A DNA stretch of 33,225 nucleotides, from positions 1 to 33,225 of IMG/VR virus record IMGVR_UViG_3300013093_000143; one strand, 5' to 3'. The translations under genes were made by a program, and so were the position numbers. A model generated the notes under the pieces. It was not told the DNA's origin. It did no database searches and was given only the letters and a program-made list of their open reading frames with translations. Below are positions 1 through 33,225 of the stretch, in pieces. How positions within the stretch are numbered: position 1 is the stretch's first letter; each line of letters begins with the position of its first letter. Source of the stretch: a virus.

Positions 1-1
1 A

Positions 2-2302
2 TATTTAGCAAAACTCCCAGCAGAAGGCGAAACACTACTTTTAGTTCAGCAAAAACCTGTTAAAAAAGAAGGTAAGCCTGTTCTGCATAACGATGGCACC
101 CCAAAATACACTTGGTTGCCTTCTCTGCCAACCAAAATCAAGCCTGAAACAGCCTTGTACGTCAACACAGGTAGTTTCATTATCGATCGTTTTGAGAACG
201 GCAAGCTATCTGCTTCATCTGCCAATTGCGAGCATGTGCTCTTTTTGATGTTAGATGACATCGGAACCAAGTCTAAGACACCGCCGCTCGAACCAACATG
301 GAAGATCGAAACATCTCCCGGCAATCAGCAGTGGGGTTACATATTTGACTTTGATAACCAGCCATCTAAAGGTGAGTTCACCGCTGCAATTACGGCGATT
401 GCTGCCGCTGGATACACTGATGGGGGAGCCACGAACGCAGTGCGTAACGTGCGCGTACCCGGCTCTATCAATCTAAAGGCTGGCAAGGATAACTTTGCTG
501 CCAAACTAATAGAATTTAATGCCGAGCGTGAGTTTACGCTTGAGCAAATCTGCGACGCGCTGGGGGTTGTGCCGAATGATGCAGACACAGCCTCCATGCA
601 GCGTATCGCGCTCACTGACGATGGTGACGACGATATACTGCAATGGGTTTCCGATAACGGTATGTTGCTCGAGAAAGCCAATGGCGCTGGGTGGTACGGT
701 ATCGTTTGCCCCAACAGTGCTGAACATAGCGATGGCAACCCAATGGCACGTTATCACCCCGTCAATCGGGCATTTTGCTGCTATCACGAGCATTGCCAGT
801 CGTTTGATTCGCATGCTTATCTTGAATGGGCAGCCGACAATGGCGCGCCAAAACATCAACCCGGAGTTCGCTCCGAATTATTAACCGAAAAAATGGCTAA
901 GGCTTTAGAGCTAATTACGCCAACAACCATGTTTTCTGATGCTTCCAAAATCATTGCGGAAATAGAAAGAAAAGAGTTAGCCAGAATAGAAAAGGAAGAT
1001 TGGTATGAACGATTCGCGTATGTCCAAGACGACGACGCTTACTTCGATCTTGTCGAAAGACGGGAGATCTCTCGAGGCACGTTTAACGCAATATTTCGAC
1101 ATATTAATTGCCGATCAGTTCACACAGGACGCAAAATTGAAGCCTCAGTCTGCTACGACGAAAACAGACAAGCTCACAATGCCAAAGCTTTAGTTGGTAT
1201 TACCTACGCGGCTGGCGAATCCGTATTTGTTGGGCGTGAAGGTGATGTGTACGGCAATCGTTGGGTAGATGCTAGACCCGATATACAAGATGTAGAGGTC
1301 GGTGATATTTCCATGTGGACAGACTTGCTCGAGCGCCTTGTGCCAATCGAGGCAGACCGCAATCACTTGCTCGATATTATGGCGTTCAAACTTCAGCATC
1401 CAAACATCAAAATTAACCATGCAGTATTGCATGTGGGCGATGAAGGTTGCGGCAAAGATACCATGTGGGCGCCGTTTATCTGGTCAGTCTGTGGAGCGCG
1501 TTTAAAGAATCGCGGTTACATGGATAGCGATAGCTTGCATTCGCAGTGGGGATATGACCTCGAATCAGAGATTTTGATTATCAACGAATTGAAAGAGCCA
1601 GACGCAGCCGCTCGCCGTGCATTGGCGAACAAACTCAAGCCAATCATTGCAGCGCCTCCCGAGATGCTCAACATCAATCGTAAGGGTTTACACCCATACC
1701 AGATGGCTAATAGGCTATTCGTATTGGCATTCTCGAATGAGCAAATTCCTATTAGTTTGGCATCACAAGATAGAAGATGGTTTTGTATCCAATCGGATAC
1801 ACCTCGCATGACTAATGGTGAAGGTAAACGCATTTGGGATTGGTATAACGCTGGGGGCTTTGAGCAAATAGCTGCTAGCTTGTGGGATCGCGACGTATCA
1901 CACTTTAACCCGGGCGAAACGCCGGGCATGACTGAGTTCAAAATGAATTTGATTGAGCATGGTAGGTCAATGGCTGAATCCTTTATCGTAGAAATGCTCA
2001 AAAACCGCGTCGGTGAGTTTGCTCGCGGCGTAATTGGTTCGCCGTTCCATATCGTATGCGATAAGCTAGCTAGCCTTGCGCCATCGGGAACCAAGGTACC
2101 CCAAAGCGCTTTGCTTCATGCACTTAAAGAGGCGGGCTGGGTAGACATGGGGCGGATTGCATCGAACGATTACCCCAACAAAAAGCATATTTTTGTGGCG
2201 CCAGAGGTTCAGGATCAATACAAAAAATCGGATTTACGGCGTATGATTGAGGTACCACCTGAGCCAAAAGCCGTAGTATTAGATATGAAACGGAGTGCGT
2301 AA
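2..2302 (+). CDS. Primase-polymerase/helicase (DUF5906-like), 5' end outside window
   Basis: The frame is open from base 2, so the true start lies upstream and 766 residues are visible. It probably primes and unwinds phage DNA. The N-terminal part looks like an archaeo-eukaryotic primase: an acidic LMLDDIG motif near base 254, SPGNQQWGY at 314-340 and RNVRVPGSINLK at 443-478, as in RepB- and NrS-1-type primases. A Cys/His cluster (CPNSAEH, then CCYHEHC) at 707-796 resembles a zinc-binding site. The C-terminal half is a superfamily-3-like helicase of the DUF5906 kind: Walker A GDEGCGKDT at 1436-1462, Walker B-like ILIINE at 1571-1588, then FSNEQIP and QDRRW, which fit sensor and arginine-finger positions. 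The stop overlaps the methyltransferase start by one base (TAATG). The family is known from phage replication modules; assigning polymerase activity is inference. Confidence 0.85.
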   Translation, partial: YLAKLPAEGETLLLVQQKPVKKEGKPVLHNDGTPKYTWLPSLPTKIKPETALYVNTGSFIIDRFENGKLSASSANCEHVLFLMLDDIGTKSKTPPLEPTWKIETSPGNQQWGYIFDFDNQPSKGEFTAAITAIAAAGYTDGGATNAVRNVRVPGSINLKAGKDNFAAKLIEFNAEREFTLEQICDALGVVPNDADTASMQRIALTDDGDDDILQWVSDNGMLLEKANGAGWYGIVCPNSAEHSDGNPMARYHPVNRAFCCYHEHCQSFDSHAYLEWAADNGAPKHQPGVRSELLTEKMAKALELITPTTMFSDASKIIAEIERKELARIEKEDWYERFAYVQDDDAYFDLVERREISRGTFNAIFRHINCRSVHTGRKIEASVCYDENRQAHNAKALVGITYAAGESVFVGREGDVYGNRWVDARPDIQDVEVGDISMWTDLLERLVPIEADRNHLLDIMAFKLQHPNIKINHAVLHVGDEGCGKDTMWAPFIWSVCGARLKNRGYMDSDSLHSQWGYDLESEILIINELKEPDAAARRALANKLKPIIAAPPEMLNINRKGLHPYQMANRLFVLAFSNEQIPISLASQDRRWFCIQSDTPRMTNGEGKRIWDWYNAGGFEQIAASLWDRDVSHFNPGETPGMTEFKMNLIEHGRSMAESFIVEMLKNRVGEFARGVIGSPFHIVCDKLASLAPSGTKVPQSALLHALKEAGWVDMGRIASNDYPNKKHIFVAPEVQDQYKKSDLRRMIEVPPEPKAVVLDMKRSA

Positions 2303-3309
2303 TGCGATACTTATCAGTTTGTAGTGGTATCGAAGCAACGACGATGGCTTGGCATCATATGGGATGGAAAGCTTCTGGTTTTTCTGAAATAGAACCTTTT
2401 CCGTCTGCGGTGTTAGCGCATCACTATCCAACTGTCACAAACTTTGGTGACATGACTAAATACAAAGAATGGAACTTAAATGAATCAATTGACCTCCTCG
2501 TCGGCGGAACTCCCTGCCAATCTTTCTCAGTCGCAGGGCTTAGAAAAGGAATGGATGATCCGCGCGGTAACTTGGCACTCGTCTATTGTGGCATGCTTGA
2601 CCACTTTAAGCCAAAATGGTTCGTCTGGGAAAACGTCCCCGGTGTCTTGTCATCGTCAGGAGGACGGGACTTTGGTTCCTTCCTCGGGGCGTTGGCAGAA
2701 CTCGGGTATGGGTTCTCCTACAGAGTGTTGGACGCTCGTTTCTTCGGAGTGGCACAGCGACGCAGAAGAGTGTTTGTTGTCGGCTACCTTGGAGATTGGC
2801 GACCTACCGCCGCAGTATTATTTGAGCAAAATAGCTTGCGCCGGGATATTACGCCGCGCCCATCGCCGACAAAAGGATCTCCCGCGTACTTTGAAAGTAG
2901 CCTTGCTCAATATCGCGAGGGAGATATTGCAGAAACCCTTAAAGCAAGCGGTGGAGTCCTCGCTGGAGGAAGTGAAACCTTCATAGTTCAAAAGGCATAT
3001 GAAACTCACCCTGCGGATAGCCGTGTTAAAGAAATGGGTGAAACTTGTCAAACAGTGACAAGCCGTTGGGGTACAGGCGGAGGCAACGTGCCATTGATTG
3101 AAAATAACGCTACCATACGAAGATTGACACCCGTTGAATGTGAGCGATTACAGGGTTTTCCTGATAACTTTACGAATGTTCCTTGGCGTAAAAGTTTAGC
3201 TTCACCAGATGGTTTGAGATATAAAGCGTTAGGTAATTCAATGGCAGTGCCTGTAATGCAATGGATTGGAGAAGGTATTGACATTGTTAAACAAAACCTA
3301 AATGATTAG
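2302..3309 (+). CDS. DNA cytosine-5 methyltransferase (orphan, Dcm-like)
   Basis: This 335-residue protein shows the ordered C5-methyltransferase motifs. Motif I is LSVCSGIE (residues 4-11, AdoMet binding). Motif IV is GGTPCQSFS with catalytic Cys72. Motif VI is WENVPG (109-114), motif VIII is AQRRRRVFVVG (151-161), motif IX is RRLTPVECERLQGFP (273-287) and motif X is ALGNSMAVPV (309-318). The target-recognition region lies between motifs VIII and IX (about 165-270), so the target sequence cannot be read from here. The length is normal for the family and no motif is missing. No restriction endonuclease is adjacent, so self-protection against host restriction or methyl-directed regulation is more likely than a restriction-modification pair. 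It is translationally coupled to the primase-helicase by a 1-nt overlap. Confidence 0.95.
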   Translation: MRYLSVCSGIEATTMAWHHMGWKASGFSEIEPFPSAVLAHHYPTVTNFGDMTKYKEWNLNESIDLLVGGTPCQSFSVAGLRKGMDDPRGNLALVYCGMLDHFKPKWFVWENVPGVLSSSGGRDFGSFLGALAELGYGFSYRVLDARFFGVAQRRRRVFVVGYLGDWRPTAAVLFEQNSLRRDITPRPSPTKGSPAYFESSLAQYREGDIAETLKASGGVLAGGSETFIVQKAYETHPADSRVKEMGETCQTVTSRWGTGGGNVPLIENNATIRRLTPVECERLQGFPDNFTNVPWRKSLASPDGLRYKALGNSMAVPVMQWIGEGIDIVKQNLND

Positions 3310-3327
3310 GTTAAGGAGGATTTAGCT

Positions 3328-3504
3328 ATGACTCAAGAAGAACTATTTGATCTTAGTGAACAGGCTGGCTTTAACGCACTGGAAATTGTGTGCGTTGAGC
3401 CAGAACTGATGAAGCTGGCTGAATTGATTGAAAGCAAGGCAATCCTGCGTTTGTTGTCCGCGCCCGAAGGGTATGTTATGTACACCCCATGTAGGTTACA
3501 CTAG
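3328..3504 (+). CDS. Small hypothetical protein, 58 aa
   Basis: A short ORF starts at ATG 3328 behind a very strong ribosome-binding site (AAGGAGG at 3313-3319, 8 nt upstream). The product begins MTQEELFDLSEQAGFNALE and ends MYTPCRLH. It is mostly helical in appearance and acidic, with no membrane segment or recognised motif. It lies 18 nt after the methyltransferase stop and is probably in the same operon. Two overlapping perfect palindromes begin at its stop codon. The function is unknown; the Shine-Dalgarno sequence and position are the support for it being real. Confidence 0.7.
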   Translation: MTQEELFDLSEQAGFNALEIVCVEPELMKLAELIESKAILRLLSAPEGYVMYTPCRLH

Positions 3505-3523
3505 GGTACCCTAAGCGCTTAGG
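3502..3523. promoter_or_regulatory. Overlapping perfect palindromes
   Basis: TAGGGTACCCTA (3502-3513) and CCTAAGCGCTTAGG (3510-3523) are both perfect dyads and share four bases. They start on the stop codon of the 58-aa gene and precede the 53-aa gene. The first has the same AGGGT/ACCCT half-sites as the sites at 3836 and 7676, but without the 2-bp spacer. They may be a protein-binding site or a weak processing or termination hairpin; only a T-rich stretch follows at about 3531-3535. Confidence 0.4.
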
Positions 3524-3548
3524 TTTAGCATTTTTCATGGAAAATAAT

Positions 3549-3710
3549 ATGAACAAACCAACTCGTAACGATTCTGGAGCCGTCAAGTTTACGCTGTCAA
3601 AAGCAGCTAAAGCTTTGGGCACAAAGGGCGGGCATGTATCATCGCCTGCTAAAACACAGGCTGTACGCAATAACGGTAAGCTGGGCGGACGCCCAAGCAA
3701 AGCAAGTTAG
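3549..3710 (+). CDS. Small basic hypothetical protein, 53 aa
   Basis: The ORF runs from ATG 3549 to TAG 3708-3710. The product is strongly basic (MNKPTRNDSGAVKFTLSKAA at the start) and ends NGKLGGRPSKAS. The NGKLGGRP-type tail is a recurring ending of small phage and plasmid proteins of unknown role, recalled rather than searched, and its charge would suit nucleic-acid binding. The ribosome-binding site is weak (GGAAAAT before the ATG). It is the last rightward gene before the leftward cluster. The function is unknown. Confidence 0.6.
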   Translation: MNKPTRNDSGAVKFTLSKAAKALGTKGGHVSSPAKTQAVRNNGKLGGRPSKAS

Positions 3711-3718
3711 TCCTCTTA

Positions 3719-3795
3719 GGGGTCGAAAGCGGATGCTGGGTTGTTGGGTTGTGACTACATAGCCGACCAGACGCAGCGAGTAGCCCCACTTTTTT
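3719..3795 (+). ncRNA. Possible structured RNA (weak)
   Basis: Just after the 53-aa gene, GGGGTCG (3719-3725) can pair with CGA (3777-3779) and CCCC (3784-3787), enclosing an inner CTGG/CCAG stem. The unit is followed by ACTTTTTT. This could be a small RNA or an elaborate 3' end of the early transcript. It is not a tRNA: no cloverleaf or anticodon arm fits. The support is only manual base pairing. Confidence 0.2.
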
Positions 3796-3835
3796 AAACC
3801 ACGATGTAACCCAATAATTTGTTGCTGTGCATCAT

Positions 3836-3847
3836 AGGGTTTACCCT
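3836..3847. promoter_or_regulatory. Operator-like dyad AGGGTTTACCCT
   Basis: AGGGT-TT-ACCCT is a dyad with a 2-bp spacer. The identical 12-mer occurs in the opposite orientation at 7676-7687, on the far side of the leftward gene cluster, and a gapless relative lies at 3503-3512. A repeated dyad in AT-rich flanks (TATAAAA follows) fits a repressor or activator site. The binding protein is not identifiable here. Confidence 0.45.
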
Positions 3848-4184
3848 TATAAAATCAAAAAACATAGCAAAATCAACGGTTTACGGCGCTTTTTTAAAGT
3901 TTTACCTTAACTTTAAGCAAGGGCAAAACCTTGCCGCCCTTTGTTTATCAGGGTTAGCGGGGCGCGCCCTTAATAACATAAGGCGCGGGCGGCTATATAT
4001 CGCCGCGATACACTCAAATTTTTAAAGGGCGCAAGATAGCACGCAAGGTGCGCGGCTTGCGAATAGTGCAGGGGCGCTATTCTCGCCAATAACCCGCGCG
4101 CCTGATAGCGGCGCGATATTCGCGACAATAGCCCGCCGGATAGCCGCTAGCGAATAGCTAGGGGCTAGGGGCTAATAATAGATA

Positions 4185-4207
4185 GCCGCCTTATGGCGGC
4201 GCTTTTT
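4185..4207 (+). terminator. Rho-independent terminator (rightward)
   Basis: GCCGCC (4185-4190), loop TTAT, GGCGGC (4195-4200), then GC and five T on the plus strand. It would end transcription coming from the primase/methyltransferase side before it enters the leftward genes. On the minus strand there is no clean U-tract. Confidence 0.65.
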
Positions 4208-4209
4208 AA

Positions 4210-4374
4210 TCAGTATCTTTCAAAGGTGCATAGATCATATTGCCCAAAATAAAACCACCGGGCGGGGTTTTCGGCTAGCGCTGCCGTCCTATTTGATCGC
4301 TTAATATAGCGGGTGCCGTTACAGTAAAACGCGCCGCCCTTGCATAGGTTTTTAAAAATGTAGTATTTGCTCAT
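4210..4374 (-). CDS. Small hypothetical protein, 54 aa
   Basis: The start is placed at ATG 4374 (MSKYYIFKNLCKGG...), because AGAGGATTAAACAAAATG gives a good ribosome-binding site there. A longer frame upstream has no support. The protein is basic and aromatic with three cysteines, and it ends FYFGQYDLCTFERY. It resembles no family I recognise. It is the last gene of the leftward operon and is separated from the rest by a hairpin terminator at 4413-4435, so it may be made only by read-through. Its leader is a copy of the leader of the preceding gene. Confidence 0.6.
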   Translation of the reverse strand: MSKYYIFKNLCKGGAFYCNGTRYIKRSNRTAALAENPARWFYFGQYDLCTFERY

Positions 4375-4391
4375 TTTGTTTAATCCTCTAT
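4371..4391 (-). repeat. Duplicated translation leader, copy 1
   Basis: A 21-bp sequence is identical here and at 4637-4657. On the minus strand it spans the ribosome-binding site and start codon of the 54-aa gene (ATAGAGGATTAAACAAAATG plus one base). Sequence identity ends at the start codon, so the leader and not the coding region is duplicated. Confidence 0.85.
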
Positions 4392-4412
4392 TGCCGGTCA
4401 AAATTAACCGCC

Positions 4413-4435
4413 AAAAAACCCCGCGCAAGGCGGGG
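4413..4435 (-). terminator. Leftward terminator or attenuator inside the small-gene operon
   Basis: Read on the minus strand: CCCCGC, loop CTTGC, GCGGGG, followed directly by six T. This is a strong intrinsic terminator after the 61-aa gene and before the 54-aa gene. It either ends the main leftward transcript or attenuates the last gene. On the plus strand the same hairpin is followed by only CGTTTT. Confidence 0.75.
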
Positions 4436-4454
4436 CGTTTTAACTGGTAATTTA

Positions 4455-4640
4455 TTATGGGGTTAAATGGTTTTGGCTTAAAAATTGGCTTACATATTCG
4501 GCGGTAGATTGCCCCCTATAACTAGGAAAACCGCGCCCGCTAATATTGTTCCAGCGCCTTTTATAACTACTCATTAACTTTTTAATTTCCTTGCTTTCTA
4601 CCATTCCTTGATCCGCTACTAATTCGCTTAATGTTTTCAT
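4455..4640 (-). CDS. Small hypothetical protein, 61 aa
   Basis: The start is chosen at ATG 4640 because AGAGGATTAAACAAA precedes it; the longer frame has no ribosome-binding site. The product MKTLSELVADQGMVESKEIK... has a helical N-terminal half with a SKEIKKLMSSYKRRW basic stretch, then a Gly/Ser/Tyr loop and a short helix (AEYVSQFLSQ). No family is recognised. It starts 5 nt after the 95-aa gene ends. A strong terminator follows it. Confidence 0.7.
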   Translation of the reverse strand: MKTLSELVADQGMVESKEIKKLMSSYKRRWNNISGRGFPSYRGQSTAEYVSQFLSQNHLTP

Positions 4641-4657
4641 TTTGTTTAATCCTCTAT
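4637..4657 (-). repeat. Duplicated translation leader, copy 2
   Basis: The second exact copy of the 21-bp leader, in front of the 61-aa gene. The TAA stop of the upstream 95-aa gene (4646-4648) lies inside this leader, so initiation is probably coupled to termination of the previous gene. Confidence 0.85.
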
Positions 4658-4933
4658 AAAAGTAAAATCCACAATATCCCCGCAAGCGATCCACAATAGG
4701 CGCTCTAGGTTATCGGCATGGTTTGATAATTCGGCATAGCTCCAGCCGCCATACTCTTGCAAGGCGTCGGCTACTAGCTTAGGGCTAAAAGCTAATAGCT
4801 GGCGGCTAATAGCCGGATCGCGGCTCAATTCGAAAATGTCATTATCACAAGCGCCCGAATGATAGCCGCGCCGCGCTTGCTCCAGTGTTAATTGCAGCTC
4901 TAGCCGCCCGCTTGAATCTGTCCAAAATTCCAT
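4646..4933 (-). CDS. Hypothetical protein, 95 aa
   Basis: The start ATG 4933 follows AAGGGGTTAAAA. The protein is acidic and aromatic (MEFWTDSSGRLELQLTLEQA...) with predicted helices and a WSYAELSNHADNLERLLWIAC segment that looks amphipathic. It ends DIVDFTFIED. There are no catalytic motifs and no signal peptide. Part of the coding DNA uses the same TAGC-type words as the surrounding intergenic repeats (GCTAATAGCTGGCGGCTAAT region, about 4790-4815). The function is unknown; it sits in the middle of the leftward operon. Confidence 0.75.
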   Translation of the reverse strand: MEFWTDSSGRLELQLTLEQARRGYHSGACDNDIFELSRDPAISRQLLAFSPKLVADALQEYGGWSYAELSNHADNLERLLWIACGDIVDFTFIED

Positions 4934-4945
4934 TTTTAACCCCTT

Positions 4946-5158
4946 TTAAATTTTTGCCTCTTGTTTTAATAATTCGCTTAATTGCTGCCTTAAAAATATA
5001 ACAGTGTCCCATTCGGCGTTATCGCGCCCCCGTGCTCTTTCTTGATTTGTTAATTTATCCTGATACCAATAGAGCGCCCGCGTGATTGCTAAAAATTCCT
5101 CTGAATCTAGGCTAATAGAAAATCTATTAGTGTCTATATCGTTTTTTAAGTTAATCAT
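4946..5158 (-). CDS. Small hypothetical protein, 70 aa
   Basis: The start is set at ATG 5158 (MINLKNDIDTN...), because GGGAGG sits 6 nt upstream; a GTG at 5164 would overlap that ribosome-binding site. The protein begins with a short strand region (FSISLDSEEF) and continues as a charged helix (ALYWYQDKLTNQERARGRDN... FLRQQLSELLKQE), possibly a coiled coil. The ATG lies 2 nt after the stop of the 79-aa gene, which suggests coupling. No known family. Confidence 0.75.
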   Translation of the reverse strand: MINLKNDIDTNRFSISLDSEEFLAITRALYWYQDKLTNQERARGRDNAEWDTVIFLRQQLSELLKQEAKI

Positions 5159-5160
5159 TT

Positions 5161-5400
5161 TCACCTCCCAATTAAAGTTACATCGGCGCTATCGTGATCC
5201 CATTCGGCGTGATCCTCTGATTCCCAATAGGGCTGGACGTCCCCGTTATATTCAATTTTTCCGGCTCGCATAGCTAATTCGAATAATGGCGGCTCGTTTA
5301 ATATTTCCGTTAATTGGCGCTCGCTTTCGGCGTCTATTACTAAGCCGACGCGCTGCCATACTGTTATTTTTTCGTCCGTATAAATTCTAAATTTAGGCAT
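5161..5400 (-). CDS. Small acidic hypothetical protein, 79 aa
   Basis: This 79-residue acidic protein starts MPKFRIYTDEKITVWQRVGL and contains VIDAESERQLTEIL. The strand-helix pattern (beta strands, then a VxAxSExxL helix) is common among small phage proteins of unknown role. The C-terminal half is rich in Trp, Glu, Asp and His (YWESEDHAEWDHDSAD). Its start overlaps the end of the 95-aa gene by 8 nt. The ribosome-binding site is a G-rich run (GGGGGG) 7-12 nt upstream. Confidence 0.75.
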   Translation of the reverse strand: MPKFRIYTDEKITVWQRVGLVIDAESERQLTEILNEPPLFELAMRAGKIEYNGDVQPYWESEDHAEWDHDSADVTLIGR

Positions 5401-5680
5401 TTTCCAAAACCCCCCTTATTGAATTGATATCGGCGCATAATTGCCCTAAGTTATAAATAGAGCCGAAAACAATCCCGCCGCCATATTGTTTATTATGAAA
5501 ACGGCGCCCGCCCAATGGTTTAGCGCGTTTTAATGCTAGCTCATATTTTTTGCTAATTCTATCTAGCCCTGAATAATCGGCTAGATCGTCGCTTGTGGTA
5601 AACGCTAAAAAATGGCAAACGTAACGCGGATTGCCGTTTGAGTCATTGTTTACGCGGGTAAAATCGTCGGTTTGTATCAT
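5393..5680 (-). CDS. Conserved accessory protein, 95 aa (NGNPRYVCHFL / GGRRFHNKQYGGG type)
   Basis: Start ATG 5680 with AGAGGAT 8 nt upstream. The sequence carries two blocks that I recall from accessory proteins of phages, plasmids and conjugative elements: SNGNPRYVCHFLAF (residues 14-27) and YELALKRAKPLGGRRFHNKQ followed by YGGGIVF (46-72). The function of that group is unknown to me. There is no signal peptide or membrane segment. Its co-occurrence with the 203-aa protein just upstream is also typical of accessory regions. Family recognition is from memory and not verified. Confidence 0.75.
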   Translation of the reverse strand: MIQTDDFTRVNNDSNGNPRYVCHFLAFTTSDDLADYSGLDRISKKYELALKRAKPLGGRRFHNKQYGGGIVFGSIYNLGQLCADINSIRGVLENA

Positions 5681-5689
5681 AGTTTTATA

Positions 5690-5703
5690 TCCTCTAGTTA
5701 ATT
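5690..5703 (-). repeat. Shared leader TCCTCTAGTTAATT, copy 1
   Basis: The 14-mer TCCTCTAGTTAATT (plus strand) lies in the leader of the 95-aa gene and again at 6331-6344 before the 203-aa gene. It contains the ribosome-binding site AGAGGA on the minus strand. Confidence 0.7.
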
Positions 5704-5708
5704 AAAAA

Positions 5709-6320
5709 TTAGGCGTATGCCGTCCATTCGCTAGGCTTATAGATTGCCTTGCCTTCAATTACCGCGACGGGTTTAAAACGGCGCGCGCTTGAAAATGAAT
5801 TGATCCTAAAATAGGGCTCTGAATCTTCACTATATCGCTGGATTTTTTTGCTTAATACTTTGCCAATGAAGGCGCCCGCCATTGGTACACTCTCGCCTTG
5901 CATAAAACATTCGCGGCTATCCTCTGATATATCGCGGATTTGACTAATTTTTGCCATTTGACCAGATACGCTCAAAACCTGATAAAAATCTATATTAGTT
6001 TGATCGTAACCCCATGAGCACCGGAAAACGTCCCCCGCTTTTACATCATGCGCGGCGCTTAATTGCTTGATTTTCTCGCGGCGCTCTAGCTTATCGGCGG
6101 CGGCTTTTTCTAGCTTGCTCAATTCTTCGCTAATGTAGGCGTCGCGTTTTTCGATTGTTGCAAATCTATAATGGGCGCGGGGCTTGTTAGATTTGCCACT
6201 AAAAATCAACGCGACGGGGCGCGGCTCATTAGCGCCATAAGCTGCAAACCCTAGCGCGTGGCTTTCGGCTAATAGCTTATAGCTTTCAGGAATAAAAAAT
6301 TCTCTATCGTATGTTTTCAT
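5709..6320 (-). CDS. Conserved hypothetical protein, 203 aa (GDVFRCSWGYDQTN type)
   Basis: The largest gene of the leftward operon. The start is placed at ATG 6320 (MKTYDREFFIPESYK...), 10 nt after AGAGGA; a TTG at 6326 is less likely. The N-terminal part (1-60) includes PRAHYRFATIEKRDAYI. A charged helix (about 65-90) follows. Then comes a compact beta-rich core, KAGDVFRCSWGYDQTNIDFY (about 95-115), ending near PSEWTAYA. I recall this core from plasmid and phage accessory proteins of unknown function, often near anti-restriction genes. It has no transmembrane segment. The ribosome-binding leader (TCCTCTAGTTAATT on the plus strand) is duplicated in front of the 95-aa gene. Confidence 0.8.
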   Translation of the reverse strand: MKTYDREFFIPESYKLLAESHALGFAAYGANEPRPVALIFSGKSNKPRAHYRFATIEKRDAYISEELSKLEKAAADKLERREKIKQLSAAHDVKAGDVFRCSWGYDQTNIDFYQVLSVSGQMAKISQIRDISEDSRECFMQGESVPMAGAFIGKVLSKKIQRYSEDSEPYFRINSFSSARRFKPVAVIEGKAIYKPSEWTAYA

Positions 6321-6330
6321 TTTCAATTTT

Positions 6331-6344
6331 TCCTCTAGTTAATT
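6331..6344 (-). repeat. Shared leader TCCTCTAGTTAATT, copy 2
   Basis: Exact second copy of the 14-mer at 5690-5703, upstream of the 203-aa gene. Together with the 21-bp leader pair at 4371 and 4637, it shows that ribosome-binding leaders in this operon have been copied between genes. Confidence 0.7.
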
Positions 6345-6350
6345 GAATGT

Positions 6351-6497
6351 TTAACCGCAAAACCACGCGGCGGAGTTTTCTTTTAAAAACTCTTGCGCGG
6401 CTTTTTTGGTGTCAAAACGCAAGTGCTGGAGCCATGATCCGCGCTCTATACAAATCACAATCCAGCCATGCGTGTTAAATGTTAGTTTTTGAGCCAT
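6351..6497 (-). CDS. Small hypothetical protein, 48 aa
   Basis: The start is set at ATG 6497 (MAQKLTFNTHGWIVICIERG...), preceded by GGGGGG 9 nt upstream; the longer frame upstream is the shadow of the 38-aa gene. The pattern is two beta strands and one helix (TKKAAQEFLKENSAAW), ending WFCG. It resembles small single-domain phage proteins but no family is recognised. Its ATG is 2 nt beyond the 38-aa stop. Confidence 0.65.
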   Translation of the reverse strand: MAQKLTFNTHGWIVICIERGSWLQHLRFDTKKAAQEFLKENSAAWFCG

Positions 6498-6499
6498 GA

Positions 6500-6616
6500 T
6501 TAAAAACCCCCCGTCGCGTAAAAATAGACTGTTAAACAAATAACGGCGATACATGCACCTAGCACGCAAGCACCCAAAATTTCCCATATGCTGACATCGT
6601 TTTTAGTGTTTTCCAT
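6500..6616 (-). CDS. Tiny single-pass membrane protein, 38 aa
   Basis: ATG 6616 is preceded by AAGGGG (7 nt spacing). The product is MENTKNDVSIWEILGACVLG followed by ACIAVICLTVYFYATGGF. About 10 polar residues are followed by a single hydrophobic helix of about 23 residues, so the N-terminus may be cytoplasmic or periplasmic. It fits exactly between its neighbours (2 nt gaps on both sides), which argues that it is a real gene. Small membrane proteins of phages include holins, superinfection-exclusion and anti-defence factors; nothing here separates these options. Confidence 0.65.
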   Translation of the reverse strand: MENTKNDVSIWEILGACVLGACIAVICLTVYFYATGGF

Positions 6617-6618
6617 TT

Positions 6619-6840
6619 TTAAACCCCTTCACTAGTTAAAAATTCATTGATAGCCGCCAGGGCGCTAGCATAGTTTTTGCCCTTGTTTACAATGCCGCCA
6701 TTCACGCCGCGCAAGGTCAAATTATTACCATAGCGGGTATCGATCGAGCCATAAAAACCACTGTCAAATAAAAAATTCATAACAAAGCCGCCGCCATTCG
6801 CGGGCTTTTTTGCGTACTCTATAACTTTAAAACTCTTCAT
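6619..6840 (-). CDS. Small hypothetical protein, 73 aa, first gene of the leftward operon
   Basis: Start ATG 6840 with AAGGGG and a 7-nt spacer. MKSFKVIEYAKKPANGGGFV... reads as a beta-rich domain (FLFDSGFYGSIDTRYGNN, LTLRGVNGG) ending in a helix (YASALAAINEFLTSE). No known family is recognised. It is the promoter-proximal gene, about 50 nt from the predicted transcription start. It is followed 2 nt later by the membrane-protein gene. Confidence 0.7.
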   Translation of the reverse strand: MKSFKVIEYAKKPANGGGFVMNFLFDSGFYGSIDTRYGNNLTLRGVNGGIVNKGKNYASALAAINEFLTSEGV

Positions 6841-6853
6841 TTTCTAGCCCCTT

Positions 6854-6875
6854 ATAGGTCAAATTGTCATTGTGT
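6854..6875 (+). repeat. Iteron-like motif, copy A (22-bp perfect partner at 7364)
   Basis: The core AGGTCAAATTGTCATTGTG with flanking bases forms a 22-bp sequence whose exact reverse complement is at 7364-7385. This copy lies in the 5' leader of the first leftward gene, downstream of its promoter, so a bound protein could also block leftward transcription. Confidence 0.8.
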
Positions 6876-6896
6876 TTATTGCGTTACTACAATTTC

Positions 6897-6924
6897 AGTA
6901 TAGCAAAGTTTTTGTAAGTGTAAA
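6897..6924 (-). promoter_or_regulatory. Promoter of the leftward small-gene operon
   Basis: On the minus strand: TTTACA (-35, 5 of 6 consensus, 6919-6924), a 16-bp spacer, and TATACT (-10, 5 of 6, 6897-6902) preceded by TGC, an extended -10. The predicted start is near 6890, about 50 nt before the first ATG. This is the best sigma70-type promoter seen in the window. Confidence 0.75.
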
Positions 6925-7059
6925 CAATTTTTTTACAATTATTTTGCTTTTTTGCAACAAGGCGGGGAATTGTCATTTTTTTGGGTCATGGTTCGGTCAT
7001 GGGTTTTGGGGGTGATGACCTAACAGGGCGGGCTTATAGCTAGCGGCTTTGAGCTGAAA

Positions 7060-7076
7060 ATAGGTCAAATTGTCAT
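7060..7076 (+). repeat. Iteron-like motif, copy B
   Basis: ATAGGTCAAATTGTCAT matches copy A over 17 bp in the same orientation, 206 bp downstream. It is followed immediately by the AT-rich tract 7077-7135. Confidence 0.75.
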
Positions 7077-7154
7077 ATTTTTTTTACTTTTTAGAATTCG
7101 AGTTGTAAAAAATAGGATATTTATATTTATTTTTTGGCGCTAACATTTTTGCAA

Positions 7155-7179
7155 ATGACAATTAACCTATTTGACCTAT
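7155..7179 (-). repeat. Iteron-like motif, copy C (split)
   Basis: On the plus strand ATGACAATT (7155-7163) and ATTTGACCTAT (7169-7179) are the two halves of the inverse motif, separated by five extra bases. TTTTGACCATGCC follows at 7184-7196, repeating the TTGACC half. It is a degenerate copy in reverse orientation. Confidence 0.6.
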
Positions 7180-7204
7180 GCCATTTTGACCATGCCAATA
7201 TGCG

Positions 7205-7457
7205 AATGGATAAGAGCTAAGAGCTATCAGTTTTGGGCTAATTGGTTTTTGCTAATAGCTAATAGCTAGGGGCTTTTTAATTTAGGTCAATTTTGATCGC
7301 GCCCCGCTCCGGTTTTAAATTTCAAGCCGTTAGCCCCTAGCTTTTAGCTTTGAGCTATCAGCTACACAATGACAATTTGACCTATTATTGTTTGACATAA
7401 TCTACCTTATACGCAATAAGCTATTAGCTAGGGGCTAGAGGCTTGTAGCTAGGGGCT
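7205..7457. repeat. Cluster of TAGC / AGCTAGGGGCT repeats
   Basis: AGCTAGGGGCT occurs at 7264-7274, 7426-7436 and 7447-7457, and inverted (AGCCCCTAGCT) at 7332-7342, among many AGCTAATAGCT, GAGCTATCAG and TTAGC words. The same 11-mer or its first ten bases recur at 4156-4166 and inside the large terminase gene at 8298-8307 and 9078-9088. It behaves as a dispersed short repeat and not as part of a gene. Confidence 0.7.
7364..7385 (-). repeat. Iteron-like motif, copy D (22-bp perfect partner of copy A)
   Basis: CACAATGACAATTTGACC with flanking bases is the exact 22-bp reverse complement of 6854-6875. Copies A and D bracket about 490 bp containing copies B and C, a partial TTAGGTCAA (7282-7290) and the AT-rich DNA. 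Confidence 0.8.
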
Positions 7458-7675
7458 TGCGTGGCTATATCGCCCGCTAAGCCTTATTCTATATGCCGCC
7501 GCTTTTTTGCCATATAAAATCGAAAAAGGGGGTCATTAAAATAGGTGGGTACGATGACGGGGTTTTTTATTCTGGTAACTACGCAAAAAAGTGCTTTGCA
7601 AAAGCCGAAAAAATTTTTGTAATTTTTAAAACTAAGTTAGTAGTCACTAACTATTAACCCATAGCCCACAACTAT

Positions 7676-7712
7676 AGGGTAAACCCTAATAACTTGCATA
7701 TTTAAGGGTTTA
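7676..7712. promoter_or_regulatory. Operator-like sites overlapping the late promoter
   Basis: AGGGTAAACCCT (7676-7687) is the exact reverse complement of the site at 3836-3847. A half-site AGGGTTTA (7705-7712) lies in the -35/-10 spacer of the promoter at 7694-7721. A protein bound to both would sit across the promoter, so repression (or activation from the upstream site) of the structural operon is plausible. Confidence 0.5.
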
Positions 7713-7721
7713 TGCTAATAT
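7694..7721 (+). promoter_or_regulatory. Promoter of the structural operon
   Basis: TTGCAT (7694-7699), a 16-bp spacer and TAATAT (7716-7721) preceded by TGC (extended -10). The predicted start is near 7728, 23 nt before the terS ATG. The -35 is weak, so an activator or a phage-modified polymerase may be needed. Confidence 0.5.
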
Positions 7722-7750
7722 CGGGCTATCGTCAATCTTAGGAGGTAATC

Positions 7751-8164
7751 ATGGAGCGTTTTACACCAGATCCCCTATTTTATTCAATTGACCATAAGAC
7801 CGATAAAATCGAAGCTACCGAAGAAGAGATTGCCAACATCTATGATGCTGCCTATCGCGGTCTTGCCGGTGACGCACTAGCTATAGCTGCTGGCTTTTTG
7901 CCCGTAGACTTCAATCGTCTTTGCCAATTTGACCCAAAAGCTGCCGAAGCGGTTATTTATGGTCGCGCTAAAAATCACGCAGATGTAAGCGGTTCCTTAA
8001 TGAGAAACGCTCTCAATGGCGACACCAAAGCTGCAACGACAGTGCTCACGCACTTACATGGCTGGAAACCTGCCAAGCCAGAAGCTGATAGCTCCAATGA
8101 ATTACGCATCGTCATTGAGAATACGCTGCCAGACCCCACCCCCGAGCAGAAAGCTATTAGCTAA
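7751..8164 (+). CDS. terS: Terminase small subunit (probable)
   Basis: A 137-residue protein starting behind AGGAGGT (7740-7746). It would recognise phage DNA and recruit the large subunit for packaging. The helical segment YRGLAGDALAIAAGFLPVDF (about 35-54) resembles the helix-turn-helix DNA-binding head of small terminases. The middle (SGSLMRNALNGDTKAATTVL) fits the oligomerisation helices, and the tail is acidic and flexible. The main evidence is position: its stop overlaps the large-subunit start by one base (TAATG), and it is first in the structural operon. No motif is diagnostic. Confidence 0.7.
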   Translation: MERFTPDPLFYSIDHKTDKIEATEEEIANIYDAAYRGLAGDALAIAAGFLPVDFNRLCQFDPKAAEAVIYGRAKNHADVSGSLMRNALNGDTKAATTVLTHLHGWKPAKPEADSSNELRIVIENTLPDPTPEQKAIS

Positions 8165-9450
8165 TGGCTGATACCCGTAGGGTCAAACTTCCAGTATTAC
8201 ATTCAGGGCAACACGCCCTGTTTTTACAGCAACAACGCTTAAACGCAGTGCGTTGTGGACGACGCTGGGGAAAAACACGCTTTCTGGAATGGCTTGCAGC
8301 TAGGGGCGCGGGCAATGGGCAATCCGTTGGCATCTTCGCGCCCGAACACAAACAACTTGCCGAGCCGTGGGATCACCTGCGCGACATGTTAGACCCCATC
8401 ATTAAAAGTGCCAACCGCAACGACGGTACCATCAAGTTACTCACTGGCGGCAAGATTGACTTCTGGACACTGAACGACAATGAGCTAGCAGGTCGCGGGC
8501 GCGAGTACAACTTGGTGCTGATTGACGAAGCCGGGTTTACCAAGTCACCGCAGATGAAAGATGAGATTTGGTTCAAGTCGATCAAGCCAACCATGTTGAC
8601 CACTCGCGGAGTATCGTGGGTATTCTCTACTCCGAACGGGCTAGATCCAGACAACTTCTTTTATGCAGCTTGTCAAGAACCCGACTTAGGGTTTAGCTCT
8701 TTCCATGCGCCTACTAGTACAAACCCTTATGTTCCGCTTGATGAATTGGAGCGCGAACGCGAGCGCAACCACCCGATGGTGTTCCAACAAGAGTTCTTGG
8801 CGGAATTCGTCGACTGGTCGAACATTGCGCTGTTCGGAGCCGACAAGCTATTGGTTGAGGGTTTACCCGTACAATACCCAACCAACTGCGACGCGGTGTA
8901 CGCCGTACTCGATACTGCGGTCAAAGGTGGTAAGCAGCATGACGGAACGGCTGTGGTGTTCTTTGCGCTCAACGAGTTTGGCGTACCGCTGACCATCTTA
9001 GACTGGGATGTCGTTCAGATTGATGGCGGACTGCTCGAGCATTGGATTCCCAGTGTGTTCTCAAGGCTAGAAGAGTTAGCTAGGGGCTGTGGGGCAAGGT
9101 ATGGTAGCGCGGGCGTGTTTGCCGAGGACACCGCGACAGGTTCGATCCTTCTGCAACAAGCTGCCAACCGCGGTTGGGCGATGCGCCCGATCGACAGTAA
9201 GTTGGTGCAAGCAGGCAAAGATGAACGCGCCGTCAGTGTGTCAGGTTACTACCATCAAGAAAAGCTCAAGATTAGCGAGTATGCGTACAACAAAACAGTG
9301 GCGTTTAAAGGCGCTACGCGAAATCACTTGCTGACACAATTGGCTTCCTTTAGACTAGGGGATCCAGACGCCCACAAGAGAAGTGACGATCTGTTAGACG
9401 CAACCGTCTATGGAATTGCGCTCGGATTAGGTAACAAACTCGGATTCTAG
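8164..9450 (+). CDS. terL: Terminase large subunit (ATPase and nuclease)
   Basis: The 428-residue motor that packages and cuts phage DNA at the portal. ATPase domain: Walker A-like CGRRWGKT (31-38), Walker B LVLIDEAG (117-124; Asp121, Glu122) and coupling motif FSTPNG (154-159). RNase H-like nuclease domain: VLDTAVKGG with Asp250, VFAEDTA with Asp322, and SDDLLDA with Asp409/Asp412, giving the expected three acidic clusters. The length is slightly short but complete. Two copies of the dispersed AGCTAGGGGC repeat lie inside the gene (8298-8307, 9078-9088), the first encoding AARGA and the second LARGC. The packaging type cannot be fixed from motifs alone. Confidence 0.95.
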   Translation: MADTRRVKLPVLHSGQHALFLQQQRLNAVRCGRRWGKTRFLEWLAARGAGNGQSVGIFAPEHKQLAEPWDHLRDMLDPIIKSANRNDGTIKLLTGGKIDFWTLNDNELAGRGREYNLVLIDEAGFTKSPQMKDEIWFKSIKPTMLTTRGVSWVFSTPNGLDPDNFFYAACQEPDLGFSSFHAPTSTNPYVPLDELERERERNHPMVFQQEFLAEFVDWSNIALFGADKLLVEGLPVQYPTNCDAVYAVLDTAVKGGKQHDGTAVVFFALNEFGVPLTILDWDVVQIDGGLLEHWIPSVFSRLEELARGCGARYGSAGVFAEDTATGSILLQQAANRGWAMRPIDSKLVQAGKDERAVSVSGYYHQEKLKISEYAYNKTVAFKGATRNHLLTQLASFRLGDPDAHKRSDDLLDATVYGIALGLGNKLGF

Positions 9451-9459
9451 TGGTATGAT
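9431..9459 (+). promoter_or_regulatory. Possible internal promoter before portal gene
   Basis: GTAACA (9431-9436), 17-bp spacer, TATGAT (9454-9459) preceded by TGG (extended -10). It overlaps the terL stop, and the predicted start is about 20 nt before the portal ATG. It may boost head gene expression separately from the terminase. Confidence 0.4.
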
Positions 9460-9485
9460 GGGCAATATATTTTTGGGAATAATCT

Positions 9486-10892
9486 ATGTCTGATATAAGC
9501 ATCTCCAATACATCCCTACCTTCTCCCTTGATGGAGTTTCTTCAGACGGATTCTATTGAACCGGGCAGTCCCGCAGGTTATCAGACTTGTAAAGCCATTT
9601 TTGAGTACCACCCGCTAGCTGCTAAGATTATTGAAAAACCCATCGTATTAGCTTTATCAAAACCACGTTTAATTGCGATGGATGTACACCCAAAAGAAAT
9701 GTTAATTAAAGCGTTTCATGAAGAGTGGAATAATTTAGATGCGACTAATCTTATCCGTGACGTAACCTTTCTTAAACGTGTATATGGTGTAGCCGCAATT
9801 GTTTATGGCGCCGAAGGTATTCCAACTGACCAAGAGATTGATCCTTGGAAGTTGCCCGATTTGAATTTGTACTTTAATAAACTTGACCCGTTAAACCTTG
9901 CTGGCTCAACCGTCACCAACCAAAACCCCAACGCGCCAGACTTTCAAAAGCCGTTATCGTACATTACGGCTGCGGGTCAACCTTATCATCCAAGTCGTAG
10001 CTGTATCGTGTTTAACAATACGCCGATTTATTTAAGCTTCCAGCCATCCGGTTTTGGTTTTACAGGTCGTTCAGTATTTCAGCGCGCCCTGTATCCTTTG
10101 AAATCATTCGTTCAGTCTATGGTTACTGACGATTTGGTCACTTTCAAGGCGGGTCTGCTGGTTATTAAGCAAAAACAATCAGGCTCTATCGTAAATCGTT
10201 TGATGCAAACAGCCGCTGGTATTAAGCGTAGCTACTTGCAACAAGGTACCACCGGTAACGTCTTATCAATTGATATTGATGAGGACATTGAGTCTATCGA
10301 CTTGAACAATACCGACACCGCGATGACTACTGCGCGTGATAACATTATCGCCAACATTGCAGCCGCAACCGACGTGCCAGCCATTCTCTTAAAAGATGAA
10401 GCTCTAGCCAACAGCTTTGCAGAAGGCAGTCAAGACGCAATTGCAATTGCTCAGTATGTCACAGGGTTACGCAACGATATGCGAACTTTGTTTGAATTTT
10501 TTGACAAAATCGTAATGCACCGCGCATGGAACAAACAATTTTTTGAAGCAATTCAAAATAAATATCCCGAAATGTACGCAGGAAAAACGTATGAACAAGC
10601 GTTCTACGAATGGAAAGATGCGTTTACTCCAAGTTGGGACTCTATGATCGAGGAAACTCCAAGCGAATTAGTTAAAACAGACGAAGTTAAGCTTAAAGGT
10701 ATGACTGAAGTACTTCGTACTCTTTTACCTGTAATTGACCCACAAAACAGAGCTAACTTAATTCAATGGGCGCAAGACAATCTGTCTGAAATGCCAGAAA
10801 TGTTTAAATCGAATATGCAATTGGATATGGATGATATTGCGGAATACGAAATTCCAATCCCAGAACAGACTAATTTACCTAAATTAGCTTAA
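9486..10892 (+). CDS. Portal protein (DUF1073-like)
   Basis: A 468-residue protein directly after terL, where the portal is expected. Portals form the dodecameric ring at the packaging vertex and nucleate the head. The N-terminal region (HPLAAKIIEKPIVLAL, about 42-57) leads to a mixed alpha/beta body. The DUF1073-like signature PAILLKDEALANSFAEGSQD is near 298-317, followed by the long stem helices (YVTGLRNDMRTLFEFFDKIV). The C-terminus is acidic and helical. It starts at ATG 9486 after GGGAAT. The 266-aa minor head protein follows 10 nt downstream. Family assignment is from overall pattern and gene order. Confidence 0.85.
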   Translation: MSDISISNTSLPSPLMEFLQTDSIEPGSPAGYQTCKAIFEYHPLAAKIIEKPIVLALSKPRLIAMDVHPKEMLIKAFHEEWNNLDATNLIRDVTFLKRVYGVAAIVYGAEGIPTDQEIDPWKLPDLNLYFNKLDPLNLAGSTVTNQNPNAPDFQKPLSYITAAGQPYHPSRSCIVFNNTPIYLSFQPSGFGFTGRSVFQRALYPLKSFVQSMVTDDLVTFKAGLLVIKQKQSGSIVNRLMQTAAGIKRSYLQQGTTGNVLSIDIDEDIESIDLNNTDTAMTTARDNIIANIAAATDVPAILLKDEALANSFAEGSQDAIAIAQYVTGLRNDMRTLFEFFDKIVMHRAWNKQFFEAIQNKYPEMYAGKTYEQAFYEWKDAFTPSWDSMIEETPSELVKTDEVKLKGMTEVLRTLLPVIDPQNRANLIQWAQDNLSEMPEMFKSNMQLDMDDIAEYEIPIPEQTNLPKLA

Positions 10893-10902
10893 AGACAAAG
10901 CA

Positions 10903-11703
10903 ATGACTTTCTACGAAGTCCTTACGCAAGCGGTCAATTACTACATCACATATGGCTTTGAGAACGAAGCTAGACTTAAATATTGGATGGAAGAGCTTAA
11001 AACTGCGGCTGTAAAATCATTAATTACGCCTGAAAAGCTGCAAAAAGAATTAGAGCGCTCTTTAAAAGGTGCTTTTGACCGCTTAGTGACCAAAGGTGGG
11101 CTTGTAAACAAGGATGTTAGCCGCTTTACTGTGGATAAACTGACCCCTAGATTGCGCGCTGAATTGGATCGCCGCATCGTTGCGAGTGCCAACTTAATCA
11201 AATATAACCGTGAAGAATCGATTAGCAACACGCTGCGTCGCTTTTCCGGATGGGCTACATCGATTCCGCCCGGCGGAAGTAAGACGATCAATCGTCAAGA
11301 AGAGAAAAAACACATTAAAAAAGAGCTCGGCATGCTGCCGTTTAAAGAGCGCCGCGTCATTATTGACCAAACGCACAAACTAGTAGCCAATATCAATGAA
11401 ATCGTAGCGCTCGATGCGGGCGCGATTGCTGCACAATGGCATAGCAATTGGCGTCAAGCGAACTACGATTATCGCGAAGATCACCGTGAATTGGATGACA
11501 AAATATTTTTGATACGCAATAGCTGGGCGCAAAAAAATGGTTACGTCAAACCAAAAAATGGCTATACTACGGATGTAGTCGCTCCCGGCGAAGAGGTATA
11601 TTGTCGGTGTAGGTATAAGTATTTATACCGGGTGAGTCAACTGCCCGACGAAATGATTACCCAAAAAGGTAAAGAAGCGTTACAATCCAAGAAAATTTAT
11701 TAG
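10903..11703 (+). CDS. Minor head / head morphogenesis protein (Mu gpF-like)
   Basis: A 266-residue basic, helical protein between portal and protease, where SPP1 gp7/Mu gpF-type minor head proteins lie. The C-terminal signature of that family is visible: HSNWRQANYDYREDHRELDD (about 184-204), PGEEVYCRCRYKYL, with a spaced His and paired Cys. Such proteins associate with the portal and are packaged in the head, possibly ejected with the DNA. The ribosome-binding site is poor, so it may be translated by coupling with the portal gene. Confidence 0.8.
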   Translation: MTFYEVLTQAVNYYITYGFENEARLKYWMEELKTAAVKSLITPEKLQKELERSLKGAFDRLVTKGGLVNKDVSRFTVDKLTPRLRAELDRRIVASANLIKYNREESISNTLRRFSGWATSIPPGGSKTINRQEEKKHIKKELGMLPFKERRVIIDQTHKLVANINEIVALDAGAIAAQWHSNWRQANYDYREDHRELDDKIFLIRNSWAQKNGYVKPKNGYTTDVVAPGEEVYCRCRYKYLYRVSQLPDEMITQKGKEALQSKKIY

Positions 11704-11714
11704 GGTTTTAACCT

Positions 11715-13532
11715 ATGCCATTTCAGTCGGAAAACCAACGAAAAGCAATGTACGCCGCTGCTGCGGGCAAGTCTAATATTGGTATTCCAAAATCAGTAGG
11801 TGAAAAATTCGTAAAACACAAAGATGACAGCGAGGAAGAAAACCTCGAATGGCTCAATGAACTTCTATTAAAAGAAATGAAAGTAAAAGCATTAAAAGAG
11901 GATTCTTTGATATCTGCGCCCGTCCTTTTGGCGCCTACAGAGTTTGAAACTGACAGCAATATTGTGGTTCGCAAAGGCGAATTAAGCCACGAATTACGCA
12001 AATTACAGATCAAAGACATTGGCGAAAAGCTGTATCAAGTCGCTCAACATGTTAAAGACATGAAAAAAGATGACGATTGCGACGAAGAAGTAGTACCTCG
12101 CTTTGGTGTTGAAGATTCTGAGGCTTGGCAAACTAAAGAGGGTAAAAACAAAAATGGCGGTTTAAATGAAAAAGGTCGTGAGTCCTATAACAAGGAACAT
12201 GGCGCCCATTTAAAAGCCCCGCAACCTGAAGGTGGTTCTCGTAAAGAGTCTTTCTGCGCTCGCATGAAAGGCATGAAAGCCAAATTAACGTCCGAAAAGA
12301 CCGCACACGATCCTAATTCACGGATTAATAAATCTTTAAAAAAGTGGAAATGCGATGCTGATGAGGCACAAAGCCATTTAGAAGAAATGTGCGACGCTTT
12401 GATTGAGTACGCTCAAGCTATCCCTGATAGTGACCCATGTTGGGAAGGTTACACTCAATATGGCATGAAAGAAAAAGACGGGAAAAGCGTACCAAATTGC
12501 GTACCAGATGCCGAAAACGAAGCAATTGAACAAAATGCTAAATTAGTTCCAGAGCCACCAAAAGAAGTAAAACCTGAAGATAACATGGGCGGCGCTCAAG
12601 GTAGAGCTGCTGGCATTATGTTTATTACCCCGAACGAAGAAGTTTTAATGATTCGTAGAGGTATGGGCGGAGGTGATTATCCCGGAACTTGGTGTATTCC
12701 CGGCGGACACCAAAAAGGTAATGAAACCATTGAAGAATGCGCTCGCCGTGAATGTTTAGAAGAAACTGGCATTGACTACAAAGGCAAGCTAGAAGTTCTT
12801 TATGATGACGGACAATTCTGCTATTACGTTGCTCACAATTTCTCGAAAGAAGAAGTAAAACTAAATTACGAATCTTCTGGTTCTGATTGGTGTAGCCCAA
12901 CAGTGCCGCCAATGCCACTACATCCGGGCTTAGAAAATGCGTTCAAAATTGCTATGGCTAAGACTGAAACTGATGTAGCCAAATTAATCGCTGAAGGTTT
13001 ATTAGCTAGCCCACAGATGTACGCCAACATTGCTTTGCTAGCAATTCGCATCACAGGTACTGGTTTAGCGTTCCGTTCAAGCATTGGCGAACATGTTTGG
13101 CGTGATCCATCTTTGTATTTAAACGATGAGTTTTTACAGCGTTGTAACGGCTTGATGGTAATCATGGATCATCCTGAAACTCAAGTATTAACAACCGAAG
13201 AGTTTAAAAATCGTGCAGTTGGTTCTGTTTTGCTACCTTACATTAAAGGCGATGAAGTCTGGGGTATTGCAAAGATCTATGACCAAGATGCGATTTCCGA
13301 AATTTTGGAAGGCGAAGTATCGACTTCCCCAGCAGTTGTTTTTGACCAAACTGCTGGTAACATTACACTTACAACCGAGAATGGCGAGCCACTCTTGATT
13401 GAGGGTGTGCCATTCCTGCTGGATCACATAGCAATCGTTACGAAAGCTAGGGGTTCAAAGGGAGTATGGGACAAAGGCGGCGACGCCGCTGGAGTTTTAT
13501 TAACTAACAATGAGGTGTCTGAAAATGACTGA
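11715..13532 (+). CDS. Composite capsid protease: small head modules + Nudix hydrolase + DUF2213-like prohead protease
   Basis: A 605-residue mosaic. Residues 1-35 (PFQSENQRKAMYAAAAGKS) match a short module common in phage head genes. Residues 135-213 (NKNGGLNEKGRESYNKEHGA, RKESFCARMKGM, LKKWKC) look like DUF6321. Residues 241-263 carry CWEGYTQYGMKEKDGKSVPN then CVP, another recurring phage motif. Residues 298-400 hold a Nudix fold with an intact box: GHQKGNETIEEC then ARRECLEETGI (331-353). Residues 436-590 resemble the DUF2213 prohead protease, with MDHP (His486), VSTSPAV (Ser536/Ser538) and LDHIAI (His571) as candidate catalytic residues. The protease would remove scaffold during head maturation; the Nudix substrate is unknown. 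The reading frame is continuous. The next start overlaps its last 8 nt. Confidence 0.8.
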   Translation: MPFQSENQRKAMYAAAAGKSNIGIPKSVGEKFVKHKDDSEEENLEWLNELLLKEMKVKALKEDSLISAPVLLAPTEFETDSNIVVRKGELSHELRKLQIKDIGEKLYQVAQHVKDMKKDDDCDEEVVPRFGVEDSEAWQTKEGKNKNGGLNEKGRESYNKEHGAHLKAPQPEGGSRKESFCARMKGMKAKLTSEKTAHDPNSRINKSLKKWKCDADEAQSHLEEMCDALIEYAQAIPDSDPCWEGYTQYGMKEKDGKSVPNCVPDAENEAIEQNAKLVPEPPKEVKPEDNMGGAQGRAAGIMFITPNEEVLMIRRGMGGGDYPGTWCIPGGHQKGNETIEECARRECLEETGIDYKGKLEVLYDDGQFCYYVAHNFSKEEVKLNYESSGSDWCSPTVPPMPLHPGLENAFKIAMAKTETDVAKLIAEGLLASPQMYANIALLAIRITGTGLAFRSSIGEHVWRDPSLYLNDEFLQRCNGLMVIMDHPETQVLTTEEFKNRAVGSVLLPYIKGDEVWGIAKIYDQDAISEILEGEVSTSPAVVFDQTAGNITLTTENGEPLLIEGVPFLLDHIAIVTKARGSKGVWDKGGDAAGVLLTNNEVSEND

Positions 13533-14364
13533 AAATAAGATTGAGCCAAAGGCAGATGCCCAAGGCGATAAATTAGATGCCATTATGTCTTTATTGGGAA
13601 AAACAATGTCCCGTTTAGATGAAATGGAAAAAAACCTTCCTGCGCCACCCCTAGTAACTGCGGCTGATAAAAAAGCTAAAGCGAAAAAAGATGACGACAT
13701 GGAAGCATGTGACGATGATGAAGAAGAAGAAGCTAAGAAAGATGACGATGAGTCTGAAGCTAAAGCTAAGAAATTCATGATGCGTAAGGCTAAGAAGGAC
13801 GCAGAGGGATCTGATCCTAAAGAGCACGGCAAAGCTGGCGAGATCAAGCCAGATGACGAAGGCGAAATTGAACATCCGGGTCATATGGAGTTCAAAAAAG
13901 ACGACGACGAAGAAGATGACCGTAAAGATGACGACGAAGAAGCAGCTAAGAAAGATGACGAAGAAGCCGCATACGCTGATTGTCAAGCTAAAGCTGATTC
14001 TGTTTACTCAGCTTTTGGTAAATCTGCATCACGTCCATTACAAGGCGAAAGCTTAATGGCTTATCGCAAACGTATGCTCCGTGGTTTGCAAGCTCATAGC
14101 GACGAAATGAAAAACGTAAACATCAACAAGATTGCTGACGAAGCAATGTTGCAAATCGTTGAAAAACGTGTTTATGCTGACGCTCTTGCTGCTTCCCGTG
14201 GAACTGGCGCAATCGCAAAAGGTCAATTGATCGCGTTGCACAAGAAAGACCAAGCTGGTCGTACCATCACTGAATACCGTGGTGATATGGAAGCATGGTT
14301 AGGTGACTTCAAGCTCCCAACTCATCGGGTCGTGAAGTTTAATACTGAAAATGTTAAGCGATAA
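13525..14364 (+). CDS. Capsid scaffolding protein (probable)
   Basis: The start is set at ATG 13525 (MTENKIEPKADAQ...), 8 nt after GAGGTG; an ATG at 13510 lacks a ribosome-binding site. The product is 279 residues. The first half is low-complexity and highly charged, with runs of Asp, Glu and Lys (EACDDDEEEEAKKDDDESEA and similar up to about residue 150), as expected for a flexible scaffold core. The second half is helical (YADCQAKADSVYSAFGKSA, GESLMAYRKRMLRGLQAHS) and ends ITEYRGDMEAWLGDF, a tail I recall from scaffold-like proteins beside DUF2213 proteases. It lies between protease and capsid genes, the usual scaffold position. It is probably cleaved and expelled. Confidence 0.7.
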   Translation: MTENKIEPKADAQGDKLDAIMSLLGKTMSRLDEMEKNLPAPPLVTAADKKAKAKKDDDMEACDDDEEEEAKKDDDESEAKAKKFMMRKAKKDAEGSDPKEHGKAGEIKPDDEGEIEHPGHMEFKKDDDEEDDRKDDDEEAAKKDDEEAAYADCQAKADSVYSAFGKSASRPLQGESLMAYRKRMLRGLQAHSDEMKNVNINKIADEAMLQIVEKRVYADALAASRGTGAIAKGQLIALHKKDQAGRTITEYRGDMEAWLGDFKLPTHRVVKFNTENVKR

Positions 14365-14374
14365 GGAATAAGCC

Positions 14375-15034
14375 ATGACCGCACAAATTTCTCTACAACC
14401 AATGGTAACAACCAACGCTGCTGGCTTATTTAATGTCAACTCCGCTGGTTTTACACAAGGTGATGCACTCGACGATCCAGCAGTTAAATTCTGGTTAGCT
14501 GGCGGCGTTCTTTCAACATCTGCTACTTCTCCTTTATGGGGCGGAGTTCCAATTGCTGAATTGATCCCAACTGCACAATCTGGTGTTTATTCTGGCGATA
14601 CACAACCCGGTACTGACACATTAGGTTCTACCATTATCCAAGCATCTACTGTAGCTGCTCCTACTGGTATTTCCGTGTTTAACCAAGCTTTCCAAGGTAT
14701 CACAACCCCACAAAGCACAGCACCATTGTATTCACCCGGCATGTCTGTAAACTTCTACCGTTTCGGTTCAGGCGCTCGTATTCCATTGCCTTGCGATGCT
14801 TCTATCGTAGCTTTGGCTGGTAGCTCTATCACTGAAACTGTGTATTGGGATACAACAAACCTCCGTTTAACAACAACAGCAACGAGCAACTTTGCAGTAC
14901 CTTGCAAAATCTTGCGTATTAGCACTTCTGGTAACAAAATTGTTAACTACAATTCTGGTACTGGCAATGCTAACTGGTCTAACACCATCGTTGGTGGCTC
15001 ATCTGCTGCTCCTGTAGCAGTTGTTCTAATCTAA
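14375..15034 (+). CDS. Head decoration or capsid-stabilising protein (probable)
   Basis: A 219-residue Ser/Thr/Gly-rich, beta-type protein just before the major capsid gene, with AAGGAA ahead of ATG 14375. It has no cysteine-rich or enzymatic motifs; the pattern (SGVYSGDTQPGTDTLGSTII, TPQSTAPLYSPGMSVNFYRF) fits an exposed capsid cement protein. Decoration genes often precede the capsid gene in this order. It could also be a minor virion protein. The assignment is positional. Confidence 0.55.
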   Translation: MTAQISLQPMVTTNAAGLFNVNSAGFTQGDALDDPAVKFWLAGGVLSTSATSPLWGGVPIAELIPTAQSGVYSGDTQPGTDTLGSTIIQASTVAAPTGISVFNQAFQGITTPQSTAPLYSPGMSVNFYRFGSGARIPLPCDASIVALAGSSITETVYWDTTNLRLTTTATSNFAVPCKILRISTSGNKIVNYNSGTGNANWSNTIVGGSSAAPVAVVLI

Positions 15035-15048
15035 GAAAGGAATAGATC

Positions 15049-16074
15049 ATGTCAGGTTTTGCACCTTCATATGTAACAGTAAATCCACACTTCATGATGC
15101 CTGAGCTGATTATGCAGTACAGCTTAGCTTCTGGTGCGTTTACAACTCTGGCAACAGAGAACCCAATGCCACGCTTAGGCGAGGCTGACCTTTATGTTTA
15201 CGCTAAAAAGGTTCAGTTGACGACTCAAGTATCTGCTAACCAATCGACTGCTAACCAGTTGCCAAGCGCATCTGTTATCCCTTCGATGATTAGTACTGCT
15301 ACTTATCGTCTGCAAACCCGCGCTCAGTACGACAACTTCGATGAAGCTGCTACTGGTGCTTGGGGCTATGCACTCCCAGAGGCTCTTCGTCTTGCTGCTC
15401 GTCAAGGTATCGCTCAGCAGTTGCGTAATGCTCTTCTCTATGGCTACAACCCAGCCAACGGCGAAGGCTTGCTCAATACTTCTGGCGCTACTCGCATCAA
15501 CTTAGGTGCAGACAGCAACGGTAACGTAGGCTACAGCACATGGGATTCTGGTCAATTAGCTCAGTTCTTGCTAAATGCAATCGGTAACTTAAAAACTACT
15601 ACATTGCAAATTGGTCAACCTTTGCGCTTGGTATTCCTTGCTCCACAGCGTTTCATTCAACAGATCAGCTACGGCGGTATCGTGTCCTTGACACAGTTCC
15701 AACGTATCGGCGCTGGTGTTGAAACTGCTGCTGGCTTGGTTGAAACCGTAGCTCAGTGGGCAGGTGGTGACGATGTAAGCTTTGCTGCTGATGACACTCT
15801 CATCGGTCAAGGTTACGGCGGTACTGACGCAATCATCTTAATTGCTCCAGAACTCAAGATCCCTAAAGCAAACTCTCGCATCAACACCAACGTATTTGCT
15901 GAATTGACACCAAATACAACTGCAACATCTTTGATGCTCTGCGACGTGGCTGCACCTACAGAGATTCCTACTCCATTGCCAGACGGTGGTATTACTACCC
16001 TCTACACAATGCGTAGCACCTCTGGTTGGGGTATCCGTCCAGAAGGTATGACGATTATTTCGGCTGCCTATTAA
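15049..16074 (+). CDS. Major capsid protein (DUF2184-like)
   Basis: A 341-residue protein with a strong ribosome-binding site (AAAGGAA), followed by a strong terminator, as usual for the most abundant virion protein. The sequence has the DUF2184 look: RAQYDNFDEAATGAWGYALP (about 91-110), LLYGYNPANGEGLLNTSGAT (about 129-148), and a long C-terminal half ending TSGWGIRPEGMTIISAAY. DUF2184 proteins adopt the HK97-type capsid fold and assemble into the icosahedral shell. There is no obvious N-terminal delta domain, in line with a separate scaffold gene. Confidence 0.88.
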   Translation: MSGFAPSYVTVNPHFMMPELIMQYSLASGAFTTLATENPMPRLGEADLYVYAKKVQLTTQVSANQSTANQLPSASVIPSMISTATYRLQTRAQYDNFDEAATGAWGYALPEALRLAARQGIAQQLRNALLYGYNPANGEGLLNTSGATRINLGADSNGNVGYSTWDSGQLAQFLLNAIGNLKTTTLQIGQPLRLVFLAPQRFIQQISYGGIVSLTQFQRIGAGVETAAGLVETVAQWAGGDDVSFAADDTLIGQGYGGTDAIILIAPELKIPKANSRINTNVFAELTPNTTATSLMLCDVAAPTEIPTPLPDGGITTLYTMRSTSGWGIRPEGMTIISAAY

Positions 16075-16092
16075 AATCCTGCGTGAGGATTT

Positions 16093-16116
16093 AACCACCC
16101 TTCGGGGTGGTTTTTT
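16093..16116 (+). terminator. Strong terminator after the capsid gene
   Basis: AACCACCC (16093-16100), loop TTCG, GGGTGGTT (16105-16112), six T to 16116. A perfect 8-bp stem closed by a UUCG tetraloop. It probably lowers transcription of the neck and tail genes relative to capsid. Confidence 0.92.
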
Positions 16117-16158
16117 GTTAATATATAAGAACCCAAGTGATGCTGGGAACATTCTTTA

Positions 16159-16202
16159 TGGGAAGCCGGGGGTTCAAAAGACCCCGCATCATCGGCTTCC
16201 CA
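16159..16202 (+). other. Two-tier RNA hairpin between capsid and neck genes
   Basis: TGGGAAGCCG (16159-16168) pairs perfectly with CGGCTTCCCA (16193-16202). Inside it GGGGT (16169-16173) pairs with ACCCC (16181-16185) around TCAAAAG, leaving GCATCAT unpaired. There is no U-tract after it, so it is not a terminator. It ends 8 nt before the AGGGGA ribosome-binding site of the 168-aa gene. A 30-codon frame begins at ATG 16158 and runs through the hairpin into the next gene, an alternative explanation. Confidence 0.55.
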
Positions 16203-16221
16203 CCCATACTAGGGGAAAATA

Positions 16222-16728
16222 ATGGAATTATTTATCGCAAATTGCAGTAAGCAAGACTTTTTGTTCACATATATGTTACCTGAGAACATTAGACCTTTTT
16301 CACACAAAATCCGTGCTGGAGCACAAATTAAGCTAAGTCAAGATCAAATTCAAGTCGATGCGATCATTAAACAGCACGAGTTGTATGGAATGATGGAAGT
16401 CACTAAAGTTAAAAAAGGCTTTGGCGGCTTATGCTATCGCATCGGAAAACCAATCAATGTCGAAGCAATTGAAGCGGGTATCAGTCAATCTGACCAAGAA
16501 AATATTGACCGCGCTCAAGAAGCTCGTAGCATTACTGCCGCAGCACAAGATCAAATCATTTCGCTGAAAGCACAAGAAATGGGGATCAAACAAAAAGGTG
16601 GTATTGAGTTTGAAATTACCGAAGATAAGAAGAACGCTGCCGATCAAAGTGAAAAGTTTGACCAAAAAATTGAAGTGATTCATGAAGGTGAAGCACCAAA
16701 AGGACGTGGCAGACCAAGAAAAGGATAA
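16222..16728 (+). CDS. Hypothetical virion protein with C-terminal AT-hook-like tail, 168 aa
   Basis: A 168-residue protein starting MELFIANCSKQDFLFTYMLP with AGGGGA ahead of the ATG. The N-terminal third looks like a small beta domain. The centre is a helix (SQSDQENIDRAQEARSITAA), and the C-terminus ends EAPKGRGRPRKG, which contains the RGRP core of an AT-hook minor-groove binder. Proteins starting in this way are recurrent after capsid genes in phages; their role is unknown to me. It is the only gene between two terminators (16093 and 16734), so it is probably transcribed by read-through or its own promoter. The tail may contact packaged DNA. Confidence 0.7.
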   Translation: MELFIANCSKQDFLFTYMLPENIRPFSHKIRAGAQIKLSQDQIQVDAIIKQHELYGMMEVTKVKKGFGGLCYRIGKPINVEAIEAGISQSDQENIDRAQEARSITAAAQDQIISLKAQEMGIKQKGGIEFEITEDKKNAADQSEKFDQKIEVIHEGEAPKGRGRPRKG

Positions 16729-16733
16729 TAAAT

Positions 16734-16755
16734 AGCCCCCTTGTGGGGCTTTTTC
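16734..16755 (+). terminator. Rho-independent terminator after the 168-aa gene
   Basis: AGCCCC (16734-16739), loop CTTGT, GGGGCT (16745-16750), T-tract TTTTTC. A 6-bp GC-rich stem five bases after the stop codon. Confidence 0.88.
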
Positions 16756-16790
16756 ATTTAGAATATAGAAAATCTTTCTAGGATGGTTCT

Positions 16791-17249
16791 ATGGCTGATC
16801 CAATTGTTTCGCCACCTTCTTTAAACGGCTTTATCGACTGGGCGCGAGCCGTTATGGGTATACCCACTACTGCAATGTCCCCAACTGACCCGGGCTGGAA
16901 TTACGCTTATGTAGTGGCATTAGATATCGTACCAACCGATTTTGCTGCCACTGTACCCGATATTTATACTTTAACAGTCTACAACTGGGCTGGAAGTCAA
17001 TTATTGCAATTTCAGCAAGACTTACCCGGGCAAAACTATTTTGCCACTTTACGCGCCCAATTTGGAATTAATAATTTCGTAGCTGGCGTCGTAAACGCGG
17101 CTGGCGATGTAAGCACTAATGAATCTCTTTCTGTAGGACACGGCTTGCGTGACCTTAGTATTTTAGATTTACAAAGGATTAAAGACCCCTACGGACGCCT
17201 AGCATTAAGCTATATGCAACAACTTGGCACTCTCTGGGGACTAAGTTAA
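16791..17249 (+). CDS. Neck / head-completion protein (probable), 152 aa
   Basis: Begins a new run of tightly linked genes; AGGATGG precedes ATG 16791. The N-terminus (LNGFIDWARAVMGIPTTAMS) is followed by an aromatic core (WNYAYVVALDIVPTD, YTLTVYNWAGSQLLQF) and ends in a helix (ALSYMQQLGTLWGLS). The size and place after the capsid fit a head-tail connector (adaptor) protein. The stop overlaps the next start by one base (TAATG). The family was not identified. Confidence 0.6.
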   Translation: MADPIVSPPSLNGFIDWARAVMGIPTTAMSPTDPGWNYAYVVALDIVPTDFAATVPDIYTLTVYNWAGSQLLQFQQDLPGQNYFATLRAQFGINNFVAGVVNAAGDVSTNESLSVGHGLRDLSILDLQRIKDPYGRLALSYMQQLGTLWGLS

Positions 17250-17719
17250 TGAAACTGAATTTAGGCGTTATAGAAGTTCCAGAAATTGAAGGAACAACCT
17301 ATACCGTTGGAAAAGATCTTGAAGAAAGATACGGGCTATTTTCCATGTTTTATAACGCCCATCAACAAGAAATAGCCGATTTGATTGCAAAAGACGCCGC
17401 AATCGGTTTAGAAATGATGGAAAAAAACATGGATGTATCTGTAAAATCTGTTTTTGCGGTAAGTGGACAGACAATTACCGATAAAATGCACGATTTTTTG
17501 ACGACACAAGAAGTTGAACGAGTGGCTGGTAGATATGGCGAACAAGGGATACCAACTAAAGCGGCTTTAGAAGGCATTAACAGCCGCACGGTCAATGGTA
17601 GAACCCCTAAAAAAATCCGTAAAGGTCAAAAATTTAAAAAAGTTGTAACAGGAATTCGCCGTCCATCATTTATTGATACGGGCATTTTTGAAAACTCCTT
17701 AAAAGGATGGATTGAATAA
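17249..17719 (+). CDS. Tail completion / neck protein (HK97 gp10-like), 156 aa
   Basis: A 156-residue protein with a helical middle (HQQEIADLIAKDAAIGLEMM), basic C-terminal region (TPKKIRKGQKFKKVVTGIRR) and the ending PSFIDTGIFENSLKGWIE. A DTG...S...W ending is typical of gp10-type head-tail joining proteins. It is linked to both neighbours by TAATG overlaps, so stoichiometric translation is likely. Function is inferred from ending and position. Confidence 0.6.
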   Translation: MKLNLGVIEVPEIEGTTYTVGKDLEERYGLFSMFYNAHQQEIADLIAKDAAIGLEMMEKNMDVSVKSVFAVSGQTITDKMHDFLTTQEVERVAGRYGEQGIPTKAALEGINSRTVNGRTPKKIRKGQKFKKVVTGIRRPSFIDTGIFENSLKGWIE

Positions 17720-18720
17720 TGGCATCGGCAGTAGAAGCGGCAACCGCAAAACCCCAACTTGGCGCTGGTTTAGCTCAAGGTGCCGAAACACTTTCAGGTA
17801 ATGAACAGGTTACTTTTACGCTTTATGTAAAGCTAGTATTGCCTTTGGATGGCTATGTATTTTGGGTAAACGCTAGCCTTTTAACTGATTCTGCTCTTTA
17901 TAATGCGTCGCAATATAACAGACTGCTATACGATAACTACCCTGAAGGCGTTCCAGCAAGGCAATTAACGGTATCTGGTTCGTTCCACTTTAATCAAGAA
18001 TTGCATCAATTAGCGGATAGAACCACGACTTACAACCACGTTATTTTTACGGCGACTAAACCCGTTCAAGACTTTAATTTGGTTAACCCACAATTCCTTT
18101 ATATTGCGAATTATCAAGGAAATCGATTCGCTTTTAGCCGTAGAGAAAATTTCTATAAACAGGCGGATCTATACCATTACCGCGGCGATGCTCTGTATTC
18201 CATTATGGATACGCAGATTATCGATTCAATGACGGGTTTTGATACCAATAGCGTTATCGTATCAAATAGCCTTCCAATTTGGCTTAGTTTGAATCAATTT
18301 TTCCCGATGTATCCGTCCTATTTGGTGGAACAAAACTTGCCTCCAGTATACGCATCGGTCGATATTGACCCACGGCAGACGGTTGCTTTACAAGATTTTC
18401 CACTTTTAGACCCAGAATCTAACCCTTGGCAGTTGACTAAAGATACTGTCAGAATCGAGCTTTTTGGGGTCAGAAATCACGATGCGTTGAATTTTGTTGA
18501 ATATATCCTAAATTACAGTAGAAATACCGATAATATAGGATTAATGAATATGCCCATTATGCAGGACGAAAAAGTCACTCAACCTGAAATGGGGATAATC
18601 GCGCAGAAGAAAGTAATTACTTTTGAAATAAGTTATTTTCAAACCACCGTAAATAATATTGCAAGACAATTAATCGAACATGCCTTTATTACCCTGACAG
18701 AAGGTACTGTTCCAGTATAA
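17719..18720 (+). CDS. Hypothetical neck or tail-terminator region protein, 333 aa
   Basis: A 333-residue aromatic-rich protein (many Tyr, Phe, Asn), with segments such as VTFTLYVKLVLPLDGYVFWV and LTEGTVPV at the end. There are no enzymatic motifs, signal peptide or membrane helix. In contractile-tailed phages this slot between gp10-like and sheath genes is usually filled by the tail terminator. This protein is longer than most terminators, so it may combine that with another structural role. The candidate promoter for the tail genes overlaps its stop codon. Confidence 0.5.
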   Translation: MASAVEAATAKPQLGAGLAQGAETLSGNEQVTFTLYVKLVLPLDGYVFWVNASLLTDSALYNASQYNRLLYDNYPEGVPARQLTVSGSFHFNQELHQLADRTTTYNHVIFTATKPVQDFNLVNPQFLYIANYQGNRFAFSRRENFYKQADLYHYRGDALYSIMDTQIIDSMTGFDTNSVIVSNSLPIWLSLNQFFPMYPSYLVEQNLPPVYASVDIDPRQTVALQDFPLLDPESNPWQLTKDTVRIELFGVRNHDALNFVEYILNYSRNTDNIGLMNMPIMQDEKVTQPEMGIIAQKKVITFEISYFQTTVNNIARQLIEHAFITLTEGTVPV

Positions 18721-18721
18721 A
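18694..18721 (+). promoter_or_regulatory. Possible promoter for tail genes
   Basis: CTGACA (18694-18699, 5 of 6 consensus), a 16-bp spacer and TATAAA (18716-18721, 5 of 6). The -10 includes the stop codon of the 333-aa gene. The predicted start is near 18728, about 45 nt before the 104-aa gene and its AAAGGAG site. Confidence 0.45.
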
Positions 18722-18773
18722 ATTAAGTAGTAAGATGTTGTTATCTCAATCAAGTGTATAAAAGGAGTTACAA

Positions 18774-19088
18774 ATGGCAATCGTTACCAACCCAACCGTT
18801 CAAAATGGTGCTTTATTAACAGCCCAAGGTCAAAAAGTATTTTTTAATATCACAGCCACTACTGTTGTTAAAACAACAGCAGGTCGTATTGCTAAAATTA
18901 GCGTTTTAGTTGCAGGTTCTGGCGCTGGTTCAGTTTATGATGCCGCTACCACTGGTGCTGCTGGCGCAGCTAATGAAGTTGCAGTGATCCCTGCAACTGC
19001 TGGTGTTGTTAATATTGATTTCCCAGTTTCTAATGGTATTGTTGTAAGTCCCGGTACTGGTCAAACTTTAGCAATCAGCTACATCTAA
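18774..19088 (+). CDS. Small beta-rich virion protein, 104 aa
   Basis: A 104-residue Ala/Gly/Val/Thr-rich protein with AAAGGAG at ideal spacing. The pattern KISVLVAGSGAGSVYDAATT ... NEVAVIPATAGVVNIDFPVS ... SPGTGQTLAISYI matches a common small phage structural protein of unknown exact role, often interpreted as a decoration or tail-associated Ig-like domain. It lies 14 nt before the sheath gene, so it is co-expressed with the tail shaft. The strong ribosome-binding site suggests high copy number. Confidence 0.6.
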   Translation: MAIVTNPTVQNGALLTAQGQKVFFNITATTVVKTTAGRIAKISVLVAGSGAGSVYDAATTGAAGAANEVAVIPATAGVVNIDFPVSNGIVVSPGTGQTLAISYI

Positions 19089-19101
19089 TTAGGGGGCAAA
19101 A

Positions 19102-20397
19102 ATGCCAAATATTGTCAATGTCGTTGTCACCCAACAGGTGGCAAGCGCGCCTAATACGCTACAACAAACAGGCGCGTTTATCTCACAGGGAGCAACTACG
19201 CTCGCTGCGGGAACCCCTTATTTGCTAACTCAAGCAAGTAGCTTAGCAAGTATTTTATCTGGCGCCGTTTCTATCACTTCAATGATATTGAGCACAGGGA
19301 CAGTAACTGTAACTACAACTACTCCACACGGCATTCCTTCCGGTGACACTGTTGAAGTAAACATTACTGGTGTAACTCCCGCTGCTTACAACGGTACTTT
19401 TGCCGCAACTTCTACAGGTGCATATACGTTTACATATCCGTTGGCAGGTAGCCCCGGCTCTGTAACAACCCAAGGTGTTGTAACTTTGGAAGATGTCGCT
19501 GAACTTGTTGCAATGAACAATACTTTCTTTGCACAAGGAAGCGTCACACCTGTTTATGTATTGGAGTTAGGTACAAACACTGTAGCAAACGGTATAACCG
19601 CTTTAGAAGCATACATAGCTAATCCAACTATTCAGTTTTATAGCTATTTATTGCCAAAAACATGGGATATTACCGCCGCTCAAACAATGGCTAAACAGTA
19701 CGAAGGTACAACTGCACAAGTGTACTTTTATGTAACTACAACGCTAGCTACCTACACTGGGTGGGCAGGTATTAAATCTGTGTTTGCTTCATTGCAAAGC
19801 CCAAGTGCTCCATCAAGTGAATTTAGCGCCGCAGCTATTTTCTGGGCAACATTAAGTTACAATCCGGGCGCAAATAATTTAGCGCATCCGCTTGAGTACA
19901 CTTATGTTTACTCTGTCACTGCCTACAGTACCTTAACTAGCACACAACAAACTCAATTGTTGGCTGCTGGCGTTAACTGGATTGGCACTGGTGCCCAAGG
20001 CGGAATTAGCAATACTTTAATTGAAGGCGGCACGTTCATGGACTTGAACCCCTTTAATTATTGGTATTGTGTAGACTGGCTTTCAATTAATGTTGCTCAA
20101 GCTTTAGCAAATGCAATTATTAACGGAAGCAATTTGCCAACTAATCCGCTTTACTACAATCAAGCTGGTATTAATACTTTGCAGAAAGTAGCGCAAGCAA
20201 CAGTTAATAACGGTATTTCGTTTGGATTAATTCTTAGCCCAGCAACGGTTAACGCCATTTCGTTTGTAAACTATGTAGCACAACATCCTAGTGATTACGC
20301 TACTGGAACTTATAACGGTTTAAGCTTGACATTCGTACCAGCTAGAGGATTTAGCTCCATTACTATTTACTTAACTGCATCTAACATTCCAGTTTAA
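19102..20397 (+). CDS. Tail sheath protein with inserted E1-FCCH-like domain
   Basis: A 431-residue protein upstream of the tube gene, with AGGGGGC before its ATG. The start, MPNIVNVVVTQQVASAPNTL, and the ending GLSLTFVPARGFSSITIYL suit a DUF3383-like contractile sheath subunit, where terminal extensions link neighbours in the sheath mesh. Between about residues 57 and 127 there is an extra beta module (TVTVTTTTPHGIPSGDTVEV, PAAYNGTFAATS, YTFTYPLAG) that resembles E1-FCCH-like insertions. A related copy is in the baseplate wedge protein. The module would decorate the outside of the tail. The sheath assignment is firm by gene order, the module by internal similarity. Confidence 0.8.
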   Translation: MPNIVNVVVTQQVASAPNTLQQTGAFISQGATTLAAGTPYLLTQASSLASILSGAVSITSMILSTGTVTVTTTTPHGIPSGDTVEVNITGVTPAAYNGTFAATSTGAYTFTYPLAGSPGSVTTQGVVTLEDVAELVAMNNTFFAQGSVTPVYVLELGTNTVANGITALEAYIANPTIQFYSYLLPKTWDITAAQTMAKQYEGTTAQVYFYVTTTLATYTGWAGIKSVFASLQSPSAPSSEFSAAAIFWATLSYNPGANNLAHPLEYTYVYSVTAYSTLTSTQQTQLLAAGVNWIGTGAQGGISNTLIEGGTFMDLNPFNYWYCVDWLSINVAQALANAIINGSNLPTNPLYYNQAGINTLQKVAQATVNNGISFGLILSPATVNAISFVNYVAQHPSDYATGTYNGLSLTFVPARGFSSITIYLTASNIPV

Positions 20398-20409
20398 GGA
20401 GAATAAATA

Positions 20410-20853
20410 ATGTCAAATCCACAAATTCAACAAGGTACATTAAATAGGCTACTAGCCAGCGTTGTGTACGCTGACTATACCCAATTAAATGTCACTGCTG
20501 GATATTTGGCTCGCGAAGCGATCAGTTTAGCGTTCGATGGCGACACTTCGTTGCTTATCGGCACGCTAACTGGCGCTGTTACAAGCCCAGAACCGTATGT
20601 TTACGGAACAGTAACGATGCATCTGTTAAGAACTCAAGCTCTTGGCGCTGCTTATAAAAACCAAATTGAAACCAACACTACTTTAGGGTCTGTTACGATT
20701 TACCCAGATACCCAAGTATTGCCACCATTTCAATTGAATAACTGTGTTTTAATGAGCATTCAAGAAACTGCGTTTGACGGTAATCAAGCTGGTCTAGTTG
20801 TTCGTTTACGCGGCGTATATAACATCAACTCAACACTATTTGACGCAGCATAA
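20410..20853 (+). CDS. Tail tube protein
   Basis: A 147-residue protein after the sheath, with AAGGAG before the ATG. The beta-rich sequence (LNVTAGYLAREAISLAFDGD, GTVTMHLLRTQALGAAYKNQ, LPPFQLNNCVLMSIQETAFD) fits the DUF3277-like tube family, which stacks as hexamers to form the DNA channel inside the sheath. The length is typical. It is followed by the chaperone pair as in other myophages. Confidence 0.8.
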   Translation: MSNPQIQQGTLNRLLASVVYADYTQLNVTAGYLAREAISLAFDGDTSLLIGTLTGAVTSPEPYVYGTVTMHLLRTQALGAAYKNQIETNTTLGSVTIYPDTQVLPPFQLNNCVLMSIQETAFDGNQAGLVVRLRGVYNINSTLFDAA

Positions 20854-20867
20854 TGAAAGGATAAAAA

Positions 20868-21452
20868 TTGAAAATCGATCGTAATCTGTCCCTTGTGATG
20901 CAGGTGCAGACTGATGAAAATGGAACAATCTACATTCACTCCACTTCTATTAGTCGATCTGTATTTGAACAATTTTATTTAGAGTTAGGCAAAGTATTTA
21001 GTCAGTGTTTTGATGGTATTAGTCAGGCTCATTTAGCTTTATCTGCCCCACAACTTGCTTATGCTGCTTTGAAATCCATAGCAACAAAAGCAGGAAATTG
21101 GGAAGGCGCAGGAGGAGTTAAATTTGGGTTAGTAAACGAAATTATTCGTTTGACCAATGTAATAGTAAGTACAGAAAAGGGATGGGAAACCATTCCCTTT
21201 GATGTAGCAGTAAAGAGAGAAGTTCTAAGTGAGGATGAAGAAGCTGAGGTATTAAGTTCCCTTGTGTTTTTTACAGCAATCTCCAAAGTCGCACCGAAGG
21301 ATTTAAAGAATTCCTTTTTGGAGATGGCAGGTGCGCTGCGAAATTGGGAACTTACATCCTTGGATTGTACGGGGTATCAGAATGGCTTACCGACATTGAC
21401 CAAGACCGAAAGTACTGGCAAGAAGGTGAAGGAATCATCCATAGTATCCTAG
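20868..21452 (+). CDS. Tail assembly chaperone, short form (gpG-like)
   Basis: A 194-residue product using a TTG start at 20868, supported by GAAAGGA 6-7 nt upstream; the next ATG has no ribosome-binding site. The protein is acidic and helical (VFEQFYLELGKVFSQCFDGI, LSEDEEAEVLSSLVFFTAIS), with no motif beyond that. Its position between tube and tape measure and the overlapping -1 frame downstream identify it as the gpG-type chaperone that coats the tape measure during tail assembly. Ribosomes that do not shift at 21302-21308 make this form. Confidence 0.75.
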   Translation: MKIDRNLSLVMQVQTDENGTIYIHSTSISRSVFEQFYLELGKVFSQCFDGISQAHLALSAPQLAYAALKSIATKAGNWEGAGGVKFGLVNEIIRLTNVIVSTEKGWETIPFDVAVKREVLSEDEEAEVLSSLVFFTAISKVAPKDLKNSFLEMAGALRNWELTSLDCTGYQNGLPTLTKTESTGKKVKESSIVS

Positions 21453-21574
21453 ACTTCATTACTTACAAGCATTTTGATGAACTTATGAAAGAAGTGGGCG
21501 GGAAGTTTGATGATGCGTCAGAATACCGTCAAAGGCATTTAATTAGAGCTATAAAAAGCAAAACTTTATTGTAG
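20868..21574 (+). CDS. Tail assembly chaperone, -1 frameshift fusion (gpGT-like)
   Basis: Reading frame 20868-21308 is joined by a -1 shift to 21308-21574, giving about 235 residues: 147 from the first frame and 88 from the second. The second part reads EFLFGDGRCAAKLGTYILGL then YGVSEWL and ends RQRHLIRAIKSKTLL. The -1 frame is open from 21248 to 21574 and has no ribosome-binding site of its own, so a separate gene is unlikely. In lambda the equivalent fusion recruits the tube protein to the tape measure complex; the ratio of the two forms is fixed by the shift. Confidence 0.75.
21302..21308 (+). other. Programmed -1 ribosomal frameshift site T_TTA_AAG
   Basis: In the chaperone frame the codons are GAT TTA AAG, giving the canonical X_XXY_YYZ heptamer TTTAAAG. 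After the slip the -1 frame has no stop until 21574. A small GCAG/CTGC hairpin (21327-21339) lies 18 nt downstream but is weak. A less canonical C_TTT_TTG lies at 21314-21320 and is the main alternative. Confidence 0.75.
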
Positions 21575-21583
21575 GAAATCAAA

Positions 21584-23128
21584 ATGGCTGTAAAAAGTGT
21601 TATTGAGATTGATGTCCAAGATGAAAAGTTTAAAGCTTTTCAAGCCACGTTTGATAAATACGTCAAACAAATGGATCAACAAGCCAAAAAGTGGCAGGAC
21701 ATCAATAAACACTTTGATAAAGTAAATAAGTCTGCAAAAGACGTTTCCACAACATTTAAAGATTTATCCGTATCCACTTTCAATATTGCTCGCAATATGG
21801 CTTCTATGGCTATATCTGCGGCAAAATGGGTCGCTTTTAGCGCGGCTGGAACTGGGTTTGGCTTTGGTGCATTAGCAGCGTCTGGAAGCGATGTATATCG
21901 CCGCGCGCAAGGTGTCGGCGTTAGCACTGCTCAATTACGTTCTGCCAATACTTACTATGGTCGATACATTGATCCTGAGTCAGCTTTAGCCAGTATTGCG
22001 CGTATTCAAAGAACACCCGAAGAGTCCTATAAGCTTTTCAATGCGGGTGGCAATCTAAATCAAGACGCATTTCAAAATTTAGCGCCAATTTTAAAAACAA
22101 TTCGCGAACAGTTTCTTAACTCTGGTCAAAACCTTTCCTACGCTAAAACGATGGGTTGGACAGATTTGGTTGGCGGCGATGAAAATCTTATTCGTTTGGC
22201 TAAAACTAGCCTTAAAGATTTAGATAATGCAGCAGCACAAGCCGCTGAAGGTTTACAGAAATTTAAGCTTTCTGAAGAAAGTAGCAAACGCTGGCAAGAT
22301 TTTTGGGTAAAAATCCGCGAAGCTGGAAATTCGATTGAAGTCAATTTGCTAGATAACTTAGAGGGTCTAACTCAGCCACTAATTCAACTGACTCAAGCGG
22401 TTGAACAAGCTATTGCAGATTTTCTTAAAAGCGATGAAGTAAAAAGCGCCATTAAAGATTTAACAGAATTTATCAACAGCCCAGAAGGAAAACAGCAAAT
22501 CAAAGAATTTTTCAATGGTTTAGCTATGCTTGGGCAAGCAATTGCATGGGTTGTGTCAAAAATACCGGGGTTTGTAGCAGGCACTTATCAAGGAATGCAA
22601 CAAATTGGTAATTGGGAACATAAAGTATTAGGTAAAGACCAAGTACAACTTAATTCTGCCGCGCAAAAAACCGCTATGATGTTAGCGGGGTTAGGGGTTA
22701 AACCTGATGTAGTCGCTGGTTTTATGGGCGGACTTTACGGCGAAAGCGGGTTTAATCCTGCCGCTAGTAATGATATTGGCGGCGGGCACGTTGGATTGGC
22801 TCAATGGGGTAAAGCGCGTCAAGCGCTCTTTGCAAAGGTAATGGGACACCCATTAACCGCAAATACCCCTGAAGATGAGCAAATCGCGTTTATGCGTTGG
22901 GAATTAATGAACACCGAAGCAGCTACTTTAAAACGCTTACAAAGCGGCGTAGGTCGTAAAGAAGGCGTTGAGGCTAATATTAATTACGAGAGATACTACA
23001 ATTATCAAATTGATCCTGTTGAAAGAAGCCGCAGACAAAATTACGCCATGCAAATTACTTTTGAAGGTGCTCCGGGCACATCTATACCAAACGCCTCCGC
23101 GCAATTAGCCGGAACGACAGGAAGATAA
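21584..23128 (+). CDS. Tape measure protein with C-terminal lysozyme-like domain
   Basis: 514 residues, short for a tape measure, implying a short tail. Residues 1-60 are a charged coiled-coil-like helix. Residues 70-105 are a hydrophobic Ala/Gly-rich stretch (WVAFSAAGTGFGFGALAAS) that could insert into membranes. The middle is helical. Residues 330-345 link to a phage lysozyme-2-like domain (about 355-490) with GGLYGESGFNP (probable catalytic Glu387) and GGGHVGLAQWGKARQALF (about 399-416). That domain would cut peptidoglycan during DNA entry. It follows the chaperones by 10 nt, the standard order. The lysozyme assignment is well supported by the ESGFNP...GLAQW pattern. Confidence 0.88.
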   Translation: MAVKSVIEIDVQDEKFKAFQATFDKYVKQMDQQAKKWQDINKHFDKVNKSAKDVSTTFKDLSVSTFNIARNMASMAISAAKWVAFSAAGTGFGFGALAASGSDVYRRAQGVGVSTAQLRSANTYYGRYIDPESALASIARIQRTPEESYKLFNAGGNLNQDAFQNLAPILKTIREQFLNSGQNLSYAKTMGWTDLVGGDENLIRLAKTSLKDLDNAAAQAAEGLQKFKLSEESSKRWQDFWVKIREAGNSIEVNLLDNLEGLTQPLIQLTQAVEQAIADFLKSDEVKSAIKDLTEFINSPEGKQQIKEFFNGLAMLGQAIAWVVSKIPGFVAGTYQGMQQIGNWEHKVLGKDQVQLNSAAQKTAMMLAGLGVKPDVVAGFMGGLYGESGFNPAASNDIGGGHVGLAQWGKARQALFAKVMGHPLTANTPEDEQIAFMRWELMNTEAATLKRLQSGVGRKEGVEANINYERYYNYQIDPVERSRRQNYAMQITFEGAPGTSIPNASAQLAGTTGR

Positions 23129-23130
23129 CT

Positions 23131-23763
23131 ATGGCTTCTTTTGGAAAAACCGCATTCTCCGCCGTTTATGAAATAGCACCAATTTGGTTGCAAGGCGGAC
23201 TTGCCAATCTATTAGGGGGTTATGCACCTATAACTTTGCTGACCGAAATGTTTGATATCCCCGGAATTGAAAACGGTGAATTTTTTGCCCATTTCAAACC
23301 GCTACCCGGAGGCAGCTTAGCAAAATGGGATGTAGCAACTTATCCTTTTGCGAACTTTGCTACGGCTGCCAATGCGGTCGTACAGCAGCCTTTAGATGTC
23401 AGTATGATGATGGTTTGCCCAGCACAAACTCATGGCGGCTATACACTAAAACAAGCGATTCTTACTGCTTTGCAATTGGGCATTCAAACGCACATTTCTA
23501 CAGGTGGAACTTTTACTGTAATTACCCCCGCATACACTTATTTTAACTGTCTATTAACAGGGCTGCGCGATATTACGCCTGCTAGTGATAAACAAGTTCA
23601 ATATATGTACCAATGGGATTTCGTGCAACCGTTGATTACCCAATCTGCCGCTGAATCAATTCAAGGCACTTTAATGAACGCAGTATCAAACGGATTGCCA
23701 ACTACAACAAATTGGACAAATCCACTAGGATTAGCGCCCGGTGAAAGCGTGGTACCACAATGA
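23131..23763 (+). CDS. Baseplate or tail protein after the tape measure, 210 aa
   Basis: A 210-residue protein with ribosome-binding site GGAAG only a few bases before ATG 23131. It starts MASFGKTAFSAVYEIAPIWL, with a hydrophobic segment GGLANLLGGYAPITLLTEMF (about 22-41), and ends TNPLGLAPGESVVPQ. It is the first gene after the tape measure and is coupled to the plug gene by ATGA overlap, which suggests a baseplate centre or tail-tip role. No family name can be given with confidence. Confidence 0.6.
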   Translation: MASFGKTAFSAVYEIAPIWLQGGLANLLGGYAPITLLTEMFDIPGIENGEFFAHFKPLPGGSLAKWDVATYPFANFATAANAVVQQPLDVSMMMVCPAQTHGGYTLKQAILTALQLGIQTHISTGGTFTVITPAYTYFNCLLTGLRDITPASDKQVQYMYQWDFVQPLITQSAAESIQGTLMNAVSNGLPTTTNWTNPLGLAPGESVVPQ

Positions 23764-24032
23764 CAACTTTTGTTAATTTTAACCCGTCACCATACGCTAA
23801 TTTTCAGTTTAATCCGACCTTAGACGGAATTACTTATGTAGCAATTTGTACTTGGAATATTTATGCTCCACGCTATTACATAAGTATTTACGATAACTCT
23901 GGAAACTTGATCGTAACTAACCCTATTATTTCATCACCAGATCATTTTGATATTAATTTGGTGTATGGTTATTTTAAAACTTCAAAGCTTGTTTATAGAG
24001 CAAGCAGTGGAAATTTTGAGATCACCCCATGA
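23760..24032 (+). CDS. Baseplate plug-like protein, 90 aa (Pam3 gp18 / DUF6983-like)
   Basis: A small 90-residue beta protein: MTTFVNFNPSPYANFQFNP..., then YYISIYDNSGNLIVTNPIIS and ASSGNFEITP at the end. The size, aromatic beta pattern and position between a baseplate protein and the hub match the small plug family that includes gp18 of the freshwater cyanophage Pam3, as I recall it. ATGA overlaps link it to both neighbours. The plug probably closes the tube at the hub. Confidence 0.6.
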   Translation: MTTFVNFNPSPYANFQFNPTLDGITYVAICTWNIYAPRYYISIYDNSGNLIVTNPIISSPDHFDINLVYGYFKTSKLVYRASSGNFEITP

Positions 24033-25024
24033 GGTCGTACTCTGTCCAGATCACGCCTGTAGGAGCTTCTTCACCAATAACTTTTAGTTCACAATCAGTT
24101 CTTGGTGTTGATAATTACTCTTGTTTACGGCTTGATTTAGACGTGTTTCAAACTTGGTATCATCAACCCGCAGGTAATAGCCACATAAAACTTTGGGGTG
24201 TAGATTTAAAAGATCTAGGACAAAAAGCCAGTTTTAACCCAGTTAAGCAAGCAAGCGGATTTGGGTATGACTATGCCAAAATTCAAATCGGTGTCGGCAT
24301 GTCTAAGGGTTTACCCTTTGCCAACCCAAATCAAGCTGGAGTAATTGTAAACGGATCAATTCTTCAATCGTTTTCTACATGGCAAGGTACTGAAGTAGGA
24401 TTAGATATTGTTTTAATCCCTGCGCAAGTAAACCCCAATGCCGCCGCCAATATAACAATGGCGTGGAATAAAGGTCAGACATTGACAGAAGCCGTTACTC
24501 AAGCCTTAAAAAATGCGTATGGCGCAGGTACCAATGTTTCAGGTAGTTTTAGCTCAAATTTGATATATACCGAAGAAGCCAAAGGGCAATTTACTAGTTT
24601 TATTGCCTTTGCTAAAAAAGTTCAGGAAATCAGTCGTTGGATTAATCCAGACCCTACCTATGCAGGAGCGAGTATCACTGCTACTAGTCAAGGGTTTTTA
24701 TTAAGCGATAGCACAGTAACTCCTACAGGCACAAAACAAATTGCATTTACCGATATTATTGGTAATCTAACTTGGATCGATATTGCAACTATTCAAGCTC
24801 GAGTCATTATGCGAGCCGATCTGAATGTTGGCGATTACATTACTTTCCAAAATAATATTCCAGTAAATAACGTAATCAACAATAACTCCCAATTTAGAAA
24901 TAATTTGGCATTTAATGGTGTATTTATGGTGAATAAATTGCATCATATTGGTAGCAGTAGGCAACCTAACGGAGATAGTTGGGTAACAGTTATTGATGCA
25001 GTAATACCCGGGGTAGCGTTCTAA
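24029..25024 (+). CDS. Baseplate hub protein (gp27/Mup44-like)
   Basis: A 331-residue protein overlapping the plug gene by ATGA and followed 2 nt later by the spike gene. Sequence features fit a hub: a beta-rich N-terminus (SYSVQITPVGASSPITFSSQ), the NKGQTLTEAVTQALKNAYG helix near residues 149-167, and a second beta region containing ARVIMRADLNVGDYITF (about 256-272). Hub trimers adapt the tube to the spike. Identification is mainly by gene order with the spike. Confidence 0.7.
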   Translation: MRSYSVQITPVGASSPITFSSQSVLGVDNYSCLRLDLDVFQTWYHQPAGNSHIKLWGVDLKDLGQKASFNPVKQASGFGYDYAKIQIGVGMSKGLPFANPNQAGVIVNGSILQSFSTWQGTEVGLDIVLIPAQVNPNAAANITMAWNKGQTLTEAVTQALKNAYGAGTNVSGSFSSNLIYTEEAKGQFTSFIAFAKKVQEISRWINPDPTYAGASITATSQGFLLSDSTVTPTGTKQIAFTDIIGNLTWIDIATIQARVIMRADLNVGDYITFQNNIPVNNVINNNSQFRNNLAFNGVFMVNKLHHIGSSRQPNGDSWVTVIDAVIPGVAF

Positions 25025-25026
25025 TT

Positions 25027-25677
25027 ATGGATCTCTCTCAAAAAACCCCCTTTGCGGTTACGATTACCGAGTATATCCAAAACCGCATGGATTCAAACCA
25101 AGAAAATTTTGGTTTGCAATTGCCTGCCCGCGTAACTGCCGTAAACGGTGCAATTGTCACCGTAAATTTTGAAATCGATACGGGTGGTAATTTTACGTTC
25201 CCCCCGGTTACTTGCGCTATTGCCGAAAGCAAATATGTACGATTACCTGTACAAGTCGGCGATTATGGGGTCTGCATAGCAGCCGATACGCGCTTGGGTG
25301 GCATCAACGGTCTTGGACAAGGGTTAGCCCCTTTAACTACTCCTTTTAACCTTGGCGGGCTTATTTTTGTGCCTTTAGGCAATAAAGATTGGGAGTCAGT
25401 CGATCCTGACGCCGTTAACATTAGTGCTCCTAATGGAGCCGTTATACGCGATAGTAATAATAACTGTGTTATTACACTTACCCCCACAGGCACGACAGTA
25501 ACAATCGGTAACACAAAGATGACGATTGACGCATCTGGCGTTACTATTACAGGAAATTTAACGGTCACAGGAAGTATTTCTGCTAGCGGTGATGTCACCG
25601 CAGGAAGTATTAGCCTTGAAAATCACGTTCATAGCGGCGTTAAAGCAGGTACGGATAATTCAGGAAAACCAGTATGA
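25027..25677 (+). CDS. Baseplate central spike protein with HxH tip motif
   Basis: 216 residues. An OB-like N-terminal domain (about 25-120; RVTAVNGAIVTVNFEIDTGG and YVRLPVQVGDYGVCIAA) is followed by a repetitive beta-helix-like shaft (TVTIGNTKMTIDASGVTITG, NLTVTGSISASGDVTAGSIS). The tip is SLENHVHSGVKAG, in which His200 and His202 form the HxH motif that binds iron in gpV/gp138-type spikes. It would pierce the outer membrane. The ATGA overlap with the gpW-like gene is typical of baseplate operons. Confidence 0.88.
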   Translation: MDLSQKTPFAVTITEYIQNRMDSNQENFGLQLPARVTAVNGAIVTVNFEIDTGGNFTFPPVTCAIAESKYVRLPVQVGDYGVCIAADTRLGGINGLGQGLAPLTTPFNLGGLIFVPLGNKDWESVDPDAVNISAPNGAVIRDSNNNCVITLTPTGTTVTIGNTKMTIDASGVTITGNLTVTGSISASGDVTAGSISLENHVHSGVKAGTDNSGKPV

Positions 25678-25997
25678 GAACTTACGGCGTAGATCCAGCA
25701 ACCAAGCAATGGGTAGAAGTAACCGAAACCAGTTATATTTGGCTGGCAACTTTAGCTCAAACTTTACGGCTAAATCAAGGCGAAAGCCCGTTTTACGCAA
25801 ACTATGGAATCCCTGCTCAAAATTCAGTTATGACACAGATTCCGCCCGATATAGCGGTAAACAGAACACAAAGTCAATATGCACCGCATTTTGCTAGTTT
25901 AACGATTGTCAAGCAACAAAATGCGGTCAATCCGACATACAATATAGCAGCGGTATTTCAAAACGGAACAGTTATTCAATCTACGGTGGCAAGCTAA
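25674..25997 (+). CDS. Baseplate wedge / sheath initiator (gpW, gp25-like)
   Basis: A 107-residue protein between spike and gpJ-like wedge, the usual gpW position. The family-like stretch LRLNQGESPFYANYGIPAQN then SVMTQIPPDI (about 31-60) is the conserved part of GP46/W-type proteins. These proteins initiate sheath polymerisation at the baseplate. It is joined by overlaps at both ends (ATGA and TAATG). Confidence 0.75.
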   Translation: MRTYGVDPATKQWVEVTETSYIWLATLAQTLRLNQGESPFYANYGIPAQNSVMTQIPPDIAVNRTQSQYAPHFASLTIVKQQNAVNPTYNIAAVFQNGTVIQSTVAS

Positions 25998-27628
25998 TGG
26001 CACAAATTACTACCGCTGGCGCAGTGCCAGCTCTTCCAGCAGATCTTTTACAAGCTGAAATTGCAGCAGCAACTGCTCTTGCCCCCGGTTTAACAACCAA
26101 TTTACCCGGTTCTTTAGTGGAAGATATGGCTTCTACTGCCGCAGGCGCCGTAGTAGTTCAAGATCAAGCGTTCGTAGACCTTGTAAATTCAATTAGTCCA
26201 GCTACCGCCAACCCTTCTATTCTGTACCAATTAGGGCAAGTTTATGGCGTTCAACAAGGAGTTGGTTCAAATACATCTGTTTACGTTACGTTTAGCGGAA
26301 GCCCCGGATTTGTTATTCCTATCGGTTTTACAGTGTCTGATGGTAGCTACCAATATACCGTTCAAGACGGCGGAATCATTCAAACAAATGGTCAAAGTGT
26401 AGCGCTTTATTGTCTTGCTACCTCAGCAGGATCATGGGCGGTTCCAATCGGAACCGTTACTCAAATTATTACGTCCATTCCTTCGGGAGTGACATTAACC
26501 TGTACAAACTTAACTGCGGGGTTACCCGGAGCTACCGTACAACCAATTCAAGAATATCGAGCACAAGTAATTCAAGCAGGATTAGCTTCTGCTCAAGGAA
26601 TGCCTACTTTTTTAAAAACTCAATTACAAAAAGTTTCAGGTGTTCAAGCAAGATTAATTGCAGTCCGCGAAGTTAACACCGCTCAATGGGAAGTTATCGT
26701 AGGGGGTGGCGATCCTTATTCTGTTGCAAACGCTATTTTTAAAGGTGTTTTTGATATTTCGACCCTCACTGGATCAACTTTAGGCGTCACAAACATTACT
26801 AATGATTATCCCGCCGTAGTCACTACAAACTTAAATCACGGTTACACAACAGGGCAAGTAATTAACATTGCTGGTGTAACAGGCATGACAGGTATTAATA
26901 ATGTACCGTTTATCGCTATAGTAACTGGACAAACTACTTTTGAATTAGGCGTAAGCATTTCTACTATTTCATGGGCAAGTACAGGAGGCGGAACTGTTAC
27001 TGTAGTAACTTCAGAACCTCATGGATTACCCACTGGAACTAGCTCTGGATTTATTGCTGGTTGCAGTCCTACTGCTTATAACGGGTCTTATACCTTTACA
27101 AAAGTAACTTTCAATACTTTTACTTATCCATTAGCTTCTAATCCGGGTGCTTCTTCTGTTCTAGGCTATACAGGATTTGATTCGGCTAGTGCTGGGGCGT
27201 ATGTCAGTGGCGGTATTGTCACACCAAATTTAAGAAACGAAACGGTTTCAATTAATGATTACCCCGATACTTACAACATTACTTTTGTAATTCCCCCAGT
27301 CCAAACAGTGACAGTTGGATTAGTTTGGAATACAACGTCGTTAAATTATGTATCCCCTTCAGCAGTTGCTCAATTAGGTAATCCAGCAATTGTTAGTTAC
27401 ATCAACAGTATTTATGTTGGACAACCAATTAATGTATTTGAATTACAAAATGTATTCCAAACCGCGATTGCAAGTTTAGTTCCAGCCCCTTTATTGTCAC
27501 GCATGGTTTTCACCATAACAATTAATGGCACTGTAGTAAGCCCCGCTTCAGGCACAGGTTTAATTTATGGAGATCCTGAAAGCTATTTTGAAACCGCTAC
27601 TGAGTTAGTAACAATTACTCAAGGTTAA
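25997..27628 (+). CDS. Baseplate wedge protein J with two inserted beta modules
   Basis: 543 residues. The N-terminal third (VEDMASTAAGAVVVQDQAFV, about 41-60, and GSPGFVIPIGFTVSDGSYQY, about 101-120) and YRAQVIQAGLASAQGMPTF (about 187-205) follow the baseplate J pattern. Two extra modules interrupt it at about 262-325 (AVVTTNLNHGYTTGQVINIA) and 328-392 (TVTVVTSEPHGLPTG, TAYNGSYTFTKV, FTYPLA), the second clearly related to the module in the sheath protein. The J-like end resumes from about 410. Wedge J proteins link hub, W and fibre-bearing proteins. It is coupled to gpW by TAATG. Confidence 0.82.
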   Translation: MAQITTAGAVPALPADLLQAEIAAATALAPGLTTNLPGSLVEDMASTAAGAVVVQDQAFVDLVNSISPATANPSILYQLGQVYGVQQGVGSNTSVYVTFSGSPGFVIPIGFTVSDGSYQYTVQDGGIIQTNGQSVALYCLATSAGSWAVPIGTVTQIITSIPSGVTLTCTNLTAGLPGATVQPIQEYRAQVIQAGLASAQGMPTFLKTQLQKVSGVQARLIAVREVNTAQWEVIVGGGDPYSVANAIFKGVFDISTLTGSTLGVTNITNDYPAVVTTNLNHGYTTGQVINIAGVTGMTGINNVPFIAIVTGQTTFELGVSISTISWASTGGGTVTVVTSEPHGLPTGTSSGFIAGCSPTAYNGSYTFTKVTFNTFTYPLASNPGASSVLGYTGFDSASAGAYVSGGIVTPNLRNETVSINDYPDTYNITFVIPPVQTVTVGLVWNTTSLNYVSPSAVAQLGNPAIVSYINSIYVGQPINVFELQNVFQTAIASLVPAPLLSRMVFTITINGTVVSPASGTGLIYGDPESYFETATELVTITQG

Positions 27629-27629
27629 T

Positions 27630-28247
27630 ATGCAAACAACGGTTCTTCCAGCTTACCTATATCAACAATATACGCAAGATGCGTATGTTGAAGATTTACA
27701 AGCTTTTTTTACCGCTTATAATAATATTTCTCAAACATATTTAGATAATACAAATAGTCTAAATTTACCTGTATATACTGAACAAATAGCTCCATTATTA
27801 GATTGGACAGTCTACAGTATTTACGGAATTATTAGACCCGTATTACCGTATTCTGGAAATATCTCTTCTGGCGTATATGACGAAGCTATTTACGATACAA
27901 CAGTGTATAACGCAAACGTCATCGTTTCTCCAGCAGGTTTCTATCAAACAACCGACGATATTTTTAAACGAGTTGTCACTTGGAATTTTTATAAAGGCGA
28001 CGGCTTTCAATTTAACACTGTTTGGTTAAAAAACAGGATTTATAGATTTTTGGCACAAGAAAACGGTATTCCTTTACCTATCCCAAATACCTATGATATT
28101 AGCGTCACTTTTGCTTCAAACAACGTAGTGGATATAGCTATAAACCCGTCAAGCTCCTTAGTAACTTTTGCGCCAATTATGCAAGCGGCAATAAATTCAG
28201 GTGCTTTACAGCTCCCTTTCCAGTATACTTTCAATGTTACTTATTAA
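27630..28247 (+). CDS. Baseplate / fibre-connecting protein (gpI or DUF2612-like), 205 aa
   Basis: A 205-residue protein starting 1 nt after the wedge gene, with AAGG in the end of that gene as ribosome-binding site. Tyr/Asn-rich N-terminal half (DAYVEDLQAFFTAYNNISQT) and a helical region (TTDDIFKRVVTWNFYKGDGF, VWLKNRIYRFLAQENGIPLP). In P2- and Mu-like order, gpI follows gpJ and connects to the tail fibres; this protein occupies that slot. The DUF2612-like resemblance is approximate. Confidence 0.65.
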   Translation: MQTTVLPAYLYQQYTQDAYVEDLQAFFTAYNNISQTYLDNTNSLNLPVYTEQIAPLLDWTVYSIYGIIRPVLPYSGNISSGVYDEAIYDTTVYNANVIVSPAGFYQTTDDIFKRVVTWNFYKGDGFQFNTVWLKNRIYRFLAQENGIPLPIPNTYDISVTFASNNVVDIAINPSSSLVTFAPIMQAAINSGALQLPFQYTFNVTY

Positions 28248-28256
28248 GGTTTTGCT

Positions 28257-29669
28257 ATGACTATTCTGCAATTCGCTAATAATGCTCTATCTGCATTGGC
28301 AAGCCCGATCACTAGCACTGATACTACCATTTATCTTCAGGCAGGCACTGGTTCGTTATTTCCAACTCCAGTAAGTGGTCAAAATTTTCTAGCTACTATT
28401 TACAATAACTCCAGTACTAGTTATGAAATAGTATTAGTAACTGCTCGTTCTGGCGATACAGTTACGGTTGTTCGAGCACAAGAAGGCACATTGGCGCAAA
28501 CTTGGCTTACCGGGAACAGCTTTGGTATGTACCCTACTAAGGGGACAATGGAAAGCTTAATTCAAGTCGATCAATTTCAAAACGGTAAATATTCTTTCAA
28601 TACCGCTGGCGGAACAGCGAATGCCTTAACAAGTCAAATTAACTCAAATCTTACTACGTTACCCGATGGTTTTAATTTTATATTAAAAGGTTTAAATGCC
28701 AATACAGGCGCGGCTACGTTGCAGCTTACATTGGGGTCAACCATTTTGGCTGCTAAACCGATTGTTAAAGGTAATAACTATCCGTTGATTGCCAACGATA
28801 TTTGGGCGGGATATCCTTTAATTTTGACTTATAGCTCAAATTTTGATGCTTACGTTTTACAAAACTCAGGTACAAGCGTAGTGCCACCAATCGTGACGTA
28901 TCCAGCATCCTATGTGCTGGTTGCTGGCGGCGGTGGTGGGGGTACTAGTGGGAACGATGGCGGTGGCGGCGGTGCTGGCGGATATCTTTCTTCTACAACA
29001 AATCTTTTACCCGGAACTATTTACACCTTCATCATTGGCGCTGGCGGTGCTAGCGTTACTAATGGTGGAAATTCTAGTATCACTGGAATCGTATCTGCAA
29101 TTGGCGGCGGTTCAGGCGGAGCTGGACAAGGTGCAAACGGCGGATCAGGCGGCGGCGGTCAAGGCGGCTCTGTTGGTAACTACGGTTCATTAGGCGGCGC
29201 GGGAACTTCTGGTCAAGGTAATAACGGTGGTCAAGGTTATGGTTATGCTAGCGGCGGTGGCGGTGGCGCTGGAGCGGCGGGTCAAACTGCGTACCCTTAT
29301 AGTGGACCCGGCTATGGACACGCAGGAAATGGCGGTGTTGGTCTAAGCACCATTATCACAGGCTCTACCATTTATTTAGCTGGCGGCGGCGGCGGCGGTG
29401 CAGCTTTTGGGGGAACACCAGCTTCTGGCGGAAATGGCGGCGGCGGTAGCGGTTCAAATGGCGGCATTGGGGGGAACGGAACAGTTAATACTGGCGGTGG
29501 CGGTGGCGGTGGATCAGGCGCGCCCGGCGGCACTGGCGGTTCTGGTGTAGGGTATCTCTCTGTACCTACAGTAAATTACACAGGTCTTACTACTGGAAGC
29601 CCAACTGTTACTACTTCTGGCGCCTTTACTATCATGCAATTTACATCTTCTGGAACCTATACAGCGTAA
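28257..29669 (+). CDS. Tail fibre with glycine-rich tip domain
   Basis: 470 residues. Residues 1-115 form a baseplate-anchoring domain (MTILQFANNALSALASPITS, TDTTIYL, RAQEGTLAQTW) that is related to the start of the 29968 fibre. Residues 116-215 are a beta linker. From YVLVAGGGGGG (about 221) to about 435 there is an extended Gly-rich tip with GGGGGAGG-type runs, as in polyglycine-II receptor-binding domains of phage adhesins. The C-terminus is FTIMQFTSSGTYTA. It probably binds a surface receptor. Its leader TTAAGGTTTTGCT resembles that of the second fibre gene. Confidence 0.8.
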   Translation: MTILQFANNALSALASPITSTDTTIYLQAGTGSLFPTPVSGQNFLATIYNNSSTSYEIVLVTARSGDTVTVVRAQEGTLAQTWLTGNSFGMYPTKGTMESLIQVDQFQNGKYSFNTAGGTANALTSQINSNLTTLPDGFNFILKGLNANTGAATLQLTLGSTILAAKPIVKGNNYPLIANDIWAGYPLILTYSSNFDAYVLQNSGTSVVPPIVTYPASYVLVAGGGGGGTSGNDGGGGGAGGYLSSTTNLLPGTIYTFIIGAGGASVTNGGNSSITGIVSAIGGGSGGAGQGANGGSGGGGQGGSVGNYGSLGGAGTSGQGNNGGQGYGYASGGGGGAGAAGQTAYPYSGPGYGHAGNGGVGLSTIITGSTIYLAGGGGGGAAFGGTPASGGNGGGGSGSNGGIGGNGTVNTGGGGGGGSGAPGGTGGSGVGYLSVPTVNYTGLTTGSPTVTTSGAFTIMQFTSSGTYTA

Positions 29670-29678
29670 GGATTTAAT

Positions 29679-29948
29679 ATGACTACTAACTATGGCAGCC
29701 CAATTAACGGCACACTAACAGGTTCAACAGCAATTGTTAATGCTGTTGGAATTCAACTTCCCGCAACTTTAGTGTTAAATTCTACCGCTGCTGGAAAAGC
29801 AATTGCTTTTTCTTTAGATGGCACAAACTATTACCCATCTGTAACTCCAACTGGAAGTATTTCAGGGCAAATTTACTATGTTTTAAATTTCCCAGTATCC
29901 AAAATTGAATTTACTGGCGCAGCTAACGATACTTATTCTATTCTCTAA
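29679..29948 (+). CDS. Small beta-rich virion protein, 89 aa
   Basis: An 89-residue protein between two fibre genes with AAGGAT before ATG 29679. Pattern LPATLVLNSTAAGKAIAFSL, DGTNYYP, SKIEFTGAANDTYSIL is a small beta sandwich-like module frequent in phage structural regions. It may cap or decorate a fibre or be a separate decoration protein. No catalytic residues are seen. Confidence 0.6.
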   Translation: MTTNYGSPINGTLTGSTAIVNAVGIQLPATLVLNSTAAGKAIAFSLDGTNYYPSVTPTGSISGQIYYVLNFPVSKIEFTGAANDTYSIL

Positions 29949-29967
29949 CAGTTTGTAAGGGTTTGCT

Positions 29968-32900
29968 ATGGCAATACTATTATTCTCCAATCAAGCCCAA
30001 ACTGCACTTGCACTTCCTGTAAGTAGTACTGATACTACGATCACAGTTGCAAGCGGGACTTCTGTTAACTTTCCTTCGCCCGCTACAGGGCAAGCATTTA
30101 CCGCAACAATAGTTAATGCAACAAATAGTTTAATTAACGAAATTGTTTATGTTACCAATGTAACAGGCGATGTTTGGACAGTTACTCGAGGCGAAGAAGG
30201 TACAGTTCCAAGAGCATGGAATATCGGAGATTTTGTAGTCAATTTGATGACTGCGGGTACTGGTAGTGCTTTCGTTCAAATAGAAGGTTTAGAAAACGGT
30301 TTATATTCAGCCGCGTTTCAAAATATGTTTACGGTTACAGGTCAAGTAAATACTTTACCTGTTAATCAAAATGATTTAGTTAACAAACAATATGCCGATG
30401 CAATCGCACAAGGTATGGTTGCAAAAGCAGAATGTCAAGTTGCTACCCTCCCTGTATCTAAAGGCGGCGGCAATATTACTCTGTCAGGTTTACAAACTAT
30501 TGACGGCTACACTACTGTAGCTGGCGACCGTGTTTGCGTAAAAGATCAAGATAACGCTGCCGAAAATGGTATCTATGTTGCAGCCGCGGGTGCTTGGACT
30601 CGAGCACTTGACATGAATGTTTGGAGCGAAGTACCCGGATCTTTTACTTTCATTGAATATGGAACAGATAATCACGGTACTGGATGGGTAGTTATTGCTC
30701 CAAAATCTGGAACGATTGGAATTACGCCGATTGTTTGGACACAATTTTCTGGTGTGGGTACTTCTGGCTATTCTGGATATAGCGGATTTTCAGGTATTAG
30801 TGGATATAGCGGATGGTCTGGGGAGTCAGGCTATAGCGGTATCTCGGGTTACTCAGGTTTGAGTACTTCTGGCTATTCTGGATATTCTGGTTTTAGTGGA
30901 TTTAGCGGTCAACAAGGCGCAAACATCAATATCAAAGGCTCTGTTGCCACTCCCGCTGATTTACCACCAACAGGTAATCAAGTAAATGATGCTTATATTG
31001 TAGATTCTGATGGTGATCTATGGATTTGGAATGGCACTATTTGGTTTAATGCTGGTCAAATTGTAGGAACTTCAGGCTATTCAGGTTTTTCTGGTATTAG
31101 TGGAGAAAGTGGTTATTCTGGAATCAGCGGATACAGTGGTATCAGTGGTTATTCGGGAATTTCAGGATTTTCTGGAATAAGCGGTTATTCGGGTTCTGGT
31201 ATTTCTGGTTATTCAGGAAGCGGTGTATCTGGCTATTCAGGTTTTTCAGGGTTTTCGGGTACATCGGGGGTTAGCGGAATCAGTGGATATTCTGGTATTT
31301 CAGGTCATTCAGGTTTTAGTGGAATTAGTGGCTATAGTGGTTTTAGCGGCATATCTGGGTTTAGTGGTATCAGCGGGATTAATGGAGCTTCTGGATTTTC
31401 AGGAATTAGCGGTTTTAGCGGATATTCCGGTTTGGGATATTATGGATTGACCGCAACAGGATCAAATTCATTAAGCCTTGGTAGCAAATCTTTTACTACT
31501 AATTTAGATGCTTCCACTACAGCTTTTGCTGTTGGGCAATATATCAGAGTATTTGCTACATCTGTGCCATCACAATTTATGGAAGGCTTAATTACAGCAT
31601 TTACAGGCACTACATTAACAGTCAATATGACATATGTTAGTGGTGGAGCATCTTTTAGCAATTGGACAATTACTGCTACTGGGGCTGTTGGAACTTCTGG
31701 TTATTCCGGCTATTCTGGATTTAGTGGAATTTCTGGTTTTTCTGGTAGCAATGGAACAAATGGTGCTTCTGGCATATCTGGTTATTCGGGCTATAGCGGT
31801 ATATCAGGATTTAGTGGATCGGGTATAAGCGGTTACTCTGGCTACAGCGGTGCAATTGGAACAAGCGGATATAGCGGTTATAGTGGCGCAGTAGGCACAA
31901 GTGGTTATAGCGGTTATTCTGGAGCTAATGGCACAAATGGTGCATCTGGTATTAGCGGATATTCAGGCTATTCAGGATCAGGAATTAGTGGATATAGCGG
32001 CTACTCTGGTTACAGCGGTTCAGGAATATCAGGCTACAGCGGATCAGGATTGTCTGGTTTTAGTGGTTACTCTGGCATAAGTGGTTATTCAGGAATTTCA
32101 GGTTACAGCGGTATTTCTGGTTATTCAGGCACAGTTGGACAGTCTGGTTTTAGTGGATTCTCTGGTCAAAACGGAACTATCGGTCACGATGGCGCTAGCG
32201 GCTATTCCGGATATTCGGGCATTAGCGGCTACAGCGGTTTTTCAGGAATTAGCGGCTATAGCGGCATATCAGGCTATAGCGGATCAGGTATTTCTGGCTA
32301 TAGTGGTTTTTCTGGCATAAGTGGATATTCAGGACAAAATGGGACTTCTGGCTATAGCGGTATTTCTGGTTTTAGCGGTGTATCTGGTTATTCAGGTATT
32401 AGCGGTTATAGTGGCTATAGCGGTATATCTGGTTTTAGTGGTTATAGCGGCACTAGCGGCTATTCTGGAAGCGGCGTAAGCGGCTACAGCGGTTTCTCAG
32501 GCATTTCGGGATATTCTGGTATTAGCGGATATAGTGGCATTAGCGGCTATAGCGGCTCAGGCGTAAGCGGATACAGCGGTTTTTCTGGTATTTCTGGCTA
32601 TAGTGGTTTTAGTGGAATATCAGGCTATAGCGGTCAAAATGGTGCTACTGGCACTTCCGGATTTAGCGGCTATTCCGGTATTTCTGGTTATAGCGGTATC
32701 AACGGCGCATCAGGTTTTTCCGGAATTAGTGGCTATTCGGGTATTTCTGGATATAGCGGATCAGGCATTTCTGGTTATTCTGGATATAGCGGTTCTGGTA
32801 TATCTGGATATTCTGGATTTAGCGGTATTTCTGGTTATTCTGGTGTAAACGGCGGCGTAACATGGCAATCAGTTCAAACTGCCAATTTCACTGCTTCTGC

Positions 32901-33225
32901 GGGTAATGGTTATCCAATTAATACCACTAGCGGTGGGATTACCATGACTTTGCCAGCAAGCCCAACTTCTGGACAACAAATTTCTTTGGTGGATTATGCT
33001 GGTACTTTTTCTACCAATAATTTAACAATTAACCCAAATGGCAATAAATTATTGGGTGGCACTGGTAACGGTTTATTAAATCTACAGCGCGAAGCAGTTA
33101 CTTTTGTTTATATAGATTCTACCCAAGGATGGCTACCTGTATGGGGCTACAATGCCTTAGTTAATACTGCCTATAGTGTTAACTATCTAATTGTTGCTGG
33201 CGGCGGCGGCGGCTCTGCGGGCGGA
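29968..33225 (+). CDS. Giant modular tail fibre with Gly-X-Ser repeats, 3' end outside window
   Basis: Starts at ATG 29968 after GTAAGG and stays open for 1,086 codons to the window edge. Residues 1-115 are the anchoring domain shared with the 28257 fibre. Bases 30415-30756 encode a beta module (ITLSGLQTIDGYTTVAGDRV) common in phage fibres. Three Gly-X-Ser blocks follow (30757-30909, 31066-31431, 31690-32844; X mostly Tyr, Phe or Ile). They are interrupted by NDAYIVDSDGDLWIWNGTIW (31000 region) and by a beta domain GQYIRVFATSVPSQFMEGLI (31540 region). After the repeats comes TWQSVQTANFTASAGNGYPI, then VAGGGGGS, the start of a Gly-rich tip like the first fibre. It is a long flexible adhesin. 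Confidence 0.85.
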   Translation, partial: MAILLFSNQAQTALALPVSSTDTTITVASGTSVNFPSPATGQAFTATIVNATNSLINEIVYVTNVTGDVWTVTRGEEGTVPRAWNIGDFVVNLMTAGTGSAFVQIEGLENGLYSAAFQNMFTVTGQVNTLPVNQNDLVNKQYADAIAQGMVAKAECQVATLPVSKGGGNITLSGLQTIDGYTTVAGDRVCVKDQDNAAENGIYVAAAGAWTRALDMNVWSEVPGSFTFIEYGTDNHGTGWVVIAPKSGTIGITPIVWTQFSGVGTSGYSGYSGFSGISGYSGWSGESGYSGISGYSGLSTSGYSGYSGFSGFSGQQGANINIKGSVATPADLPPTGNQVNDAYIVDSDGDLWIWNGTIWFNAGQIVGTSGYSGFSGISGESGYSGISGYSGISGYSGISGFSGISGYSGSGISGYSGSGVSGYSGFSGFSGTSGVSGISGYSGISGHSGFSGISGYSGFSGISGFSGISGINGASGFSGISGFSGYSGLGYYGLTATGSNSLSLGSKSFTTNLDASTTAFAVGQYIRVFATSVPSQFMEGLITAFTGTTLTVNMTYVSGGASFSNWTITATGAVGTSGYSGYSGFSGISGFSGSNGTNGASGISGYSGYSGISGFSGSGISGYSGYSGAIGTSGYSGYSGAVGTSGYSGYSGANGTNGASGISGYSGYSGSGISGYSGYSGYSGSGISGYSGSGLSGFSGYSGISGYSGISGYSGISGYSGTVGQSGFSGFSGQNGTIGHDGASGYSGYSGISGYSGFSGISGYSGISGYSGSGISGYSGFSGISGYSGQNGTSGYSGISGFSGVSGYSGISGYSGYSGISGFSGYSGTSGYSGSGVSGYSGFSGISGYSGISGYSGISGYSGSGVSGYSGFSGISGYSGFSGISGYSGQNGATGTSGFSGYSGISGYSGINGASGFSGISGYSGISGYSGSGISGYSGYSGSGISGYSGFSGISGYSGVNGGVTWQSVQTANFTASAGNGYPINTTSGGITMTLPASPTSGQQISLVDYAGTFSTNNLTINPNGNKLLGGTGNGLLNLQREAVTFVYIDSTQGWLPVWGYNALVNTAYSVNYLIVAGGGGGSAGG
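30757..32844 (+). repeat. Gly-X-Ser coding repeats in three blocks
   Basis: About 560 codons in blocks 30757-30909, 31066-31431 and 31690-32844 encode GYS, GFS, GIS triplets, often in a GYSGIS or SGYSGFSG rhythm, with breaks GSGIS, GTNGAS, GAVGTS and GQNGT. At DNA level the 9-bp period is clear, but synonymous codons are mixed freely (TCT, TCA, TCG, TCC, AGC, AGT for Ser). Confidence 0.9.

Follow-up and report, generated by a model that had tools for sequence, protein, structure and literature searches.

A phage head-maturation protease fused to a probably active Nudix hydrolase and small N-terminal modules, possibly an injected head cargo

The DNA analysed here (the window, 33,225 nucleotides, IMG/VR virus record IMGVR_UViG_3300013093_000143) carries a head operon in which the gene for the terminase large subunit, starting at 8164, is followed by those for the portal, a MuF-like protein, a 605-residue fusion protein, a putative scaffold, a phrog_6268 protein (from 14375) and the probable major capsid protein (Table 1). 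The MuF and capsid calls rest on PHROGs profiles; their Pfam matches lie below cut-off. Since a tail sheath gene (at 19102) and baseplate genes lie downstream, the tail is contractile. At the left end of the window, positions 116-3309 hold a primase-like ORF and then a DNA methyltransferase ORF.

The fusion protein is encoded by one ORF of 605 codons with an ATG start and zero internal stops, and no minus-strand ORF longer than 115 residues was seen overlapping it. Three Pfam families exceed their curated cut-offs in it: DUF6321 (E 6.2e-21, covering profile positions 1-72 of 72), NUDIX (PF00293, residues 296-384, E 1.4e-15) and DUF2213 (PF09979, residues 460-580, E 1.5e-7). The last region also matches phrog_530, head maturation protease (E 1.8e-9), and the N-terminal module (N-module) has a weak phrog_16759 match. 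The earlier note, written from the sequence alone, had described a single uninterrupted frame holding all of these modules, with a complete Nudix box and a DUF2213-like protease; translation, Pfam and PHROGs bear this out, the box lies exactly where it had been placed, and the protease sits between the MuF-like gene and the capsid genes.

Table 1. The fusion protein, its modules and the neighbouring head genes (positions in the window)
Feature	Residues	Position	Strand	Evidence
Portal protein		9486..10892	+	PF06381 70.2 bits vs 33.8; phrog_146
MuF-like head morphogenesis protein		10903..11703	+	phrog_324 E 8e-25; PF04233 below cut-off
605-residue fusion (N-module, DUF6321, CW motif, Nudix, DUF2213 head-maturation protease)		11715..13532	+	kept in relatives
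N-terminal module (SENQRKAMYAAA...GIPKSVGEKF)	1-37	11715..11825	+	78/78 distinct family proteins, among the matches listed
DUF6321 (PF19846)	143-211	12141..12347	+	Pfam 75.3 bits vs cut-off 28.5
CW motif (CWEGY...VPNCVP), begins at C242	236-264	12420..12506	+	60/78 distinct family proteins, among the matches listed
Nudix domain	293-412	12591..12950	+	Pfam 57.9 bits vs 21.1; AlphaFold + VIA-align fold
Nudix box	331-353	12705..12773	+	R345, E346, E349, E350 invariant in 77/77, among the matches listed
DUF2213 protease region	428-590	12996..13484	+	Pfam 32 bits vs 22; phrog_530
Putative scaffold ORF		13525..14364	+	phrog_6216 C-terminal part, E 1.2e-42
Probable major capsid protein		15049..16074	+	phrog_264 E 5.1e-10, phrog_6671; PF09950 below cut-off

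A frame of this kind could be an assembly or sequencing artefact that fuses separate genes, a concern raised by the origin of the record in metagenomic collections and by relatives in which Nudix or DUF6321 are separate ORFs. However, close relatives keep the frame, and we therefore reject such an error as next to impossible. Eight of 80 loci (the best 80 of 274) have a best segment more than 90% identical to the fusion protein (L005, L006, L007, L020, L043, L044, L046 and L056; L numbers denote loci), and each has a single open frame across the Nudix-protease join. One of them, the 50,175-base contig L005, encodes a protein 100% identical to the fusion and may come from the same virus. In addition, all five modules are under purifying selection, with dN/dS (ratio of sums) of 0.140 for the N-module, 0.074 for DUF6321, 0.130 for CW, 0.175 for Nudix, the highest of the five, and 0.074 for DUF2213, values that are rough because the median dS is 0.8-1.3. 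Judged from these sequence data, namely three Pfam families over cut-off and the dN/dS of five modules, the module set exceeds chance.

To define the family, we combined three scans, one with the whole 605-residue protein as query and two with the protease part only, which kept the best 80 of 274, 312 and 497 relatives, respectively; the set thus represents near relatives. The 231 loci gave 83 distinct proteins, and dropping 5 that were contained in others left 78. Among the matches listed, 35 of these 78 have the order N-module-DUF6321-CW-Nudix-protease, 18 lack DUF6321, 17 lack both DUF6321 and CW, 7 carry CW before DUF6321, and one, L210 (also fetched as L281), lacks the Nudix, which is present in the other 77. 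DUF6321 occurs in 42 of the 78 (again among the matches listed). DUF6321 and CW are thus optional, and their order swaps between relatives. The loss can be clean: in L043 the DUF6321 stretch is absent while the flanks are 94 and 98% identical to the fusion protein. In five further loci (L433, L434, L436, L443 and L452) DUF6321 is a separate small upstream ORF, confirmed by Pfam for L433. A small DUF6321 ORF also lies directly after the capsid gene of the T7-like Prochlorococcus phage P-SCSP1a (L090, 3917-4171).

Among isolated phages, the N-module turned up in 4 of 50,697 records (E 0.3 for two of these) and CW, at E up to 0.1, in 287, mostly from cyanophages; CW is also present in an XkdF-type protease of the haloarchaeal virus HSTV-1. 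The cyanophages S-RIM8 and S-P4 share both modules with the fusion, carrying CW and then DUF6321 at the C-terminus of large proteins (with CW matched weakly in S-P4, E 0.0027). Unlike in the fusion, neither Nudix nor DUF2213 was found in these proteins, and the annotation as a structural protein occurs in the S-P4 record only. The cyanophage literature yielded no placement of any DUF6321 protein, and DUF6321 was not found in the open-access literature searched.

The protease and the ORF behind it have known counterparts. PHROG 6216, which includes pdc_04 of Pantoea phage PdC23 and gp4 of Klebsiella phage Chronis (43 and 40% identical to the fusion protein, respectively), has a Nudix and then DUF2213, as here, and matches residues 298-600 with E 1.3e-97. 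In these proteins, however, the Nudix lies at the very N-terminus, whereas 290 residues precede it in the fusion, and their frame runs on into the C-terminal part, whereas in the present virus this part is a separate ORF: profile positions 4-292 are covered by the fusion protein and 323-545 by the next ORF. That ORF starts at the ATG at 13525, the likelier choice since it overlaps the protease stop (13530-13532), or at the ATG at 13510. Across 158 loci, a set in which many entries are the same contig retrieved again, protease and C-terminal part share one frame in 81, are split in 72 and are cut by a contig end in 5. Many of the fused forms have an in-frame Met at the place corresponding to the split start, which makes an internal start plausible. 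We infer a scaffold role for the ORF from its position, an arrangement that we presume to resemble lambda C/Nu3 and herpes UL26/UL26.5.

In an alignment of 59 sequences, with identities as low as about 21%, three protease residues (H486, S536 and H571) never vary; they may form the catalytic triad, presumably a Ser-His-His triad like that of assemblin. The fold of the protease, for which an assemblin-like or S78-like type was considered, could not be placed because the structure searches with the Nudix-protease model returned lists filled by Nudix matches; the DUF2213 sequence profile, run against solved structures, found no relative, its two matches (E 0.36 and 0.6) being unrelated by name. 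The AlphaFold model of residues 292-599 was built from 59 diverse rows (33 with Nudix and protease, 26 with protease only) and gave the two-domain unit a pLDDT of 89.6 and a pTM of 0.85, the last 14 residues being disordered. For the whole protein (40 rows) the mean pLDDT was 50.2, the Nudix being modelled well but the protease and the bulk of the N-terminal half poorly. In the two-domain model the joining stretch (about residues 405-435) is ordered, with block pLDDT of 95-97, so the model does not support release of the Nudix by cleavage at this join, one form of the release by self-cleavage that the earlier note had suggested.

Several observations suggest that the Nudix is probably an active hydrolase. 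Its box fits the pattern G-x5-E-x7-R-E-U-x-E-E-x-G-U, with Cys as the U after RE. The REUXEE metal-binding glutamates are kept in every Nudix-bearing family protein (77 of 77, among the matches listed), as are, with the same scope, R344, R345, E346, E349, E350, G352 and E386. Some relatives have an insertion in the box, which is detected by alignment and missed by a regular expression. The predicted fold agrees with what had been expected from the sequence, as the model matches Dcp2 (4kg3, Z 16.3, rmsd 1.6, 115 aligned), MutT (3grn, Z 16.3, rmsd 2.2, 125 aligned; Foldseek E 1.2e-7), RenU (6uuf, Z 16.3, rmsd 2.2, 124 aligned) and the ADP-ribose-bound NrtR domain (3gz8, Z 16.2, rmsd 2.2, 119 aligned). 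These neighbours, a mixture of mRNA decapping, MutT, ApnA and ADP-ribose proteins, are tied in Z, and a PDB sequence search gave equally mixed Nudix relatives with plant NUDX1 as the best (E 2.7e-8); thus no substrate can be named. A viral structure library also returned Nudix proteins, several of which are longer phage proteins.

Joining a Nudix to a capsid protease has been described before. Available passages of one paper (PMC9503650; Viruses 2022, 14:1977) report T4-like NudE proteins of several phages fused to MuF, portal or a capsid-processing serine peptidase, assign these fusions to the T4 NudE clade, and propose that they are packaged and injected and that ADP-ribose-type signals are hydrolysed. 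The same three carriers are met here. DUF2213 with NUDIX is likewise named as a Pfam architecture in the part of PMC8770471 that was available. On the strength of these passages, the Nudix-protease fusion and the idea of its packaging and injection are already published, and the novelty that the earlier note gave to the pairing was overstated. Its remark that such parts usually occur in separate proteins stands for DUF6321 and CW, which do occur in other proteins, and fails for Nudix-DUF2213, a common fusion. The available passages of PMC9503650 hold no mention of DUF6321, CW, the N-module or a stand-alone Nudix beside the protease. Likewise, we found no description of a stand-alone Nudix beside the protease, or of optional and order-swapped N-terminal modules, in the open-access literature, where CW and the N-module were not searched by name.

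The same fusion recurs in other phages. With the fused unit of PdC23 as query, all 80 loci (the best 80 of 141) carry a Nudix-DUF2213 fusion with a C-terminal extension, and among isolated phages 12 of 50,697 records, some of them double entries, contain the Nudix-protease unit with a query coverage of 80% or more. Two annotations among these relatives look wrong: a Yersinia phage Nudix-protease fusion is labelled glycosyl transferase (L087, 3986-5617), and the gene between the PdC23 fusion and its capsid gene is labelled endosialidase (L002, 5303-6175).

The position of the Nudix varies among related head operons: on the protease, stand-alone upstream of it, on the portal, on MuF, or absent. 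Among 62 loci found with the fused unit of Shewanella phage vB_Sb_QDWS, Nudix and protease are fused in 41, and in 11 (L435, L437, L440, L444 and L453-L459) the Nudix has its own ORF immediately upstream, these stand-alone copies being tied to the head by gene position only. No Nudix was seen in 8 of the 62 (L432, L448-L451, L460, L462 and L463), and L464 is cut. In L461 the Nudix lies in another ORF (530-1435), joined to a domain whose metallopeptidase-like Pfam match is weak and below cut-off, and the protease there has no Nudix. The head block of Burkholderia phage Bcep781 is of the same kind, encoding both a PF06381 portal and a DUF2213 protease; unlike in the fusion, its Nudix is C-terminal on the portal gp17 (42% identical to that of the fusion) and its protease gp14 has none. 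Among the matches listed, this 42% identical Nudix is annotated as portal protein or NUDIX hydrolase in four records from three Burkholderia phages. In 38 Bcep781-like loci, a long portal-sized ORF carries the Nudix in 3 (Pfam-confirmed portal in L465 and L467) and a MuF-type ORF does so in 4 (the MuF type being confirmed in L491, L494 and L495); no Nudix was found in 31 within limited flanks. A PF00293 search of nine records, all of which may be fragments, gave exactly one match each. The head proteases of Escherichia phage Rac-SA53 and Actinobacillus phage vB_Apl-pPE4 are 59% identical to the fusion over the protease part, a match that ends before the Nudix; the Rac-SA53 ORF was checked and has no Nudix.

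Because the Nudix is found on different head proteins, namely protease, portal and MuF, an active hydrolase tied to the prohead is likely, as far as comparison and modelling can tell. We infer that the fusion protein is taken into the prohead (in many relatives on the same chain as the putative scaffold), that the protease would process head proteins, and that the Nudix would travel along as an enzyme. Most likely the Nudix would stay in the head and reach the next cell by injection, where it would split NDP-X compounds, for instance ADP-ribose derivatives, at an early stage of infection. This reading, of a contractile-tailed phage protease whose Nudix is a plausible injected cargo directed against nucleotide signals, is the one that we favour, with about even confidence. 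It agrees with the conservation of R345, E346, E349, E350 and E386 in the 77 Nudix-bearing proteins of 78 (among the matches listed). Against it, the Nudix is dispensable, as the loci, phages and Bcep781-like blocks without it indicate, and has the highest dN/dS. The box, moreover, is intact in 78 of the 80 PdC23-query loci (the best 80 of 141) and damaged in two, L388 and L391, prophage-type loci (ORFs from 3483 and 3486) in which one of two adjacent box glutamates is replaced by lysine; to judge from sequence, they are natural candidates for a dead enzyme. Should head-tied Nudix enzymes be injected, they would be at work ahead of all phage gene expression, when the destruction of nucleotide alarm signals would be well timed.

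The damaged boxes also bear on another reading, in which the Nudix would chiefly serve the protease as a structural or regulatory part, perhaps by sensing nucleotides or metals and so setting the time of proteolysis in the prohead. The ordered stretch between the domains and the frequency of the fusion (41/62; 80/80 of the best 80 of 141; 77/78 family proteins, among the matches listed) are in its favour, but related proteases do without a Nudix (L003, L210, L432 and L448-L451), the Nudix can instead be a separate ORF or part of a portal or MuF, and all 77 Nudix-bearing family proteins (among the matches listed) retain the catalytic residues. We thus consider this role unlikely; in particular, the purely structural domain that the earlier note had allowed for loses ground given this conservation and the 11 of 62 loci in which the Nudix has an ORF of its own. 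The conserved catalytic residues and those separate late ORFs would also suit an active Nudix that has a late role in the producing cell, with damaged nucleotides, capped RNA or signal molecules as possible targets, and that is joined to head proteins through late co-expression only, being neither packaged nor injected. MutT and decapping enzymes are indeed among the nearest structures, but mere co-expression needs no fusion to protease, portal and MuF, all of them head components, and we find this explanation rather doubtful. The natural arrangements (protease, stand-alone, portal, MuF, absent, two damaged boxes) provide ready comparisons for testing the role of the Nudix.

It is also tempting to speculate about the small modules, as all three (N-module, CW and DUF6321) may serve for docking. 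In a broader version, to which we give limited credence, they would be transferable tags for docking to the head, shuffled by unrelated phages onto capsid-bound proteins and here docking a protease with an enzyme cargo, while one head-linked Nudix lineage would have moved between protease, portal, MuF and stand-alone forms, acting in the head throughout. Such shuffling of small modules may hint at a general mechanism for bringing proteins into phage heads. As for the lineage, a tree of 68 Nudix domains separates 50 head-linked phage rows from 18 cellular rows by one branch found in 87% of 200 bootstraps; support for the phage/cellular branch is only 79/40, so a single origin of the head-linked Nudix is not shown. 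This tree was built on 129 columns for 68 rows, with many open forks, without a T4 NudE row and with the truncated L464 row dropped; its cellular rows are generic genes from a Nudix-box pattern scan of genome contigs and serve as outgroup only. Within it, the stand-alone copies group with protease-fused ones, beside the family of the 605-residue protein (90/98 and 90/96). Finally, the signature NxE[HS]x4W, a motif chosen after viewing the phage sequences, is present in 38 of 51 head-linked phage Nudix domains vs 0 of 18 in the pattern-picked cellular set.
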